Below, piece after piece: positions 1-64,000 of a stretch of 64,000 nt of DNA; the first letter of the stretch is position 1, and each line of letters begins with the position of its first letter. This DNA comes from a virus: the IMG/VR virus record IMGVR_UViG_3300017963_000020, positions 24,134 to 88,133 of that record, one strand, 5' to 3'. Both the position numbers and the translations under genes were made by a program. The notes under the pieces were generated by a model that was not told the origin of the DNA, did no database searches, and saw only the letters and a list, made by a program, of their open reading frames with translations.

Positions 1-11
1 GACCCCTTTGA

Positions 12-248
12 TTATCTACTTGTATTCTGCCATTCACCCTTCTCGCCTTGCTCAGGATTGGCGTTCGCATCCTTGGCGAGCTTGTCAACGAGTTCTATAT
101 CTCTTCCTCTGCAAGTGACCCTGACAGTATTGTCGTTCCATACTCTTGGAAAAAAGTATGGATCGATCGCGACTATAAAGTCAACGGAATGCACGACCTT
201 CTCAAAGACGAAGGTCTTAGAATAATTGGCGTCCTTTTCTATTTTCAT
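12..248 (-). CDS. small hypothetical protein
   Basis: A 78-residue protein of unknown function with no motif I recognise. The ATG at 248 is chosen because it follows a strong ribosome binding site (GGAGGAGAT); the frame stays open upstream but without a better start. It overlaps the 3' end of the DUF488-like gene by about 30 bases, so it is probably translated from the same transcript as that gene and the radical SAM gene. It has mixed charge and no membrane segment. It is real by position and start signal only. Confidence 0.6.
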   Translation of the reverse strand: MKIEKDANYSKTFVFEKVVHSVDFIVAIDPYFFPRVWNDNTVRVTCRGRDIELVDKLAKDANANPEQGEKGEWQNTSR

Positions 249-693
249 ATCTCCTCCTTCGCTTCCTGGGATCGAACAGAGGATGACGATGCTTGAAGAT
301 CGAGTGCTGGAACCTATCGGCGTCAACGAATACTAAGATGTCCGGCCTATGCTTCCGGATTGTATTTCCAAGGAGTATGGTATGACACATGATCGTATCG
401 TATCCCTTGAGTCTTTGCTGTTCGATCGTACACCAGCAGACGAGCGTCATGTCTTGCTTCGGCGAAAGCGAATCCAGCCAATTCAGTATCGCTTCCTTCC
501 TGGTCTGGAGTACTGCCTTATAGAGCCTTCGGTATTCTCGATGATCGTAGAACCCTTTGATCTTGTGTCCAAACTGATCTATCGGCGCGAGGAACCGGAG
601 CTCAGGCAAATGATGTCCACGAGGTTGCCATCTTGCTACAGAGAACGCCGGAATGCCGTCAGGCCTCTTATTGAACGAACTGAGTACGATCAT
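217..693 (-). CDS. DUF488-like protein
   Basis: 158 residues. The central stretch with a Cys-Trp-Cys triplet after a hydrophobic strand, followed by a Cys-His pair and a Lys-His-Arg-Pro-Asp segment, resembles the conserved core of DUF488 proteins (hydrophobic strand-C-x-C ... CH ... L). The biochemical role of that family is not established. The ATG at 693 overlaps the stop of the radical SAM gene as ATGA, so the two are translationally coupled and may act together. The C-terminus is very basic (Arg-rich). The family assignment is moderate; function is unknown. Confidence 0.55.
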   Translation of the reverse strand: MIVLSSFNKRPDGIPAFSVARWQPRGHHLPELRFLAPIDQFGHKIKGFYDHREYRRLYKAVLQTRKEAILNWLDSLSPKQDMTLVCWCTIEQQRLKGYDTIMCHTILLGNTIRKHRPDILVFVDADRFQHSIFKHRHPLFDPRKRRRRYENRKGRQLF

Positions 694-2162
694 ACGAGTC
701 TGGACTTGATGTCCTTCCTATTATCGTAGGGAACATATTCGTAGACGATGTCTTTGTTCTCGTCCACGTGATGAGGCCTGAGTATCCCTTCGAAATAATA
801 ATAAGGAGCACGAGCGTGATTGGGATTGTTCCACTTATTCCTGAGCGTGTCTCCCCATGTCTGGTCACGTCTGCGCCGATGGTTCGCCGCACAGGAAAAA
901 TTGATCATCGTTCCTGCCTTGACGACTCTTGCCCAATCAGGGCAGACCTCGTCGAAGGTTAGCAGGACAGGACGCTCGCCCTTCTCATATCGCTTCCGAG
1001 CTCGCACGACTTGCGAACAGCAATTATGACGATCGGTCTTTCCCCAGATAGGATCATCGTCTGGGAACCCGCAACAGCATTCCGTATCACCGAACTCCTT
1101 GAAGTGTGGATCGGAGACACAGAAGGCCATCCCGAGCTCGTGACACTTCTCCCGGATCGCCATCGTCATGTCATATTTCCATGCTCGGTTCCTGCGGATG
1201 CACGTCCCGAACGACAGGCTGTCCTCGATATAATCCCGCACAAGGTTCGGGTCACGAGCTGCACGAGCGATCAGTTGATACTGTGCTCTCTGCCTTGCGT
1301 TCGCTCCCCGCTCGAAGAATATAAATTCGAATGAGATTGACTCGCATCCAGCTTCCCTACACTTCTCCAGATGGACTGCCCATCCCTTCGGCTCTCCCGG
1401 CCATTGATCGCTGACTCCTGGAATGAATGGCCGGAATCTGATGCCGACACGATGGCCGTCTTTGTGCAAAGCCTTCATCGCTTTGTAACGGGTCGTCGCG
1501 TCAGGTGCTCCAAGATCCACCCTCGTGAGCAGCTTGTCATTCGCGCTGATGAAGGAGAAATTGAACCAGAACCGATCCGAGCCCCTGAATGCCTTCAGAT
1601 ACTTGGGTTTCAAAAGGCATTCCGCTCCCTTCGTGGACACGCGAGTCGGGACATTGTATTTTCGAAGTATCTTTGCGAACTTCAAACCCCATCCCGTGAG
1701 CTCTTCCAGCTTGTCGAATGGTTCGCCGAGTGCTCCCCATTGAATCGGCTGTCCCATATCCAAGAGCGGATAGACAGCACGAGCGTATTCGTTGTCGGCG
1801 TCTCTTGCGAACAGCCTCTCCAAAGCACGAAGGCTCGTTTGCCTGTATAATCCATGCTTGTCCACAGCTTCTTTCATGATGCCCGTATTTCTTGACGGGT
1901 CACGAACGAACGAGTTCGAGAAGCAATATAGACACGCGAACGAGCATCCCGAATGGGAATCAATCGCGATGGGCATCGCGCAATCCATCGCATCGGCCGT
2001 GAACCTCATGCCCGGATAGTTCTGCGATATCTCTTCGGGAAGTGATTCCTTCAGGAATGCTTTCGCATCCTTCTGCAGAGCTGCGCATCGTGTACCGTCA
2101 CAGGCTTGACACGCCTCACAGATACTTGCCTGTCCTGTCTTATCTTTTGTCTTCGTCTTCAT
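690..2162 (-). CDS. radical SAM protein (photoproduct-lyase-like)
   Basis: 490 residues. The signature CSFACLYC (C73, C77, C80: Cx3Cx2C) is the radical SAM 4Fe-4S motif, and the following region looks like the partial TIM barrel seen in the SplB/COG1533 group. There are two further Cys groups: C15/18/21/26 near the N-terminus and C361-363 with C380/381 near the C-terminus. These could hold additional Fe-S clusters or zinc. Such enzymes make 5'-deoxyadenosyl radicals; the substrate cannot be told from sequence. The gene is joined by ATGA overlaps both to the upstream small basic gene and to the downstream DUF488-like gene. DNA lesion repair or base modification are possible roles, not shown. 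Confidence 0.8.
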   Translation of the reverse strand: MKTKTKDKTGQASICEACQACDGTRCAALQKDAKAFLKESLPEEISQNYPGMRFTADAMDCAMPIAIDSHSGCSFACLYCFSNSFVRDPSRNTGIMKEAVDKHGLYRQTSLRALERLFARDADNEYARAVYPLLDMGQPIQWGALGEPFDKLEELTGWGLKFAKILRKYNVPTRVSTKGAECLLKPKYLKAFRGSDRFWFNFSFISANDKLLTRVDLGAPDATTRYKAMKALHKDGHRVGIRFRPFIPGVSDQWPGEPKGWAVHLEKCREAGCESISFEFIFFERGANARQRAQYQLIARAARDPNLVRDYIEDSLSFGTCIRRNRAWKYDMTMAIREKCHELGMAFCVSDPHFKEFGDTECCCGFPDDDPIWGKTDRHNCCSQVVRARKRYEKGERPVLLTFDEVCPDWARVVKAGTMINFSCAANHRRRRDQTWGDTLRNKWNNPNHARAPYYYFEGILRPHHVDENKDIVYEYVPYDNRKDIKSRLV

Positions 2163-2455
2163 TTCTTCTTCCCTCCCGTCATGCTCCGCTTCTTCAGGTA
2201 CCGACGAGCCATCTTTACCAGCAGACTCGTTCTCGGCTCCCTCTTCTTCCCGCCGAATGCCCGGATAACGATCTGCAAGTCTTTCTCGCTGTCGAAGTAG
2301 AAGACGAGCTGAGGTCGTACTCCATGGTTCGTTCGGCCTTTGATCTGCGGAGGAGCTGGGATGGTATAGCTTTTCTTTGGCCGTTCGAATAGGCTCTTGA
2401 GTGACTGCTCCACCGATTCCTCTTTCTTCTTTTTCTTTTTCTTCTTTTCACTCAT
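2159..2455 (-). CDS. small basic hypothetical protein
   Basis: 98 residues. It begins with an eight-lysine run after Met-Ser-Glu and ends in a basic Gly-Lys tail. The middle has a short hydrophobic strand around residue 50. No family is recognised. The start ATG follows GGAGAT at good spacing. The stop overlaps the radical SAM start (ATGA), so the two are coupled. The lysine-rich ends could bind nucleic acid, which is inference only. Confidence 0.6.
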   Translation of the reverse strand: MSEKKKKKKKKEESVEQSLKSLFERPKKSYTIPAPPQIKGRTNHGVRPQLVFYFDSEKDLQIVIRAFGGKKREPRTSLLVKMARRYLKKRSMTGGKKK

Positions 2456-2489
2456 CTGCTTATCTCCTGCCTGTCTTGGCGAATGTAGT

Positions 2490-2915
2490 CTACGCCGAAA
2501 GTGGATTGACCATCAGGTCGCCGAACAAGATCTTCTTCATGCGCTCTATTTCAAGTGCATGGAACTCTTCGTGTCTTTTGAGCTTTGCAAGCTTCGTCGG
2601 CCTCTTGACCGCGCGACCGCTCTGCATGGCTCTACGACAGCGTTCGAGCTGCTTCCTTTCCCTTCCAAGGTATCTCTGATATCTGTAGAACTCCCTGGAT
2701 CGTTTCGTGTCGTTGAAGATTCCGATCTTCAGTTCGCGCTCCCTCCGCCTGAATTGCCTTGCCTTGACAACGTCTCGAGCCATCAACCTTTCGATCTCTG
2801 CACGGTTGCGCTCTTGCTTGTCCTGGCTCATAACGGAAAGAGCCTTGTTCCAGAACCTCCTGATGATGGAAACCTTCCTTGTGATCGGTGGTTTAATTTC
2901 CTTCGTCGCCTTCAT
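2490..2915 (-). CDS. small basic hypothetical protein
   Basis: 141 residues, Arg/Lys-rich and predicted mostly helical. The start at 2915 is preceded by GGAGGACGAC; upstream in-frame sequence lacks a ribosome site and overlaps the neighbour. It overlaps the preceding gene's end by 23 bases. No family is recognised. It lies directly downstream of the terminase genes in the same transcription direction. Confidence 0.6.
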   Translation of the reverse strand: MKATKEIKPPITRKVSIIRRFWNKALSVMSQDKQERNRAEIERLMARDVVKARQFRRRERELKIGIFNDTKRSREFYRYQRYLGRERKQLERCRRAMQSGRAVKRPTKLAKLKRHEEFHALEIERMKKILFGDLMVNPLSA

Positions 2916-3171
2916 GTCGTCCTCCTGTATCTTCTTTGAGTTGAACCTTGACTTGCGATATGTTGATAAAGACGACCTCGTCCAAATTGATGAACGAGAT
3001 CTCCTGGTCCCCGACTTCCCGCATGACATCGGGGTCTGTCAATGCCTTCCGCAATGACTTGGAGTCATCTGCAAGATAGAACTCGTTGAGCCCTCCCCGC
3101 AACGATGCTCCTGACTTGAAATGTACGACTGCCTCTGCGAGTATCGTGTGCATCTTTTTAGTCTTTGACAT
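2893..3171 (-). CDS. small hypothetical protein after terL
   Basis: 92 residues. An N-terminal helix is followed by a strand-rich segment and an acidic C-terminus. The TAATG overlap with the end of the large terminase gene indicates coupled translation. No family is recognised. Its position right after terL is often occupied by small packaging or head genes, but nothing in the sequence proves that role. Confidence 0.6.
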   Translation of the reverse strand: MSKTKKMHTILAEAVVHFKSGASLRGGLNEFYLADDSKSLRKALTDPDVMREVGDQEISFINLDEVVFINISQVKVQLKEDTGGRHEGDEGN

Positions 3172-4841
3172 TAGAATATCTCCACTTCACTATCTTCTTT
3201 TTCCTTGGCCTTCAAGTCTGCCTCGGCAGCTTCCTTCTTGATGGCTCGGCCAAAGTGAAACATGAAATCGAACCTGAGAGCTGCACAGAACAGAGCGTCA
3301 GGTCCGTGGTCGTCCTTCTTTACTGGCTTTCCCAATTCGTCCTTCTTATATCCAACGAGCTGTCTGTATAGAATGCGATTCGGCTTGACGTTCAGGATGC
3401 GAATCTTTTCTGCGTTGATATATCTTTCCAGGTTTGCTATCCCGACCTTCTTATACTTATTGAACGCGACAGACTCGACAACGAATCCGGCCTTCCTCAA
3501 ATACATAATCCCATAGGATTGCTCTGCATCTGCAAAGACCGTGAAGTCACCATGCCGAATCCTGATGCTCTTGAGCGTGTTCGCAATATAGTCAAGGTCC
3601 CTACCGACTGAGAAGTCAGACCATGGAACGAGCAGACGATCGTATCCCATGCAAGTAAGAACGATCGCACATTGTTTGGACGTTCCGAAGTCAATCCCGA
3701 CTGACCGTTCGCACTCTTGCGGGATGACCATGCGATCGACGAGTGTCTTTCGCAGTTTGTTTGTCTTATATACTTTCGCCTTCGTTTCAGGCCGAGCACA
3801 TTCGAATTCTGTCCGCCAATTATGTCCTCTGATCTCCGCCTTCTTTTTGATCTTTAAGAGCTGGCCGAACGACATCCAGCCATCGGCCTTCCTCGCCTTG
3901 CCGTTACAGCCGAAGAACGAACGCTTGACGATGTTCCCGCTTTCGTCTTTCTTAATCTTACGACGCGTCAGCCGACACTTCTTACAATCAATATCTCTTT
4001 TGCATCTTTCCATACAATCGTAGACGTTCCACTTGTATCGCTTGAAGTCAAGCGACTCCGCGTGATCCCATGTCTCTGCGAAGAGGCCGATAGGCAAATG
4101 GAACGTTGATATATAAAGAATAATGAAGTCGTCTTGTGTAAGAACCGAGTTCGTCGCTTGCAATACGTTCTCGTCTTTGAACCGTTCCTTCTGACAGACT
4201 TCATCTGCGACCAGACCCTCGGGATGCTTGCCTCGTGCCTGATTCTGCGAGTTCGCAATACACTTGAGGCTGACCGCGTTCTTAAGGACCGTCTTCTGCT
4301 GGAGCGGTTCCCCTGCTAATAGTTTCTCCTTGACGATCGGTATGCAATTCCAGAACGTCGTGACGTAAGCATAGACCTCTTGAGCCTGTTCTTGCGATCC
4401 TGCAAGGTCTGAGAAGGATAGCCGTCTCCAGACCATGCAAAGGTAGATCGTGATCGCAGCTACAAGAGACTTCCCTCCGCCACGATTCGCCCAGACAATG
4501 ATCGCCTGGACTGGTTCGCCCGTATCTGGATCTTCTCTTTGGAAGAACAGGTCAGCAATGACCTGACAATGTTTTCTAATGAGACGAATGCGCTGACGCT
4601 CGCCTCGCTGAATGAAGAACAGGTTATCTTCGACGAACTCTTTTATTAGGTCTTCCTGACGTCGGTGGAACTTTGCGACAGCCTCGCCCTTCTTGCGTTC
4701 GATCCGGAAGTCAAAGACCTCTTCGTTCGGATCGAAGTTCCTGTCGCGATTAGTTTCCTCCCACGTCCGGCAGAGCTGACCCAAGACCGAACTCAGAGAG
4801 TTCTCGGAAGATTCGATTCTTAACTTTTTGTTCTGGGACAT
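3171..4841 (-). CDS. terL: terminase large subunit
   Basis: 556 residues, the DNA-packaging motor that pumps the genome into the prohead and cuts the concatemer. The ATPase half has a Walker A (residues 118-126, ANRGGGKS) and Walker B (209-215, VADEV). The nuclease half shows the RNase-H-like acidic residues D384 (GIDFG), D438 (FADAE) and D515 (HGPDA). Between the two domains sits a Cys-rich insertion (C276, C280, C286, C289, C312) that probably binds zinc. The start overlaps the small terminase gene by 92 bases and has a weak ribosome site, so it is less certain than the identity. Confidence 0.95.
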   Translation of the reverse strand: MSQNKKLRIESSENSLSSVLGQLCRTWEETNRDRNFDPNEEVFDFRIERKKGEAVAKFHRRQEDLIKEFVEDNLFFIQRGERQRIRLIRKHCQVIADLFFQREDPDTGEPVQAIIVWANRGGGKSLVAAITIYLCMVWRRLSFSDLAGSQEQAQEVYAYVTTFWNCIPIVKEKLLAGEPLQQKTVLKNAVSLKCIANSQNQARGKHPEGLVADEVCQKERFKDENVLQATNSVLTQDDFIILYISTFHLPIGLFAETWDHAESLDFKRYKWNVYDCMERCKRDIDCKKCRLTRRKIKKDESGNIVKRSFFGCNGKARKADGWMSFGQLLKIKKKAEIRGHNWRTEFECARPETKAKVYKTNKLRKTLVDRMVIPQECERSVGIDFGTSKQCAIVLTCMGYDRLLVPWSDFSVGRDLDYIANTLKSIRIRHGDFTVFADAEQSYGIMYLRKAGFVVESVAFNKYKKVGIANLERYINAEKIRILNVKPNRILYRQLVGYKKDELGKPVKKDDHGPDALFCAALRFDFMFHFGRAIKKEAAEADLKAKEKEDSEVEIF

Positions 4842-5301
4842 TCTTATCGATCACATGAACGATGACTGAAATGGTTTGCTGAAGTACACCGATGGTGATG
4901 GTATGTTTTGAACCGTGCTCTATCTTATCCAGTCGCTCGATATCTTGTGAAATTGAATTGAGCAGCTGGCTTGCATTGTTGATCGTAGCGATATTCAGTT
5001 TCTTGTCCTTCTTTTTACGCTTAGAGAGTAGCTCGTCAAGCAAAGCCCGCTTCAGGGCAATATTCACGCGGATATTGCAAAGGTTCGGGTCTTCGATATA
5101 TTCGTCAACCTTTTCGGCTAGCTTCTGCCGTAGAACCTTTGAATGAAGGCCAGTTTTCGGAGGTCTTCCGCCAGGATTCTTTTTCGTCCCTGCTCCATGA
5201 ACCTGACAGACCTCGAATCCTTCGACTGCCCATCGGTCGCATCTATCGCCCGTGGACTTCGATTTGGCCTTGCACTTCAATTTCCTTCGTTTTCTGGGCA
5301 T
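4750..5301 (-). CDS. terS: terminase small subunit (zinc-motif type)
   Basis: 183 residues. The N-terminus has a Cys/His pattern ending in CQVHGAG followed by GGRPPKTG, the layout of small-terminase/DNA-recognition proteins found directly upstream of terL. The rest is helical, with a Lys-rich hinge near residue 95, consistent with an oligomerising subunit that recognises packaging DNA. It is the first gene after the TATAAATA element at 5411-5418 and overlaps terL. Identity rests on the motif and the neighbour; a generic zinc-binding DNA-binding protein is the alternative. Confidence 0.75.
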   Translation of the reverse strand: MPRKRRKLKCKAKSKSTGDRCDRWAVEGFEVCQVHGAGTKKNPGGRPPKTGLHSKVLRQKLAEKVDEYIEDPNLCNIRVNIALKRALLDELLSKRKKKDKKLNIATINNASQLLNSISQDIERLDKIEHGSKHTITIGVLQQTISVIVHVIDKNVPEQKVKNRIFRELSEFGLGSALPDVGGN

Positions 5302-5410
5302 GATCGTATCCTGCTCTTTCTGTGCTTCTACTTATATATACTTATAAAAGGCTTTTAATAATTAAATACTTGAGCCCCTACGCAATCGTCCCCACTATCC
5401 CTTCCGCAAG

Positions 5411-5418
5411 TATTTATA
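5411..5418 (-). promoter_or_regulatory. T4-type late promoter element TATAAATA
   Basis: The minus strand reads TATAAATA, an exact match to the -10-like late promoter element used by T4 gp55-type sigma factors. It lies about 110 bases upstream of the small terminase start inside a gene-free gap (5302-5476). The window also encodes a gp55-like factor and a sliding clamp. It is the only perfect copy I found, so a chance match cannot be excluded. Confidence 0.5.
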
Positions 5419-5476
5419 GCGCTAGCTTTACGGAGGCCGATTATGGGGAGACGTTTTTTAGATTTGCAATACAGAA

Positions 5477-5863
5477 TCAGGCGACGATTGCGCTGACGTT
5501 AATGATGACGGTTTCCATGCGATGTCCATACATTTCGGCATCCGCAGCTCTCTCCACTTTCCCCCTGAATTGTACGCTGTCAATGATATCTCCTTTTTCG
5601 TCGTTCCTGGTGATAATGAAGCTGCTCGCCTCTTCGATCGTATGCAGGATGCGCTCTCTCTTTTGCGGAGATACGCTTTTCATGCCGATAACGTATCCCC
5701 TGAAAAGACGCAGCTTCATCGCTCCCTGGGAAACGATCAAGGCAAGGCCGACTTCCTTGCCGTCTGCGGCGAAGATGAAGATATTATGCTCGTCCGTTCC
5801 ACGGATAGCGTCCAGGTGAAGCGTACCGATCTCAAGTCCTTGCCTCAAAGTGATGGCGTCCAT
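5477..5863 (-). CDS. hypothetical protein
   Basis: 128 residues of unknown function with alternating strands and helices and no recognised motif. The ATG at 5863 is preceded by GGAGACAGCC; the open frame continues a few codons upstream without a better site. It sits between the adenine methylase and the promoter of the terminase genes and may be the last gene of the replication/recombination operon. Confidence 0.6.
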   Translation of the reverse strand: MDAITLRQGLEIGTLHLDAIRGTDEHNIFIFAADGKEVGLALIVSQGAMKLRLFRGYVIGMKSVSPQKRERILHTIEEASSFIITRNDEKGDIIDSVQFRGKVERAADAEMYGHRMETVIINVSAIVA

Positions 5864-5873
5864 GGCTGTCTCC

Positions 5874-6746
5874 TCAAACAAGTTTCGCAGTCCTTGAACG
5901 GATCTGCGTCAATGGCTTCTTGAAATTAAACCAAAGGACTTCCTTCCTGGTAGGAGCCTTCGCCCCTTCGGGCATCCCCCTCGTCCTTCCCGCTCTACTG
6001 CCGACCGCCGTTACTTCTACCTCTTCCCTGTTCCAATCCTTAAGAGCTTTGTCGTATAGCTTGCTTTCGTATCCTGATAATAGAATCTTGGATTCGCTCT
6101 GCCTTATAAGACCGAGCAGCTTCTTGTGATCCTTCTTTGTCATCTCGTGTTTATAAACATCATCGTTCGCCCTTGTGCTTCCAAGGTAAGGAGGATCAAG
6201 GTATATGAACGTCTCCGGCGAATTATATGTAGTCAATAAACGGTCGAACGATATATTCTCGAATTGAACTGCACTCAACCTATCTCGAAGCTCTGGTAGA
6301 AGATCAACAGCCGAAAGGTATGCCCGAGGAGCCATACCACGACCGACAACGGAAAAGGACCATGACGTCATGACGGCAGAGAATGAAGACCTGAGCAAAT
6401 AGAAATATATCGTTGCTCTGTTCGTCCTTGATAATCTGCTCCATGTCTCGCTTCTATATATCTTTAGACAGCGATCGAACTCGTCTCTTGAGTAGGGCAT
6501 CAGGGCGACACGCCTTGCGAACTCGTCGAACAGTCCTACGTTTCTAATGACCCGGAATAGGTTCACGACATCCTTGTTAATATCGTTATAGACTTCAAGC
6601 CTTGATACGGAAGGGCCTTTGCGGATTAGCAGGTTTGCAGCTCCGCCGAAGCCTTCAACGAAGACCTCGTGCTCTGGTATGTAATCCAAAAGGAGGATGG
6701 AAAGCTTTTGCTTCCCTCCGTAATACTTAATCGGGTTTCTTTGCAT
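5874..6746 (-). CDS. dam: DNA adenine methylase (D12 class)
   Basis: 290 residues. The N-terminal KYYGGKQ motif (AdoMet-binding) and the catalytic DPPY motif near residue 181 identify an N6-adenine DNA methyltransferase of the Dam/D12 class. It transfers a methyl group from AdoMet to adenine in a short target site. Phage copies commonly protect DNA from host restriction or mark replication status, and the target here is unknown. It follows the exonuclease gene with only a few bases between stop and start, so it is co-transcribed with the recombination genes. Confidence 0.92.
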   Translation of the reverse strand: MQRNPIKYYGGKQKLSILLLDYIPEHEVFVEGFGGAANLLIRKGPSVSRLEVYNDINKDVVNLFRVIRNVGLFDEFARRVALMPYSRDEFDRCLKIYRSETWSRLSRTNRATIYFYLLRSSFSAVMTSWSFSVVGRGMAPRAYLSAVDLLPELRDRLSAVQFENISFDRLLTTYNSPETFIYLDPPYLGSTRANDDVYKHEMTKKDHKKLLGLIRQSESKILLSGYESKLYDKALKDWNREEVEVTAVGSRAGRTRGMPEGAKAPTRKEVLWFNFKKPLTQIRSRTAKLV

Positions 6747-6747
6747 A

Positions 6748-7668
6748 TCATCTATCCAAACGAATTGTCAATGCGTCTGCGAGTGCATCCCAGTTCCTAT
6801 GTCTCATTTCCAAGCTACGGATCAACGTCACCATGACGTTCACTTCAACGATCCGCTTACCCTTGAAGCTTGCTACCAATCTCGAGAACGGTTTCTTAAA
6901 GCCATTCCCAAGCTCCGAAGGCTTCCTACATATCTTGACCAGTTTGAAAGCAAGGTTGACCGTCTTAATATGTTTCCCGACTGCCCGTATATAAGGCTTC
7001 GCACTCGTATCGTCTAAGACATCCTTGAGCGTTGGATATCGCTTGACGATTTCTATTGCCCTCTTCTCGCCGATGCCAGGAACTCCAGGGATGTTGTCGC
7101 CCTTATCGCCCATCAATGATTTCGCCTTTATAAATTGGTTCGGCGTGATACCGTCATACATATCGGCGAACTCCCTCGTGTCTACCATCTGGTCATTGAT
7201 AGGCCGGAACACAGACACAGAAGGGCGAACAAGCTGAAGAAGGTCTTTATCTGCAGATACAATTAGGACCTCTTGTTCCTTTGCATAATAGGCCGACAAG
7301 ATGCCCATCATGTCGTCGCCTTCTACTCCCTTCAAGACTGCCTGTCGCACGTTCAGCGTCTTGAAGAATTTTCTGGCTTGACGCATCTGCACAAAGAGGT
7401 CCTTCCGTTCCTCTTTGGCTTCTTTCCGGTTCGCCTTGTATTCCGGGAACAGACCTTTCCTCAACGCTGAACCTTTCGTGCTGTCCCAGCATATAATCAG
7501 CCTGTCGTACTGGAATCTCTTATATAGGTTCTTGAACATCTGTAGCATCCCAGAGATGACAGATGTTTGGATTCCCGTAGACGTTGAAAGGCTCCTCGTC
7601 GCGTATGCTCGAAAGGCAAAGAAGTTCCCATCGATCAGAACGACCAGTTTTCTATTCTTCCTCGCCAT
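6748..7668 (-). CDS. 5'-3' exonuclease / flap endonuclease
   Basis: 306 residues. The N-terminal LIDGNFFAFRA segment, the internal GVEGDDMMG and VSADKDLLQL motifs and a helix-hairpin-helix (GVPGIGEKRA) are the hallmarks of the PolA N-domain / T5 D15 / T4 RNase H family, which removes RNA primers and 5' flaps during lagging-strand synthesis. Because the polymerase here is DnaE-type, a free-standing primer-removal nuclease makes sense. It overlaps the NYN gene by 17 bases and is nearly contiguous with the methylase. Confidence 0.92.
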   Translation of the reverse strand: MARKNRKLVVLIDGNFFAFRAYATRSLSTSTGIQTSVISGMLQMFKNLYKRFQYDRLIICWDSTKGSALRKGLFPEYKANRKEAKEERKDLFVQMRQARKFFKTLNVRQAVLKGVEGDDMMGILSAYYAKEQEVLIVSADKDLLQLVRPSVSVFRPINDQMVDTREFADMYDGITPNQFIKAKSLMGDKGDNIPGVPGIGEKRAIEIVKRYPTLKDVLDDTSAKPYIRAVGKHIKTVNLAFKLVKICRKPSELGNGFKKPFSRLVASFKGKRIVEVNVMVTLIRSLEMRHRNWDALADALTIRLDR

Positions 7669-8266
7669 CGTCTTCCTCTTCCTCTTCGTCAGTCGTTTCC
7701 AGTTTCACCCTACCCTGTTCCTTCTTCTGCATCGTCCTCGGCTGAGATGGTCCCTGCGATCTTTGGACGAACGTCCTGATCTCCTCAAGGTCAACGAACC
7801 TATCCGCCGAATTGACCAGCTCGATAGACGCCGATTCGAACTTGGATGAGACGGCCACGATTCGCTTTCCCTGAAGCCTGAGATACTCGACGGCGGGGAC
7901 GAAGTCTCCATCGCCAGTCACAAGAATTGCAATATCCCAATTCTTTTTCGTCAGGAGTAGATCCATGACCATCAGGATATCGGTATCGCCCTTGATGTTG
8001 ACCTCCTTCCCGCCCTTCGTGATCCTTTGCTGTTCGCGTCGGCGCACAGTAAAGCCATGATTGAGCAGGAAGATGGCGAACGAACGCTTCCTCTGGTCTT
8101 CATCCCACGACGTATAATAGAACGCATTATAGAATTGAGCGTCTGCACAGAGAAGGTCCTTGAGCTTGATGAAGTCAATGGACCAGCCGAGCGCGGACAG
8201 GGTTCCATAGAGATTGTCGCCATCAATAAAGAGTGCGACACGCTCTCCGCTCTTTTGCATGAACAT
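7652..8266 (-). CDS. NYN-domain (LabA-like) protein
   Basis: 204 residues. The N-terminal LFIDGDNLYG, the central GDTDILMVMD and the VTGDGDFVPAVEYLR motif define a PIN-like NYN domain of the LabA/NicB type, a family of putative metal-dependent RNases. The C-terminus is acidic (a Glu/Asp run). The true start is the ATG at 8266, seven bases after GAAAGG; the TTG at 8281 is part of that ribosome site. It lies among DNA-processing nucleases, so RNA or flap processing is plausible but unproved. Confidence 0.85.
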   Translation of the reverse strand: MFMQKSGERVALFIDGDNLYGTLSALGWSIDFIKLKDLLCADAQFYNAFYYTSWDEDQRKRSFAIFLLNHGFTVRRREQQRITKGGKEVNIKGDTDILMVMDLLLTKKNWDIAILVTGDGDFVPAVEYLRLQGKRIVAVSSKFESASIELVNSADRFVDLEEIRTFVQRSQGPSQPRTMQKKEQGRVKLETTDEEEEEDDGEEE

Positions 8267-8284
8267 CGTATATCCTTTCAATTA
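8267..8284 (-). promoter_or_regulatory. leader/ribosome site, TTAATTGAAAGG type
   Basis: Short member of the recurring leader family (see 28316): TTAATTGAAAGG followed by the NYN start. It decides the start, because the in-frame TTG lies within the Shine-Dalgarno region. Confidence 0.55.
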
Positions 8285-8764
8285 ACCTTCTATCCCAGCT
8301 AGATAAGCAAGGCAGAAGGCGTCCACGACGTTGTCTACTTTGCCTTTCGGCACTCGCCCGAACTTTGCACCAGATATTTTCTTTGCCCTCCTAATCATGT
8401 CTTCTTTTTTTGCATTCCCGTTTCCCGTTATTTGCTTCTTGAGTGTCTTTGGGTTGATTATTGAATATTTGATTGCAGTCATTACAAAGAGACGCCTGAT
8501 TGCCCATCCGAGTTCGCCGAGCTGCATCAATGACGTCGTCTTTGCTTTTCCAACATAAGCATATCCCTCCAAGACAGCATGATCAGGTCGGAATCTACCT
8601 ATTAGTTCCTTGACCTCGTTCTCTATGTATATCAACCGTTCGTCACCCCTGAGTTTCCTTGGCTGGATTAAACCATAATCCTTGAACTTGAATCGTTCGC
8701 CCTTGAATCGCAGGACTGCCCATCCTGACGCGACGAGGCTTTGGTCTATGCCGAGTATGATCAT
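8282..8764 (-). CDS. ruvC: RuvC-like Holliday junction resolvase
   Basis: 160 residues, the usual length of RuvC. The acidic active-site residues are recognisable in GIDQS (residues 5-9), LEGYA (about 66-70) and the C-terminal VDNVVDAF stretch. It cleaves four-way junctions that arise in recombination and must be removed before packaging. The start overlaps the SbcC stop (ATGA), linking it to the SbcD-SbcC operon. Confidence 0.9.
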   Translation of the reverse strand: MIILGIDQSLVASGWAVLRFKGERFKFKDYGLIQPRKLRGDERLIYIENEVKELIGRFRPDHAVLEGYAYVGKAKTTSLMQLGELGWAIRRLFVMTAIKYSIINPKTLKKQITGNGNAKKEDMIRRAKKISGAKFGRVPKGKVDNVVDAFCLAYLAGIEG

Positions 8765-10785
8765 TGCTTTATCCTGCTCAAACCTTTTGTTCTCTTTACT
8801 ACCACGACCTCTGGAACCTGCGTCTTCAGTTCCTTAAGATGGGAAATCGTCACGACGTTCTTGAATTTCTTTTGCAACGAACCCATCAGGTTGACGAGAC
8901 GCTTTCTGGCCTTGCTATCCAGGGAGCTAAATACTTCGTCCATCAGCAAGACCTCACAGTCCATGCCGACAGACTCGGCAGCTAGCTCAGATATCCCAAG
9001 GCCGATCGCCAAGATGATGGTCTGCTTTTCACCGCCAGAGTACGAGGCGAAGTCTGCAATACCATCCGGCGACACAATAAGAATCTCGAGCTTGTTTTTG
9101 AATAGACCCTTCTTGGTTCGCGTCCCTGTCGTGAACTCGACACTAATCCCCTCGTCGGACAATAGATCGAGATATCGGTTGATCTTGCTATTTAATACAG
9201 GGAGGACGTTCTCGACTATGACCTGCCGTATGCCTCCTGTCTTCGAGAACATTTCGAAAACGAATTGGGACAGCTTGTACTTCTCAGCCAGTCTATCCCG
9301 ATGCTTCTCGAGGTCCTTGACCTGTGAAATAAGACGCTTCAGTTCCTTGATGTTCTTTTGCGTGTTCTTGAGTTCTGTTTCGCTTTCGCTCACGTTCCCT
9401 TTTGCTTTCAGGAGGCCTTCCTTTAGTCGCTCAAGACGTTCTTCGGAATACCCTTCCTCCTTTATCTCATCAAGGATTGCGGAATGCCTTTTGATTAGGA
9501 CCTTCTTCTTTGCAATCCGTTCCTCAATTGATTCCACTTCGTCTTGGAGCTGGCCTTGTCTTCTTGCCTCCTTGAGCTTGTCCCATAGCACATCAGGATC
9601 AGGTTGTTTCTTTATTTGCGTTTCTTCTGCCTTCAATGCCTTCAATTCGCCTCGCTTCTTGTCTAGCTTGGATTTCACCTTGTCCCGCTTGCCTTCAGCC
9701 TTTTCAAGCCTGTCCTTCTGCTTCTCGGTCAGGGCATCCCGTGTCTCCTGGTCTATTGGCCTATCGCACTCGGTACAATGTTTCTTCCTGCGAATATGGG
9801 CGATCTTATCACGGATGCGTCTACAGTCAGCCTTCGCCTCTATGTATTCCTCATTCACCTCCTGTTCTGCGGACGTCAGTTCGCCAATCTGGATTCGGAT
9901 ACCTTCAAGCGCATCTTCGGCCTCTTGCGCCTTCTTTATGTCCTGTTCGATTTTCTTTTCATCCATTGTTTTTCCAGAAGCCTTCTGCAACGACTTCTTC
10001 TGTGTAATCAAGGAACGCATCTCATCGGTATTATTTTCCACCATCGTCGCAGACTTGCTGAAGGCTTGTTCCATCCTATCCAGTTTATTTACCAGTTCCT
10101 TCAAGTCCCCGTATTTCGTTTCGGCCTCTTTCACAGACGCAATATGCTCGGCCTCTATCTGGCGCATGATCTTGAGCTGCCTTCGCATCTCTATGATGTT
10201 CTTGATTTCGATCTCGGCGTCAAGCGATTCCATTTCGCTTTTGACATAGGACGCCTTCGACCGTGATACTTCGAAGCATCGTTCCAAGATTCCAAGCCCG
10301 AGGAAGTTCGTTAGCAGTTCAAGACGATCACCCGAACGTAAAGACACGACCTTCGCCAAGTCATGTTGACCGAACAGTACAGAGTTCCTGAACGCTTCAA
10401 AATCAAAGCCAATGGTTTCAATGATCCTGGCGTTCGTATCCTTTGTTCCCCTGCCCATTCGTTCGGTCGTCTCTACGTCTTCGAACGATACGGAACCAGA
10501 CCCATCACGCTCCCTATAGCGTGTCACTTCGTATACCTTGCCGTCATGCTCGAATGTAAGCCGAGCGAAGCCCTTCTCTGCGCCTCGGCGGAGGATGCTT
10601 TTCTTGGTCGTCCCCCATCTCACAGTCTGCTCGAATAAAGCAAAACTGATCGCTTCGAAGATGGAAGACTTCCCTGCACCATTAGGTCCGACGATTAGTG
10701 TTAGACAGCCATCGCCGAACCTGAAGATATTGTTTTCCTTTCCATACTTGAACAGATTATTGATTTCTATCTTTACTGGCTTCAT
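8761..10785 (-). CDS. sbcC: SbcC/Rad50-like (T4 gp46-like) ATPase
   Basis: 674 residues. Walker A GPNGAGKSS at 33-41, long coiled-coil arms, a CxxC zinc hook (C337, C340), then the signature SGGEK and a Walker B ending in LLMDEVFSSLD. This is the SMC-like subunit of the SbcCD nuclease, which resects or opens DNA ends to feed recombination-dependent replication. The ATG at 10785 after GGAGG is preferred over the upstream in-frame ATG because that extension lies inside sbcD and has no ribosome site. It overlaps sbcD by 29 bases. Confidence 0.95.
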   Translation of the reverse strand: MKPVKIEINNLFKYGKENNIFRFGDGCLTLIVGPNGAGKSSIFEAISFALFEQTVRWGTTKKSILRRGAEKGFARLTFEHDGKVYEVTRYRERDGSGSVSFEDVETTERMGRGTKDTNARIIETIGFDFEAFRNSVLFGQHDLAKVVSLRSGDRLELLTNFLGLGILERCFEVSRSKASYVKSEMESLDAEIEIKNIIEMRRQLKIMRQIEAEHIASVKEAETKYGDLKELVNKLDRMEQAFSKSATMVENNTDEMRSLITQKKSLQKASGKTMDEKKIEQDIKKAQEAEDALEGIRIQIGELTSAEQEVNEEYIEAKADCRRIRDKIAHIRRKKHCTECDRPIDQETRDALTEKQKDRLEKAEGKRDKVKSKLDKKRGELKALKAEETQIKKQPDPDVLWDKLKEARRQGQLQDEVESIEERIAKKKVLIKRHSAILDEIKEEGYSEERLERLKEGLLKAKGNVSESETELKNTQKNIKELKRLISQVKDLEKHRDRLAEKYKLSQFVFEMFSKTGGIRQVIVENVLPVLNSKINRYLDLLSDEGISVEFTTGTRTKKGLFKNKLEILIVSPDGIADFASYSGGEKQTIILAIGLGISELAAESVGMDCEVLLMDEVFSSLDSKARKRLVNLMGSLQKKFKNVVTISHLKELKTQVPEVVVVKRTKGLSRIKQ

Positions 10786-11788
10786 CAAGGACCTCCTTCG
10801 CCATCGTAAGGAGCGTCCCACGATCATTCCCGCCAAATCGCTTGACATACCTCTTGACGTTCTGGGCAAGCGAATCCCTGAAGTTGATTTCCTTCGCCCT
10901 TCTTCGTGGTCTCGAGGCGACCTCCCAGCTTACCTTCACGACAGACCCATCCTTGGACTTGATCTTGTCCACAAGACCGCTGACGTTCATGTTGGGAAGG
11001 TCGGTCTTATTGCAACGAACGACGATCTTGTAGATAGCTCCCCTAACGAGCTTCCTATCAATGCCGTCGGTCGTGTATTCGATCTGGATTAGCCTACGGT
11101 TTTTGATCGGGACGCTACTCAGTTCACCGTCTTCGTAGAACAGAAACCGTTTCTCCTCATCACGCTCCCCGAAGTCCAAGTAATCAGGGCTTCCGCAGTA
11201 GTAGATATTCCCTCCCTTCTGCGGTTTATGAATGTGACCCAAGATAAAGAACCGAGCCCCGATATACTTCCGCAATTGAGCCTTCGTTACGCCTCCAAGG
11301 AGGGCGAAGTTAGAAGGTCCGACTTTCACGCCCGAGATGGACAGATGGCCGAAGACGCATTCGTAGTCTCCACCATATTTCTTCAGCGTCCTCAGCGTAT
11401 GCTTCGGGTCCTGAGCCATCCTGATATCGTATGGAATGACCAGGAAACGCTTCCCTCCCCTTGTGAATCGGGATGGCTTGTCAACGACCCTGATTCGATC
11501 ATCCGAGAATGGTTTCAGCGGGGACAATGCCGTCGTCTTCTTGCCGACATCGTGGTTCCCAGGAAACACAATCACCTCAAGGTCTGTTGACAGTTTTTTC
11601 AGCATACGATTAAAGCGAGCACGAATAGCATTCGAGACCATGAGATGATCGTATATGTCCCCGGCGATGATCAGGAAGTCGGCCTTGTTTTCCACAGCGA
11701 ACCGAAAGACCTGACCAATGATTTTGAACCTGTCTATCCCAGGGATAGTCTCCCCAAGATGCAGGTCTGCCGTCGCAACGAACTTCAT
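10757..11788 (-). CDS. sbcD: SbcD/Mre11-like (T4 gp47-like) nuclease
   Basis: 343 residues. Metallophosphoesterase motifs in order: DLHLGE (8-13), AGDIYD (about 43-48), PGNHD (about 76-80) and the later GHIHKPQ. It is the nuclease partner of the SbcC-like protein encoded by the overlapping next gene. The upstream sequence CATATTTAAGGG resembles the recurring leader of the small genes. The complex supplies recombinogenic 3' ends for RecA. Confidence 0.95.
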   Translation of the reverse strand: MKFVATADLHLGETIPGIDRFKIIGQVFRFAVENKADFLIIAGDIYDHLMVSNAIRARFNRMLKKLSTDLEVIVFPGNHDVGKKTTALSPLKPFSDDRIRVVDKPSRFTRGGKRFLVIPYDIRMAQDPKHTLRTLKKYGGDYECVFGHLSISGVKVGPSNFALLGGVTKAQLRKYIGARFFILGHIHKPQKGGNIYYCGSPDYLDFGERDEEKRFLFYEDGELSSVPIKNRRLIQIEYTTDGIDRKLVRGAIYKIVVRCNKTDLPNMNVSGLVDKIKSKDGSVVKVSWEVASRPRRRAKEINFRDSLAQNVKRYVKRFGGNDRGTLLTMAKEVLDEASKDRNQ

Positions 11789-11817
11789 ATCGTTTTGCCC
11801 TTAAATATGAGTCGCGA

Positions 11818-13086
11818 TTAGACCGCGTCCAACATGAGGCCGATCATTGCCTCCAGCTCGCATCGCTTCTGCGTGTCCTTGGTCTTGCTCGCGACGGTCG
11901 CCAGAGCACAGATCACGCCGAGCATATCCCCGTCTCCTTTTTCTTCCGCGAAGATTTTCAGGGCTCGCTCGGAGATGCTCTTGGCGAACTTGTATTTCTG
12001 GCGCATCTTTTCCAGCCATCCCTCGGCCTTCTTGATGTCGCAGGGTTTGCCCGTCGCCTTTGTCAGCTGCTCGGAAGATGCCCGTGCGAAGTCGGCGATC
12101 TTTTCGTTGAGGGGATAAAGCCCCTTGATCAATTCCGCCTTCATGGTTTCCTTGTCCTTGCCAGTCACCCTGAAGAACCGTTTCTTCTTCACGACAGGCA
12201 TGACGGCGACCCCTCCCTTTTCACGCCAGATGCAGAAGTCCACCTTGACCGAATGGGTTCCCAGCTCGCTCGTCGTGACGTGGATGGCGGGGAAGAATCC
12301 CTTGTTCTTCTTGTCTTCCAGGAAGAGGGATTCGGCATCGGGGAGGATGAGCCTGAACTGCAACGAATCGTCCGCGAGCGTCGCCCAGTCCAAGAGCACG
12401 TTCTCCGGAAGGATATGCTTGCGGAAGATTTTCAGAATCTCCATGTTCGTGAAGGAAACCTTTTCCGGGAACACGAATCCCCTGATGAAGTGTCCCTTGG
12501 TCTTCAGGGTCCACCGTTCGTCCTTCTCGGCGATGCCGAAGAACCAGTCGTAGACGGCCATCCGCATATCCGGTGACAGCCTCGCCATGAATTCCGCCGG
12601 GATCTTGAATCGGCTGTTGACCTGCCCGAATGCCGTCGGCGACATCTTGTACGGTTTCGTATCCTTGCCGATGAAGAGCTCGAGCTGTGGATCGGCCGTC
12701 GGAGCTGCCCTGAGGTTCCTTGCTTTTCCGTTCAGGTCTTTCTTGCCCTGATCGTCCTTCTTGACAGCCTTGATGATCGGCTCCAGCTCCTTGGTCTGCG
12801 GTTCGTCCGTCAGAGCCTTCGACTGAATGACCTCGGGCTCCTTCGGCTTCGGTTCCTCCTTCGGCTTCGGCTCCTCTTTTTCTTCTTCCTGCCTCGGCAC
12901 GATTGTGAGGACGTTCTTGTTTGCCGTTCCTGCGGATTCCTGACCGGATTCCTGTTCGGAGTCGGCTTCGGGCTCCGGCTCGGGCTCCTGCCGTTCCTCG
13001 TTCACCTTGTCGATCTTCTTTGCTTTCTCCACCATCTCCGCGTCCCTTTTCTCCCTGTCCCTCTTCTTCTTGTTCTTCTTGGACAT
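11818..13086 (-). CDS. DUF932-like protein
   Basis: 422 residues. The first about 130 residues are low complexity, Lys/Glu/Pro-rich with Glu-Pro repeats, and the remainder is globular. The core (about 145-420) resembles DUF932, a phage/plasmid family of unknown function: an AFGQVNSRFKIPAEF-like start, a central strand ending in TTSELGTH, and a final helix rich in Ala/Glu. It lies between SbcD and RecA, suggesting a part in recombination or replication. The start ATG follows AAAGGAG. The family call is tentative. Confidence 0.7.
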   Translation of the reverse strand: MSKKNKKKRDREKRDAEMVEKAKKIDKVNEERQEPEPEPEADSEQESGQESAGTANKNVLTIVPRQEEEKEEPKPKEEPKPKEPEVIQSKALTDEPQTKELEPIIKAVKKDDQGKKDLNGKARNLRAAPTADPQLELFIGKDTKPYKMSPTAFGQVNSRFKIPAEFMARLSPDMRMAVYDWFFGIAEKDERWTLKTKGHFIRGFVFPEKVSFTNMEILKIFRKHILPENVLLDWATLADDSLQFRLILPDAESLFLEDKKNKGFFPAIHVTTSELGTHSVKVDFCIWREKGGVAVMPVVKKKRFFRVTGKDKETMKAELIKGLYPLNEKIADFARASSEQLTKATGKPCDIKKAEGWLEKMRQKYKFAKSISERALKIFAEEKGDGDMLGVICALATVASKTKDTQKRCELEAMIGLMLDAV

Positions 13087-13098
13087 GACCAGACTCCT

Positions 13099-14082
13099 TT
13101 AAGAAAATTGTGACTGAATATATTGCCTCGTCGCCTGGAGAAGTTCTCGTTTGGCTTTCTTGTCTTGTCGGATGGCCTTCAAGAATCCCTTCTGGCCTTT
13201 TCCTTTCACATCGCCAAACGAAAACGACGACCCTTTCCTTTTGATTACTTTCCCCGATTTCGCCCACAGAAACACTTCGGCAGCTTTGTTGATTCCCTTG
13301 CCGAAGGTGATGACGAACTTGCCCACGTTGAAGGGCGAACAAATCTTGGACTTGACGACCTTCGCATAGGTGACATTCGCCACCGACCTCTTCTCCTTGA
13401 CGTTCTTGACCTTTTCCTTTTCGGTTTTCCTTCGGCGGACCTCGATCCGAACAGATGCGTAGAACTTCAACGCCTTTCCGCCCGGAGTAGTCTTGCCCTT
13501 ACTGAACCCACCGATCTTGTCGCGCTCCTGGTTGATGAAGACGACCAGGACCCCATTCTTATTCGCGACAGCCACGATCTTCCGCATCGCCTTAGACATG
13601 AGCCGAGCTTGTGCAGCTACAGTGATGTCTTCCATTTCCCCGTCAAGTTCTGCCTTCGGGACGAGGGCAGCTACACTATCCACGACGATGCACTTGACCT
13701 TCTTGCTGAGGATTAGTTTCTGGACGATGCTTAGAGCCTGTTCCCCATAATCCGGCTGAGAGAACAGGAGTCCCTCCATATCAACGCCGATCAGGCCAGC
13801 ATAATCGGGATCAAGAGCGTGTTCAACGTCAATGATCGCCCCGACGTTTCCTTGCCTTTGAGCGTTCGCCAAGATGTGGAGGGCGAGGGTAGTCTTGCCC
13901 GACGACTCAGGACCGTACAGTTCCACGACTCGGCCATAGGGCAGACCGCCTCCACCGAGCGCACAATCCAAGGAGATTGATCCCGTGGAGACTCGGGGAC
14001 CGGGTTCAACCTTCATGTCCCCGAACCTCATCAAGGAACCCTTCCCATATTTCTTTTCAATCCCCTGGATGACCGTTAGCAG
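13099..14082 (-). CDS. recA: RecA recombinase (start anomalous)
   Basis: About 330 residues of clear RecA: a GKGSLMRFGD lead-in, Walker A GPESSGKT, Walker B IVVDSVAAL, a loop with INQERDKIGG and the TPGGKALKFYASV strand. It forms filaments on ssDNA for strand exchange. The start is a problem. The coupled ATG at 14090, overlapping the upstream TGA, is out of frame by one base and closes after four codons. In frame there is only a CTG at 14082 or ATGs far inside the upstream acidic gene (14220, 14322). One more A in the AAAA run at 14084-14087 would restore a perfect coupled start. The coordinate given uses the CTG as a placeholder. Confidence 0.92.
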   Translation of the reverse strand: MLTVIQGIEKKYGKGSLMRFGDMKVEPGPRVSTGSISLDCALGGGGLPYGRVVELYGPESSGKTTLALHILANAQRQGNVGAIIDVEHALDPDYAGLIGVDMEGLLFSQPDYGEQALSIVQKLILSKKVKCIVVDSVAALVPKAELDGEMEDITVAAQARLMSKAMRKIVAVANKNGVLVVFINQERDKIGGFSKGKTTPGGKALKFYASVRIEVRRRKTEKEKVKNVKEKRSVANVTYAKVVKSKICSPFNVGKFVITFGKGINKAAEVFLWAKSGKVIKRKGSSFSFGDVKGKGQKGFLKAIRQDKKAKRELLQATRQYIQSQFS

Positions 14083-14089
14083 GTTTTCA

Positions 14090-14827
14090 TCACCAGCTGA
14101 GGTCGTCGTCCTCGTCTTCTTCGTCGTCGTCCCGTCTGCGCTTTTTCTTCTTCTTTTTCTTTCCTTTGTCTTTCCCTTTTTTCTTTTTCCTTTTTCTCGG
14201 ACGCTCTTCTTCTTCTTCATCGTCCTCGTCCTCCTCGTCCTCTTCATCATCCTCATCGTCGTCATCGTCGTCTTCGTCGTCTTCGTCCTCGTCATCTTCG
14301 TCGTCATCGTCGTCTTCGTCATCCTCGTCTTCCTCGTCCTCCTCCTCTTCGTCGTCCTCCTCCTCTTCCTCCCGACGCTTCTTCTTCTTGCCCTTTTTCT
14401 TTTTCTTCTTCGGGCGTTCTTCCTCTTCGTCGTCGTCCTTCCGTTTCTTCTTGCCCTTGAAGATTTCGTCCACCTTGCACTTCGGTGAACCGTCGTCGTT
14501 GACCGCGTCGGTGTGGACGACCGAGATTCTGCACCGATCGCCGATGAGATCGCCGATGTCGAACTTGCCTTCCTTGAACTTCAAGTCGGGAATGAGCTTC
14601 TTCAGCCATCTTCCCAGCTTGTTTTTCGGACGAGCGTCCATCTGCGTCCAGGCAGTCAGAATCGTTCCCTTTTGTTTCCCCTTGATGATCTTGAATTTCC
14701 ACCTTAGCTGTGGACCGTATTTCCCCTTGTCCTTTTCGATGTCCGTGATCTCTGCAAGGTAGATATCCTCCGGGATAGAGACTCCCTTGCTTTTCTTGGA
14801 CATCGGGATCCGAAGCCTCTTGGTCAC
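14090..14827 (-). CDS. OB-fold-like protein with giant acidic/basic tail (candidate SSB)
   Basis: 245 residues. Residues about 15-115 look like a small beta-rich domain with alternating strands (pattern GKYGPQLRWKFKI), typical of phage ssDNA-binding OB folds. After this come Lys-rich and then about 60 nearly uninterrupted Asp/Glu residues, another Lys block and a short acidic end. Acidic tails on SSBs recruit partners; here it is far longer. The GTG at 14827 is chosen because it overlaps the upstream stop (GTGA) after AGGAGG. It sits just before recA, as expected for an SSB. The call is inferred from fold pattern and context. Confidence 0.6.
   Translation of the reverse strand: MTKRLRIPMSKKSKGVSIPEDIYLAEITDIEKDKGKYGPQLRWKFKIIKGKQKGTILTAWTQMDARPKNKLGRWLKKLIPDLKFKEGKFDIGDLIGDRCRISVVHTDAVNDDGSPKCKVDEIFKGKKKRKDDDEEEERPKKKKKKGKKKKRREEEEEDDEEEEDEEDEDDEDDDDDEDDEDEDDEDDDDDDEDDEEDEEDEDDEEEEERPRKRKKKKGKDKGKKKKKKKRRRDDDEEDEDDDLSW
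14095..14420. repeat. degenerate trinucleotide tract (GAN codons)
   Basis: About 300 bases of degenerate GAC/GAG/GAA/GAT triplets on the minus strand (TCG/TCC/TCT on plus) encode the Asp/Glu tail. All neighbouring frames stay open through it, which creates spurious Ser-, Thr- or Arg-rich ORFs. Confidence 0.8.
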
Positions 14828-15117
14828 GACTTGCCTCCTTTCTTCTTCTTCTTCTGGAGCTCTTTTGCTTCCGCAATGAATTCCTCTATGTCCTCGCCGA
14901 CCAGGAGTCGGCATTCTTTCATGAGCTTCCTTGCCGTCTTCCTTACCTTCTCCCGGTTCTTTTTCGAATCCGAGCTAAGGATTACAGGCTGGGACAGCCA
15001 AGTATGGAAGCGAACGGTATGGAATCCCTTGAGGAGCACGTTCTCCTCAAAACCCTTCTTGACGATAACGACCCTTGGAATGAACTTTGTCAACGCTTTG
15101 ATCAAGCTATCGAGCAT
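14824..15117 (-). CDS. small hypothetical protein in replisome operon
   Basis: 97 residues, basic, ending in a five-lysine run and Gly-Gly-Lys-Ser. No family is recognised. It starts two bases after the clamp loader stop and ends with a GTGA overlap into the OB-fold-like gene, so it is embedded in the replication operon and likely serves it. Confidence 0.6.
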   Translation of the reverse strand: MLDSLIKALTKFIPRVVIVKKGFEENVLLKGFHTVRFHTWLSQPVILSSDSKKNREKVRKTARKLMKECRLLVGEDIEEFIAEAKELQKKKKKGGKS

Positions 15118-15118
15118 A

Positions 15119-15979
15119 TTATCCTCCCATCGCTTTCTTGATCTGTATGAACGCGGATATGAGCTGCAGGGTTTTGACGCAACCTAATCTAAATCGTGCA
15201 TCACATTCGGCAAGGATAATCACGACCCTCTTGTTTCGTAGGCTCAGGGCTCCATCCACTAATAGTCTAAAGACATAGTCTGGATCTATCTTATGAACAC
15301 GCTCTATGAACTCGCCGACGTCCATGGAATATATATCGTCGATCGGCTCTGCCTCAATTTCTAAACCGTTCTTGACTCCCTCAAGTATATTTAACATCTT
15401 TCGAGCATCGCCATTCGATTCCAGGATGACGACCTTGAGTTTGCTCAGGCTAATATCAATCTCCTCCTTGTTTCTAACATCGTCAGCCAATTTTCTTAGA
15501 GCCTTGTTTTTAATCGGCCTGAACTCGTACTCTGTGCATCTTGAAGCGATGGGGTCTATAATCTTCTCAGGATAATTGCAGGATAATATGAAACGACAAT
15601 TCTTATACGACGTCTCCATCAGCCGACGAAGAGCGTGTTGAGCATCTTTGGTGATTGCGTCTGCTTCATCAAGGAAAACAATCTTGAACCCGTGGAAGCT
15701 TTGCGTGTTCGCAAATTCCTTGACCCTATTTCGTATGACATCAATCCCCCTGTCGGAACTTGCATTGAGCTCAAGGAACGACCCCTTCCAATCTTCGCCG
15801 AAGAACTTCCTTGCGATAATGGTAGCAAGGGTCGTCTTTCCTGTTCCGGCAGGACCAGAGAACAGCAGATGCGGAATGATGCTGTTCTTCTTTATATACT
15901 TCGCGATCGGCTTGACGATATGGTCCTGCCCGATTACTTGTTTGAACAGCGTCGGCCTATATTTTTCTACGAACATCAT
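15119..15979 (-). CDS. clamp loader ATPase (RFC small subunit / T4 gp44-like)
   Basis: 286 residues. It opens with the EKYRPTLFKQVIGQ box typical of RFC/gp44 proteins, then Walker A GPAGTGKTT (42-50), Walker B FLDEADAI (102-109) and the SRC motif (146-148). It loads the sliding clamp onto primer-template junctions using ATP. The start is the ATG overlapping the upstream stop (GAATGATG) after AAGGGGG; an upstream in-frame TTG has no ribosome site. The partner subunit is probably the gene just upstream. Confidence 0.93.
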   Translation of the reverse strand: MMFVEKYRPTLFKQVIGQDHIVKPIAKYIKKNSIIPHLLFSGPAGTGKTTLATIIARKFFGEDWKGSFLELNASSDRGIDVIRNRVKEFANTQSFHGFKIVFLDEADAITKDAQHALRRLMETSYKNCRFILSCNYPEKIIDPIASRCTEYEFRPIKNKALRKLADDVRNKEEIDISLSKLKVVILESNGDARKMLNILEGVKNGLEIEAEPIDDIYSMDVGEFIERVHKIDPDYVFRLLVDGALSLRNKRVVIILAECDARFRLGCVKTLQLISAFIQIKKAMGG

Positions 15980-16524
15980 TCCCCCTTCTTTTTGAAACGA
16001 TAGTAGAACCGCATTCGCCAAGAATAGATCGGCTCGAAGTGTGAAATTAGCAGGTGAATGATCTTGGTATCCACGACGTATAGGTAACGGTCTATCGTGT
16101 TTAGCAGGTCGCGGTTCTCATCATCATCCTCTGCTATATTGCCCATCATCCATTTCAATAATACTTCCAAAGGAGGCTTCCATTTTTCCAGCTCTCTAAA
16201 GACACGATCCCTGTCTGTATCAGTGAATATAAGCTGGAGCAGATGGAATATGTTCAGAGTTCGTGTTCCGCCTGAATCTTCTATTTCATCTACAAGATTT
16301 TTCACCTTGTCGTATCTGTCATACGAATTAGTCCTCAAGTCCAGATCAACCTTGCACTCCTTTAGCAAAGCCTTGAGTTTTCGCATATCAAGGCGACCCT
16401 CGTCAATGTCAATCAAGAACCTGCCCTTGACGAGCTGTTGAGCCTTGAGTTTATTAACAGAGAGGGAGGACAGCGTGATGCTGTCCTCCCTTCTCTTTGT
16501 GTCGCCGATAAGGAGGCGAATCAT
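15976..16524 (-). CDS. putative clamp loader partner subunit (gp62 position)
   Basis: 182 residues, mostly helical, with no motif I recognise. It lies between the sliding clamp and the clamp loader ATPase and overlaps the latter by four bases (ATGA). In T4 the small loader subunit gp62 is next to gp44 and gp45, so a loader accessory role is the best guess from gene order. The sequence itself does not prove it. Confidence 0.55.
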   Translation of the reverse strand: MIRLLIGDTKRREDSITLSSLSVNKLKAQQLVKGRFLIDIDEGRLDMRKLKALLKECKVDLDLRTNSYDRYDKVKNLVDEIEDSGGTRTLNIFHLLQLIFTDTDRDRVFRELEKWKPPLEVLLKWMMGNIAEDDDENRDLLNTIDRYLYVVDTKIIHLLISHFEPIYSWRMRFYYRFKKKGE

Positions 16525-16527
16525 GGC

Positions 16528-17265
16528 CTATTCCTCCTTCGTCATGAGCAGATAGTAGGAGCGGAGGCCGTCCCCGAACCTGATCAGCATCGGAGGATTC
16601 TTTTCCAGGTAGATCTTCACCCGTCCTTCGACCGTTTTGAATATCTCCTTGATGCCGTGCCCGAACATCACGGACATCCCTTTCTTCAGGTCGCTCTTGC
16701 TCGTGTCCAGCTTCGTCGTGAAGGAATTCTTCCCACGTTCGACCACGACCTTGACCATTTTCTTTTCGACGACGAAGATGTATGTATGCTCCCCGAGCAA
16801 GTCGGCGTCCCCTGTGATCTCCCTGAGCTGGCTTGCATCCGCGATGAAATTGTTCGTCTTGTATTGCAGCTTCAAAGTCGGCGTCACGACCTTGTTCTTT
16901 TTCACCTTGACAACGGAGGCCTTCTGGTAGGAGTCCACCGACTTCAATGCCGTCACTTCGAACCGACCGATCTTTCTTCTTTGCCGGACGACCAGCTGTT
17001 TATCCGACGACGTGATTTTCACCATGCCGTCGAACCGAGAAAGGATCTGCCTGAAAACCTGGATATTACCGATGATGAACTGTCCAGCCTCTTCGACCTT
17101 TGCCTCGCCGACTACATTGAAGTAGATCGCTCTCGCAGTATCCAGACCGCAAGACACGAGGTTCCCGTCTTCGGCGTCTACGACGCAGTCCAAGACAAGG
17201 CCATCGAGATTGACCTTGGACAGGAATGAACTGAACGCCTCCGCTTCCACTTTTATTTCGGCCAT
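16528..17265 (-). CDS. sliding clamp (PCNA / T4 gp45-like)
   Basis: 245 residues, the size of PCNA/gp45 rather than bacterial DnaN (about 370). The pattern of repeated strands, with FSSFLSKVNLDGLVLDCVVD near the start and a second strand-rich half, fits a two-domain trimeric clamp. It tethers the polymerase to DNA and, in T4-like phages, also activates late transcription. Its neighbours are the loader subunits and DnaE polymerase. The family is inferred from fold pattern and context. Confidence 0.75.
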   Translation of the reverse strand: MAEIKVEAEAFSSFLSKVNLDGLVLDCVVDAEDGNLVSCGLDTARAIYFNVVGEAKVEEAGQFIIGNIQVFRQILSRFDGMVKITSSDKQLVVRQRRKIGRFEVTALKSVDSYQKASVVKVKKNKVVTPTLKLQYKTNNFIADASQLREITGDADLLGEHTYIFVVEKKMVKVVVERGKNSFTTKLDTSKSDLKKGMSVMFGHGIKEIFKTVEGRVKIYLEKNPPMLIRFGDGLRSYYLLMTKEE

Positions 17266-17771
17266 TATTTCGTCCTCCTATGTTCGGCTTCCAAACTCTT
17301 GTTCGCGTTCTCCAGAGCGTCCAACAGCTTGTTCACTCTGTGCATGACGTATTCGAAAACCCGAGCGAGCTCTGTGGCCTTCGCCTCGCGCATCCTGTGC
17401 TTCTTGCATCTCTTCTCGGCTTCAGCCTGGACCAGCTTGTCCGTGACTCGATCCACGTCTTCCATGCCGTTCAATCGTATATCAACCTCCTCTTCTGCGA
17501 TCTTTGCCTTCCTGTTTCCGTATGCCTTGTTCAACCCTCCTTCTGCCCGTCCAGCCTGAACAGCAAGAAAGACGTTCATCGCAGCTAGATTGATTTGATC
17601 CCGGGATAGGATATCCTTTTTGAAAGCCGACACCATGTCGGCAATTCCCATCCCCTGATACTTGCCGACAAGCTTCAGGATCTTTTTCAGGAACCTAAAC
17701 TCGTTCGGTTTGTTTTGGAAATCTTCCCAATCGATTTCCACGGGTTTTATATCAGACCTCTTCTTCGGCAT
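17265..17771 (-). CDS. hypothetical protein in replisome operon
   Basis: 168 residues, strongly helical and charged. No family is recognised. It starts inside the last 25 bases of dnaE and its TAA overlaps the clamp ATG (TAATG), so it is tightly coupled to both. A replisome accessory role is an inference from this position. Confidence 0.6.
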   Translation of the reverse strand: MPKKRSDIKPVEIDWEDFQNKPNEFRFLKKILKLVGKYQGMGIADMVSAFKKDILSRDQINLAAMNVFLAVQAGRAEGGLNKAYGNRKAKIAEEEVDIRLNGMEDVDRVTDKLVQAEAEKRCKKHRMREAKATELARVFEYVMHRVNKLLDALENANKSLEAEHRRTK

Positions 17772-20700
17772 GACTTATCCTCCATCAGCTCGCCGATCTT
17801 TTTTGTTATGTCAAAAACCTTGTCCTTTTCCGCATAGCACAAGATCCGATTCGTTCCCATGACTCTACCATTGACAAATAGAATGTTGAACGGTTTAAGT
17901 ATCGGCAGGAATTTCTCCTTCGCGCCTTTGTCGAAGTAGATGAACATATCGCCACGATGGTCCTGGAGCTTTACTACCATCGCGGACTTCCCTGACATTT
18001 TGATTTCTACGTTCAATATGATTCCAGATACATTGACACGTTCCCATCTATCGAATTTCTGTAGCTGTTGAGATGAGACGCAGTACCTTCCAAGCAAATA
18101 TTCCTTCACAGGTTCAAAGAAGAACGGATGCAGAAGTATGAAACCGAATGCGTCTACCGAATCCTCTACGAATGTTTTCTTCAGGGTAAATACTTGATCC
18201 TTCCGCACACTATTGAACGTTCGCTTGATGGTATTGCGGTCTGCGAAACAATCAAAGCATCCTGCCTGAATGAGTGCGACGACCTTGCCCTTGTGGACCT
18301 TCCCGCTGACCTTGTTCATGAAATCATTAAAAGAACTGAATGGCTGTTTCGACACGATCTCTTCGGCCGTCGGCCCCTTGATGCCTTTGATTTTGGATAG
18401 GCCGAAACGAATGCCCTTCTTTTCAATGCCGAACCCGATGCCCGACCTATTGATGTCCGGCCCGAATATCTTTAGTCCATACTGTCTTGCCTCGTTGATG
18501 TATCTATAAAGCTTATTCTTCTCAGATCCATGCTTCCTATCCTTTATCGTTCCTGTCGCTGTGTTAGAAAGGAGCGACACGAAGAATGGACCGGGATGAT
18601 AGTTCTTCAAGAATAGAACCTGAAAGAATAGGTAAGCATACGAAACGGCATGACTCTTATTGAACGAGTACTGTGTAAATTCGCCAATGATATCCCAAAG
18701 CCTTTTCGCATCGTCGCGCCCGATACGTTCGGCGCATCTCTTCATGAACTCCTTCCTGAACTTCTTTGCCTTCCTTTTGCTGAATATTTTCTTTGCAGCT
18801 AGCTTCCTGATATTGTCTGCTTCTACCAGCGAATACCCTGCTATCTTGTGCAACAGACGCATCACCTGTTCCTGATACACAAGAACGCCCCTTGTTTCTT
18901 TCAATGCCTTTTCAATCTCGTCGTTCTCTATTCCCATTCCTTCATGATTATGGAACCGCTCTACTGCTCCACTCGCCAAAGGACCAGGACGGTTGATAGC
19001 ATTCAAGGCAGCTATTTCGTAGAAGGTTCTTGGCTTAACCTTGCGAAGTAGCTTAGTCGCCGAATCAGTTTCAAACTGGAATCCGCCCGTCGTATTGCCC
19101 TTTCGAGCCTGATTCAGCAGCTTCTCGTCTGTCAAGTCAAGATCCCAGATCGATTCAGTATGGTCTTCGCCCTCGTGTTCCTTGACCAAATCCAAAGCAT
19201 CGCTGATAATGGAACAAGTATTCAGGCCAAGGATATCAAATTTAATAAGCCCAATCTCTGTCAGCTCCCTGCCTTTGAACCCTTCTGAATATGCAGATAC
19301 GATATCGCCTTTGACACGCTGAAGCGGAGCAAACTTATAGACAGGCTTCGGGGCAATGATTAAACCGCAAGGATGCACTCCTGCATTCCTAATCATTGTC
19401 GCGACTCGTCTTGCTACCCTGATCTCCTTCTTATGTTCATCCCAGAAATCTAATAGCAATCCAGACAGGTCTTTCCGTGCATCCTTCAACGAGCCAGTCC
19501 TATAGACTGCCGATGCGATTTCATTTATTGGTCGCTGAGGAAGCTTGAATACCCTACCGACATCCTTGAGAGCACCGACCTGACCGAACGTGCCGAAAGA
19601 AATAACCCGAGCGACTTTATTGTGTCCATACTTGTCTGCGATATAGGCCAAGACCCTGTCCCGTTTGTTTGCATCAAAGTCAAGGTCAATATCCGGCATA
19701 TCTACTCGGCTCTCGTTCAGGAATCGCTCGAAGATCAATCCATGTTTGATGGGATCGATTTTCGTAATCCCCAAAACAAAAGAAGCCAGAGACCCGGCGA
19801 CCGAGCCTCTGGCTGGACCGACAAAGATGTCGTTCTGTCTACACCATGACACGAGGTCCTTGACGATTAGGAAATAGTCGTGGAACCCGAGCTTGGATAT
19901 AATCTTCAGTTCCTTTTTCAATCTCCGCTCGTATATTGGCGTCTTCTTATAGAAATGGAACTGTTTGAATTCATGCTTGACCATCCGCTTGAATTCTGAA
20001 TGGGACATTCCCATATCAGGCAAGTGAAATGAACCTGTCGGTATTTCAAGGTCGCATTTATCAGACACTTCCTTCGTTGATCTAATTAGACGTTTGAATT
20101 CTGCCTTCGTATAATTAAATCCGAACTCGCTCGCTTTCTGCCAGAGCTCTTTCCCAGTCATTAAATACAGAGACCGAGCCTTATATGCGACCTCCTTCAA
20201 GCGATCGACATTCTTCTTGTCCCTTACGAGTAGGACGAAGTCTTGTATTTGTATATCCTCAGGATGAACATAGTGTGCATCCAGGGTCGGCAATACTTTC
20301 ACGCCGACCTCTTCTGCTACAGATACGAGCATAGCGTTGACGGGCTTCTGTCCTGCTATTTCGTTGAACTGGATTTCAATATAGAAATCATTTCCGAATC
20401 TATCCTTCCATTTTTCGGCCTCGTGTCTAGCTTGTTTTCGGCCTCGTGTCTTTGCAATGATTCCTCCCATGCAAGCCGAAGACACTATGAGGCCTTCTCC
20501 ATGCTCGAATATCTTCTCTGTCGTCGTCCTTGGCCTATAATAAAATCCATTGACATAGGCTTCAGACACGATCTTTAGCAGGTTCAGATATCCTTTGTAA
20601 TTCTTGGCGAGAAGGACGACGTGCCGATATTGTTCCTTCCTGCTCTTTGAATCGTCAACGTATGCTTCAACGCCGACGATAGGGTTGATTCCTGCCCTCT

Positions 20701-20860
20701 TGCACTCAAGATAGAATTCAAGCGATCCTGCGAGCGTACCGTGGTCCGTGATCGCAAGGGAAGGCATATCAAGGTCGGCAGCTCTCTTGACCAGAGGCTT
20801 GATCTGAGCGCAACCATCCAGGAGTGAGTAGTGAGTATGTTGATGCAGATTCACGAACAT
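17747..20860 (-). CDS. dnaE: DNA polymerase III alpha subunit (DnaE type)
   Basis: 1037 residues, a bacterial C-family replicative polymerase. An N-terminal PHP domain (HQHTHYSLLDG, then TDHG) is followed by the palm with GPARGSVAGS and the catalytic PDIDLDFD (about 395-402), fingers, a helix-hairpin-helix (GLSKIKGIKGPTAEEI) and a C-terminal OB domain. It is slightly shorter than E. coli DnaE (1160). It copies the phage genome with the phage clamp. No separate proofreading exonuclease is seen in the window; the PHP domain may proofread. Confidence 0.97.
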   Translation of the reverse strand: MFVNLHQHTHYSLLDGCAQIKPLVKRAADLDMPSLAITDHGTLAGSLEFYLECKRAGINPIVGVEAYVDDSKSRKEQYRHVVLLAKNYKGYLNLLKIVSEAYVNGFYYRPRTTTEKIFEHGEGLIVSSACMGGIIAKTRGRKQARHEAEKWKDRFGNDFYIEIQFNEIAGQKPVNAMLVSVAEEVGVKVLPTLDAHYVHPEDIQIQDFVLLVRDKKNVDRLKEVAYKARSLYLMTGKELWQKASEFGFNYTKAEFKRLIRSTKEVSDKCDLEIPTGSFHLPDMGMSHSEFKRMVKHEFKQFHFYKKTPIYERRLKKELKIISKLGFHDYFLIVKDLVSWCRQNDIFVGPARGSVAGSLASFVLGITKIDPIKHGLIFERFLNESRVDMPDIDLDFDANKRDRVLAYIADKYGHNKVARVISFGTFGQVGALKDVGRVFKLPQRPINEIASAVYRTGSLKDARKDLSGLLLDFWDEHKKEIRVARRVATMIRNAGVHPCGLIIAPKPVYKFAPLQRVKGDIVSAYSEGFKGRELTEIGLIKFDILGLNTCSIISDALDLVKEHEGEDHTESIWDLDLTDEKLLNQARKGNTTGGFQFETDSATKLLRKVKPRTFYEIAALNAINRPGPLASGAVERFHNHEGMGIENDEIEKALKETRGVLVYQEQVMRLLHKIAGYSLVEADNIRKLAAKKIFSKRKAKKFRKEFMKRCAERIGRDDAKRLWDIIGEFTQYSFNKSHAVSYAYLFFQVLFLKNYHPGPFFVSLLSNTATGTIKDRKHGSEKNKLYRYINEARQYGLKIFGPDINRSGIGFGIEKKGIRFGLSKIKGIKGPTAEEIVSKQPFSSFNDFMNKVSGKVHKGKVVALIQAGCFDCFADRNTIKRTFNSVRKDQVFTLKKTFVEDSVDAFGFILLHPFFFEPVKEYLLGRYCVSSQQLQKFDRWERVNVSGIILNVEIKMSGKSAMVVKLQDHRGDMFIYFDKGAKEKFLPILKPFNILFVNGRVMGTNRILCYAEKDKVFDITKKIGELMEDKSCRRRGLI

Positions 20861-20863
20861 AAT

Positions 20864-21055
20864 TTATTCCTTGATCAACCCTCGCTTCGCGAATGCTCCG
20901 CGAACTCTGGGCAGCTTTTCAACGGGGACTGCGACGATATAGCAATAGTCGTCGAACGTGTCGTGGATTATAGCTTTGGAAATGATGCAGTCCAGAGGGA
21001 TGAGTATATACGTTTCCGGATCGATGATGAATACTTCTGTCCAAGCCAATTCCAT
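20864..21055 (-). CDS. small hypothetical protein before dnaE
   Basis: 63 residues, mixed strands, no motif. It ends four bases before the dnaE start, and its start follows a GGAGG-like purine stretch. It is probably the first gene of the polymerase unit. Function unknown. Confidence 0.55.
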   Translation of the reverse strand: MELAWTEVFIIDPETYILIPLDCIISKAIIHDTFDDYCYIVAVPVEKLPRVRGAFAKRGLIKE

Positions 21056-21070
21056 CCTCCGCCTCCTTCC

Positions 21071-21553
21071 TTACAGAAGCCTTCTGGGTTTCTTCTTGCC
21101 TTTATCCTTATTCTTTTTCTTCTTGCCTTTATAGACAGCTTTGCCCGTCTTGAAATCGAAGTCTTTGTAGTTCTGTTCGTAGAACTGCAAAGTAAATCCA
21201 GCCTCTATCGCAGCTCTACGATCATGCGATAGGGAATAGAAGTATGACGACCGAACTTTGCCCTTCCTTGATATCTTCTGCTTCGGCTCCTTCACCAATC
21301 TCTGGACGATCGGTATTATATTTCCGACGCTCATGCTTTCCCCTGCGACTAACGTCTCCATCCGCTTCCCACCGAGCGCGACGAATAGGTTGAACCGACA
21401 CCGATTGCACAAGAGCCAGTGAAAGCGATACGTCTCGCTAACGAATTCAATCCGCCAGAGTATCCTCCCGGCCTTCTTGCCGTATGAACAGAGAACACAA
21501 TGAAGGTTCTCGTCTCCCTTGCTGATTGCCTCCTTTGTTATTTCAATCGGCAT
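21071..21553 (-). CDS. zinc-ribbon protein with Lys-rich tail
   Basis: 160 residues. Two CxxC pairs about 27 residues apart (CVLC, CNRC) form a likely zinc ribbon near the N-terminus; the C-terminus is a Lys-rich tail (KKKKNKDKGKKK). The ATG at 21553 has GGGAGAGCG in front; the longer open frame upstream overlaps the neighbour and is not supported. It may be nucleic-acid binding by composition. Family unknown. Confidence 0.65.
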   Translation of the reverse strand: MPIEITKEAISKGDENLHCVLCSYGKKAGRILWRIEFVSETYRFHWLLCNRCRFNLFVALGGKRMETLVAGESMSVGNIIPIVQRLVKEPKQKISRKGKVRSSYFYSLSHDRRAAIEAGFTLQFYEQNYKDFDFKTGKAVYKGKKKKNKDKGKKKPRRLL

Positions 21554-21824
21554 CACGCTCTCCCTTCTTTGCGAGGAAGGATGCGAACGCCTTTGAATTG
21601 AAGGCGAACGAATATCCATCCAATGTCGCGATCTCGAACCAGAGCGGAGGCGAGAGTCGTTTGTCATAGACCGCTCTTGCGATCCTGAGATACTTGCCGA
21701 GATAGCAACCGACGAGGTCCTGTCCGATCTTCTTGGCTTGCCGTTTATTCCCCTTCATCTTTTTCCATTTTGCTTTCGCTTTCTTGAAATCCTCAAGCGT
21801 CAGCGTCCTTCCTTGCTTCGCCAT
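21543..21824 (-). CDS. small basic hypothetical protein
   Basis: 93 residues, Lys-rich N-terminal half and a more hydrophobic C-terminal half. The start is set by the leader GATATTGAAAGG and the ATG at 21824. The leader itself lies inside the 3' end of the upstream gene. No family is recognised. Confidence 0.65.
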   Translation of the reverse strand: MAKQGRTLTLEDFKKAKAKWKKMKGNKRQAKKIGQDLVGCYLGKYLRIARAVYDKRLSPPLWFEIATLDGYSFAFNSKAFASFLAKKGERDAD

Positions 21825-22050
21825 TGTTCTTCCTTTCAATATCGGCCGAATGTATTTTCCTGGCGATCAGTTTGATTGCCTCCTCTTCATCTTGGTTCTT
21901 GATCACGTCAATGATCTCGTTCAAGTCCTCCAGATAAATGTAATGACGATGCTTTGGCTGTTCGCCTCTCGCAATGATGTCCACTTCGTCCAGGGATATC
22001 CGCTTGAAGATGTTCGGATATTCCCGAACCAGATCGATCGAGCTAGCCAT
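21793..22050 (-). CDS. small hypothetical protein
   Basis: 85 residues, acidic centre and helical pattern. The ATG at 22050 follows GGAGGCGAGCG and overlaps the sigma-like gene by eight bases. Its last 30 bases carry the leader of the next gene. No family is recognised. Confidence 0.6.
   Translation of the reverse strand: MASSIDLVREYPNIFKRISLDEVDIIARGEQPKHRHYIYLEDLNEIIDVIKNQDEEEAIKLIARKIHSADIERKNNGEARKDADA
21825..21847 (-). promoter_or_regulatory. leader, CCGATATTGAAAGG type
   Basis: Family member (see 28316) reading CCGATATTGAAAGG, unusual in lying entirely inside the coding 3' end of the upstream gene. Confidence 0.55.
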
Positions 22051-22675
22051 CGCTCGCCTCCTTTTCGACAAGCATTTTCAGAAAGGAATAGATGGATCGG
22101 GACTTCCTATACAGGCTCATAGCTGAGATTCCCATTTCTTTTGCAAGATGTTTCAGAGGCGAGTTCGGGTCCCGATACATTTTCCAGTAGATGCTCCACG
22201 ATTCCTTCGTCAACCGTTCCTTGAACAGGTCAAGGAAATCCCCGACAAGGATTTCATTGAAGATGTCCTGCCCTCCGGGAATCTCGTCCAGTCCTACGGT
22301 ATTCAACACTTCCCATTCCGTGAACGTGATGACAGGGATTCCAGCAGGGTCGCTCACCTTCCGCATTATTTCCTTGACCATCGTACGGAACTTATTCGTT
22401 ACAGCAATCCGGACGAGCGTCTTGAAGCCCGATACTTCGGGGTCGTATGCTGGGATGACCTTCATTGAGACATGGATGTAGGCATCCTGCATCAGGTCTT
22501 CTATGGTTCGGTCATGGAATAGATGCGCGAACCTATTCGCCACGAACCGAACCGTTGGATAGATTTCGTGGTAGATACGGGCGAAGGTTCTTTGCTTCCC
22601 CCGTTCCTGGTAGCGAAGGACAGCTCTATCCAGAGCAGTCGTCTTCCGCCTCCCCTTCTTCTTCTTTTCAGCCAT
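22043..22675 (-). CDS. sigma-70-like factor (T4 gp55-like)
   Basis: 210 residues. The segment from about 45 to 95 (DLMQDAYIHV ... FKTLVRIAVTNK) matches sigma region 2 in layout, and the C-terminal about 50 residues contain a helix-turn-helix (HLAKEMGISAMSLYRKSR) like region 4. The basic Lys-rich N-terminus follows a GGAGGAGTG ribosome site. It probably redirects host RNA polymerase to phage promoters, possibly TATAAATA late elements with help from the sliding clamp. The family call is good; the class of promoters is inference. Confidence 0.8.
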   Translation of the reverse strand: MAEKKKKGRRKTTALDRAVLRYQERGKQRTFARIYHEIYPTVRFVANRFAHLFHDRTIEDLMQDAYIHVSMKVIPAYDPEVSGFKTLVRIAVTNKFRTMVKEIMRKVSDPAGIPVITFTEWEVLNTVGLDEIPGGQDIFNEILVGDFLDLFKERLTKESWSIYWKMYRDPNSPLKHLAKEMGISAMSLYRKSRSIYSFLKMLVEKEASDG

Positions 22676-22679
22676 CGGT

Positions 22680-23309
22680 TCACTCCTCCCATCCGAAAAT
22701 ATAGTCATCACGGAATCTGATTCCGTAGTAAGCAAAGAAGGCAGCTACTTTCTTTCTTCTCCGATTTAGATATCGCCGATAATGCTTGGACGATTTCTCA
22801 TTCGGTGTTAGCCTCGCCCTCTTGCTTCTTTTCTTGTAGAACCTATCGCAGACGCGACAGTCCTGTATATGTTCTGAATATGTTTTGATCTTTGGAACCT
22901 TCAGGCAGGGTATTTTTCCACTCTTACCCTTTCTGACTGCCTTTATCCTTGAATCATGCTTCTTGAGTATTTGGTTTGTCCTGTATAGACGACAAGCTGG
23001 CCTATCAAGGAATAGGTTGATGCAAGTATCGAGGTCGCCGAAGAACTTGCATGACCAGCATCTGTAGATCGCCTCCGGTCCTTTACGCTCATACGACTTG
23101 CCCTTCTTCTTCGTTCCTTCTTTAGCTGCATCGTGACGGGCGAAGACAAGGGATATGGTCGCTGTGAGCCTGAGGCAATCGCGCTCCATCTCTTCAACGA
23201 TTCTTTTGGCCGTCGTTAAAGACCTGGAGTTCCCATGCGATAGGAGGAGTTCTACTGTGTATGCTTGAGCGGATAGGCGAGTCGCCTTTTGAAATATGTT
23301 CCGCTTCAT
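22680..23309 (-). CDS. Cys-rich basic hypothetical protein
   Basis: 209 residues, strongly basic. A Cys cluster (CWSC near 95, single Cys at about 108 and 119, then C..CRVC around 150-165) could bind one or two zinc ions or an Fe-S cluster. The C-terminus is Arg/Lys-rich and then aromatic. It starts after GAGAGGACGAC and lies directly before the sigma-like gene. Family unknown; DNA or RNA binding would fit the composition. Confidence 0.6.
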   Translation of the reverse strand: MKRNIFQKATRLSAQAYTVELLLSHGNSRSLTTAKRIVEEMERDCLRLTATISLVFARHDAAKEGTKKKGKSYERKGPEAIYRCWSCKFFGDLDTCINLFLDRPACRLYRTNQILKKHDSRIKAVRKGKSGKIPCLKVPKIKTYSEHIQDCRVCDRFYKKRSKRARLTPNEKSSKHYRRYLNRRRKKVAAFFAYYGIRFRDDYIFGWEE

Positions 23310-23326
23310 GTCGTCCTCTCTATATT

Positions 23327-23680
23327 CTATTTGTCGTCTTTCAGTTCCTCATCATATTGCGCTCGCCCCTTTGTTATCTCGATGTTCAGCTGCATGGCGA
23401 TCGGCGCGATCGGATATTTCTTGCGGAACTTTTTCCAGACCTTGAGCTGCTCGATATAGTACCATCCATTCCAGTAGGCCAGTCCAGCAGCTTCCCCTTT
23501 CTTCATGACTGCATCCGGGTCGTAGAAATCCCTGCCCTTCTTTCTCTTCGATGGTATGACGACATGATTGGTATAGATGAAATGAGCTTGCTTCAGGTTC
23601 TTTGCCTTGATCATTGCAGCTGTCGTTCCCTGCAATGATGGCGCAAGGCAGAAGAACGTCTTTAATTTCTCTTCGGACAT
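23327..23680 (-). CDS. small hypothetical protein
   Basis: 117 residues with an aromatic centre (YWNGWYYIEQL) and basic patches. The ATG at 23680 follows TTGAAAGGTCATACC; the TTG is part of the ribosome site. No family is recognised. Confidence 0.6.
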   Translation of the reverse strand: MSEEKLKTFFCLAPSLQGTTAAMIKAKNLKQAHFIYTNHVVIPSKRKKGRDFYDPDAVMKKGEAAGLAYWNGWYYIEQLKVWKKFRKKYPIAPIAMQLNIEITKGRAQYDEELKDDK

Positions 23681-23702
23681 GGTATGACCTTTCAATATGA
23701 GC
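23681..23702 (-). promoter_or_regulatory. leader, CTCATATTGAAAGG type
   Basis: Family member (see 28316) reading CTCATATTGAAAGG before the gene at 23327-23680. Confidence 0.6.
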
Positions 23703-23707
23703 CTTCG

Positions 23708-23854
23708 TTAATTCCTGGAGCACTCCGGGCAATCCGTTTCGTCGCATCCGCAGATTCCCATCTCCCTCGGGCAATCATCCCAGTCATCCTCCTCCACGAG
23801 CTTGACGGCCTCTGCTCTGCTGATCCTGGGGGAACCATTTCTCGAATCGGTGTA
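23708..23854 (-). pseudogene. small acidic Cys-rich ORF needing a +1 shift
   Basis: An ATG at 23854 is well placed after AAGGAGCCAGAA, but its frame closes after 25 codons. A second frame continues as an acidic segment ending in CGCDETDCPECSRN with a four-Cys pattern like its neighbours. Removing one C from the CCCCC run (or a +1 shift at CCC CAG) joins them into a 50-residue protein. It may be a recoded gene, a decayed gene or a sequence error. Confidence 0.4.
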
Positions 23855-23892
23855 CGACCATTTCTGGCTCCTTGAAATATGAATGGAATATA

Positions 23893-23950
23893 TTCCCGTC
23901 GCTCTGCTCCGAACCCTGCTAATGAAGAGCCCGGAGCGGAGCGACGGGAA
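23893..23950 (-). terminator. long perfect hairpin (19-bp arms)
   Basis: Arms 23893-23911 and 23932-23950 pair with one G-U in 19, loop 20 bases. It follows the Lys/Glu-rich gene and precedes a leader. No long U-run follows on the minus strand (TATATT), so it may be a terminator, a processing site or an RNA stabiliser. Confidence 0.55.
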
Positions 23951-24028
23951 GTCGCTCCGCATGGGTCGGATCGCCAGCTGGTATCTGGGCGAACCCGATG
24001 AGAGGGTTTGAATTGGCCGGAAGGACGA

Positions 24029-24592
24029 TTAGAAATCGTCGTCGTCGTCTTCCTCCTCCTCCTCCTCTTCGTCGTCGTCGTCGCCGTCCTCGTCTTCGTC
24101 TTCCTCCTCCTCGAATTCGTCCTCGTCCTCCTCCTCGTCCTCCTCGTCTTCGTCCTCGTCCTTGGCCTTCTTCTTCTTGCCCTTCCCCTTGCCCTTCTTC
24201 TTGTCGTCCTTCTTGCCCTTCTTGCCCTTCTTGCCCTTCTTGGACTTCTTCTTGGACTTCTCCTCCTCCTCTTCCTCCTCCTCTTCCTCGTCGTCCTCGA
24301 ATTCGTCTTCCTCGGGCTCTTCCTCGCGGGACTTCTTGCCCTTCTTGCCCTTCTTGGACTTCTTCTTCTTGCGTCCCTTGCCGGATTCCTCGCGGAGCTC
24401 CTTGACCTTCTGGTCGATCTCCTGTTTCAAGGCGTGGACCGCCTTCTTGAGCTCCAGGAGCACGTTCTTGAGCGTCCGGCCGACCTTCAGCTTGCCCTCC
24501 AGGATCTCGGGGATTTCGCCCTCGACGTAGACCGCCGTGTTCTTGATCCGCTCCGCCGCCTTGATCATGGTGTTTTTCTTTTCCTTACCCAT
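24029..24592 (-). CDS. Lys/Glu low-complexity histone-like protein
   Basis: 187 residues. The first about 70 residues are a regular helix-rich domain; the rest alternates SKKGKKGKK-type blocks with Glu/Asp runs and ends in about 40 acidic residues. The basic blocks resemble bacterial histone-H1-like tails and the acidic ones nucleoplasmin-like tails. It could coat DNA or RNA or disturb the host nucleoid; no family is firmly recognised. The start follows a GGAGATCC-like site. The repeats are partly DNA-level triplets. Confidence 0.65.
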   Translation of the reverse strand: MGKEKKNTMIKAAERIKNTAVYVEGEIPEILEGKLKVGRTLKNVLLELKKAVHALKQEIDQKVKELREESGKGRKKKKSKKGKKGKKSREEEPEEDEFEDDEEEEEEEEEEKSKKKSKKGKKGKKGKKDDKKKGKGKGKKKKAKDEDEDEEDEEEDEDEFEEEEDEDEDGDDDDEEEEEEEDDDDDF

Positions 24593-24667
24593 CGTCTGGA
24601 TCTCCTCAATTAAGGGTTGAAAGAATTGGGTTTGAATGTTCCTGAAGATTCCGCGTCGTGAAGGGGT

Positions 24668-25048
24668 CTACTTGCCCTTCTTCTTTTTCTTTTTCTTGCC
24701 GTCGGTGTCCTTGACCTTGCCCTTGCTCTTCTTGGCCTTCTTCTTCTTGGGCGTCTCGTCGTCGGACTCCTTCTTCTTCCGCTTCCGCTTCTTCTTCTTC
24801 GGCTTCTCGTCGGCCTCTTCGTCGTCGCCGTTCTTCGTGGAGCCCGGAACGAGCAGCTCCTGGATGAAGAGGAAGTCCTTTCCGGCCTTCGCCAGCTTGG
24901 TCAGCTCCTTGGTGAAATCCCTGGACAGGACGCCTTCCAGCTCCGACAGCTTGGCGAGTGCCTCGACGAACTTCGTGTTCCCCCGCGTGATCCTGGTGAT
25001 GATCTGCTTTTTCATCTTGCCTTTCTTTTTCTTCTTCTTCCGAGCCAT
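24668..25048 (-). CDS. Lys-rich histone-like small protein
   Basis: 126 residues. A basic start (six consecutive lysines), a central helical domain (about 15-75) and a Lys-rich tail with KKKRKRKKK and KKKKKKKGK blocks. It is very similar in design to the preceding gene at 24029. It is likely a nucleic-acid-binding protein of the same group; family not recognised. Confidence 0.65.
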   Translation of the reverse strand: MARKKKKKKGKMKKQIITRITRGNTKFVEALAKLSELEGVLSRDFTKELTKLAKAGKDFLFIQELLVPGSTKNGDDEEADEKPKKKKRKRKKKESDDETPKKKKAKKSKGKVKDTDGKKKKKKKGK

Positions 25049-25102
25049 CTGGCTGTCTCCTAACAGAGTTTGAAAGAATTGGTTTGAAAATCACCTGCCG
25101 GA

Positions 25103-25429
25103 TTACTCCTTGCCCTTTTTCTTCTTCTTCCCTCCTTTCTTGTTCTTGGGTCCCTTCGTTCCGTGCTCGTGGAAGTAATCCTCCATCCAGGGGATGACGG
25201 TCTTGCGGAACGAACGGCCGATCCACTTCACTTCCTCGTAGGAAAGGCGTCCCAGCTTCGCGGGCTTCCACTCCTCGCTGTCTTCGCTGTTCCGCCTCTG
25301 CCTCACAACCTGGATCTTGACCTCACCGCCGTCGTAGGAATAGGCCATGATCCTGACCCGAGTCAGACCGAATGTTTTCTTGGGGAACTTCTGCAGTAGC
25401 TTGTCCTTCTCTGCTGAGTATCCCGCCAT
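25103..25429 (-). CDS. small protein with Lys-rich tail
   Basis: 108 residues. A globular strand/helix domain (about 1-90) and a KKGGKKKKKGKE tail. The ATG at 25429 follows TTTTGGAGGGTTCAATC. It shares the Lys-tail theme of its two downstream neighbours. Function unknown. Confidence 0.65.
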   Translation of the reverse strand: MAGYSAEKDKLLQKFPKKTFGLTRVRIMAYSYDGGEVKIQVVRQRRNSEDSEEWKPAKLGRLSYEEVKWIGRSFRKTVIPWMEDYFHEHGTKGPKNKKGGKKKKKGKE

Positions 25430-25455
25430 GATTGAACCCTCCAAAATATATCCTT
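25430..25455 (-). promoter_or_regulatory. leader, GGATATATTTTGGAGG type
   Basis: Divergent family member: GGATATATTTTGGAGG directly before the start at 25429. Confidence 0.5.
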
Positions 25456-25470
25456 GACGAAATTGCCTTT

Positions 25471-25716
25471 CTACCATTCGATCCGGACAGGACAGCCCGG
25501 AATCACGTCGGTCATCCAGTTTTGATTTCCGCAGCTATCGCAAGTCATGAGGATGCCCAAGACAGGAGCGTCATTCATGTCGTGCAGAAAGACGTTCCCG
25601 CAAGAGCATTGAACAATCACCAAGAGCGTCCCGAACTTGCGATAGGCGTTGAGCACAGTCCACTTCCCAGGAATCAGTCCTTTGAATGTCCTCGGCATCG
25701 GTCTCGGCTTCGCCAT
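25471..25716 (-). CDS. zinc-ribbon small protein
   Basis: 81 residues with CSCG and CDSCG pairs about 20 residues apart, a typical zinc ribbon. The ATG at 25716 is set by a GGAATGG ribosome site. Its neighbours are the Lys-rich genes downstream and a repeat-rich gene-free segment upstream. Target unknown. Confidence 0.65.
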   Translation of the reverse strand: MAKPRPMPRTFKGLIPGKWTVLNAYRKFGTLLVIVQCSCGNVFLHDMNDAPVLGILMTCDSCGNQNWMTDVIPGCPVRIEW

Positions 25717-25750
25717 CGGTATCCATTCCAATATGGTCGCTGAATATGGT
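25717..25750 (-). promoter_or_regulatory. leader with two CCATATT copies
   Basis: Contains CCATATT twice, 9 bases apart, before the zinc-ribbon gene. The second copy runs into the ribosome site. Confidence 0.5.
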
Positions 25751-25772
25751 CTGGCTTTGCTGGCCTAATAGG

Positions 25773-25797
25773 ACGGGCAGGGGTTTCACCTGCCCGT
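25773..25797 (-). terminator. hairpin of the GGTGAAA family
   Basis: Nine-base-pair stem (25773-25781 with 25789-25797) enclosing a loop that reads TGAAACC on the minus strand. It sits just upstream of a leader. Its core (GCAGGTGAAA...CCTGC) is shared with the hairpins at 27021 and 27679. It may be a terminator or an RNA processing site. Confidence 0.55.
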
Positions 25798-25799
25798 TC

Positions 25800-26072
25800 C
25801 TATGGTTCTCCCCCTGTAGGGTCGTCGTGGGTCGTCCTGGCTTCGCCTGTAAGCCGATTTGTCCCCCTTTCCCTCCCTATGGGACCCCTATACCTTTATA
25901 TTCGCCCCTGCGACGATTTGTGGCCTTTGGTCCCCCCTTTTGCCCCTATATCCTCCCCCTGCGAGCCCGTATTGCCCCTGTAGGCCGATTTCGCCCCTAT
26001 TTTGTCCCTATGGTCCTCCCCCTGCCCTTGAATCGGCTTACGGGGCGATTTTGGGGTCCTGGCGTCCCCCTG
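25800..26072. repeat. G-tract repeat region without genes
   Basis: About 270 bases with no supported gene. The minus strand has many G4-G6 tracts in modules such as GCAGGGGGAGGA followed by ATAGGGRCAAAA (two copies), TAGGGGC (several) and AAATCGGCYTACAGG (25847-25860 and 25978-25992). An exact 11-base inverted copy (25849-25859 with 26031-26041) is also present. Such iteron-like repeats could mark a replication origin, a packaging or regulatory site, or a structured RNA. The plus-strand ORF through it is a shadow. Confidence 0.6.
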
Positions 26073-26549
26073 CTAACAGGCATCCCCAGACGTAAGCCAA
26101 TCGGTCCCGCAGAGAGGACACTTGCCGACGGTATTGCAGTCGGGGCAGAGCGGAGCGTTACAGGCAGGACAGGCATCCTCCCCAAAGAACCGCTCATTGC
26201 ATCGCTGACAAGTATGGAGATCCAGGCAGGGTCGCTCTATGTTCCCATCGTCTGCAGGAGCATGAGCGTGACAGTAGTCGCGTCCCACGAAGGCAAGGTT
26301 CTCGCATCCCTCCACATGACACTCCCTGTTCTTGTGCATCGTGCAGTCCGGGCTCTTGCAGTATCCATCCTCCCCGTCGGCTTCCTTCCCGCATCCGTTG
26401 ACGCAGAGCGGGATCGCCTTGCCCTTGAACAGCTGCTCAGCCTTCCGTACGATGTCCTGACCGCCCATCGGTCGCAAGGTCTTCCCGCCTCTTTCGGGGT
26501 GATCGCCGTTCCATCCTTCCGGGATAATGTAATCTGGCTTCCTTTCCAT
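26073..26549 (-). CDS. multi zinc-finger protein
   Basis: 158 residues with about 20 cysteines and several His. From residue 60 on there are repeated CxxxC/CxxC pairs (CVNGCG, CKSPDC, CHVEGC, CHAH, CQRC, CPAC, CPDC, CPLCG), enough for four or five zinc sites in double-zinc-ribbon style. The start follows the leader CCCATATTGAAAGG. It could be a transcription modulator or host-protein binder. Family not recognised. Confidence 0.7.
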   Translation of the reverse strand: MERKPDYIIPEGWNGDHPERGGKTLRPMGGQDIVRKAEQLFKGKAIPLCVNGCGKEADGEDGYCKSPDCTMHKNRECHVEGCENLAFVGRDYCHAHAPADDGNIERPCLDLHTCQRCNERFFGEDACPACNAPLCPDCNTVGKCPLCGTDWLTSGDAC

Positions 26550-26577
26550 GTCTTTCCCTTTCAATATGGGTTTGAAT
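26550..26577 (-). promoter_or_regulatory. leader, TTCAAACCCATATTGAAAGG type
   Basis: Family member with TTCAA/TTGAA arms around ACCCATA. It begins directly after the TAA of the upstream gene. Confidence 0.65.
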
Positions 26578-26898
26578 TTACCTTTTGAATACCTTGACAT
26601 TCTCGAGCTTGCAGCTGAAGGACGACCATCGCCCCTCGGTGAACCCGTCGTCCTTGCTGATGCCCCTCTTGCGGATGTTGATTCGGTAGGGCACGAGGAG
26701 ATCCTTGGCCTTCCTGCCCGTCTCTTCTGCCTTCAGAGACGCATCCAATTTCCTATTGACTCTGTCTTCCCTGGAACACGATGCGGTCATCTCCAAGACC
26801 GAATCCTGATCCGCCGGATAGCAGGAATCGTACCGAAGCATATCGGTCGGGAAGGCCATCTTGGTCACGACCGTCGCCTCATGAATCCAAATCACCAT
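26578..26898 (-). CDS. small hypothetical protein
   Basis: 106 residues, mixed charge, three Cys but no clear motif. The ATG follows TTAGGAGGACAG. It starts 157 bases after the preceding gene, behind an array of hairpins. No family is recognised. Confidence 0.6.
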   Translation of the reverse strand: MVIWIHEATVVTKMAFPTDMLRYDSCYPADQDSVLEMTASCSREDRVNRKLDASLKAEETGRKAKDLLVPYRINIRKRGISKDDGFTEGRWSSFSCKLENVKVFKR

Positions 26899-26925
26899 GT
26901 CTGTCCTCCTAATATGGTCTCGAAT
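26899..26925 (-). promoter_or_regulatory. leader, TTCGAGACCATATTAGGAGG type
   Basis: Family member in which GAAAGG is replaced by AGGAGG, so the CCATATT box is conserved apart from the ribosome site itself. Confidence 0.6.
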
Positions 26926-26944
26926 GTGTTCGGGTCAACGGCAA

Positions 26945-27044
26945 GAGGGCCGAAGGCATCGGCCCTCCAGTCGGCAACCGAAACGATCGGTTGTCGAAAC
27001 CATATTGAAAGGCTGATGGCTCCGGCAGGTTTTCACCTGCCGGA
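26945..27044 (-). terminator. array of three hairpins
   Basis: Three strong stems in tandem: 26945-26953 with 26959-26967 (9 bp); 26971-26981 with 26987-26997 (11 bp, one wobble); and 27021-27029 with 27036-27044 (9 bp, GGTGAAA loop). They fill the gap between two small genes. This is probably termination or RNA processing before the next leader. Confidence 0.55.
26998..27013 (+). repeat. inverted copy of the leader on the plus strand
   Basis: The plus strand reads AACCATATTGAAAGG, identical to the minus-strand leaders. The following ATG at 27017 is too close and opens only a 42-codon frame antisense to the next gene. No plus-strand gene is supported; it may be a remnant or an operator in opposite orientation. 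Confidence 0.45.
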
Positions 27045-27055
27045 ACCGATGATGA

Positions 27056-27271
27056 TCAGGACTGAAGGTATTCCCTATCCTTCTTGCAGAAGAGGTCGTA
27101 GACCTCGGTTTCGGTCAGGCCGACCAGCTCGTCCTCGGTGAAGGACAGCTCGTCGTCGTAGAAGGAGAACATGAAACAGGAATCCCATCCCTCGCAGATG
27201 CAGACGAACCTTCTTTTGTATTCCTTGACTCCCTTGTCAATTACTTTGATGACCTTCGTTTCCTTGCTCAT
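27056..27271 (-). CDS. small acidic hypothetical protein
   Basis: 71 residues: a basic start, then an acidic C-terminal half with a Glu/Asp-rich helix. Three Cys without clear spacing. The ATG at 27271 follows GTGGAGGATACC. Function unknown. Confidence 0.6.
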   Translation of the reverse strand: MSKETKVIKVIDKGVKEYKRRFVCICEGWDSCFMFSFYDDELSFTEDELVGLTETEVYDLFCKKDREYLQS

Positions 27272-27292
27272 GGTATCCTCCACAATATCGGC
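27272..27292 (-). promoter_or_regulatory. leader, CCGATATTGTGGAGG type
   Basis: Divergent family member (CGATATT followed by GTGGAGG). Confidence 0.5.
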
Positions 27293-27295
27293 TGT

Positions 27296-27628
27296 CTATT
27301 TCTTCTTGGTCTTTTCCTTCGCGATGCGGTCCAGCTCGAGCTCGGCGATACGGTCCTGGTCCTTTTTGCATTCCGAACAATATCTGCGGATTGGAGGAGC
27401 GGAAGGGTTGACGAGCTCAGCGTAGATGGTCGTTCCGCATCCCTCGCAGCTGGAGAGCGGAACAGCCTTCGGATGATGGCTCACGAAGGCCTCCATACTA
27501 ATTCCGATCCCCGCTCCAATCTGTTTCCCATCTGCACTCAAGGTCATGTATCCCCAGTCGTAGAACTCGAAATACTTAACCTCCTTGATAATCCCGTCGT
27601 GATCCTTTGCGATTCTCGCTTTGACCAT
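27296..27628 (-). CDS. zinc-ribbon small protein
   Basis: 110 residues. CEGCG and CSEC pairs separated by about 23 residues make a likely zinc ribbon (about 60-90), followed by a charged helix ending in KKK. The N-terminal 55 residues are strand-rich. Start after TCTGGAGGGTTGAAAC. Function unknown. Confidence 0.65.
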   Translation of the reverse strand: MVKARIAKDHDGIIKEVKYFEFYDWGYMTLSADGKQIGAGIGISMEAFVSHHPKAVPLSSCEGCGTTIYAELVNPSAPPIRRYCSECKKDQDRIAELELDRIAKEKTKKK

Positions 27629-27655
27629 GTTTCAACCCTCCAGAATATATGCTGA
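27629..27655 (-). promoter_or_regulatory. leader with compensatory arms
   Basis: Reads TTCAGCATATATTCTGGAGG. The arms TTCAG and CTGGA still pair (one G-U) although the sequence differs from other copies, which supports an RNA hairpin. Confidence 0.55.
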
Positions 27656-27678
27656 ATTGATTTCCTTTTAACTAATAA

Positions 27679-27705
27679 CCTCGGCAGGGGTTTCACCTGC
27701 CGAGG
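27679..27705 (-). terminator. 10-bp hairpin of the GGTGAAA family
   Basis: Perfect 10-bp stem (27679-27688 with 27696-27705), followed on the minus strand by TTATTAGTTAAAAGG; a similar tail follows the hairpin at 28836. Confidence 0.6.
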
Positions 27706-27725
27706 CTGATTGTTTCCCGCCATGA

Positions 27726-27986
27726 TTAACCCGAGGTCGTGGTATCCAGAACCGAAGGCTTCGGCCGATGCCTTCTGGGGACGGGCTTCCCGGAATCCAG
27801 CCTGTCCCTGAGCGATCTCTTGTACCAATTCGGCATCTTGCCCGGACCCCAGTTCTTGCCGTTCCTTTTGATCTTCTTCCTCTTGTTCCGATGGCTTCGG
27901 TGTCCTGGCTGTCTGCCGTTCGTGCATCCTGCCCTCGTTCCGCCCTTCGTGCAGTTCTTCACGCCTGACAAGCTGCTCCCATTCAT
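27726..27986 (-). CDS. small basic hypothetical protein
   Basis: 86 residues, very basic, with a central KRKKIKRNGK stretch. The ATG at 27986 is about 9 bases after GAAAGGATG. Other frames here are also open, so this frame is chosen because it alone continues from the leader-defined ATG. Moderate support only. Confidence 0.5.
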   Translation of the reverse strand: MNGSSLSGVKNCTKGGTRAGCTNGRQPGHRSHRNKRKKIKRNGKNWGPGKMPNWYKRSLRDRLDSGKPVPRRHRPKPSVLDTTTSG

Positions 27987-28012
27987 GCCGTCATCCTTTC
28001 AAATATGGTTTA
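27987..28012 (-). promoter_or_regulatory. leader, AAACCATATTTGAAAGG type
   Basis: Family member (AAACCATATTTGAAAGG) that includes the TAA stop of the upstream gene. Confidence 0.6.
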
Positions 28013-28315
28013 ATCGTCTCCGAGTTCCACTTCGTGCTTCACACCGAATACCGTGGACGGGAACGCGCACATGGAAAGGAGGCCGACGTTCATTTCCGAA
28101 ATGCACCGACCACAAAGGTTCAGGGGTTTCGCGCTCTTCCTGAACGCTTCGAAGGTCACTTTGAATACGACGTCGTGAAGTCCATGGGTCGATCCGGCGT
28201 CCGGCATCTCAACGCCATCCTTGTTCTTCCTCTTGCAGAGTTTGCACTTTGTATTCTTGCCCGGATTCCTTTCGATGCTGAGTCCCGATCCGGCGTGATG
28301 TCCTGTGCAGATCAT
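28010..28315 (-). CDS. Cys/His small protein (zinc-binding candidate)
   Basis: 101 residues. CKLC near residue 24 and a later CGRC with flanking His could form a zinc site. Start ATG after GAAAGGATACCG. Function unknown. Confidence 0.6.
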   Translation of the reverse strand: MICTGHHAGSGLSIERNPGKNTKCKLCKRKNKDGVEMPDAGSTHGLHDVVFKVTFEAFRKSAKPLNLCGRCISEMNVGLLSMCAFPSTVFGVKHEVELGDD

Positions 28316-28344
28316 GTCGGTATCCTTTCAAATATGGTTTGAAT
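28316..28344 (-). promoter_or_regulatory. recurrent leader, reference copy
   Basis: Reads TTCAAACCATATTTGAAAGG immediately after the TAA of the upstream gene and just before GATACCG-ATG. The arms TTCAAA and TTTGAA are a perfect 6-bp inverted repeat around CCATA, and the right arm runs into the Shine-Dalgarno GAAAGG. Copies with the same CCATATT core precede at least 15 small genes between 8.3 and 32.5 kb. It could be a protein operator, a translational regulator site or part of an early promoter. Confidence 0.65.
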
Positions 28345-28788
28345 TTACTTGCTGTCTTCCTTGATCCAGAAGGCCGGATATTTCGACGCGATGTTGAGCG
28401 ACTGCCTGATGGTCTTGTATCCGTAGCATTCCGGGCATCGCTTGAAGTGGAATCCTTGCTTGTATCCGTTCAAGACCAGTTCCGCTCCGGTCCGCGAATG
28501 GAACTTGGCTCCGCACGAAGAGCACTCGTGATTCATGTAGGACGTGAAACCCTGCAGCTTCGCGCTCGGGCAAGCCTCCTGTTCGGGATCGACCGTGAAG
28601 ACCTTCTTGGCTTTCCCGGTCATGAAGATGCAGACGTTGTCCATGCCGATATAATCGCACATGATGCAAGTCGGCTGTTCCAGGATATCCAGGTTTCCTT
28701 TCATGTAGATCGTGTTGAGGAACTCCTTGACCTGCCCCTCCTCGGCCTTGCATTCCCGTTCCCATTCGGCCAGTTTCTTTTCGTCCAT
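28345..28788 (-). CDS. zinc-binding hypothetical protein
   Basis: 147 residues. CIMCDYIGMDNVC around residue 45, CSSCG near 95 and CPECYG near 122 suggest two zinc-ribbon-like sites. The ATG at 28788 follows GAAAGGGCATACC. Function unknown; one of the group of small zinc proteins of this block. Confidence 0.65.
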   Translation of the reverse strand: MDEKKLAEWERECKAEEGQVKEFLNTIYMKGNLDILEQPTCIMCDYIGMDNVCIFMTGKAKKVFTVDPEQEACPSAKLQGFTSYMNHECSSCGAKFHSRTGAELVLNGYKQGFHFKRCPECYGYKTIRQSLNIASKYPAFWIKEDSK

Positions 28789-28812
28789 GGTATGCCCTTT
28801 CAATATGGTCTG
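28789..28812 (-). promoter_or_regulatory. leader, TTCAGACCATATTGAAAGG type
   Basis: Family member with short TTCA/TGAA arms, located downstream of the hairpin at 28836. Confidence 0.6.
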
Positions 28813-28835
28813 AATGATTGCCTTTAACTAATGAA

Positions 28836-28860
28836 GCGTCGGGGGATTTCACCCCGACGC
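28836..28860 (-). terminator. 9-bp hairpin with TGAAA loop
   Basis: GCGTCGGGG (28836-28844) pairs with CCCCGACGC (28852-28860). Followed on the minus strand by TTCATTAGTTAAAGG. Confidence 0.55.
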
Positions 28861-28886
28861 TCCGATTGGGAAGGAGTGAACCGACT

Positions 28887-29120
28887 TTATTCTACGACGT
28901 GCTCTTTGACGTCGTCCAGGTTCCTGGAGTAGATCGCTTCCAGAGCGATGATGCAGAGGTCGCACACGAATTCGGTACCGACCTGACCGCCCGAAGGACC
29001 GATGATCTTTACCCTTGCATATTCATCGTCCTCCTGCGGAACGTTCCCGCAGATCGTGCAAGTCGGGGTCGCAACCCCTTCCTGAACCTCCACGATATCG
29101 ATCTTGATTCGCTTCTTCAT
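28887..29120 (-). CDS. small zinc-ribbon-like protein
   Basis: 77 residues with CTICG and CDLC pairs about 28 residues apart, a likely zinc ribbon. Start ATG after GAGAGGATACC. Function unknown. Confidence 0.65.
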   Translation of the reverse strand: MKKRIKIDIVEVQEGVATPTCTICGNVPQEDDEYARVKIIGPSGGQVGTEFVCDLCIIALEAIYSRNLDDVKEHVVE

Positions 29121-29144
29121 GGTATCCTCTCGAATATGGTTTGT
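29121..29144 (-). promoter_or_regulatory. leader, AAACCATATTCGAGAGG type
   Basis: Family member, AAACCATATTCGAGAGG, immediately after the upstream stop. Confidence 0.55.
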
Positions 29145-29366
29145 CTATGTCAGCTGGTCTTGGAAAATCCGCTTCGCCTCTTTCACCCGTTCCCGCATCG
29201 TTCTCAGGTTGTCAGCCTCGGTGCAATAGAACTCTTTCCTTTCACACCATCTGTATTTCCGCTCCTCGATTGCGTCCAGGAGCTTTTCCAGGAGATCGTT
29301 GATGTTCCTTCGGGATCGCATCGTTTCCAATTTCTTTTTCATGTGCGGAGTGAGCTTGCGTTCCAT
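29145..29366 (-). CDS. small helical hypothetical protein
   Basis: 73 residues, highly charged and helical, probably a coiled coil. The ATG at 29366 follows TTGAAAGGCAGTCAG. No family is recognised. Confidence 0.6.
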   Translation of the reverse strand: MERKLTPHMKKKLETMRSRRNINDLLEKLLDAIEERKYRWCERKEFYCTEADNLRTMRERVKEAKRIFQDQLT

Positions 29367-29390
29367 CTGACTGCCTTTCAAATATGGTCT
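29367..29390 (-). promoter_or_regulatory. leader, ACCATATTTGAAAGG type
   Basis: Family member directly before the gene at 29145-29366; no paired left arm here. Confidence 0.6.
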
Positions 29391-29395
29391 TCGGT

Positions 29396-29434
29396 ATCTG
29401 CTGGCTGGAATGCTGTTCTACTGCATGAGAGCCA
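29396..29434. repeat. inverted repeat, left copy
   Basis: About 39 bases that recur in inverted, slightly diverged form at 30350-30385 (shared blocks ATCTGCTGGCTGGA and TGCATGAGAGCCA). The two copies bracket the Lys-rich gene at 29475-30290. Confidence 0.7.
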
Positions 29435-29474
29435 CGATATTCACTTGCGTTCCCAGATCGGTGTTCCGTTCAGG

Positions 29475-30290
29475 TTAGTTCTCCACGATCTCCATGAGGC
29501 TGTTCGCCTCCAGGATGTCCGCCTCCAGCTGTTCCTTCCGCTTGCCGATGGCGTTCAGTTCCTTGTTCATGGAGCGGATGAGCTTCCCGATGGCCTTCTT
29601 GATCTGGGGGATGGACATGGACTTCTTCGCCTTGCGGTTCTTGCGGTTCTTCTTGGTCTTCTTGGAGGTCTTCTTGCTCTTGCCCTTCGGCATCTGCTCG
29701 GCGGTCGGGTAATCGTGGTCGGCCGTCAGCTTGATGTACTGCTCGGCCTCCCGGATGCCCTTGCCGTAGAGCTCGAAGAACTGATTGTAGACCTTGAAGA
29801 ACGCCTTCTGCGCCTTGCTCCGCGCCTTGCCCTTCGCATTCAGGGCGACGTTCAAGGCCTCCAGGACCTCGGCCTTCTTCGCCTTCTTGCCCGTCAGCTT
29901 CTTGTCGGCCTTCGGCTTGGACGCCTTCTTGCCCTTGGCCTTCTTCGGCGTGTCGTCCACGACCTTGATCTTGACGGGGACCAGGAAGCGTTCCGCGTCG
30001 CGGATGGTCTTGCCGAACGTGTCGGTGTAGATTCCGTAGAGCTTCGCGACCTTCTTGCGGTTCTCCTCCTTGATCGCCTCCAGGATCTGCTTCCGCAGTC
30101 CCCGACGGCTCTGCGAAGGAGTCACTTCCTTGCCCTTCTTGCCCTTCTTCGTGGCCTTCTTGTTCTTCTTGCTGTCCTTGACCTTCTTGCCGGACTTCTT
30201 GGCTTTCTTGTTCTTCTTCGTGGTCTTCGTGGCCTTGGAATCCTTGATGGTCTGCATGAGGTCGTTGATGGCCTTTTCGAGCTTCGTCAT
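29475..30290 (-). CDS. Lys-rich histone-like repeat protein
   Basis: 271 residues in which three Lys-rich linkers alternate with short helical modules. Modules at about 70-105 and 160-190 look related (KKVAKLYGIYTDTFGKTIRDAE versus an FFKVYNQFFELYGKGIREAE-type stretch), suggesting an internal duplication. The design resembles histone-H1-like proteins. Flanked by a 36-39-base inverted repeat, which is unusual for a single phage gene. Possible DNA compaction or RNA binding; function not known. Confidence 0.7.
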   Translation of the reverse strand: MTKLEKAINDLMQTIKDSKATKTTKKNKKAKKSGKKVKDSKKNKKATKKGKKGKEVTPSQSRRGLRKQILEAIKEENRKKVAKLYGIYTDTFGKTIRDAERFLVPVKIKVVDDTPKKAKGKKASKPKADKKLTGKKAKKAEVLEALNVALNAKGKARSKAQKAFFKVYNQFFELYGKGIREAEQYIKLTADHDYPTAEQMPKGKSKKTSKKTKKNRKNRKAKKSMSIPQIKKAIGKLIRSMNKELNAIGKRKEQLEADILEANSLMEIVEN

Positions 30291-30349
30291 GGTTGAATCT
30301 CCTGTTTATCTTTGCCCTTTGAAATAGGGCATGACTTGACTGACTGACT

Positions 30350-30385
30350 TGGCTCTCATGCAGGACAGCACTCCAGCCAGCAGAT
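30350..30385. repeat. inverted repeat, right copy
   Basis: Reverse complement match to 29396-29434, with a one-base change and a three-base gap in the middle. Confidence 0.7.
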
Positions 30386-31248
30386 CGGCCGGAACCGATC
30401 TGTCTGGCGTCGTCAGGCTTCGCGTGTCCGCTACTCCGTTCTCTCCCCGATACCTATCCGCTTGATCAAGGGCGAGCTTGCTCATACTCCCTTGCCCCTA
30501 TCGGTCGTCCCTTTGTTTGCCGACGTCCCGTTCAACCGGAGCATCCGGGGAACGCAAGGTTATTCGGCTTTCATTTATTGAACGCCGGATAGGGGAGAGC
30601 GAATGATATGGTTTCGGTCGGTGGATTAGTCCGACCCGATTTTTCCAGACACGTTTAAGGGGATGTCTGGTCCTCTCGGCTATTCCTTGAAATAGACTTC
30701 CGGGTTTTTGTTTCAAGTACGAGGCCCGGAGACCTCTGGGCGACGTGACATAACAGCACTCGCGTTCGTGCGTCTGCTCGTTTCCTTGTCTGCCTGTCTT
30801 TCGAGCTATGGTCGGGTCATCTCGCGTCCCTTGCGCTGATGCGCTTTCGAGCTTGGTCGGGACTGCACTATCACCCGTGAATCAGGCAATCAAGGTTCGG
30901 TGGCTGACGCCTTCCGGCGAGCCTGACCTTTCGCCCCTTATGACGTTTCCGAGTTACTCCCCGCGAAGCCTTCTTGCGATCTCCCTCGGCAGAGGGTATT
31001 CGCGCTCAGGCTAAAGACCGGGACTGAACCCTGCGTCTTTCCTGCCTCGGCTCCGCAGCTTGCAGAGGAGCCTCCTGGCGATCAGCCTTTCACAGTTTCG
31101 TCCGTCCCCCCTTCTGCTGTCTCGCGACATGGAAGGAGCTAGGCGTCCACCCCTACTCCAGCCGATCGATCGGTCCAGGCTAACTCCCGTTCCGCTCGGT
31201 CTCGTATTTGTCAAAGATCAGTGTCGTGCTCTGCCGAGCACAGCTGAA
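30386..31248. other. gene-free structured segment
   Basis: About 860 bases without a supported gene on either strand. It contains hairpins at 30467-30494 (CAAGGG/CCCTTG with an inner GAGC/GCTC), 30616-30636 (GGTCGG/CCGACC) and 30646-30671 (CCAGACA/TGTCTGG). An inverted repeat joins about 30438-30460 to 30584-30600. There is a direct repeat CTTTCGAGCTNGGTCGGG at 30798 and 30844, and a diverged direct repeat AGCCTYCTKGCGATC near 30975 and 31075. No tRNA could be folded by eye. It may be a non-coding RNA or origin. Confidence 0.5.
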
Positions 31249-31282
31249 GGGTCGGCCGTCAATGTTTTCGTCAGGCCGACCC
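31249..31282 (-). terminator. 9-bp hairpin after small gene
   Basis: GGGTCGGCC (31249-31257) pairs with GGCCGACCC (31274-31282), directly after the stop of the gene at 31291. A U-run is absent. Confidence 0.5.
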
Positions 31283-31290
31283 GATTGTGT

Positions 31291-31479
31291 TTAGTCGTGC
31301 AGACAGGGTCCAAGGTAACGGTCCATGAAATTGGCGAGCTCCTCGGCTCCGTGAGTAATCAGGGCATCCCTGAGCTTCTTGTTCTTCTGGTAGTGTTCCG
31401 CGTCATGCAAGGAACGGAGCACAGACTCCAGATCCTTCAGGGAGCCGAACAGAGCGTTGATCCTTTCTTCCCTTGTCAT
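31291..31479 (-). CDS. small hypothetical protein
   Basis: 62 residues, helical, no motif. The ATG at 31479 follows TTGAAAGGCAAAGAC; the longer upstream frame passes through the leader and is not supported. Confidence 0.6.
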   Translation of the reverse strand: MTREERINALFGSLKDLESVLRSLHDAEHYQKNKKLRDALITHGAEELANFMDRYLGPCLHD

Positions 31480-31505
31480 GTCTTTGCCTTTCAAATATGG
31501 TCTCG
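31480..31505 (-). promoter_or_regulatory. leader, TTCGAGACCATATTTGAAAG type
   Basis: Family member; arms TTCGA/TTTGAA pair with one G-U. Preceded by the hairpin at 31538-31554. Confidence 0.6.
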
Positions 31506-31537
31506 AATGTTTTGCCTTGCTGATGGCCGGAGGAACG

Positions 31538-31554
31538 GGTCGGTCCCTCCGACC
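31538..31554 (-). terminator. 6-bp hairpin before leader
   Basis: GGTCGG (31538-31543) pairs with CCGACC (31549-31554), in the 80-base gap between two small genes. Confidence 0.4.
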
Positions 31555-31561
31555 GATGGTG

Positions 31562-32008
31562 TTATTTGTGCTTCCGCGCCCACGATGCCCTCTTTGCGAG
31601 CTCCCTCCGTACGACGTCGATCTCTTTTGCAACCGCATCGGTCAAGGAGGCGGAAGCCTGAATGAAGGTCCGCTCGAGACTTGTCTTGCGTCTCCGGAGC
31701 CGAGCGACCGACCACGGACGATAGGCGGAAGGCTTCACGGTGAAGAACCTATCGCTTGCTTCCTTCTCCTCCAGGTTCCTTGCGATCGCCTGTCCTTTCG
31801 CGCTCCACTTACAGCAAGCGGAAACGTATCGGCCGGAGTGTTCGGGCGTGTCGGCGAAGGGCAATCCTTCGACGTGATACTGTCTGTTCGTGCCGAGCCC
31901 GTAGGGTCCGGACACGCTGACGTCGGCCAGCTCCTCCTTGAGAAATTCCTGCCTTGCTTCTTCCATGGTACGTTTGAACATCTCTCTGCAGAAGTCATGG
32001 TCGCTCAT
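31562..32008 (-). CDS. hypothetical protein
   Basis: 148 residues, helical N-terminus and basic C-terminus (RRRK). The ATG at 32008 follows TTGAAAGGCGATACC. No family is recognised. Confidence 0.6.
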   Translation of the reverse strand: MSDHDFCREMFKRTMEEARQEFLKEELADVSVSGPYGLGTNRQYHVEGLPFADTPEHSGRYVSACCKWSAKGQAIARNLEEKEASDRFFTVKPSAYRPWSVARLRRRKTSLERTFIQASASLTDAVAKEIDVVRRELAKRASWARKHK

Positions 32009-32036
32009 GGTATCGCCTTTCAAGTACGGGTTTGAA
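32009..32036 (-). promoter_or_regulatory. leader, TTCAAACCCGTACTTGAAAG type
   Basis: Family member with TTCAA/TTGAA arms; the core is changed to CCGTACTT. A second half-copy TTCGAGACCG lies just upstream. Confidence 0.55.
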
Positions 32037-32051
32037 TGTCGGTCTCGAATG

Positions 32052-32153
32052 TTAGACGCCGAAGACTGCCTTGACTGCCTTGCGGAACCATCCCCATTTC
32101 ATTTCCCGTTCCCTCTGCAAGTATCGCTTCCAGTTTTCAGTCGGTCCGGCCAT
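32052..32153 (-). CDS. very small basic protein
   Basis: 33 residues, basic and amphipathic with four Trp/Phe residues clustered near the C-terminus. Supported by a good leader (GATATTGAAGGAGATACC) and a start at 32153. Too short to assign. Confidence 0.5.
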   Translation of the reverse strand: MAGPTENWKRYLQREREMKWGWFRKAVKAVFGV

Positions 32154-32178
32154 CGGTATCTCCTTCAATATCGGTTCG
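32154..32178 (-). promoter_or_regulatory. leader, TTCGAACCGATATTGAAGGA type
   Basis: Family member; arms TTCGA/TTGAA pair with one G-U. Confidence 0.6.
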
Positions 32179-32191
32179 AATGTTTTTGGTA

Positions 32192-32428
32192 TTAGTTCCG
32201 GGTCGGATTGCCCTTCGGCGTGAAACCCATCTCGCGGAGGAGTCGGTAGGCTTCCTTCGCGTCGTCCCATCTGCCCTCGGCTTCCAAGGCCAGAGCGAAC
32301 GTCCAAAGCTTCCGCGCCTTGCCGATGGTCTTCAGTCTTTGCACGACCCTGTCTCCCATCGTACGGATGCGGTTCAGTTCGTGCGCGAACATCCTGTCTG
32401 TCGGTTCTGCGAGTGCTGTGCGGTTCAT
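32192..32428 (-). CDS. small helical protein, first gene of the block
   Basis: 78 residues, helical; the second half resembles a single tetratricopeptide-like hairpin (ALALEAEGRWDDAKEAYRLL), which would be a protein-interaction element. The ATG at 32428 follows TTGAAAGGAGATACC. It is the first gene after the 520-base gene-free region and so the likely head of the accessory operon. Confidence 0.65.
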   Translation of the reverse strand: MNRTALAEPTDRMFAHELNRIRTMGDRVVQRLKTIGKARKLWTFALALEAEGRWDDAKEAYRLLREMGFTPKGNPTRN

Positions 32429-32450
32429 GGTATCTCCTTTCAATATGGTC
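32429..32450 (-). promoter_or_regulatory. leader, GACCATATTGAAAGGAG type
   Basis: Family member before the first gene of the block. A second GTGAAGGG-like site lies about 25 bases further upstream. Confidence 0.6.
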
Positions 32451-32952
32451 TTGCCTTTGTTTATGTCTTTGCCCTTCACCTACAGTATACGGTATAACCT
32501 TATATATTCATCAAAAATTCCTGCTCGGCCTCCAAATTTCTGTCTTATAAGTCCTTGCCTTTGCAAGACTTACCGAAACCACGAAAAAACCTGCGCGACC
32601 CTTGCCCGTTCCCCAAATCGGGAGAAATCGGCTGTTTTTGGCGATATCGTTTTTCGTGACTTATACGAATCATTCAGGGTTCAGTATTTTCGCTGAAACC
32701 GATAGGAATCGTCCCTACGGTTCCGTATTTCGGTGAATTCTGCAGAAAGTTAGGTTTCCTTAACTTCCGCAAGCCAAATCACCCTAAAGTCGTCGTTTTT
32801 AGAGAGAGACCGACCTTCCTTCGGCCATAAGGACTTATACGAACGTTTCTCTGTACGATGCAGAATTCGCGAGCTACAGCGAGAATCGCGTTCGGGTTAG
32901 GTATTAAAGGAGTTACGCGAAATCATCCTGGGCACGATGGAGCACGATGTTC
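32451..32952. other. gene-free regulatory segment
   Basis: About 500 bases between primase and the accessory block, AT-richer than its surroundings. The minus strand carries TTCGTATAAGTC twice (near 32660 and 32830) and a related CTTATAAGAC near 32545, plus an AT-rich stretch ATATATAAGG...TATACT around 32480-32510 that could hold a promoter for the small-gene block. No gene on either strand is supported. Confidence 0.5.
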
Positions 32953-33996
32953 TCAAGACGATCGGCACGACTCAGTAGAATAGGGTATTTTTCGGTCGTA
33001 TTTAGCCGAGAATTGCTCCCGATTGCAGTCACAAGGGTCCTTCCCCTTCGGAAGCCTGATCCGATGCAGATCGGTCTCAGGGTATAGCAGCTCGGTCGCA
33101 CGTTTCCATCCCTCATCTCCACCATCATCCGCGTCGTATGCTATGCAGACCGAATCGAAATGTTCTGCAAGGAGATCGGCTTGATCCTCTGTCATGCTGG
33201 TAGAAAACGTCGCGACGCAAGGATGGCCGAACTGAACGATCTTCAAGGCATCCCAGATTCCTTCTGCTACCACGACCTCACGACACGATCCTGCAAATAT
33301 GTTCAGGCCGAATAGATACTTGCCTATCTTTGAACCCTTCGGAAACCATTTCTCAGAGTTATCTATCGGGTTCTGTGCAAAGAACGTCATCCATTCGCCG
33401 TGCTCATTCAGGATTGGAATTATGATCTGCAGTTCCCCGCGATAATATCCAAGGCCGATCTGGAAGTCCTGGATGATCCGTGCGAGCCCCTGCCGTTCGA
33501 ACTTCCTTTTCTTATTCTTGATCATGTATTTTGCTATGAACTCTGGGTCTTCTATCATCGGCGGAATGTAATGGCTTTCTTCGTCGTCATCGCCTTCGAT
33601 CTTCGGCCCTTCAAGAAGCTGAGCCATCTCCCTGTCAAGGACTCCCTGGGAATAGATGCTTCCGCCGACGCTGAATTCTTTAAGGATGCCGAGGGCATGG
33701 CTGAAGTCGCATCCTTCCATCAGCATTATGAAATCAACGATCGAACCCTTTCCGCATTTCCAGCACTTGTAGAATCCGTTCCACTTCGTTCCCTTCTCAT
33801 CTACCATCCCGAACGACGGTTGATGATCCGGTCCTCCATGGCTGTCAAGGGGACACGATCCGTTGATGTATCTGCCCGATCGCTGAAGGTTCCTGACCTT
33901 GTAATACTCCAGGATCCGTTCGATATCTGCGTTCTTCTTAAGGCTCTTAGCATAGTTTCGACGCTCTAGCTTTCTTCCTGCTACGTTTCTTTCCAT
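32953..33996 (-). CDS. dnaG: DnaG-type primase
   Basis: 347 residues. An N-terminal zinc motif (CPLDSH ... CWKC, about residues 48-82) and a TOPRIM domain (VVAEGIWDALKI, then AYDADDGGDEG) identify a primase that lays RNA primers for the DnaB-DnaE replisome. It is shorter than bacterial DnaG (about 580) and lacks a clear helicase-binding C-domain. The ATG at 33996 is preferred (GGAG nine bases upstream). It overlaps the UDG gene by 50 bases. Confidence 0.93.
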   Translation of the reverse strand: MERNVAGRKLERRNYAKSLKKNADIERILEYYKVRNLQRSGRYINGSCPLDSHGGPDHQPSFGMVDEKGTKWNGFYKCWKCGKGSIVDFIMLMEGCDFSHALGILKEFSVGGSIYSQGVLDREMAQLLEGPKIEGDDDEESHYIPPMIEDPEFIAKYMIKNKKRKFERQGLARIIQDFQIGLGYYRGELQIIIPILNEHGEWMTFFAQNPIDNSEKWFPKGSKIGKYLFGLNIFAGSCREVVVAEGIWDALKIVQFGHPCVATFSTSMTEDQADLLAEHFDSVCIAYDADDGGDEGWKRATELLYPETDLHRIRLPKGKDPCDCNREQFSAKYDRKIPYSTESCRSS

Positions 33997-34573
33997 GGAC
34001 ACGATCTCCAATCCGCTTCCAATCTTCTTTCGCCATTTCTTTGAATTCAGGGTTCCTTCCTATCGCGGATGGATGGTACGAGACATAGATCAGCGATTCG
34101 AAGCTGTGTTCCCTATGCTTTCCCCATCCTCTGTTCGCCCTGATGCCTTCCACGTTCTTCAACGCGAACAAGGCAGAGTTCCCCAGAACGATGATGAGCT
34201 TTGGCTGGATGATGGACAGGGTTTTCATCAGCCTTGGAGCACACCGAATGATCTCTTCTTCTGTCGGCTTATTGAATCCTCCATTAGGATTTCTTCCTGG
34301 ATAACAAAGAACGGTATTCATGATGAACGTGTTATTCCGTTCAAGGCCAGCGATCTTGAGTAGCTTGTCAAGAATGGTTCCTGCCTTCCCAATGAACGGA
34401 TCGCCTTCCATATCTTCTTCAGGTCCAGGAGCCTCTCCGAGGATGACGATGCGTTTATTACAGGCTCCGCGACCAAAGACCATACGATCTCTCGTGGTCG
34501 CGTTTCCGCAAAGCTCGCAACCCTTCATCCTGCTCTTTAGCTTCTTCAGCTCTCTAAGCTTAGAACGCTTCAA
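33947..34573 (-). CDS. udg: family-4 uracil-DNA glycosylase (4Fe-4S)
   Basis: 208 residues. Motif GEAPGPEEDMEGDPF (about 46-60), the SYHPSAI motif near the C-terminus and four cysteines (C19, C22, C90, C111) with the spacing of the 4Fe-4S cluster of family-4/5 UDGs. It removes uracil from DNA. The start is a TTG after AGGAAGGAG. The C-terminus is a basic tail. Its position next to primase and helicase suggests repair during replication. Confidence 0.9.
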   Translation of the reverse strand: MKRSKLRELKKLKSRMKGCELCGNATTRDRMVFGRGACNKRIVILGEAPGPEEDMEGDPFIGKAGTILDKLLKIAGLERNNTFIMNTVLCYPGRNPNGGFNKPTEEEIIRCAPRLMKTLSIIQPKLIIVLGNSALFALKNVEGIRANRGWGKHREHSFESLIYVSYHPSAIGRNPEFKEMAKEDWKRIGDRVHGKKRSRKKARASKLC

Positions 34574-34618
34574 AAGAGCTCCTTCCTGTTAGCTAGAGCT
34601 TCAGCTTGCTCTGAACGA

Positions 34619-34632
34619 AGCTAGCGCTAGCT
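34619..34632. repeat. 14-bp perfect palindrome
   Basis: AGCTAGCGCTAGCT in the 100-base gap between two genes, within a stretch rich in GCTAGC. Could be an operator for a dimeric repressor; no partner is evident. Confidence 0.4.
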
Positions 34633-34672
34633 AGCTGAGTGAAGTGTCTACTTCCTACTGTCTATGATTGCT

Positions 34673-34822
34673 TTAATCTATATCCATTATTACTGCTCGT
34701 AAGTATTCGATGTCAACCCATTCTGATTTCACTTCGATCATTCCGCATTGTTTACACTTGCGGACCACGATGTCGCCGAAGTCATCTTCAAATAGAGTTT
34801 CGAATTCATCGTGCGGACACAT
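34673..34822 (-). CDS. small zinc-knuckle-like protein
   Basis: 49 residues, acidic, with CKQCG near residue 24 and a Cys-Pro-His start. The ATG at 34822 follows AAAGGAGAGGCCG. It lies between the UDG gene and the hypothetical protein at 34835. Function unknown. Confidence 0.6.
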   Translation of the reverse strand: MCPHDEFETLFEDDFGDIVVRKCKQCGMIEVKSEWVDIEYLRAVIMDID

Positions 34823-34834
34823 CGGCCTCTCCTT

Positions 34835-35287
34835 TCATGCGAAACGGGTTTTGATTCTTTTCCCGGCGATTGCTTTCTTAAGGAATTCATTCCGCATATC
34901 GCCGTCAACGGTTGCGATATCTGGCTGTCCTCCTGGCGACATCATGTCTTCTACCAGTTTCTGGACGATTGCCTCGTCGTCCATGCCTTCGTAATGAGCG
35001 CGAAGCCTTTCAGCCATGTTCGTATTCACAGCGAAACGTTCACGCTGAAACGCTTCTGCCTTCTCTCTGGTAAGGTCTACGAATATACGATCGCCGACGC
35101 TCGGAACATGGAAAGGGTCAATTCGATCTGTCTGCCAATCAAAATGAACTGATTCATTTCCGTTCTGACTCAGCACGATAAAAGGCGTGACGCCGTCCCT
35201 TGAATTCCAAATGATTTCAACCTTGCCCGTTTCCCTGTCCCTATACTTCATCAAGGCGAATGCTTCTGCGTGATTATATTTGCCCAT
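34835..35287 (-). CDS. hypothetical protein
   Basis: 150 residues, strand-rich first half and helical second half, no motif. The ATG follows AAAGGAGAGGATTGAT and is only one base from the helicase stop, so it is co-translated with dnaB. Possibly a helicase accessory. Confidence 0.6.
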   Translation of the reverse strand: MGKYNHAEAFALMKYRDRETGKVEIIWNSRDGVTPFIVLSQNGNESVHFDWQTDRIDPFHVPSVGDRIFVDLTREKAEAFQRERFAVNTNMAERLRAHYEGMDDEAIVQKLVEDMMSPGGQPDIATVDGDMRNEFLKKAIAGKRIKTRFA

Positions 35288-35288
35288 A

Positions 35289-36659
35289 TCAATCCTCTCC
35301 TTTCTTTCTCTTCTTTTTCTTTTTGCGTTTCATGCTCGGGTCATTCAGCCGGATCAACCCGAAGTTCGGTATGACCTCAATGAATTCTCGCGTCTTGCCT
35401 TCGCGAACCTTCATGAATTGAATCTTTGCCCGAGGAGGGTTCCGTAGTCTCATGGCCTTCGTTTGGATAATCGCGAACAGGCAGTCGGCATTCTGGGATA
35501 GAGCCTGTTTAGAGATGGCGATATCGCGGATTTCCAGCTCTTCTTTGCCCTCGGCTTCGGGTTTGAGCTGTCCTGCGGAGACGATTGGGATGCGTCGTTT
35601 CAGGGCAAGGTTCTTCGTTTCCCGAACGACGATTGCTTGGGGTTGCCAATCAACGGAGAGCGAGTCGCGAGGAGTGTGAGAAGAGGGGACCATGTTTTGC
35701 ATATAGTCTATGAATATGATATCGGGCTTGAACGCGATCTCTGTCAACTTGCTGTCAATAGCAGCTGACGAGCATCCATCGTGCATCCCGATAATCTTTA
35801 GCCTGTTCTTCCGTAGCTCCTTAATAGACGTCTTCCATTTCTTTAGATCTATATCGCGCATCGTAGGAGGCTTCTTGAATTTATTATGCCGAACCCTGGA
35901 GATGCGCGAGTCCATGCGGAAGGCAGTCTGTTTCGCTGTCATCTCGTTCGTTACGAACGCGACTCTCCTGCCGAGTTCAACAGCCATGAAGACCGCCTGA
36001 TCCTGCATACATATAGATTTCCCGCCCGAAGTCTGGGCGACGAATATGATCAGGTCTCCAGGATTGTATCCTGCCGTCTGGTCGTCGAACCGACTATCAA
36101 TTCCTGATTCAATGCCCCTTGCGAATTCTGGATTCAGTCGAGCCTTCTTTATGTACTTCAGTCGTTCCTTCCAGTCGCCTCGCAGATCAAGGACTTCCAC
36201 TTCGTGCTGTTCCGTTGATCTGGCTTGCGCGATGCCGTCAGCCAGGAATTCGCGAACCATGAATGGGTTCCCGCTTTGCGTGAAGATATCTTTTGCGTTG
36301 ATGAGGAGCTGCTGTATATGCCTTGAATGCTCGCACCGATTTAATTCTTCGACAAGATAGTCGGTCATCTTGGCCGACACGTCCATCCCGCGAAGCCTTC
36401 TTACAAGCCGACGCAGCTTCTTTTTCGTCGGCGAGTCCTCTTCCGATTCGCTCACCTTCGTTAAAAGAATGTCGGCGTTGATCGGGGCGAAATACTTGTA
36501 CTGATGGTCGCGGATAATAACGAATATCTTCCGCGTCATTTCGGAGGAGAAAGTATTTGCACTCAACTTCTGTAGGATTTCTGTCTTGTTCAGCCGTCTG
36601 GATTTTAGCAAGAGCGCAAGGACTTCCTTCTCCTTTTCAACGTCACGATAATTGATCAT
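35289..36659 (-). CDS. dnaB: DnaB-type replicative helicase
   Basis: 456 residues. A short N-terminal domain, then a RecA-like ATPase with Walker A AQTSGGKS (208-215), Walker B IIFIDYMQ (314-321) and later DnaB motifs (AGQLKPEAEG, ISKQALSQNAD). The basic C-terminus (KRKKKKKRKK) is unusual for DnaB and matches the Lys-tail theme of this phage. It unwinds DNA at the fork with the primase encoded downstream. Confidence 0.93.
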   Translation of the reverse strand: MINYRDVEKEKEVLALLLKSRRLNKTEILQKLSANTFSSEMTRKIFVIIRDHQYKYFAPINADILLTKVSESEEDSPTKKKLRRLVRRLRGMDVSAKMTDYLVEELNRCEHSRHIQQLLINAKDIFTQSGNPFMVREFLADGIAQARSTEQHEVEVLDLRGDWKERLKYIKKARLNPEFARGIESGIDSRFDDQTAGYNPGDLIIFVAQTSGGKSICMQDQAVFMAVELGRRVAFVTNEMTAKQTAFRMDSRISRVRHNKFKKPPTMRDIDLKKWKTSIKELRKNRLKIIGMHDGCSSAAIDSKLTEIAFKPDIIFIDYMQNMVPSSHTPRDSLSVDWQPQAIVVRETKNLALKRRIPIVSAGQLKPEAEGKEELEIRDIAISKQALSQNADCLFAIIQTKAMRLRNPPRAKIQFMKVREGKTREFIEVIPNFGLIRLNDPSMKRKKKKKRKKGED

Positions 36660-36693
36660 TCTGCCGGACTCCTTCCTTACTCCTTCTGTTTGC

Positions 36694-36745
36694 CGTCTAT
36701 GAACATATACATATAGACGACATGGTAAATATCAAGCTCAAGTAG
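36694..36745 (-). promoter_or_regulatory. putative promoter region of dnaB
   Basis: Contains TTGATA followed about 16 bases later by TATGTA, and a small hairpin 36694-36700 with 36713-36719. It lies between the terminator and dnaB, so a promoter is expected here; the match to sigma-70 boxes is weak. Confidence 0.35.
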
Positions 36746-36754
36746 AAAATGAGT

Positions 36755-36795
36755 AGAAAATAAAAGCCCGTCAAACGCTAGCGCCGACGGGCTTT
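36755..36795 (-). terminator. rho-independent terminator after late genes
   Basis: Ten-base-pair stem (36763-36772 with 36786-36795, GGGC-rich) followed on the minus strand by TTATTTTC. It ends transcription of the structural/lysis operon before dnaB. Confidence 0.8.
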
Positions 36796-36839
36796 ACGAC
36801 TGGAGTGCAGGGTTTCAGTCGCGCAGGAGGCCTCCGCGA

Positions 36840-37136
36840 TTACTTGTTCAGGTCGTATCGGTCCAGATAACCCTTCAGGGTTTCCGTGACCTTCGCTCCT
36901 GAGGCCTTCGCTTCGATCAGTTCAGTCAGGCTCTTGGATGCAGCTTTGTTCTCGCCCTTGAACGTCTCGATGGAGTCGGCGATCACCCTGATGATTTCCT
37001 CGGCCTCCTGCTTCTGTTCCTTGTTGATCGTGCCTCGCCTGAGCAGGATGGTGAGGATGACCAGAATGATCGGCACGAGCAGACCTACGATCGTTGCGAT
37101 CGAATCCAGCGTTCCTTGCAAATCGGCCAGTATCAT
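36840..37136 (-). CDS. small membrane protein (holin-like candidate)
   Basis: 98 residues with one strong N-terminal membrane segment (about 13-33, LVPIILVILTILL) flanked by basic residues, and a charged helical C-terminus. Position after the tail genes, between two terminators, suits a holin or other lysis protein. Sequence alone cannot decide. The ATG follows AAAGGAGGGGAC. Confidence 0.55.
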   Translation of the reverse strand: MILADLQGTLDSIATIVGLLVPIILVILTILLRRGTINKEQKQEAEEIIRVIADSIETFKGENKAASKSLTELIEAKASGAKVTETLKGYLDRYDLNK

Positions 37137-37171
37137 GTCCCCTCCTTTTGCTTTCTCAGCGTCAAAGCGAA

Positions 37172-37223
37172 AGAAAAAGCCGAGGTTCGCCCCCGAATTT
37201 CAGGGGTGAATCCCTCGGCTTAG
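37172..37223 (-). terminator. rho-independent terminator
   Basis: Stem AAGCCGAGG/CCTCGGCTT (37177-37185 with 37213-37221), with an inner CCCC/GGGG and a T5 run following on the minus strand. Confidence 0.75.
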
Positions 37224-37299
37224 ACGATCCCCGTTTCCCTTTTCCGTTAGGGTAGGGTTAAACGATAGGGAAAGGCCATTCCATGGAGGTTCCGGATTT

Positions 37300-37536
37300 T
37301 CAGGCCAGAATCTTGAAGATTCCCCATGCCTGTCGGATGATGGCTTTGGCCGTTTCCCTGTTCTGTTTCCGCGCCTTCAGGACGCTGATTGCCTTCTCCA
37401 TGGTAGCGATTGCATCCTGGTCGGAGAAGGAGTTCTTGTCCACGTTCGGGTTCAGTCCCATCTGCGCGAAATAGTCCTTGGCCGAGGTGATGGTTTCTTC
37501 CGGGCTTTCTTCTTTCTTTTCTTCATCTCCCGCCAT
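37300..37536 (-). CDS. small acidic hypothetical protein
   Basis: 78 residues: an acidic first third, then a helical basic part. TGATGG-type overlap with the end of the lipoprotein gene indicates coupling. Part of the lysis/late accessory cassette; function unknown. Confidence 0.55.
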   Translation of the reverse strand: MAGDEEKKEESPEETITSAKDYFAQMGLNPNVDKNSFSDQDAIATMEKAISVLKARKQNRETAKAIIRQAWGIFKILA

Positions 37537-37955
37537 CAGTTTCCTCCCTTCAGTTTCTCGATGAACTCCAGTATTTCAGGAGTCGCCTTGTTCACGGTTT
37601 GAATTCCTGCCACGACTTCCTCGATTGTGAGTTTCTTGTCATGGACGAAGTCGTGGGCGAGGAGGCAGAACTTGCGATTGATCAGGCTTTGCTGTTTCAG
37701 GTTCGCCATCTGCTCTTCCACGTTCTGCAGGACTTCTTTCCTTGCTTCCTCTGTCATCTTGCCTTCGGCGACGAGCCGAGACGTGTCCTTGGAAATGAAC
37801 TGGAAATAGTTCTTGGCGAGCGTGTCCACGTTGGAGTCCAGGTTCCCCGAGTTCTCGAGTGCGAGTTCCGTTGACCTGACGTAGCTTTCGGGCGGAGGGC
37901 ATCCGACCAAGAACAGCGACAGGACGAGCAGGGTAACGAGTGCGAGGCTTCTCAT
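37536..37955 (-). CDS. lipoprotein (lysis or superinfection candidate)
   Basis: 139 residues with a type II signal peptide (LVTLLVLSLFLVGC, lipobox LVGC with C19), then a Pro-rich linker and a long helical, possibly coiled-coil domain. The mature protein would be anchored to the membrane or outer membrane by lipid. Outer spanins and superinfection-exclusion lipoproteins have this layout. The neighbours are small membrane proteins of the presumed lysis cassette. Confidence 0.75.
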   Translation of the reverse strand: MRSLALVTLLVLSLFLVGCPPPESYVRSTELALENSGNLDSNVDTLAKNYFQFISKDTSRLVAEGKMTEEARKEVLQNVEEQMANLKQQSLINRKFCLLAHDFVHDKKLTIEEVVAGIQTVNKATPEILEFIEKLKGGN

Positions 37956-37966
37956 GTCTTCTCTCC

Positions 37967-38386
37967 TTAAACGAGTTTCTTTTTGAAAGCTCCTGTATCC
38001 CGCATTCTCTTCGCGGTCACGGCGACCTCGATGCTTTCAACGATGTCAACGTCGTCGGGGCAATTCGACCCTTCGCACTGAACCATATCAAAGGCAGTAC
38101 TCTTGAGGAACTGCTCCCGTGGAACTTCTTCGCCGTTCATATTCAAAATGATTACGTTGACGTCCTCGAATACCTTGTTGATTTCGTATGGGAGCGTCGT
38201 GCAATTCAAGCCAGGAACGCTCGATCCACAGACAACGACAGCGACGTCCGTTGAGTGCATGACGCTCATCGCCTCCTTTGGATCACGAACGAAAAGGACT
38301 TCCCATTCTTCCCCGCCTTCCCGCAGAACCTCCCTGATCCTTTTCATGTTTTCATCGGTGTCAATAATTAGGATCTTGCTCTTCAT
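37967..38386 (-). CDS. degenerate response-regulator receiver protein
   Basis: 139 residues. The beginning (KILIIDTDENMKRIREVL) and the alternating strand/helix pattern follow the CheY-like receiver fold. The strand that should end in the phospho-acceptor Asp reads VVVCGSSVPG, so the acceptor is replaced. It is probably unable to be phosphorylated and may act as an interaction domain. An unusual find in a late/lysis cassette. Start after GACCATG context, close to the next gene. Confidence 0.6.
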   Translation of the reverse strand: MKSKILIIDTDENMKRIREVLREGGEEWEVLFVRDPKEAMSVMHSTDVAVVVCGSSVPGLNCTTLPYEINKVFEDVNVIILNMNGEEVPREQFLKSTAFDMVQCEGSNCPDDVDIVESIEVAVTAKRMRDTGAFKKKLV

Positions 38387-38389
38387 GGT

Positions 38390-38656
38390 CTAACCCCTCA
38401 CGAGCAATTGAATGATCGTCCCGATTACGGAAACCCCTGTCGCGATCAGTCCGGCATAGATGGCGACCTTTGCCTTAAGAACCGCGATCTCCGTGCATTG
38501 AGTGTTGACCTTCCGGGTTAATGCAGAAATTGATTCCTGCATTTTATTCGTATCAACGCGGAGATACTTTAGATCGGTCTTGATCTCCGCCTTGAATTCC
38601 ACGAACTTGTCGTGGTCGTTTCCTGTGCTCCTCGCGGAGCCATCGTCATTCGGCAT
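38390..38656 (-). CDS. XhlA-like holin/hemolysin candidate
   Basis: 88 residues: a coiled-coil region (about 20-60) followed by a C-terminal membrane segment (about 65-85) and a basic end. This is the layout of XhlA-type proteins, which work with holins in host lysis. The ATG at 38656 follows GAGGTGAAGGT; the longer frame upstream lacks a site. Moderate support from architecture and location after the tail fibre gene. Confidence 0.6.
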   Translation of the reverse strand: MPNDDGSARSTGNDHDKFVEFKAEIKTDLKYLRVDTNKMQESISALTRKVNTQCTEIAVLKAKVAIYAGLIATGVSVIGTIIQLLVRG

Positions 38657-38667
38657 ACCTTCACCTC

Positions 38668-40908
38668 TTACCAAGTCGGAGCAGACGATTCGAAGTCAGT
38701 CCATTCTTCGTATCCGTGAATGTCAATGTAGGCATTGTGATCGGTTCCCGATGCGACATGCCGATAGCCGATTTCCTGGACATTGTTCAAATCGACCCAT
38801 CCAACCGAGTTATCCCAGAACAATGGTCCTGGAGATACTGCGAACGACGACGCTCTGAGTTTCCATTCCAGACCGAAACCTTCTGGTGGAGGCGGAGGCC
38901 AATTCGCAGGTTCATGGAGTCCTGGAATACCGAGTGAAGGAGCTGCCGGATTCGGTGGACGCAGAAGGAAGTCTTGCGTTCCGTTTCTGCCCTCAACCCA
39001 GCATTCTACATTGATTCGCATCGCTGTCGGAGGAACGCGAACCGAAATGAGCGCATCCTGCCATCCTGAGTCTCCGAACGTTCCATGACCGAATGCACGA
39101 TGGCCGATTTCATATTCGACATGATTGCCGATCTTCCTGATCTGAATCAGTTCCCATCCCGTGTCGGAAAGGTTCCGCACAGCTGCGATGAATTTCCAGT
39201 ATCTCCAGCCATTCCCAGGGAAATCGTATACCGAAGAATCCAAGAGTGGACCGACCGTCCATGGAGGCCTTGCCCAAGTCGAATAGACCAGAGCACGTTC
39301 TCCGCTTGCCTTGCCGATCAGATATACGAAATACCATGCGAATTGAGGACCGAGGCCGTGATTCGGATCGTTGTCTCGCCTTCCCGGTCCTGGCGAAAGG
39401 TTCGGGAAATTCACGTCGAGTGGATAGGCGAGTGCAGTGACGAAGTCCAATCCATAGTCAGTATATGGACCGCTCCTCGCTCCTGTCTGGTAATCTCCTG
39501 CGAACATCCCACGGAATTGATGCAGACGATATGTTTGATATGGATCGGCATTCACAGGGTAGAAAACCATGGAAGGCTCGGCAGCTAGCTTCGGCAAGGC
39601 GGGAGAGATTGCCGACGCCTTGAGTGTACCATCTTCGTTGAGCGAAACATCCAGCCTATCATCCAGCTCGCCTGTCGGGAATGCTCCACGGGCATTCAGC
39701 AGCTCAGTCTCGACAGCCGAAAGGTCCGTATTCAATGTCTCCATATCTCGTGTCGGAGCTGTCGTCCAAGAGGCTGTTCCTTTCGCCTCTTTGATCTCGG
39801 TCCTGACCTGATTCAGGTCGTCCTCCAGATCGCTGGGAACGCCGACGAAGTTATCATCGTAGACAGCCGACTCGCTGATCTTGCTCTGGGCGATATCGGC
39901 CAAGGCATTGACCATGATATCCACGATGATGCCGTCTTGCAGAACTCCGCTTTCCTTCAACGACACGTCCAGCCTCGCATCCAGATTCGGCGCGGAACCG
40001 CGAGCTGCGATGATTTCCGCCCTGAGAGCTGCGAGCGAAATGATGTCCCTTGCTACGTCGTCGCTGATTTCAGCTGCCGTGATGGTATTGTTTGCATCCC
40101 GAGTCAGGGTTGCGAGCTTGACGTAATAATGGATATTCGAGTCGGCATCCGTGAATGGACTCGTTGGAACCGTCGTGCTGTTTTCCCTGACCCTGACGAT
40201 ATGCCTGAGCCTCATGACGACTGCGGATTCGAACGATGATCCGCCCGAAAGCGGATGCAGAAGGTTGGAATCCTCGCTTGAATCCACTTCGTCAAGGTAA
40301 ATATCCAAGTAGACGATGTCCGTTCTTGGAGCCGAAGGCGTTGACGGGTCTACCCTGAAGAAATCCTTGGCTTGAGCGACCGTCGTCATATCGCCCGAAC
40401 CGATCACGATCGTGGTCTGTGTATTCGAAACGATGGGGAACCCTGTCCCTACGTTCGTATTCGGGTAGAGCGTCCTTCCGGCCAGCTCGTTCACGTTCCA
40501 ATTCCCAGCCGAGTAGGAAAGAACGGTCGCTGTCAATCCGGTTGAACGGTCGTGGATGTACTGTGCATCGCTTCCATTCGTGTCCCATTCCACGTCTGCG
40601 AACAGAAGGGCAAGATGGCCGACCAGATAGAGACGGCCAGAACCATCCGCCGTTCCATCGCCTCCCTTGAGCGTGAAATTGTTCACGTTATTTGAAAGCG
40701 ATTCTTGAACCTTGAAACCGTTATCCGGGGATCCGGCGATTCCCCAGAATTGAAGGTTCCTGCGGATCTGTTCGTAGAGCGACTTGATCGCCGCATTGAT
40801 ATCCGCATCAACGAGAGGCTTGTTCGGCCCCTGCTGAAAGATGCGGAGTTTGTACTCCTTCTGCTCGTTGAACATATCCCGCGAGATGTTCGCTGTGCTG
40901 GCTCCCAT
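38668..40908 (-). CDS. tail fibre / receptor-binding-like protein
   Basis: 746 residues. The N-terminal about 60 residues (RIFQQGPNKPLVDADINAAI) resemble baseplate-attachment segments, the middle has repeated coiled-coil-like stretches with ILAARGSAPN-type and LLNARGAFPT-type modules, and the C-terminus is strand-rich with many aromatic residues. It ends the tail module after baseplate tail protein I, the usual place for fibre genes. The host receptor is unknown. Confidence 0.65.
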   Translation of the reverse strand: MGASTANISRDMFNEQKEYKLRIFQQGPNKPLVDADINAAIKSLYEQIRRNLQFWGIAGSPDNGFKVQESLSNNVNNFTLKGGDGTADGSGRLYLVGHLALLFADVEWDTNGSDAQYIHDRSTGLTATVLSYSAGNWNVNELAGRTLYPNTNVGTGFPIVSNTQTTIVIGSGDMTTVAQAKDFFRVDPSTPSAPRTDIVYLDIYLDEVDSSEDSNLLHPLSGGSSFESAVVMRLRHIVRVRENSTTVPTSPFTDADSNIHYYVKLATLTRDANNTITAAEISDDVARDIISLAALRAEIIAARGSAPNLDARLDVSLKESGVLQDGIIVDIMVNALADIAQSKISESAVYDDNFVGVPSDLEDDLNQVRTEIKEAKGTASWTTAPTRDMETLNTDLSAVETELLNARGAFPTGELDDRLDVSLNEDGTLKASAISPALPKLAAEPSMVFYPVNADPYQTYRLHQFRGMFAGDYQTGARSGPYTDYGLDFVTALAYPLDVNFPNLSPGPGRRDNDPNHGLGPQFAWYFVYLIGKASGERALVYSTWARPPWTVGPLLDSSVYDFPGNGWRYWKFIAAVRNLSDTGWELIQIRKIGNHVEYEIGHRAFGHGTFGDSGWQDALISVRVPPTAMRINVECWVEGRNGTQDFLLRPPNPAAPSLGIPGLHEPANWPPPPPEGFGLEWKLRASSFAVSPGPLFWDNSVGWVDLNNVQEIGYRHVASGTDHNAYIDIHGYEEWTDFESSAPTW

Positions 40909-40924
40909 CTTTAGTCTCCTCTTC

Positions 40925-42472
40925 TTACGGGAATTGGATTTTGAAATCCACTATGTAACGGACTCGTTCATCAATGAATCTAATAGGAAAGTTCTTAGCA
41001 GCTAGCAAGGTTCCACTATCCTTTGTCGGCCCGGAATCATTTCCAAAGATTCCAGCCTCCCTGGAATACAAAGACGTGAACGTTTCAAGGTCCATGAAGC
41101 ATCGTAAGAGGACCTTCTTTGTAGCAGTCAGCGTCGGGTTGTCTGACCCGTCAAGGAATACGATATTCCTTGGAATGGCTCTATACCTTTCCTGTACGAG
41201 CCTTGATTGACTGGCCGAAGGGGTCGGCGGTCCTGTCTCGTCCCATAATTCGATTCCACCACCGACTCCGAAATGGCCGAATGCCTGAAGCAGATTCGGA
41301 TTCGGAAGCGGGAAGTAAGGAGTAAGGAATGCCTGACCCGCCGTCGTGATGTCTGTTGGATAAGTTAAATTGAACGTCTCATGAACAAAGATATAGACAT
41401 CGTCCAAGATATTGAAGAAGTCATCGATCACATTTTCGGTCTTTACTATCTGAGACGACTTTAATTTAATGGTCGCCCCTGGAATGACATTGATTGCGAT
41501 CTTATTGAAACCGATCGTAGATGCATCGTTGATATCTGCAAAGACATAGAACCGACTGAGTGCTGTCAGCCAATCAACTTCCCCGATCAAGTCGGTAGTA
41601 TCCAAGAAACCATTCGGATATCCGTTGAGGTCTATGACCTCGTCTGGCGTGATGATCGAGACGGTATGTCCTGTGAGGATATTGTTAATGAACTGTTCCG
41701 TGACGTCCTTCCTACCCTTCTTCCTGTAAGTATCGGGCAGGTCAACGACCTCTTTTCTAGCTGCATCTACGGGCAAATCCCAATTGAATGCCCATCCATA
41801 CAGCTCTGAAATCAGGGCAAGATATTGAGGAGCGGTTCTCTTCACGTCATGGATGATACCGAGGCCGTCTCTGGTAGCGATTGCGCGAATCAAGGCCAGA
41901 GGCTCGTTGAAGAAGATGTTGAATATTTTAAGGAAGCGACGCAGCTCGCCCTGATCCGTTTGGCCGTCTTCTGCGAGCAGGATCTTTTCCTGTGCGTCCA
42001 GCTGTGTCGGCGCGAGCTGCAGCTGCCTTGATCCGAACCGTCCCTTATCAAAGACACGATAGATTTCCGGCAGCTCTCGGAAGAACTTATCCTGGAATTC
42101 GATCTTCGTATCGTGTGCAAGCTCCACGACCTCTGCAAAGACCGTGGAAAACCATGCTGAATTGTATTCCGTGAATATTTTGTAATAGAAAAACTCGGGG
42201 GCGAATTCTGGGAAGTCCGTGAAGGTTTCGATGGATGCGTCCACAGTATCCAGAAGCGTGACGCCATCGTTTGCGTCTGTAGGATATGATCCCATCTTGC
42301 GCTGAAGCTTCATCCGTGTGACGTTCGTGTAATCCGTAGGCTTGTCCCAGGACAATATGATCTGAGGTCCTTCAACGCCTCTTCGCGATTGCAGATTGGA
42401 AGCTGTTCGATCTGCAAGCGGGATCGATCCATAAAAGCTTGTTCCGTATCTGAATGTTCCGTATCTGGGCAC
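40925..42472 (-). CDS. baseplate tail protein I-like
   Basis: 515 residues. The N-terminal about 100 residues are a beta domain; the region from about 125 on (FFRELPEIYRVFD ... LRRFLKIFNIF) and the later YLALISELYGWAFNWD and YRKKGRKDVTEQFI stretches match P2-I-like tail proteins that connect baseplate wedges and fibres. The ATG overlaps the baseplate J stop. Good synteny support. Confidence 0.8.
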   Translation of the reverse strand: MPRYGTFRYGTSFYGSIPLADRTASNLQSRRGVEGPQIILSWDKPTDYTNVTRMKLQRKMGSYPTDANDGVTLLDTVDASIETFTDFPEFAPEFFYYKIFTEYNSAWFSTVFAEVVELAHDTKIEFQDKFFRELPEIYRVFDKGRFGSRQLQLAPTQLDAQEKILLAEDGQTDQGELRRFLKIFNIFFNEPLALIRAIATRDGLGIIHDVKRTAPQYLALISELYGWAFNWDLPVDAARKEVVDLPDTYRKKGRKDVTEQFINNILTGHTVSIITPDEVIDLNGYPNGFLDTTDLIGEVDWLTALSRFYVFADINDASTIGFNKIAINVIPGATIKLKSSQIVKTENVIDDFFNILDDVYIFVHETFNLTYPTDITTAGQAFLTPYFPLPNPNLLQAFGHFGVGGGIELWDETGPPTPSASQSRLVQERYRAIPRNIVFLDGSDNPTLTATKKVLLRCFMDLETFTSLYSREAGIFGNDSGPTKDSGTLLAAKNFPIRFIDERVRYIVDFKIQFP

Positions 42473-44382
42473 TATCCGCCTCCCGAATAGTTCAGCTCAT
42501 TCTTTTCAAGGACAGCGATCTCGTTATCCAAGACATCCACGTTCCCCCTGTAATCCGCAGTCCTGAAGGTTGCATTGTCTTGAGCTGCCATCGGCGTCGT
42601 TCCAGATGCGATGGTGAAATTGACCTCGCCATTGTCGCTTGAGTATGACGAGTCCAGAACCCCTGTCGCCGATTGCAAGCCAGACACAGAACCGCGAACG
42701 TTGAACGTGTTCGGGGTTAAGAATGTCACAGTCCAGTTCTGCTTCACGATTGCAGGTCCTACGGTGACATCGCCAAAGACGGCATCGCCAGTCCACCGAA
42801 CCAGAGTGACATCCGTTCCTTTGATATACAAAGTTAGTTTCGTGATGTCTACATAGTCAACGCCTTCCACTTCATCGATCACCCTTGCGATGTCCGACTC
42901 ACGAATTGCCTTGCCGAATTCCAGGTTATTCACGGCAAAGAAATCGGCGAGAGCAGCTTCTACAGCTGCCTTGACTATGTTCTGGATATAGTTCGAATAG
43001 ACGTGAATCGTTCCACCGAGTGCGATCCGTGCAAAGCCAGGATCAAACACTTCCGGAACGACACGAATGCTTCCCTTGCTCAACAGCTCTGCCTTGACAG
43101 CTGCCTTGAGCGTGGAAGATGGAGCTCCCCCTCCAGTCGGCACGATGTAGACTGCGACGTTATATGCTACTCCAGGAGCTGTGACGCGAACGGCATTCGC
43201 GTTTCCTACTCCAGACACAGATTTCGCCCCTGCGATATAATCGGCTTTTGAAATATACCGATCGTTCGTACGGAGGATTTCAGGACCGCGAATCTTGGCT
43301 TCCAGCAAGTCCATCCTATCCGATCCACCCGAGGCAGCTGCAGGGTTCGTCACGGTGACGTTGATAGGTGCTCCACCGACCAGGATCTGCGAATTGACTT
43401 GTGTGATTACGTTCGCTCCGACGTTTCCGTATGCTCCTCCGCCTTCTCTTCCACGCAGATTCATGGTCGCGCCTGAAACAGGAATCTTGCCCTGAGCACC
43501 ATCGCCGAGCGTGAGTAGGACTGTGTCATCCCATTTTCTTTTCCAAATGAAATGCTCGTCGGTCGGTCCAGAGTCGTAGAATGTTTCCTCGGCTGTCCAG
43601 ACGGTGTCGCCTGAGCCTTCATTGATTACCATCTCGATCGTATTGTCGATCAGCCTCTTGGAAGCGGAACGCCTTTGCTGGAACTTTGTCCCATCCGAAT
43701 TCAAGAAGGCTTCCGTGACGGTCTTGCCTTCGATCGCGTCCACGGTTCCTGTCAAGGCCGAAACGTATCCAGCTTGAGCAACGGTATATCCTACGGGGAC
43801 ATTCGAGTCCAACCGAATCTGCGTTGAAGTCGGTTTTGCAATAATGGTTCGCTGAATTGGAGACGTATCGTTATCGCCGATCTCCACGAGCTGGCCGACC
43901 TCATACCCTGCCGAATTCACGGACAGGATATCCGAGCCATCGCTATCGGACAGAAGTAGCTCATAATCCAGGGTCAGCGATTGTGCTGTCTCGAAGAACA
44001 CAGGAGACGAAGAGGACTGCGTCTGACACTGAGTTCCAGCTGGTATGACGACGTCCTGGCCGAGTGTAGCATTGATGGAAAACTTGAGGACAGCTGTTGC
44101 AGGGTTAGCAGCTGGGATATTCCAGAAGAAAAATATCTTCTGGAGACTTTCCCGCTTGACGCATCCTACTCGGTCATCACCGACGAAGGCTTCCATAGCA
44201 GCTTTGTCAGCGTAGAAATGAAGGACCGACAGAGCTGCGACGATCTCGTCCATGAGAGCCATGCCGAGGTCGTTCTGGTTATCGTCGGTCCACTCAGGGG
44301 TGATGAGCGGTTTCCGCCGAACCATTTCTTCCTTGATGCCTTCTTCGTCTCGGCTTGTATGGTCAATGGGATAGGTTGTCAT
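42472..44382 (-). CDS. baseplate J-like protein
   Basis: 636 residues, a baseplate wedge component. The central region (NDRYISKADYIAGAKSVSGV, then ARVTAPGVAYNVAVYIVPTG-type) and the C-terminal about 110-residue domain fit the Baseplate_J family. The neighbours gp25-like and tail protein I are the classical partners. The extra C-terminal beta domain may serve fibre attachment. Confidence 0.88.
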   Translation of the reverse strand: MTTYPIDHTSRDEEGIKEEMVRRKPLITPEWTDDNQNDLGMALMDEIVAALSVLHFYADKAAMEAFVGDDRVGCVKRESLQKIFFFWNIPAANPATAVLKFSINATLGQDVVIPAGTQCQTQSSSSPVFFETAQSLTLDYELLLSDSDGSDILSVNSAGYEVGQLVEIGDNDTSPIQRTIIAKPTSTQIRLDSNVPVGYTVAQAGYVSALTGTVDAIEGKTVTEAFLNSDGTKFQQRRSASKRLIDNTIEMVINEGSGDTVWTAEETFYDSGPTDEHFIWKRKWDDTVLLTLGDGAQGKIPVSGATMNLRGREGGGAYGNVGANVITQVNSQILVGGAPINVTVTNPAAASGGSDRMDLLEAKIRGPEILRTNDRYISKADYIAGAKSVSGVGNANAVRVTAPGVAYNVAVYIVPTGGGAPSSTLKAAVKAELLSKGSIRVVPEVFDPGFARIALGGTIHVYSNYIQNIVKAAVEAALADFFAVNNLEFGKAIRESDIARVIDEVEGVDYVDITKLTLYIKGTDVTLVRWTGDAVFGDVTVGPAIVKQNWTVTFLTPNTFNVRGSVSGLQSATGVLDSSYSSDNGEVNFTIASGTTPMAAQDNATFRTADYRGNVDVLDNEIAVLEKNELNYSGGG

Positions 44383-44394
44383 TTATCCGCTCCT

Positions 44395-44838
44395 CTAATT
44401 TATCGTGACCCGAACCTCGGTCAAAGAAGGCCGACCCTGATCGTTTCTATAGAATGGAAATACAAGATTGGCCGTCTTGGACGTGTCAAGGAACTGGACA
44501 TCCAGGTTGACATGGAGTTCGCTCTTGTCTTCGTTCACCCTTGTCCATACGTTCAGCGTGTCTACCCTTGGCTCCTGGTCCATCGCATCACGTACGAACT
44601 GAACTGCAAGACCCGGACTCCGGGTTAATTCCTCAAAGGGCAATTCGAAAAGACGACTCCCGAAGTTCCGGTCGTATCGCCTCGAACGTTTCTGCACGAG
44701 CATGATCTGCTGGATTCCCTCTATGACGTGCTGTTCATAGCGAGACTGCTCCGGACCGTCATGCGACAGGGAATCCCCGCCGATGCGGAAAGGAAATTTG
44801 AATCCCCGCCCGAGGGTTTCACGATTCAGTTGAGCCAT
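44395..44838 (-). CDS. gp25-like baseplate wedge protein
   Basis: 147 residues. RFEQHVIEGI-like and RSRRYDRNFGSRLFELPFE motifs and the length match the T4 gp25/P2 W family, a core wedge subunit that interacts with the sheath. The ATG at 44838 is preferred over a GTG twelve bases upstream. It overlaps the upstream coiled-coil gene. Confidence 0.85.
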   Translation of the reverse strand: MAQLNRETLGRGFKFPFRIGGDSLSHDGPEQSRYEQHVIEGIQQIMLVQKRSRRYDRNFGSRLFELPFEELTRSPGLAVQFVRDAMDQEPRVDTLNVWTRVNEDKSELHVNLDVQFLDTSKTANLVFPFYRNDQGRPSLTEVRVTIN

Positions 44839-45238
44839 CTTCAAGGACACCTAACACGAGTTCCAGGAACGGAGACCGTTTCCCGATACGGTCCCTGATC
44901 TTGACGAGGTCGGAAACCTTGTCCTCGACCTTCTTACATTCGACCTTGTCAAGCATCTCCAACAGCTCATCCCGCCATCCTTCGAGGACAGAGATGGTGT
45001 CACCGGAGAGGTTTATCTCCTTTGCGATTGAAATCGCTTCCATGACACCAGACAGCTTGTCCTTCAGAGCAGCTTCCCTGCTCCTTGTGTGATTCAGCCG
45101 TTTCTTTTGCTTGCGAATCCGATCGGTTAATTGTTTGAGAAGCTTTGGGGACGACTCCGAATTCATGTCTCTGAAAATCCGGAGGAACTTCTCCTTTTGA
45201 TTCTTGCCGTCCCCATTCAGAAAGTCCATCAGTTCCAT
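44819..45238 (-). CDS. coiled-coil protein in baseplate cluster
   Basis: 139 residues, almost entirely helical with Arg/Lys/Glu heptads (about 35-75), probable coiled coil. No family is recognised. It sits between the spike and gp25-like genes and overlaps the latter, so a baseplate assembly or chaperone role is likely by position. Confidence 0.55.
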   Translation of the reverse strand: MELMDFLNGDGKNQKEKFLRIFRDMNSESSPKLLKQLTDRIRKQKKRLNHTRSREAALKDKLSGVMEAISIAKEINLSGDTISVLEGWRDELLEMLDKVECKKVEDKVSDLVKIRDRIGKRSPFLELVLGVLEDGSTES

Positions 45239-45239
45239 G

Positions 45240-45791
45240 CTACTCGCCTTTCACTTTCTGCGTCGCATCCGTCGCGGGGAGGAAATTGTTTGGCGGAAGT
45301 GGAGGTCCGGTTGGACTTCCTACTGCCGTCACGGTATGTTGATGAGCGTTATATTTTATATTCCCGAAGCTCGACTTAATCAAGCCTTCAACAGCTGTCT
45401 TTCCAAGCTTGATCGATGCAGAATCAATAATGAATTGAAGAGCCTTGACTTCCCAATTTCCAGTCGCCTCGGCTAATAGCTGGCCGAGTATTTTCAAAAT
45501 GAAATCTGTCTTGAGCTGCTGACCTTGTGGAGCCTCGGACGTTCCCCCTGGAGCTCCATAAAAGATACCAGTCCAGATCGGTGTATTCGGGTCTCCTGCC
45601 TCAAACTCAAGCCATATCTTTTCGCCAGTATTCGGAGACCATAATCCTGGGAATGGATAGCAAGGCCTCGCCCAATTCGTAGGGAACTCAACGAATCCAA
45701 CGGCAGGACAGAACGCCTTGACACGACCGATTCCTTTCGGATCATTATTGTCAAAGACAGTTCCACTATATTTTCCAAAGTATCGTTTCAT
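45240..45791 (-). CDS. baseplate spike protein (gpV/gp5-like)
   Basis: 183 residues. The N-terminal OB-fold pattern (GKYSGTVFDNNDPKGIGRV, with the later GEKIWLEFEAGDP) is typical of gp5/gpV/VgrG spikes. After this come repeats and a His-containing stretch (YNAHQHT), which may bind metal at the spike tip. No lysozyme domain is seen. Follows the hub gene. Confidence 0.85.
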   Translation of the reverse strand: MKRYFGKYSGTVFDNNDPKGIGRVKAFCPAVGFVEFPTNWARPCYPFPGLWSPNTGEKIWLEFEAGDPNTPIWTGIFYGAPGGTSEAPQGQQLKTDFILKILGQLLAEATGNWEVKALQFIIDSASIKLGKTAVEGLIKSSFGNIKYNAHQHTVTAVGSPTGPPLPPNNFLPATDATQKVKGE

Positions 45792-45792
45792 C

Positions 45793-46941
45793 CTATGCCT
45801 CTATGATCGTAGGCTGGACTTCTTGTCCAGGATTAGCAGGTGACGTAGACTCTGCCCCTGTCTCTTGCGGAGTGAGCCTTCTCTGCTGTCCTACCCTTGC
45901 CCTGACAGCAAAGAACGAAGACATGAATCCCTCTGCTTCGGTTCTACGATGGCTTACAGAGCGAATGTAATACTGCCCTGATAGATGGCCGACTTCATCA
46001 ATGGTCACGACCTGCCTTGCTTTTATTCCAGGATTCCCATGAGCAGTTCCGTATCCACCGATCAAGTACGAATCCCTCTGTTGCAACCTATTCGCAAGAC
46101 CCTGATGAGTAGACAGATCGAACGTCGTGTCTATCGGGTCAATGTATTTCGTAGGACGCTGAAGGATAATACTCGACACTCCCTTTGAGGTCGGATTCTT
46201 CCTTTGGTCTTGTAGATCAACGGCATCTGGGACGTTCGCTGACCTTGCTGTCAAGACCGTTCCAAGATCCTTGTCCAGAAATGTAGAAATGAAATTCCCA
46301 GCAGAATCAATCAGTGTTTTCGTAGGCCAGAAGTCTACGAGCTGGTTCTCACCATCCCCATAAGTAAGAATCAAGTTCGTGTCCTGGTATCTTATCGGAT
46401 GGAAATGAAGGACCTTGTTTTCCGTATAGAGCAGATATCCATTCCGCTTCGCAAGACGACAAAGGAATTTGATATCGGTTTCATTTAGCTGTACTTCCTG
46501 CTCACGCCTTTCCTGCGTCGCCTCCACGTCAGTCGTCAGGCCATATTCAGCGGCGACCTGCGAAACGATTTCAGAATCGGTTGAATTGCGGAACGTCCTT
46601 CTACGTTCGCCCCTTTCTTTCAACAGGATCGTATCATCAAAACCGATCAGGCGAATCGTCGGCGCATCACGCTCCGGGAAACCCCATTGAGGCTTCTGCA
46701 GTATGTATGATCCTGCGAGCGTGAGGTTGATGCCCCTACCAATCCAGACATCCATCCTTGCACGATTGCGGAATATATTTGCATCCGTGAATATCTTTTG
46801 CCTATTCCATATATCAACGATCGCCATATCGCTTTTGAATTCGTCCTGCATCACTTCTACAGCAAATATGGAATCCGGAAGGCCGAGCTGCTCCAGCTCC
46901 TGCCCATCAATGTAGACCTTTGCTTGGAAATGTTCCTGCAT
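45793..46941 (-). CDS. tail hub protein (gpD / gp27-like)
   Basis: 382 residues in the late-control-D/gp27 family: VEVMQDEFKSDMAIVDIWN near the N-terminus, GYLLYTENKVLHFHP in the middle and a strand-rich second half. It forms the tail hub between tube and spike. ATG overlaps the preceding stop. Confidence 0.85.
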   Translation of the reverse strand: MQEHFQAKVYIDGQELEQLGLPDSIFAVEVMQDEFKSDMAIVDIWNRQKIFTDANIFRNRARMDVWIGRGINLTLAGSYILQKPQWGFPERDAPTIRLIGFDDTILLKERGERRRTFRNSTDSEIVSQVAAEYGLTTDVEATQERREQEVQLNETDIKFLCRLAKRNGYLLYTENKVLHFHPIRYQDTNLILTYGDGENQLVDFWPTKTLIDSAGNFISTFLDKDLGTVLTARSANVPDAVDLQDQRKNPTSKGVSSIILQRPTKYIDPIDTTFDLSTHQGLANRLQQRDSYLIGGYGTAHGNPGIKARQVVTIDEVGHLSGQYYIRSVSHRRTEAEGFMSSFFAVRARVGQQRRLTPQETGAESTSPANPGQEVQPTIIEA

Positions 46942-47261
46942 TAAACCGCTCTGAAGTCTGTAAGGCTCGGCATCAGAATGACCCTGCCTTGGTCCATTTC
47001 ATCGTCCGGATAAAACATCTTGTTCAGGTCTGCGAACAGAAACCATTTGACCGAAGAGCCTGAATGGATGAACGCCACGAGATCAGGCAGGTCACCGACT
47101 TCGATCTGGTAGACCTGAATCGCTTCCCTCATATCCTTTTCGGTATAGACACGTCGGTCATGCAAGAATGTAATCGTCCTGCCGTTTATGGTAAGACGAC
47201 TCGCGGTGATCTTTTCACCGTTCTCGCCGAGTGCATACCGTGAACCTTCAAAGATCGCCAT
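46941..47261 (-). CDS. small tail protein (LysM/gpX-like)
   Basis: 106 residues; YQIEVGDLPDLVAFIHSGSS and the WFLFADLN part look like a short LysM-like baseplate domain. It ends on the hub gene start. Role by position: hub-tube adaptor. Confidence 0.6.
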   Translation of the reverse strand: MAIFEGSRYALGENGEKITASRLTINGRTITFLHDRRVYTEKDMREAIQVYQIEVGDLPDLVAFIHSGSSVKWFLFADLNKMFYPDDEMDQGRVILMPSLTDFRAV

Positions 47262-47881
47262 TAAATGTTCCTCCGACCTGATCCGCCCTTCCGCTTTCTG
47301 CGCTGAAAGACTTTCCTGAAGGTGATCTGCACTCTGGCTCGTTGAGCTTGCCAGACACTATTGAAGAGTTCGATTTTATAAGCTAGTTTCACGATTACGA
47401 CGCGGTCTGTGTTCAATGCCCTTTCCAGCATCAAGACCGTCGGGGCATTGACGAATGAACTTGATTCTTCGTCATAATGTATGCTCGATTTTGATTTGGA
47501 TTCCAGCCACGACAATTTCCATTCCGTTGTCTGTTTGAATTGTGTTTTCGGCGTATGCGAACCGAAGTCGGTGAACAGAAATTCAAGTGTGAAATCTTCG
47601 TTCTTCCTGCTCTTGAATTCCAGAGCATCCTGTCCACCGATGATGGTCTTGTCGTTATACTCTACCTTCGCTTCAAAAGGCCAGATCGTCGGGTTGTAAT
47701 CTACTTCAATATAATCCTCCAGGTTATCATTGTCCCGAAGGATCATCTTAGTTTGAATCCTGGATGGCTGGGAATCTCTTCCCTCCCTGTTCCCTGCGAT
47801 TCCACGCCTTCTGTCATCGCCCTTCTGGACGATAGCAGAACGGACCTCGCCGAAATACTTTGCAGAGTCGCCGTTACTCAT
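47261..47881 (-). CDS. tube-initiator-like protein (CIS tube N-domain candidate)
   Basis: 206 residues. The region from about 45 to 115 (YNPTIWPFEAKVEY, then FTLEFLFTDFG) follows the pattern of the N-terminal domain of contractile-injection-system tube/LysM proteins that start the tube on the baseplate. C-terminus basic. Located between tape measure and hub, as expected. Confidence 0.6.
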   Translation of the reverse strand: MSNGDSAKYFGEVRSAIVQKGDDRRRGIAGNREGRDSQPSRIQTKMILRDNDNLEDYIEVDYNPTIWPFEAKVEYNDKTIIGGQDALEFKSRKNEDFTLEFLFTDFGSHTPKTQFKQTTEWKLSWLESKSKSSIHYDEESSSFVNAPTVLMLERALNTDRVVIVKLAYKIELFNSVWQAQRARVQITFRKVFQRRKRKGGSGRRNI

Positions 47882-47888
47882 TGCTCAC

Positions 47889-50636
47889 CTATACGAAGGC
47901 GCGAGCCATATCCAAGTCATCAAGCTCGCGCTGATACCTTCGGATTTCGCGACCATCCAAGAAGATGCGGTTTTCAATCACGACACGAACTGGTCCGCCT
48001 CCTGCAGCTGGAGCAGCTCCTGTCGGCTCCCCTCGTTTGATCGCGTCGAACACATCTTTTAGATCTCCAGGACCAAGACCGCTCGGCAAGGGCATCACGA
48101 CTTCCGGCCTTCCTGTTTCTGCGAGTGCAGCTACAGTCGGCCTCGTTACGATGCCTCCATGCTGAAGCCCGATAGCTCCTGCGACTGTACCGATGATCCC
48201 GCTGACCGTCCCAATTCCCTTGTCCAATATATCAACGATAGCATCACGAACCCTGACAAGTGGATCGACCAGAGCCTTAACCCCACGAGTCATCCATGTG
48301 ATTCCCTTTATGATCCATGATATAACCTTGGCGAGCGGTTCCAGGGTATTTCGCACGACCCATCGTACGACCGTCCCGAATGCTTTCCAGAAGCCGACGT
48401 TCGCTCCGCCTCTACCAAAGACCGCGACACCGAGCTCGTCGAAAGCTGTGCCGAGTTCTTCCACGACTGGGGTCAATGGAGCGAATGCAGCTTCAATTTC
48501 CTGTACGACGATTTCTACTATTGCACCGACGACCGTAGCAGCGACGCCGATCAACTCGAACGCACGAGCGAAAGGCATCATAACAACGGTCATGACCGAC
48601 TTGAACAGCTTGCCCATCGGACCGACGCCTTTCATTGCATTGAATAGTCGGCCGAGAGGCTCGAAGATCATGCTGATTGCTTTTCGCATGGACTTCCAGG
48701 CATCACGAACTCCGCCGAGGTTTTGCTGCCATGCAGAAGCGAATATCTTCGCGGCGATTATCAGCCATCCTATCGGCGACATCAATACCAATAGAATTCC
48801 ATAGAACGCTTGAGCTGAACCCTTCGCGTTCCAGAATGCCCTTGCAACCTTCACGAGCAGGATCGTGAATACGATGATCGCCGTTATAATCAATAGAATC
48901 GGATTCGCCAGCATCGCAGCTGTCATGCCTCGAATCGCTCCGGTGAATATTCCGGATGCAGCTGCAGCTCCCTTCATTGCCGTTGATCCCATGATCGCAG
49001 CTTTTGCCTGTCCAAAAGACGCCCTGATGTTCCCCCATTTCAACATCGAATTTATTCTCGTCAATGTATTATTGATTCCGAGCGCGACATTATTTCCAAT
49101 CGTCGCGACCCTCTTTGCCCAAGCTGCCGAGACAGCTGCATAGGTGATAGAAGTGTTCTTTGAAATACCGATGCCGAGAATACGTTCAAGCCAGATCCTG
49201 ATCTTCATCTTTGCATTCGTCAGGTCTGTTTGCGTCAGCCTGAGCTTCTCGGCGAATATAGACGCGAGGACTGCTCCCCTTGTCATTCCTTCAATGCCGA
49301 ATATAAGCTTGGAGATCGCGAGATACGCGAACTTCGCCTTTGTTACCAGTCCAAGAGCAAGGTTCAATTTCATAAAGGCAGAACCGAGCACAAGGACGGT
49401 TCCTACGAGTCCTGTCAAGAAGACGACAGCTCCGACCAAGAGCATAATCACCTTCGTCGTTCTCGGGAACCACATCGTGAGCGTGATTAGCACGTTCAAT
49501 ATCTTCGTGAAGAATGAAACAGCCATCTTCAATGGACCGAGGAGCGGCGAACCGAGTCTCATTGCGAGCGTTTGAATTGAACCCATCATCAGCACAAGTC
49601 GGCCGATCAATGGTTCCAAGACAGCTTCGCGGAACTTAGCTGCCGTTCCAGATGCGTTCTTCAATTCGTTTTCCAGCTTTGCGAAATTCTCAGGACCCAT
49701 AGCGACGACGGCATTGAAGGCATTCATGCCTCGTGCGCCGAACAATGTCATGAGCGACAATGCCCTCTGTTCTTCTGTCGTTTTCCCAAGGGCATTCTGA
49801 ATCTCAAACATGAGCGTCGCCATGTCTTTGAAATTCCCGTTTGCATCCGTAGCAGATAGGCCGAGCTTCTGCAGCTCTGCCGTCGCCTTCGGTTGCATCA
49901 GGGCACGAATCGCCGATCGAAGTGTAGTCGCCGAGACAGATGCCTCTGCCCCTGTATTCCGCAGAGCACCGAGGATCGCGACGGTATGCTCGAATTCCTG
50001 TCCCATCGCCTTCGCGTTACCACCGACACGAGCCAGCATCACTTGAAGGTCTCTGGCTTGGATATTGGTCAGCTGTGTTGATCTGAGCAGAATGTCAACG
50101 ACCTTCGCTGTGTCTTTGGCTTCAAAGCCGAATCCCCTAACTCCTGCAGCTGCAGCTGAGGCAGCTCCCGCGACCCCGAGCTGGCCGAGCGAACCTGTAG
50201 CAAGGTCCAAGACAGGCATCAAGGCAGCTGTCGCCTCTCCTGCCGTAAAGCCAGCTGTCGCGAGTTCTTTTAGACCTTCTGTCGCCTGAGTCGGGCTCCA
50301 TCTGGTCTTGATTCCTGCTTCAACTGCAGCTGCAGTCAACGCCTTCAATTCCCCTGTCGTGGGGACGAGGATGGCCTCTACTCGTTTCATTCCTTCTTCG
50401 AAACGAGCAGCTTCGGCGGTCACGAGTGCGAGAGCCACAGATGCGCCAGCTGCCCCGATGAGAGCTACCCTTCCTGCCCTCGCCGCGACTTCCATTCGGA
50501 GCTGTGCTCTGGTCGCACGGTCGGTCGCCATAGACAACGTCTGCATTGATGCCGACGCAGCTGAAGCTGGACCCGACAGCCTATTGACCATCGAGAGTAC
50601 GACCCCGAGTCCCAAAGCTGTTCCGATTCCGGCCAT
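47889..50636 (-). CDS. tail tape measure protein
   Basis: 915 residues, Ala-rich. The N-terminal half (RFEEGMKRVEAILVP, ATEGLKELATAGFTAGEA, DLQVMLARVGGNAKAMG) matches TP901-type tape measures; several hydrophobic segments (about 395-430, 590-660) fit membrane-active regions. It sets tail length; at about 1.5 angstrom per residue the tail would be near 135 nm. It starts directly after the frameshifted chaperone. Confidence 0.92.
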   Translation of the reverse strand: MAGIGTALGLGVVLSMVNRLSGPASAASASMQTLSMATDRATRAQLRMEVAARAGRVALIGAAGASVALALVTAEAARFEEGMKRVEAILVPTTGELKALTAAAVEAGIKTRWSPTQATEGLKELATAGFTAGEATAALMPVLDLATGSLGQLGVAGAASAAAAGVRGFGFEAKDTAKVVDILLRSTQLTNIQARDLQVMLARVGGNAKAMGQEFEHTVAILGALRNTGAEASVSATTLRSAIRALMQPKATAELQKLGLSATDANGNFKDMATLMFEIQNALGKTTEEQRALSLMTLFGARGMNAFNAVVAMGPENFAKLENELKNASGTAAKFREAVLEPLIGRLVLMMGSIQTLAMRLGSPLLGPLKMAVSFFTKILNVLITLTMWFPRTTKVIMLLVGAVVFLTGLVGTVLVLGSAFMKLNLALGLVTKAKFAYLAISKLIFGIEGMTRGAVLASIFAEKLRLTQTDLTNAKMKIRIWLERILGIGISKNTSITYAAVSAAWAKRVATIGNNVALGINNTLTRINSMLKWGNIRASFGQAKAAIMGSTAMKGAAAASGIFTGAIRGMTAAMLANPILLIITAIIVFTILLVKVARAFWNAKGSAQAFYGILLVLMSPIGWLIIAAKIFASAWQQNLGGVRDAWKSMRKAISMIFEPLGRLFNAMKGVGPMGKLFKSVMTVVMMPFARAFELIGVAATVVGAIVEIVVQEIEAAFAPLTPVVEELGTAFDELGVAVFGRGGANVGFWKAFGTVVRWVVRNTLEPLAKVISWIIKGITWMTRGVKALVDPLVRVRDAIVDILDKGIGTVSGIIGTVAGAIGLQHGGIVTRPTVAALAETGRPEVVMPLPSGLGPGDLKDVFDAIKRGEPTGAAPAAGGGPVRVVIENRIFLDGREIRRYQRELDDLDMARAFV

Positions 50637-51646
50637 CTATTTCTCTTTCATTTGCCTTGCGATTTCCTCTGACCGTTCAACGGCATAGTCCATGAAGAAC
50701 TTCCGCTCGGCATCGGTCATCGCCCAGAGTTCACGATAGGACCATCCTTTGTAGATGTGACCTAATTCCGCGATCTCCCTCCACGTCTCCCGAAGCGACG
50801 CTGTCCCGCACTCGGAAGCAAAAAATCCGACGGGTCAACCCCATAGTCGAACGTTCTGTTGCAGGAATTGCATCGCACCGAACTGAAGACATCCGGTCCA
50901 GGCTGATTGTCCAGGAACTGGTCCATGATGGCGTCGCTGATCTTCGTACGAAGGCGATCGTAGAACTCGAAGTCCACGGGATCACCGTCGAAATCGATCG
51001 TGCAAGCTGCAAGGACAGCCATCGAGGAATCGTTGATGTTCCTGATCTGGTCCACCGACAATCCCTCTTCCTCGAATCCCCTTGCGAGTTTCAGCCTTGC
51101 CGTATGCCCGAAGGCCTCCACGACCAGGACCCATTCCTTGAGCGTGTCGTCCTTCTTGTATCCCGTGTCCTCGATCCGGACGGTCTTGATCTCGCTCGGT
51201 GCGGTGAAGATGTCCACCCGATTCCCACAGAAACCGCATTCCGAACGCTGGACGATTTCCGAGTCTTCGCCCTTCGTGACCTTCCTGATTGCGAGAACGC
51301 AAGCGGAACGGTCCGCCGAGTACATGGACCGAACCAAGACCTTCCTCTCTTGCTTTTCGTCGGCGAACTGGTAGTGAGGGAATCCGAGCACCAAAGCAAG
51401 AGAATGGGTCGTCAGTTTCCCAGGATGGTTGAGGATGTCCGGCCTACCGATTTTCCTTCGCACCTTGGGACCGAGCTCGCTGATCTGAACCTTCCTGTAG
51501 TAATTTCCGGCCAGATCCCACGAGCCGACGGGCAATTCGAAGTCGATCTTCTCATCGTCCAAGCTGCTGAACGCCGGGATGACCTCGGGAGCTTTGGTTT
51601 CTTCCTCTGCTCCTTGGTCCATTTCCGTACCGTGCTCCTCGTTCAT
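50637..51646 (-). CDS. tail assembly chaperone, -1 frameshift product
   Basis: Slippage at T TTT TTG (minus strand 50825-50819) moves the ribosome to the -1 frame, which is open for 60 codons and ends in TAG at 50637-50639, one base before the tape measure ATG. The extension contains a YKGWSYRELWAMTDAERKF stretch, typical of the T part of GT proteins that bind the tape measure. The slip site, the open -1 frame and the place just before the tape measure agree with the lambda G/GT arrangement. Confidence 0.8.
50762..51646 (-). CDS. tail assembly chaperone (zero-frame product)
   Basis: 294 residues. Two CxxC pairs (C137/C140 and C259/C262) suggest a zinc site, and the C-terminus is Arg/Gly-rich. 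In this position, just upstream of the tape measure, a tail assembly chaperone is expected; its zero-frame form would be the G protein and the frameshift form GT. Some larger phages carry similar zinc-binding chaperones. Start after AAGGAAGAAAAG. Confidence 0.75.
   Translation of the reverse strand: MNEEHGTEMDQGAEEETKAPEVIPAFSSLDDEKIDFELPVGSWDLAGNYYRKVQISELGPKVRRKIGRPDILNHPGKLTTHSLALVLGFPHYQFADEKQERKVLVRSMYSADRSACVLAIRKVTKGEDSEIVQRSECGFCGNRVDIFTAPSEIKTVRIEDTGYKKDDTLKEWVLVVEAFGHTARLKLARGFEEEGLSVDQIRNINDSSMAVLAACTIDFDGDPVDFEFYDRLRTKISDAIMDQFLDNQPGPDVFSSVRCNSCNRTFDYGVDPSDFLLPSAGQRRFGRRGGRSRN
50819..50825 (-). other. slippery heptamer T TTT TTG (-1 frameshift)
   Basis: In zero frame GAT TTT TTG CTT. 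Both tRNAs can re-pair one base back (TTT TTT). The -1 frame after it is open for 60 codons to the tape measure start. Confidence 0.8.
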
Positions 51647-51691
51647 CTTTTCTTCCTTTCAGTCAACAGTCAACCGTCTCGGTATGTTAGT

Positions 51692-51713
51692 TCCGGTCCT
51701 TCCTTAGACCGGA
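51692..51713 (-). terminator. 7-bp hairpin at the tube gene end
   Basis: TCCGGTC (51692-51698) pairs with GACCGGA (51707-51713), overlapping the stop of the tube gene. No U-run; possibly an mRNA stabiliser for a highly expressed gene. Confidence 0.4.
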
Positions 51714-52219
51714 CGCAGATCCAGCGGATCGGGCAGACCGCCCTCGTTCTGGATGGTCGCTGATTCCATCCAGACGTCCGACGAACCCGCATCGAGCGTC
51801 GGATGGCTGAGCTTGCTCGGCCAGCACTCGAAATAGGTCCAGCCCTTCAGACGTCTGTTGAAGTCGTCCATGAGCTGGATCTTGAGGGTTCTGCGGAATG
51901 CGAGCGCGGGATACTGCCCTTGCTTCTGCACGAGCTCCACTTGCGCTCTCCAGATTTGCAGGTCGTTCGACCGCGATTTCCCCCTGGAGAGAACGAGCTC
52001 CGTCGCCTTGTAGATCCCGGGAAGCTTCTTGGTGATTCGGTCGGTACCTTCTCGGTACTCCACGACCTCGCTTTCTTCCTCGAGACCTTCGATCGTCCGG
52101 AATCCAGCCCTCCAGGACCTGATCCCGACGCAGAGAACGCGAAAGCGAAATCCGACGTAGGGATCGAGTCGCTGTCCGGCCTTCTGTCCGGCTCCAGGAA
52201 CCGACAAAACGTGAGGCAT
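51704..52219 (-). CDS. tail tube protein (gp19-like)
   Basis: 171 residues. The YVGFRFRVLCVGI start, the GLEEESEVVEYREG segment and the LPGIYKATELVLSRG stretch match the T4-gp19/contractile-tube family. The protein polymerises inside the sheath. Good ribosome site (GGAGGATCGGTC). Sheath is directly upstream, tail chaperone downstream. Confidence 0.88.
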   Translation of the reverse strand: MPHVLSVPGAGQKAGQRLDPYVGFRFRVLCVGIRSWRAGFRTIEGLEEESEVVEYREGTDRITKKLPGIYKATELVLSRGKSRSNDLQIWRAQVELVQKQGQYPALAFRRTLKIQLMDDFNRRLKGWTYFECWPSKLSHPTLDAGSSDVWMESATIQNEGGLPDPLDLRPV

Positions 52220-52285
52220 GACCGATCCTCCTTCAAAAGGAAACGTCCTTCAGTTTTTGGTTTTGGACTACGACGCCGACCGTTC

Positions 52286-54574
52286 CTACTGTTCCTCGAT
52301 CGAACGCTGTCCCCTCATGTTCGTCACGGTGAACAGGACCTTTTCGGCCGTCCCCACGACGTTGAATCCCATCTTCACCTTGAAGATTCCGCCCTGACGC
52401 TGAGCCTGAGGATTGATTCCCGACCCTGTGTAGACGTAGAACGCCTGATCGGAATTGTCCTCAGGCACGAACACGCCATCCTTCCAGAGGTCGTAGAGGA
52501 ACCCCTGGATCATGTCGTAGACGTCCTCGCTGAGGTCGTCGTTGTTCGGCTCGAACGGAATCCAGATCGAGTCGCCCAGGACGCTCTCTTCCACGAAGAT
52601 GGTCGTTCGCATGACGTGGATGAACTGTTGCGGTCTGCTCTCCACGAGCAGGGTTCTTGCCCCGAAGATCCGAATGCCGAATCCCGGGAAGTTCCGGATG
52701 ATGTTGACGCCTCTCGGGTTGAGCAGGAGCGAGGCATCGTCCCAGTCCACCGTCTTGTCGTCGGTGACCAATCCGGCCAGACCCTTGATCCTTTCGTTCG
52801 CCGGAGCTTTGTGCGTCCCCCTGTCTGCGGCGACTCTGGACCAGACTCCCATCACCCATCCTTCAGGCGAGTGATCCTGTTCCAGAGTGTACTCGCTTTC
52901 GGGGTCCAGGATGGTGATCCACGGGAAGTAGAGCGTTCCTCGCATGGACGAGATGTTGATGGTGTAGTCCCGCCATTCGATCGCCTCTTCCACGGTATCC
53001 ACCGACTGAGGAACCGAGGCGATATACATGGCGTGGAGACGAGCGTCGCAGTAGTCGATCCCGTTTTCGACCACGAGCTTGGACGTGACTCCGGGAGTGG
53101 CGATCATGCTGACTTCCCGGATGCCGTTGAACCTGTAGATGCCCGTCTCCGAACCCGGAGTGCTGACGCCGATGTAGTCGGAGTCCTGAGGCGTCTCGCC
53201 GTCCAGCCCGAAGGCCAGAGCGACGTTCTGCACGGGGAACGGCAGGTTCAGGAATGCCGGACTGTTCGACGGGTTCTGGTCCAAGACTTCCACGAGCTCG
53301 CTCTTGTTCGCCTTGCCCGACAGTCTCGTGTTGACATAGTTCAAGGCGTTCGTCGGTTCCATGGAGAGCTGCGGATGCGTCTCGAATGCGCCGACATCGT
53401 CCTGGACCGTGAGATCGAACTCGAAGGAGGTTGCGGGTGAATTGGCCGGGATCGGTGCGCCGAGCGTGATCGCGGCGAAGAAGATGACGTTCCCCGAAAC
53501 CTGCGTCACGAGCACGTTGACGTCGGTCGTGCCGTCGGTGATGTGGATCAGGCTTCCGACCCTTGCTCCCGAGGCATTGTTCAGGGTCGCCTGAGTCGCT
53601 CCGCTTGCGAGTGCCGACGTGATGACCGTGGAACAGGCATGGGTCGTCGCGGTCTTGACCACAGCTGCCGTCGTGTAGGACGCCAGACTTTTGGACTTGA
53701 ACTTGAGCTTCTTGTTGACCGTGTCGATCTGCCAGATGACGAACCATTGAAGGTTCGCGCCTTCCTCGATGATCGCCAGGTCGCCGATCTCGAAATCACG
53801 GATCGAATTGACCTGGACCTCGGTGGATGCGCCCGAAGCTGCAGCTGCGAGCGTCGTGGACGCCTTGAGCGTCGTGTACTCCAGAGCGTTTCCCCATGCT
53901 CCAGGGTTTCGAGCTGCGATCTTGACCGAGTGCGAACCCTGATCGGAATCGAATTCCCAGGAATCGGAAGTCGCAGGACCCGAGCCCGACGCGAGGTTCG
54001 TGGGACCCTGTGCGGTCACGACGCCAGCTCCTGTTCCGCTTGCGACGACGAGCTGCAGAGCGGTGAGGTGAGCGTTGACTGCGGCGACGACCTGAGCTGC
54101 CGTTGAGATGATCGCGCTTCCACCGTCGGTCGCGAGTGAGACGTCGATGTCGTATCCACCGACGGTCGGCGTGACCGTCACTCCCAGAGGCTGACTTGCT
54201 CCGCCCGGATCGGTCAGCTTGATGCGGATGCTGTTCCCCTCCGCTCCCGGATGCCTCGCCGTCCAGACGATTTCCGACGTTCCCGAGTCGGTCGTCAGGG
54301 TTGCGAAAACCTCCGGCCTGAGCACTCGCGACAGCCAGAGAGAGCGACCTTCGTTCACGAAGAATCCCCGGACGTGCTTCGGTCCCACGAACCCTCCGTA
54401 GAACGATCCGCACTTCCGCTCGAATTCCTCCCAGGAGGTCACGAAGATCGCTTTGTTCGTGTCCCCCTTTCTGGTTCGAAGGACCATGCCTCCAACGGAG
54501 ACCGGGACGCCTTCGATGGTTGGAGGATTGTCGAAACGCTCCTCCATGTTCAGCCCGACATGAAGTTCCGGCAT
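52286..54574 (-). CDS. tail sheath protein
   Basis: 762 residues. The N-terminal strand (GVPVSVGGMVLRTRKGDTNKA), several inserted beta domains between about 90 and 400, and the C-terminal conserved part (NPRGVNIIRNFPGFGIRIFGARTL, then the terminal MRGQRSIEEQ) identify a contractile sheath. It is longer than minimal sheaths, so surface domains are likely. It contracts on host contact. Followed by the tube gene. Confidence 0.93.
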   Translation of the reverse strand: MPELHVGLNMEERFDNPPTIEGVPVSVGGMVLRTRKGDTNKAIFVTSWEEFERKCGSFYGGFVGPKHVRGFFVNEGRSLWLSRVLRPEVFATLTTDSGTSEIVWTARHPGAEGNSIRIKLTDPGGASQPLGVTVTPTVGGYDIDVSLATDGGSAIISTAAQVVAAVNAHLTALQLVVASGTGAGVVTAQGPTNLASGSGPATSDSWEFDSDQGSHSVKIAARNPGAWGNALEYTTLKASTTLAAAASGASTEVQVNSIRDFEIGDLAIIEEGANLQWFVIWQIDTVNKKLKFKSKSLASYTTAAVVKTATTHACSTVITSALASGATQATLNNASGARVGSLIHITDGTTDVNVLVTQVSGNVIFFAAITLGAPIPANSPATSFEFDLTVQDDVGAFETHPQLSMEPTNALNYVNTRLSGKANKSELVEVLDQNPSNSPAFLNLPFPVQNVALAFGLDGETPQDSDYIGVSTPGSETGIYRFNGIREVSMIATPGVTSKLVVENGIDYCDARLHAMYIASVPQSVDTVEEAIEWRDYTINISSMRGTLYFPWITILDPESEYTLEQDHSPEGWVMGVWSRVAADRGTHKAPANERIKGLAGLVTDDKTVDWDDASLLLNPRGVNIIRNFPGFGIRIFGARTLLVESRPQQFIHVMRTTIFVEESVLGDSIWIPFEPNNDDLSEDVYDMIQGFLYDLWKDGVFVPEDNSDQAFYVYTGSGINPQAQRQGGIFKVKMGFNVVGTAEKVLFTVTNMRGQRSIEEQ

Positions 54575-54683
54575 CTTACCTTCTCCAATTCAGGTCTATA
54601 CAAAGTCTATCGGGCAATCGTTTAATCTCAGCCCACGATACTATCACCGATCTCTCCAATCCATGCCGTCTCGCAGATCGAAT

Positions 54684-55028
54684 CTACTCTTCCGAACGTC
54701 CGCGCCGGATCGTCTTCTTGGAACCCTTCTTGGAGCCCTTCTTTTTCGGAGCTTCTTCCTGCTCCACTTCCTGCTCCTCTTCTTCGGGTTCCGGAACGGC
54801 GATCGGCTCGGGCTCCGGTTCCGGCTCGGGAGCAGGTTTCGGTTCTTCCTGCTTCACGGGCTCGGTATATTGAACGACCCTTCGGTTGTGGAGAGCTTTG
54901 GCGAAAAACGGGTCGATCATTTCCGCCTCCTCCAATTCCCGGCTGATTTCCCCTCGGCTCAGGTGGATGGTATGACCGTCCACGAACGTAAGAGGAAGGT
55001 CGCCGTTCGTATTGTTCCTGACCTTCAT
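54684..55028 (-). CDS. small protein with Pro/Glu and Lys tail
   Basis: 114 residues. A small globular N-domain (1-55) with a strand pattern LPLTFVDGHTIHLSRGE, then a Pro-Glu repeat and a basic KKKGSKKGSKK tail. ATGA overlap with the preceding neck gene. Unknown, possibly a head-tail junction protein. Confidence 0.55.
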   Translation of the reverse strand: MKVRNNTNGDLPLTFVDGHTIHLSRGEISRELEEAEMIDPFFAKALHNRRVVQYTEPVKQEEPKPAPEPEPEPEPIAVPEPEEEEQEVEQEEAPKKKGSKKGSKKTIRRGRSEE

Positions 55029-56308
55029 CTGGCTCCTCCTTGATCAATGATCGTGGTGAACGTCTCTACTAACGGGACCTCTTCGTACTCTCCATCCAGG
55101 ATTGGATCCTGGAAGACTATTGACGCTTCGTATATCTTTGCCGATAGGTCTTCTCGTATTACATTCGCCCTCGCTTCATCCGCTTCGTTTACGATCTTAA
55201 GCTCTTCGGACGTTGCGAGAGAAACGATATGCTTGTCGGTCAGTACTCTATTGACCGCTCTGTTGATTTCCGAAGCCAATAATTCATCCGGCGAATAGGA
55301 AATGACCCTGACGGGCATTCTGTATGTCTTTGGCTGTTTCCTGATCCTGGCTTTACTCTTTGCCTTATTCTTTTCAATCTTTTTGCCGTCATTTCTGAAA
55401 TCCATATCCTCGGTAAAATCCCCGACCTCTATTGTGATCTTTGGAATCTCGCCGATGATATAATCGGCATCAGGGGCGATATACAGATCGATATGAATCC
55501 TAAGACGTGCGACAATGGTATCTCCTGCCGTTTGTGATGCAGTCATATTGATTTGCTGATCGTATATCTTTTCGCCCGTCTCCTTCGTCTGGATCAATGT
55601 TTTGTTGAGCGAAAGATATAGATTCGTCAGGCGTCCAGGGTCATTGGTTTCGTTCCAGACGCCGAGAACGGTTATAATCTCAGGATCGATTGGAGGCTTG
55701 AACGATTGTGCATTCGTTCCAAGCTCGATCTTCACTTCAGTCTCGATCGTCAGGATATTATTCAAATGAGCGAACAGCGAACGGACAACGTCCTCTTCTG
55801 GGGTGAAATCAAGCTCATGATGGATTGCGATCCCGTATAGTGTAGGACTGGACAGGTTATCCGAGTCAGGGTTCAATCTTGCCTTGACCCTGATTTGTTT
55901 AATCCCTGCCGTGAAAATGAGGGACGCGATATTGTCTTGCACGTCATATTCATTGGACCAATCGTTTGCCCCTGCCGTCGTCCATGAACCGTTCCAATAA
56001 AGCCAGACCGTTCCACCATCAACGGACAGCTGGTAGTCTACCGTTCCAAGGTCATTCCCATCCTCGTCCTTTTCGTATCCAACGTGTTCTTCAAAGGACC
56101 ATAGTGAGGTCAATGCCCTTATGATCATATTCGGGAATGTAATTTCTTGTGATGCCCTATACTTTCCTTCCGAACCGAATGACGGTTCGCCGTTCTCGTC
56201 GGTCGGGATAATGACAGCATATCTTCCACGGAATAGATCTACCTTCGTCTCATCCCAAACAAGATGGGACGGTTGAATGTCTGCGATCCTAAGATAGCGA
56301 GTCGGCAT
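55025..56308 (-). CDS. neck/tail protein, unassigned
   Basis: 427 residues, mostly strands, with an N-terminal jelly-roll-like part and a basic hinge near residue 325 (KKIEKNKAKSKARIRKQPK). No family is recognised. It lies between gp10-like completion protein and sheath and overlaps both neighbours by a few bases, so it is a structural neck or tail terminator candidate. Confidence 0.55.
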   Translation of the reverse strand: MPTRYLRIADIQPSHLVWDETKVDLFRGRYAVIIPTDENGEPSFGSEGKYRASQEITFPNMIIRALTSLWSFEEHVGYEKDEDGNDLGTVDYQLSVDGGTVWLYWNGSWTTAGANDWSNEYDVQDNIASLIFTAGIKQIRVKARLNPDSDNLSSPTLYGIAIHHELDFTPEEDVVRSLFAHLNNILTIETEVKIELGTNAQSFKPPIDPEIITVLGVWNETNDPGRLTNLYLSLNKTLIQTKETGEKIYDQQINMTASQTAGDTIVARLRIHIDLYIAPDADYIIGEIPKITIEVGDFTEDMDFRNDGKKIEKNKAKSKARIRKQPKTYRMPVRVISYSPDELLASEINRAVNRVLTDKHIVSLATSEELKIVNEADEARANVIREDLSAKIYEASIVFQDPILDGEYEEVPLVETFTTIIDQGGAR

Positions 56309-56913
56309 CAGCGGACACCTAACAGAGCCCTCATTCCAGCTGCTACGGATTCCTCGTAGATCTTAAGGACTGCCTCTTTGCTTTCTTTTACGGCAGGACC
56401 AATCACTGGACGAGGCCTGATTCGAACACGTTGAACGAGTATGAAGTCCTCTCCATACTCAAGACCTGGATCTTTTGGTCTAACCCTTCTCTTCAACGGT
56501 ACAAATAGAGCGCGAGCCCCTTTCGGCTTAATAACAGTCGCCTTCGGCTCTGCGCCGATTTCACCGCCTTCGAGAACCCTTGCTATTCTTGCGAGCGACA
56601 TTCCAGTTTCTCTGTCTGTCTTACCAGCTGGAACGCCGACCCATATTTGCAGAGGAGCGATATGAATGCTTGTGACAGCCCTGATCATATCGCCTTCGTC
56701 TATCCAAGGTTTCGTACTTCCTTTTCTGCGAACCGTTATTGGCGAATTCGGTGGCGAAGATACAGACCGCATCTTCATCCGAATATTCCTGACAACGAGT
56801 AGACCTGCCCGTTTCGTGCCGACCTCTGCGAACTTGTTTATGGTCTTTGTCAGCAAAGGAACGGTCAGGAATCTGTTGAGCTTATCCCAATCGCCTGTCT
56901 TTATCAGGCTCAT
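56308..56913 (-). CDS. gp10-like / tail completion protein
   Basis: 201 residues. The pattern KPWIDEGDMIRAVTS, a later VGVPAG and IARVLEGG fits HK97-gp10/virion morphogenesis family proteins that complete the head-tail joint. Overlaps the next gene by one base. Moderate confidence. Confidence 0.65.
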   Translation of the reverse strand: MSLIKTGDWDKLNRFLTVPLLTKTINKFAEVGTKRAGLLVVRNIRMKMRSVSSPPNSPITVRRKGSTKPWIDEGDMIRAVTSIHIAPLQIWVGVPAGKTDRETGMSLARIARVLEGGEIGAEPKATVIKPKGARALFVPLKRRVRPKDPGLEYGEDFILVQRVRIRPRPVIGPAVKESKEAVLKIYEESVAAGMRALLGVR

Positions 56914-57353
56914 TATGGACTCCCTGTGAATTCCAGGGTTCGCTCGAAGTATATAAGCATTAGATTCGCCTTCCTACGAAGATATCCACCATGAAGAACC
57001 TGAGATACTTCGTAAGGTGGATCAATATCGTGGTCGTCAACCTTCACGACGAGGTCGCCCTTGATTATTGGATTCGTCAGGGCATCGTAATCACGCTTCC
57101 TCATCGTGATATGCCCAGACGTTATAGGCGAATCGCCGAGCTCGGTTGGAACCTTATCTTCTTGCCTGTCGTATACGATCTGGGCATTGATCTTCAGGGT
57201 TGCAGCTGTGTTCGTCCCATGATATATCTTCCGACCCCTTGGCCGTCTATAGACTGGATCTATAGCTGGCTTGTCTTTCCCTGTGAACCGACCCTGTTTT
57301 GCTATCAGGACCAGTTCGATGGGAACCGGATTCATTCGCATAGGAATCGGCAT
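56913..57353 (-). CDS. head-tail joining protein candidate
   Basis: 146 residues, strand-rich with a basic linker, no recognised motif. It sits exactly between the connector-type gene (57353) and the gp10-like gene, overlapping each by one base, which suggests a joining or stopper protein. Confidence 0.55.
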   Translation of the reverse strand: MPIPMRMNPVPIELVLIAKQGRFTGKDKPAIDPVYRRPRGRKIYHGTNTAATLKINAQIVYDRQEDKVPTELGDSPITSGHITMRKRDYDALTNPIIKGDLVVKVDDHDIDPPYEVSQVLHGGYLRRKANLMLIYFERTLEFTGSP

Positions 57354-58294
57354 CAGGATAGATCCACATAAGGAGGCTCGGTGTATTTGGAGAGCTGCGA
57401 ATCAACGAGTGAGTCGCCAGTGATGCCGACGCCTCCACCGTCGGCTCCTCCATAGAGAGTGTAAGAGTACCGATCCGTCTTCTCGCTTTTCAGCTTTTCC
57501 CCAAACAATCTTTCGTCGTACTCTTCACTGTTGATTTTGTGCTGGAGTTTCTTGAGGATCAAGATGGTAGCTCGCTCGATTAAACGTGGAACCGCCCCGA
57601 ATGTGACGACCTTCGTTCCGATGGGAAGCTGCTGTTTGTTCTTGGTTTTCAGCTTGTCGAATTGCAGCTTGCTCGTTCCTGTCTCGATTCCGTTGACGAT
57701 CGCCATACCAAGGACCTCCCTCGTGGTATCGTTTTTCTCGAACACGAGGACGTCCCTTAGATCGAAGTCGTTCAGGCTTGTGACGATCGCCTCCGTCCCA
57801 TCGTAATTGATTGCCGTCGTGATATCGGTTTCGACCTTTCTGAGAGTCGTGCTCCTGGACTCCTGATCAAACCAATCCATCCAGCCTGTATAGGCGTCCA
57901 GGACCACGTTCCCTCTACCACGAAAGAATCGGGCATAGAGGAGTTCTACGAACCGACCCCTGATTACGAAGTCGTCCGGCGGGAATGACGTACGATCGGC
58001 TCCTCCAACGAGGATATCCATTCGCGACGGCATATAATCCCCGGACACGTCGGCAGTATAATCCTCTTCGAGCGAAATCACTTCAAGGATGGGGATACGG
58101 TTCGGATGGTAGCAGATTGAAGAACCGTCCCCGTCCAGACGTTTCTGGCTTCGTACAGGAACGAACCATTGTCCGAGCACGTCGGACAAGATTTCGGAGG
58201 CTTCCCGGATCAGCCTCAAAGCGTCCGCTTCTGGGAGGTCGGCTTGTGCAAAGCCTTCCTGACGAAGCCTGTGAATCGTCGTGTATTCCACCAT
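57353..58294 (-). CDS. head-tail adaptor (gp6-like) candidate
   Basis: 313 residues. The N-terminal helical part (TIHRLRQEGFAQADLPEADAL) and beta-rich centre look like adaptor/head completion proteins of the gp6/gp15 type, which fit under the portal. Only context and pattern support this. It starts after a gap behind the acidic protein at 58323. Confidence 0.6.
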   Translation of the reverse strand: MVEYTTIHRLRQEGFAQADLPEADALRLIREASEILSDVLGQWFVPVRSQKRLDGDGSSICYHPNRIPILEVISLEEDYTADVSGDYMPSRMDILVGGADRTSFPPDDFVIRGRFVELLYARFFRGRGNVVLDAYTGWMDWFDQESRSTTLRKVETDITTAINYDGTEAIVTSLNDFDLRDVLVFEKNDTTREVLGMAIVNGIETGTSKLQFDKLKTKNKQQLPIGTKVVTFGAVPRLIERATILILKKLQHKINSEEYDERLFGEKLKSEKTDRYSYTLYGGADGGGVGITGDSLVDSQLSKYTEPPYVDLS

Positions 58295-58322
58295 CTTTCA
58301 GCCCTCAGTTTTGGACTTGGAG

Positions 58323-58868
58323 CTAGTCCTCGTCGTCCTCGTCGTTGTCAGCCGACACGTTCAGCCCGAGGATTTCGGTGGTGTCCCCGTCTTCCTCGTC
58401 TTCATCCTCGTCGTCTTCGTCCGGCTCGGGCTCGCTCACCTTCTTGGATGTCTTCGGTGCTGACTTCTTCTTCTTTTTCCCGCCTTGCTCTTTCTTGGCG
58501 GATTCCTTGTCGCCGTCCTCCTCCTTCTTGGACGTTTTCTTCTTGGGTTTGTCGGTCGTCAAGACTTCCGACTTGCCCTTTTGTTCGAGAGGAGTCGGTT
58601 CTGGCGGAGCGGTCTTGGCGTAGCTGAGAGGCTTGACGCCTTCTTCTTCCGCGAGCGGATTCCCGTTCGCATCACATTCCTCGATGTCCGCCTTGCTCCG
58701 GAACATGATGATGTCGCTGGAAAGCTCCACCTTGACCGGATTGGCTTTGTCGAAGGAATAGTGATGTCCCATCATGCCGAAGCAGACGTAGGACTGAGCG
58801 AACTTGGGAACGAAGTAGGCGACCTCTTCGCTACCCTTCCCCCTCCTATCGAGATCCTTTTCCGCCAT
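58323..58868 (-). CDS. acidic/basic-tail structural-region protein
   Basis: 181 residues: a globular N-domain (about 1-85), then KKKTSKKEEDGDKESAKK-like basic and Asp/Glu-rich tails with a final hydrophobic patch ILGLNV. It is located in the head gene cluster. Function unknown; a decoration protein or head vertex component is possible. Confidence 0.55.
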   Translation of the reverse strand: MAEKDLDRRGKGSEEVAYFVPKFAQSYVCFGMMGHHYSFDKANPVKVELSSDIIMFRSKADIEECDANGNPLAEEEGVKPLSYAKTAPPEPTPLEQKGKSEVLTTDKPKKKTSKKEEDGDKESAKKEQGGKKKKKSAPKTSKKVSEPEPDEDDEDEDEEDGDTTEILGLNVSADNDEDDED

Positions 58869-58904
58869 GACCTATCTCCTTAAAGAGGCAAGAAGGGAAA
58901 CCCC

Positions 58905-59216
58905 TTACTTGCCGATTTCCAGGTGATCGTCGAACCCGTCTTCGAGCGTCGTGCCGATGGCGACAGCGGCGATCGGGGTTCCTCCTGTCGGGGAGCCCGT
59001 CTCGGTCCCCGTCACGGGTTCGCCCGTGATGTCGGTTGCAGCTGAGAGCGCGGAACCGTCTACCCGATGCAGATGGCCGTCGAATGCCGTCTTGAGCGCA
59101 CCGAGGTCTTCGACGATGGAGCGCAGAGCACGAATGAGGCCTTTCCATTCGTCGTCGGAAAGGTTCGCGCCTCCGTCCGCGAAGCTCCAGGGGATTTCGT
59201 ATGCCGTTCCGGGCAT
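58905..59216 (-). CDS. small head-cluster protein
   Basis: 103 residues, mixed, with a Gly/Thr-rich middle. Located directly after the major capsid gene, where decoration or stabilising proteins are common. No family is recognised. Confidence 0.55.
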   Translation of the reverse strand: MPGTAYEIPWSFADGGANLSDDEWKGLIRALRSIVEDLGALKTAFDGHLHRVDGSALSAATDITGEPVTGTETGSPTGGTPIAAVAIGTTLEDGFDDHLEIGK

Positions 59217-59267
59217 ATCTCGTTCCTCCTGAAAAAGAACTCAGGTCAGGAGCAGTCCTCACCCCGA

Positions 59268-60554
59268 TTAGTAAGGACGGCGTCGGACGTTGATCCCCTT
59301 GACGACCTTGTCCAGCGACTCGACCTGCGTGTCCGTTTCGTTCACCACGACGGTCTCCCACCGAACGTAGTCCTTTTCGAATTCGGTGTAGATTTCCGTC
59401 TTGTCCAGGTTCCCCCAGATGAAGTTCAGCGGGTTCGCGAGCCATGCGATGGAGCCGTCGTTCAGCGTTCCCGCCGAACCCGAGTCCGTGCCGACGTAGG
59501 CCGCGACCGCGATCCCGAGCGTCGCCCATCCGTTCGCGGCGGAGATGGTGAGCGTGTTCGCCGATCCCGGCGTCGGATGCTCGAGATAGAGATGGCCGAA
59601 CCCGTCGTCCCGCGCGATGATCGTTGTGAGACCCGCCGTTCCCCGGATGAATGCGGCGATCTCGTGCGCCGAGAAGACCCCCTGCGGAAGCGTGACCGTC
59701 TTGTTTCCCGCGCCGAGGTTGATGATGAGAGTGTCGTTCGTCCCCGTCACGATGTTCCACGGACCCTGCGTCGTGCCGAGGATGTGACCCGCCGTCGAGA
59801 CCGTCACCGAGACGGGCTTCCGCGAGGGCATGAGCGGGATGGTGATGATGGGGACACCGAACGGAGCCTCGACGTTTCCCTTGAAGGCTCGCTCGCCGAT
59901 CATGTCGATTCGCTGGCTGTTCAGCTCGACCCAGTCCACTTCGATGGACCGAGGGATGAAGAACCGCAGACCCGGATCGTCCTGGTATGCGTCCGGCATC
60001 CGGCGGATCATATTGGCGAACAGCTGTTTCGACACGAAATTGCCGTTGTGATCGACGATGTGCGCTCCGTTCGTGATCTTGTCCAGCCCGTCGTTGATGC
60101 GGAGCAGATCGTTGATCGGCGTTCCCGAGCCGAGGCTGATGTCGCCGTTGATGTGGAGGTTTTCCATGTCGGTCGCGATCTGCATCATCATCGCGTCCGT
60201 CACCTGACGCACGAGACGATCGCGCGCGACGTTCCTCCGGATGGCCCGATGGGTGATGTGCCATCTCGAAACCATCTCGGCCGTGTCCAGGGCGATCTGG
60301 TTGAAGAGAGGCGAACCCGTTTCCGTGATGAGAGTGTTGTCCGCGAGGCCGACCGTGATCGGCTCGCCGACGTGGAGCTTGGGAACCTCGAGTCGAGGAT
60401 TCTCCATGATCTCCGTCCTGCAGAGCGGGATCAGCTTGGTGAACCGACGCACGAACATCAGAAAGACGTCGCGCTGTTTCGGGTTCAGCAGACCGCCGTT
60501 CAGGAACGAAGACCCCGTGACCGCTTTGTGGATGGCTTCGTCGTTCCCGTTCAT
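59268..60554 (-). CDS. major capsid protein
   Basis: 428 residues, HK97-fold type by context and pattern. The E-loop/P-domain region is around residues 55-240. An inserted beta domain of about 110 residues sits between FGVPIITIPL and IAWLANPLNFIWG, and the C-terminal part contains the second P-domain strand. The start is ATG at 60554 after GGAGGGAAGAAAAGG; an upstream in-frame ATG has no site. The gene is more GC-rich in third codon positions than its neighbours, as expected for a highly expressed gene. Confidence 0.85.
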   Translation of the reverse strand: MNGNDEAIHKAVTGSSFLNGGLLNPKQRDVFLMFVRRFTKLIPLCRTEIMENPRLEVPKLHVGEPITVGLADNTLITETGSPLFNQIALDTAEMVSRWHITHRAIRRNVARDRLVRQVTDAMMMQIATDMENLHINGDISLGSGTPINDLLRINDGLDKITNGAHIVDHNGNFVSKQLFANMIRRMPDAYQDDPGLRFFIPRSIEVDWVELNSQRIDMIGERAFKGNVEAPFGVPIITIPLMPSRKPVSVTVSTAGHILGTTQGPWNIVTGTNDTLIINLGAGNKTVTLPQGVFSAHEIAAFIRGTAGLTTIIARDDGFGHLYLEHPTPGSANTLTISAANGWATLGIAVAAYVGTDSGSAGTLNDGSIAWLANPLNFIWGNLDKTEIYTEFEKDYVRWETVVVNETDTQVESLDKVVKGINVRRRPY

Positions 60555-60618
60555 CCTTTTCTTCCCTCCAACATTGGATTCCATTTAGACGACATTGAAA
60601 AACACTGAACCGATTCTG

Positions 60619-60636
60619 GCTGACTCCCCAGTCAGC
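60619..60636 (-). terminator. 7-bp hairpin upstream of the capsid gene
   Basis: GCTGACT (60619-60625) pairs with AGTCAGC (60630-60636), in the gap between scaffold and capsid genes. May block read-through partly or protect capsid mRNA. Confidence 0.4.
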
Positions 60637-60654
60637 TGGCCTTGGATTCCCGGA

Positions 60655-61560
60655 TCAGAAGTCCTTCACGGACTCGAAGATGGAGAAGAACGGGTTCTCC
60701 TCGCTGGTGATCTCCCGGTCCTCCTCGCCGTGACCGTAGGTCCTGGCGGAAGGCTTCGTTTCCCCTTCCGGTTGCGTGTCGCCCTCGCCTCCGAGAGCCT
60801 TCTTGATTTCCGCCACGTCCTTGAGGACCTGACCGAACTCCTTGAATTCTTCGGTCGCGGCCTCCTGGAACATGGAGACGAGCTTCTTGGACCGCTCGTC
60901 GATCTCCTTCCGGACGTCTTCGAGGATCTTGTCCGCGTCGAACGCCGGAGCCTCGTCCTTCTTGGACACGTCTTCCTTGCCCTTGTCGTCGCCTTCCTTG
61001 GCTTTGTCCTGGTTCGCCTCGGCCGACTTCTTGAGCGATTCCACCGACGTGGTCAGGTCCCCCACCTTCTCGGTCAGCTCTTTGAAAGCTTTCTCGAGGA
61101 AGGCGACCTTTTCGGTTTCGCCCTTCGGGTCGGCGTCGGGCTTCGTTCCCTCGTCTTTCTTGACGTCTTCGTCGCCCTTCACTTGACCATCCTCCTTGTT
61201 CGGGGTTTCGGGTTGCGGGTTTCGGAGAATCGATCCGAGGACCTTCTCCACGACTTGGAATTCTTCGACGACCTCATTGGCCGAAAGGCCATCCAGGTCG
61301 TCTTCGCTCTTTTGGAAGCTTTCCAGTTTTTCCGAAAGAGCGACAGCTCGGTCAATGACAACCTTTGCAGACTTGATGACCTCGGACAGAACCTCTGCCG
61401 GAATCGTCTGACCGACGAACGATTCCAGCTCGAGGAACTGAACTTCTTCCGCCATAGCTCCCTCCTTGTCACTCTTGACTAAAAGGAATTTCTTTTTATT
61501 GGCCGCACGATCGACCAAAGAAACTTCCTTGCCTTTGATGTCACTCAAGTTCTTCGGCAT
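60655..61560 (-). CDS. scaffold protein with XkdF-like N-terminus
   Basis: 301 residues. The N-terminal SLVDRAANKKKFLLVKSD resembles segments seen in XkdF-type protease/scaffold proteins, followed by a long charged, helical, coiled-coil part. Placed between protease and capsid, where scaffolds lie. Likely cleaved by the protease during maturation. Confidence 0.7.
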   Translation of the reverse strand: MPKNLSDIKGKEVSLVDRAANKKKFLLVKSDKEGAMAEEVQFLELESFVGQTIPAEVLSEVIKSAKVVIDRAVALSEKLESFQKSEDDLDGLSANEVVEEFQVVEKVLGSILRNPQPETPNKEDGQVKGDEDVKKDEGTKPDADPKGETEKVAFLEKAFKELTEKVGDLTTSVESLKKSAEANQDKAKEGDDKGKEDVSKKDEAPAFDADKILEDVRKEIDERSKKLVSMFQEAATEEFKEFGQVLKDVAEIKKALGGEGDTQPEGETKPSARTYGHGEEDREITSEENPFFSIFESVKDF

Positions 61561-61571
61561 GATTCACCTCT

Positions 61572-62822
61572 TTAGGTTTTTGCTTCGGACCGCGTTCCGG
61601 TCCCGCCAATCGAAAATCCGGTGATCTCGCCGGACTTGACCTCTTTCCATGTTTTATCGTCGATCACCTTGACGACGAGAACCCACGACCCCTTCTTTAC
61701 TGTCTGCCCGTTGATTATCAGTTCTGAAGGGGCGATATAGCTTTCCAGCAATTTGAATTTCTTTTTGAAATTTGAATGCTGATATCCAATCTTCTGAGAA
61801 TTGGCGATCCAATAGTGTGCAGCTTTGCGAACCTCATCTTCAGAAACGATGTCGTCTTGTGCGTCCACGGTATTCGGTTCAAGAACAATTCCACAGACGA
61901 TACGCTCATCTGTATCCGCCTTCAGGATCTTTGCGTTCAGTTCCGGTCCCTCATCGGTTGCGATCGGCTGAAACGCATCTATGGACCGATTGTAGATATG
62001 CTCTGAAACCTCAGCAGGACCGAAAGAGAATGGGTCTTGTTTTTCTACTCGTGAATATATTGATTCAGCCCATTTCTTTCCAGGGTCGCCTCCCCATAGA
62101 AGCCAAGCAATCCATCCAGCCGAAGGGTTCTTTTTATCCTCCCAGAATCCACGACTCTTGTCGCCTTTGGCTTCGGCATCCACAGCATGACGGGCAAAAT
62201 ATGAGACCATTCTTTTGATCGTATCCAAAGAAATATTCTTTGCGTTCGATAGATCCCTTGCTCTCGCAACCCCTACGGCAGTCCCCCCTCTTTTGAATTC
62301 TTCTCTTAGATCAAGACCGAGTTGAGCTGCGTTCTGCACAGATTGTGGAGGTTTGTATGATTCCTCCTTTCTAATATCGCCAATGAGAATAGAACCGTGC
62401 TCCAGTCCTGCCTCTTGCATTTCCGCAACGATGGCTTCGTGTGCAGATTGTATTTCCTGCCTGACTACACCGATGAACGCAAGGTCTTCGTCAGGCTTGT
62501 CCCAAAGGGAATGGATCGACTTGTGCAATCCAAGAACCTTCTTGACAGGTTTCTTTTCTGCTGGCTCGAATAGCATCGGCTTGATCTTGTTATCTTTCAG
62601 CCATTTCTCTGCATCCTTTACGGACCAGTCTTTCGTCGGGAAGCGGAGTGTTTGGACTGCCCATGCACTCGGCGGAGCGTCCTTGATATGTCCCCAGATG
62701 ATGCCGATCGTCTTCGGGATCTCCAGCTTGCCCCCGAAGATCTTTCCGCCAGCTACTCGCCGGAAGCGATCGAATTTCTTTGGGTCCTGGAGTCTAGCTG
62801 CGTGTTCGTTTGGAAAAGGCAT
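61572..62822 (-). CDS. XkdF-like prohead protease (multi-domain)
   Basis: 416 residues. The N-terminal about 90 residues start with PFPNEHAARLQDP; a middle part has KRGGTAVGVARARDLSN and GWIAWLLWGGDPG; the C-terminal about 130 residues (CGIVLEPNTVDAQDDIV ... YQHSN ... WVLVVKV ... ITGFSIGGTG) are the XkdF-like serine peptidase domain (S78-2 type). It matures the prohead by cleaving scaffold and capsid. Good support from the C-terminal domain and from gene order. Confidence 0.8.
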   Translation of the reverse strand: MPFPNEHAARLQDPKKFDRFRRVAGGKIFGGKLEIPKTIGIIWGHIKDAPPSAWAVQTLRFPTKDWSVKDAEKWLKDNKIKPMLFEPAEKKPVKKVLGLHKSIHSLWDKPDEDLAFIGVVRQEIQSAHEAIVAEMQEAGLEHGSILIGDIRKEESYKPPQSVQNAAQLGLDLREEFKRGGTAVGVARARDLSNAKNISLDTIKRMVSYFARHAVDAEAKGDKSRGFWEDKKNPSAGWIAWLLWGGDPGKKWAESIYSRVEKQDPFSFGPAEVSEHIYNRSIDAFQPIATDEGPELNAKILKADTDERIVCGIVLEPNTVDAQDDIVSEDEVRKAAHYWIANSQKIGYQHSNFKKKFKLLESYIAPSELIINGQTVKKGSWVLVVKVIDDKTWKEVKSGEITGFSIGGTGTRSEAKT

Positions 62823-62850
62823 CTATCTGTCTCCATACCTTGATTCTGGA

Positions 62851-63177
62851 TTACTTGCCCTCTTTCTTCCTTGCCTTGAAAGCGTCGGCCATTGATTTGA
62901 CCGTGTGACTGACCCGATGCTTGTGATTGTCCTCCATCGTGGAGAACCCGAGAACGTCCCCCTGTTCGTCCACGGGAAGATCGATCTTGTGAACGTGTCC
63001 GTTCACCCGTTCCGTTGTCCCTTTCAGCCTTCCCTTCGTGAGCGTCAACGAAATCCTGTGCTGATGCTGTCCCATCAGGCCGGACATGAACTCGATCCGT
63101 TCACGCTTCTTCTCCACGGGAGTTGATGCACCGACCTCGTCCCTGAGATCGCCCAAACGCTTTCTGACGTCTTCCAT
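62851..63177 (-). CDS. His-rich small protein
   Basis: 108 residues with two His-rich motifs (QHQHRI and NHKHRVSH) plus NGHVHK, spaced regularly; likely metal-binding. The ATG at 63177 follows GTAGGAGGAGCC; the longer upstream frame is unsupported. Position between metallopeptidase and protease in the head cluster. Function unknown. Confidence 0.6.
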   Translation of the reverse strand: MEDVRKRLGDLRDEVGASTPVEKKRERIEFMSGLMGQHQHRISLTLTKGRLKGTTERVNGHVHKIDLPVDEQGDVLGFSTMEDNHKHRVSHTVKSMADAFKARKKEGK

Positions 63178-63185
63178 GGCTCCTC

Positions 63186-63455
63186 CTACGAAATTCGCAG
63201 TTTCAGTTCTTCCTCGATCAAAGCGATCACGTCTTTTTCCGTTTGATCCCAGTCTTCTGCTTCTATCCATCCCTCGTAATATAGCTTGAATAGAACAGCC
63301 TCTACGAATGTACCGTCTTCGAATGTTTCCTTGTTCAAGGGCAGGATTTCTTCTGTCTCGACCTCCATCGTACCTTCGCCTTCGCCCTCTGTGTCGCCCA
63401 TATTCTGAGGGACGCCTTGATTTGCCCAGAACAGAACCTTATCTTTTAGAATCAT
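63186..63455 (-). CDS. small acidic hypothetical protein
   Basis: 89 residues, acidic (Glu-rich) with helical ends. The ATG at 63455 overlaps the previous stop as ATGA; an ATG nine bases upstream is too close to the GGAGG. No family is recognised. Confidence 0.55.
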   Translation of the reverse strand: MILKDKVLFWANQGVPQNMGDTEGEGEGTMEVETEEILPLNKETFEDGTFVEAVLFKLYYEGWIEAEDWDQTEKDVIALIEEELKLRIS

Positions 63456-64000
63456 CCTTTCCATGCCTCCACGATTGGCTTGATATGTTCTTCCATGAAT
63501 TCGAATGCACCGATCTCCTTTTTCGCAAGGAGGGCTGGATCCCTAAAGTACCACGAGAACGCTTCGCAGAAGTGTTCTTTCTCATTTGTCTTTGCATAGT
63601 CTGATATCCACTTGCCCGAACCACGACCCTTCTTTGGCTTACGACGCATCTTCGCGTCGTAATTAAGCCATTCCCTCCATGAATCGTTTGGGATCATTCC
63701 TGGCTGTCTGTCTAAACCTGTTCTTCTTAGCCTTGGATTAACTGAATGAGGCGGACCAGGATGAACAGCATGACCGACTTCGTGTACGATCGTCTTTGAA
63801 TATTCTCTGAAATTCCTTCGCGTAAATCCACCGACAATCTTTTTTCCTTTGGAATAATATTCAAACTGACTACCGATCCTGAGGCGCATCTTGCCTTCTC
63901 GGTATGTCCAATTCCCCAAGACGTTACTCTTTGCCCCTTGAATCTTTGCATAATGCAATTCAATCGAACGAATATTGTTGAAGAATTGTGGAGGCAATTC
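63452..64000 (-). CDS. zinc metallopeptidase (HExxH), 5' end cut off
   Basis: At least 182 residues; the N-terminus lies beyond the window edge. It has the HEVGH zinc motif of zincins and a downstream Glu (EHFCEAFSWYF) suited as third ligand. Such proteins near the portal may be fused to or cleave head proteins. The portal gene itself is presumably just beyond the window. Substrate unknown. Confidence 0.7.
   Translation of the reverse strand, partial: ELPPQFFNNIRSIELHYAKIQGAKSNVLGNWTYREGKMRLRIGSQFEYYSKGKKIVGGFTRRNFREYSKTIVHEVGHAVHPGPPHSVNPRLRRTGLDRQPGMIPNDSWREWLNYDAKMRRKPKKGRGSGKWISDYAKTNEKEHFCEAFSWYFRDPALLAKKEIGAFEFMEEHIKPIVEAWKG

Follow-up and report, generated by a model that had tools for sequence, protein, structure and literature searches.

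For phage lambda, the tail assembly chaperone pair gpG/gpGT is encoded between the tail tube and the tape measure gene, and a −1 shift near the 3′ end of the chaperone gene adds a short extension that ends at the tape measure gene (Xu et al. 2004, reviewed in PMC5009743). The same 2016 review describes G-T frameshifting as widely conserved "except T4". Bacillus phage 0305phi8-36 encodes G and GT as two paralogous genes, gp143 and gp144, without a frameshift (PMC2147016). In a comparison of 26 T4-like genomes, cyanophage gp51 was found to have about 20% of the full length and gp51 was missing only in Aeh1; the word "frameshift" does not appear there (PMC3037559). No earlier report of a frameshift in gp26/gp51 or the baseplate hub was found in the open literature; subscription papers were outside the scope of this search and priority is unproven.

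The window investigated here comprises 64,000 nt of the 88-kb virus record IMGVR_UViG_3300017963_000020. Pfam and PHROG matches gave the minus-strand order sheath, tube, chaperone, tape measure. Similar to lambda, the chaperone gene is thus located between the tail tube and the tape measure gene, as a G/GT system demands. A preliminary description had proposed a programmed −1 frameshift in this gene. The features of the locus are as follows.

52286–54574, minus strand: tail sheath protein (PF04984, 8.5e-11; phrog_23, 2e-41)
51704–52219, minus strand: tail tube protein (PF06841, 5.6e-23)
50762–51646, minus strand: putative G-like tail assembly chaperone, zero frame, 294 aa, T4 gp26 family (ORF; PF12322 homologues; structure)
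51227–51238, minus strand: first CxxC, residues 137–140 (invariant in 16 sequences)
50861–50872, minus strand: second CxxC, residues 259–262, 12 residues ahead of the slip-site Asp (invariant in 16 sequences)
50819–50825, minus strand: slippery heptamer T TTT TTG at codons D-F-L (sequence and conservation)
50765–50818, minus strand: end of the zero-frame G protein past the slip, 18 codons, predicted disordered (sequence; AlphaFold)
50787–50818, minus strand: predicted RNA hairpin directly 3′ of the heptamer, not common to relatives, role doubtful (folding z-score)
50640–50819, minus strand: putative T extension in the −1 frame, 60 codons after the slip, gp51/DUF6760-like helical domain (sequence; pN/pS 0.39; profiles)
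50637–50639, minus strand: TAG stop of the −1 frame, adjoining the tape measure ATG (sequence)
47889–50636, minus strand: tape measure protein (PF10145, 1.5e-34; tape measure PHROGs up to 1e-59)

Elsewhere on the minus strand of the window, a large DNA polymerase III alpha subunit (17747–20860; PF07733, 6.4e-76, PHP domain) and a radical SAM protein gene (690–2162; PF04055, 4.8e-07) were observed.

At the slip site the zero frame reads GAT TTT TTG CTT (D-F-L-L) and stops 18 codons later at 50764–50762. The position of T TTT TTG, described earlier as lying in the zero frame near the end of the chaperone gene, was confirmed to the base (50825–50819, minus strand). From the slip, the −1 frame comprises the 60 sense codons reported before, ASECGTASLRETWREIAELGHIYKGWSYRELWAMTDAERKFFMDYAVERSEEIARQMKEK; it continues beyond the zero-frame stop up to the TAG at 50639–50637, directly followed by the tape measure ATG at 50636. 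An in-phase heptamer near the 3′ end and a −1 frame open to the tape measure gene are what a G/GT layout requires. The tail was also said to be rich in Trp and Tyr, as expected of a GT protein; 3 W and 3 Y are indeed present among the 60 residues, but GT proteins are not defined by such a composition. Of the two CxxC zinc pairs, the pairs exist at residues 137–140 and 259–262, whereas zinc binding is only inferred; the invariance of the cysteines makes it plausible, without binding data.

TTTTTTG is rarer in the window than expected from shuffles (3 observed, 13 expected) and occurs only once on the minus strand, the strand of the tail genes. Long ORFs, 25,648 codons in total, contain an in-frame T TTT TT at two sites. 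Since both the heptamer and the in-frame run are rare, and since site and tail are kept in every relative with an intact region, the slip site and the −1 ORF of the window are, judged by these sequence counts, not due to chance.

Direct searches with the window chaperone yielded no matches in IMG/VR or cultured phages, and none were obtained in IMG/VR with the window tape measure. Relatives of the chaperone family were revealed by searches with the tail tube. Counting near-identical contigs once, 15 distinct relatives were obtained (L002, L003, L004, L019, L022, L023, L024, L026, L027, L028, L029, L032, L035, L040, L041). At these D-F-L codons, each of them has either T TTT TTG or T TTT TTA, followed by a conserved −1 ORF of 59–73 codons. 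A further scan found the run in 14/14 loci, many of them the same contigs as before. An alignment of 16 sequences, as little as 20% identical to the window, shows no variation in the four cysteines or in D-F-L, and the Asp-Phe-Leu slip site lies 12 residues past the second CxxC in the window and its relatives. Beyond the zero-frame stop, the tail shows pN/pS values of 0.39 in the five closest sequences and 0.50 in a second clade, which indicates purifying selection on a protein-coding −1 frame. GC-rich relatives retain TTT TTG despite the rarity of these codons in their genomes; in L035, TTT accounts for 4% of Phe codons and TTA/TTG for 3% of Leu codons. The multiplied codon-usage probability of 2e-20 is not to be read as a P-value, given the relatedness of several loci and a mis-indexed row. 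A stop in the −1 frame or the absence of a slippery run, either of which had been named as a refutation, was sought in the near relatives with an intact region and neither occurs. Short or broken runs were found only in the distant Ackermannviridae and in groups that look like +1 types.

These findings support the proposed programmed −1 frameshift at T TTT TTG, by which a helical domain of 60 residues (T) would be fused to a minority of the gp26-family chaperone (G). We put the probability of this reading at about 0.92; layout and conservation support it, while the fusion protein itself is unobserved and no expression data exist on slippage or its rate. The majority of ribosomes would complete the 294-aa G protein. 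In some ribosomes, tRNA-Phe and tRNA-Leu would re-pair one base back, from TTT TTG to TTT TTT, resulting in a 336-aa GT fusion that ends directly ahead of the tape measure gene. If lambda gpG/gpGT is a guide, the tape measure would be coated by many copies of G and few of GT, with T recruiting tube subunits. The sequence itself shows the two frames, the conservation of the slip site, the selection acting on the tail and the homology to gp26 and gp51/DUF6760, whereas slippage, product ratio and the assignment of the tape measure as partner of G and of the tube as partner of T are inferred by analogy. Some observations speak against the proposed frameshift. After the slip, TTT TTG requires a wobble mismatch at the Leu tRNA, and in Ackermannviridae the −1 tail persists although the run is short or broken. 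Further, a conserved stimulatory RNA structure was sought and not found: the z-score was −2.87 for a 99-nt stretch in the window and −0.64 to 0.29 in four relatives, and a search of Rfam gave no match.

The identity of the two protein parts goes beyond the preliminary description. With 16.8 bits (0.0056) the window chaperone itself remains below the PF12322 gathering cut-off of 24.5, but its homologues lie well above it (L035 52.6 bits, 6.6e-14; L022 66.0 bits, 5.1e-18; L026 43.7 bits, 3.3e-11), and on these profile scores the chaperone belongs with the T4 gp26 family. The AlphaFold model (pLDDT 85) is ordered to about residue 280 and disordered beyond, which puts the slip where the folded domain ends. 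Among the viral structures closest to this model are T4-like baseplate hub assembly proteins (1.8e-12, 4.2e-12) and the SP-15 hub subunit (3.2e-10), in line with a fold common to the chaperone and gp26-type hub assembly proteins. Among solved structures no significant match was found; the HK97 chaperone 2ob9 ranked fourth with E 1.5. Neither a sequence match nor a significant structural match to a lambda-type chaperone was obtained. In contrast to lambda gpG/gpGT, G in the window is a gp26-family protein with an inferred zinc ribbon, and T is gp51/DUF6760-like.

The model of the −1 tail consists of three predicted helices (pLDDT 83) without a significant match among viral structures, and the window tail gave no DUF6760 (PF20546) match in Pfam. 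Since only the profile of window-type tails recognizes a DUF6760 member, the L044 protein (1.2e-6 among 983 ORFs), we name the tail DUF6760-like and not a member. L044 (3502–4043) is a contractile-tail locus of a Verrucomicrobiales MAG, in which a CxxC protein is followed by a −1-frame DUF6760 protein (PF20546, 2e-16). This protein resembles the window tail in its position directly 3′ of a CxxC protein; it differs in that its overlapping frame has no T run at the junction. No ATG lies ahead of it, and it may be frameshifted at a G-rich run. Comparison of window-type with T4-related tail profiles gave E 1.4e-4 at a probability of 53%, a significant but modest link. The window-type chaperone profile alone does not convincingly recognize T4 gp51 (probability 1%); the connection therefore runs via intermediates. 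Taken at sequence level, the chaperone is a T4 gp26 homologue, its −1 tail is gp51/DUF6760-like and this slip is a general feature of T4-related phages.

In 12 cultured T4-related phages (S-RSM4, S-RIM44, S-CAM9, P-TIM68, ACG-2014f, S-SSM6a, phiN3, LPCS28, Yut2, D480, IC12, CC2), gene 26 ends with T TTT TT(C/T) 1–2 codons before the stop, and reading in the −1 frame continues without a stop into gp51. Aeh1, phage 65 and VmeM-32 share this gene end, which is therefore found in 15/15 T4-related phages outside Ackermannviridae. The joint predicted from the slip in S-RSM4 is GLANFF followed by RIALFHNTLEGYYK. In Aeh1 (AY266303; L163 1213–2159), gene 26 has TTTTTTC one codon ahead of its stop, and a −1 tail of 58 codons, which is not annotated, overlaps the start of the next gene.

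In each of 80 cyanophage-type loci from IMG/VR, exactly one codon separates TTTTTTC from the gene 26 stop. These loci are the closest matches to S-RSM4 and not a random sample, and PF12322 genes were only partly sampled. The −1 tail comprises 57–66 codons in 77 of the 80 and is shorter in 3, consistent with short contigs; elsewhere in the same genes an in-frame T TTT TT occurs 6 times in 19,144 codons. Since the slip ends gene 26 in all 15 phages and all 80 contigs, the "short gp51" of cyanophages appears to be largely a −1 extension of gp26. Similar to the window, gene 26/short gp51 of cyanophages (PMC3037559) combines a slippery run near the gene end with a −1 tail that ends at the next gene. 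In comparison, cyanophages use TTTTTTC with one zero-frame codon after the slip and often an ATG just past the stop, whereas the window type uses TTTTTTG/A with 9–19 codons.

Such start codons leave some room, although little, for the −1 ORF being a separate small gp51/DUF6760-like gene with its own start or translational coupling and without any fusion. In many cyanophages gp51 is annotated as starting at an ATG that lies at least 2 bases downstream of the gene 26 stop, and an ATG or GTG occurs within 8 codons after the slip in 50 of the 80 loci, while 30 have none; separate initiation of the tail may thus also occur in cyanophages. A separate gene would also fit L044, where the frame of the DUF6760 protein overlaps and no T run is present. 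However, the −1 frame of the window contains no ATG, GTG or TTG until tail codon 34, inside the conserved domain, and Aeh1, phage 65, CC2, LPCS28 and S-RSM4 also lack an early start codon in the tail. Conservation of the tail begins near codon 4 and the relatives have no common early start codon. T TTT TT moreover stays in codon phase in genomes that seldom use its codons. Independent initiation would not account for these data.

Transcriptional slippage on the six-T run, which would change the frame in the mRNA and not on the ribosome, is hardly tenable: the run is a homopolymer and extends to seven T in two relatives, but almost every genome has exactly six, placed in phase for a tandem −1 heptamer, and six T are short for transcriptional slippage. 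A sequencing or assembly error that split one gene could have entered a single metagenomic assembly as an indel, but is already refuted by conservation, the same frame relation being found in independent assemblies and finished cultured genomes.

With regard to T4, an expected adjacency of genes 26 and 51 was ruled out, as the two genes are divergent. Both gp26 and gp51 of T4 match PF12322, and BLASTP between the two gave 2e-6. In the profile of the 12 fusions, the alignment of T4 gp26 stops at the joint, and that of T4 gp51 crosses it and extends to near the tail end. The T4-related tail profile matched T4 gp51 with 2.5e-5, and with 1.1e-5 as the first rank among 983 ORFs, followed by small ORFs of Ackermannviridae and SagM and then by SP-15 (0.016) and BRock (0.07). 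Like the window, these hub assembly chaperones thus show PF12322 homology and collinearity of gp51 with the fusion; unlike the window, T4 has divergent genes, no slippery run and the fusion as a separate gene. Gene 26 of T4 ends in TTC TTT, so its run is lost. Since T4 gp51 is collinear with gp26 plus tail, gp26 and gp51 look like a two-gene G/GT pair, and in the simplest reading of these alignments a pair of paralogues appears to supply the two products in T4, G from gene 26 and GT from gene 51. gp143/gp144 of 0305phi8-36 provide a published precedent for such an arrangement.

Two groups depart from the −1 run. The Ackermannviridae LIMEstone1, Se_AO1, May and Kuja have the tail in the −1 frame with a short or broken run. 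In Se_AO1 (L064 1917–2102) and May (L066 1989–2165) the gp51-like −1 ORF is unannotated, with ATT replacing the ATG of LIMEstone1. In four Streptomyces phages (BRock type), SP-15 and SagM-GXN1 (L045, L046, L047, L048, L051, L052; ends of gp26-like genes), a gp51-like small ORF in the +1 frame is open back to TTT C. This suggests a +1 shift at the same place, which is a weaker inference. The ORF is unannotated in pSt2308 and SagM-GXN1.

We consider it probable that the −1 shift joining gp26 to a T domain is ancestral in the T4 superfamily. The "short gp51" of cyanophages would then be largely a gp26 extension and the gp51 of Aeh1 would be hidden in the −1 frame; T4 would have swapped the frameshift for a duplication (gp26 = G, gp51 = GT), and Streptomyces and SP-15-like phages would shift by +1 at this position. 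In the wider view, this is a G/GT system belonging to the T4 superfamily, with the frameshifting itself unmeasured. If gp26/gp51 are G/GT, one rule would cover both, and the roles would be testable in T4 itself. If true, many phage genomes would carry a missing or mis-started tail gene.
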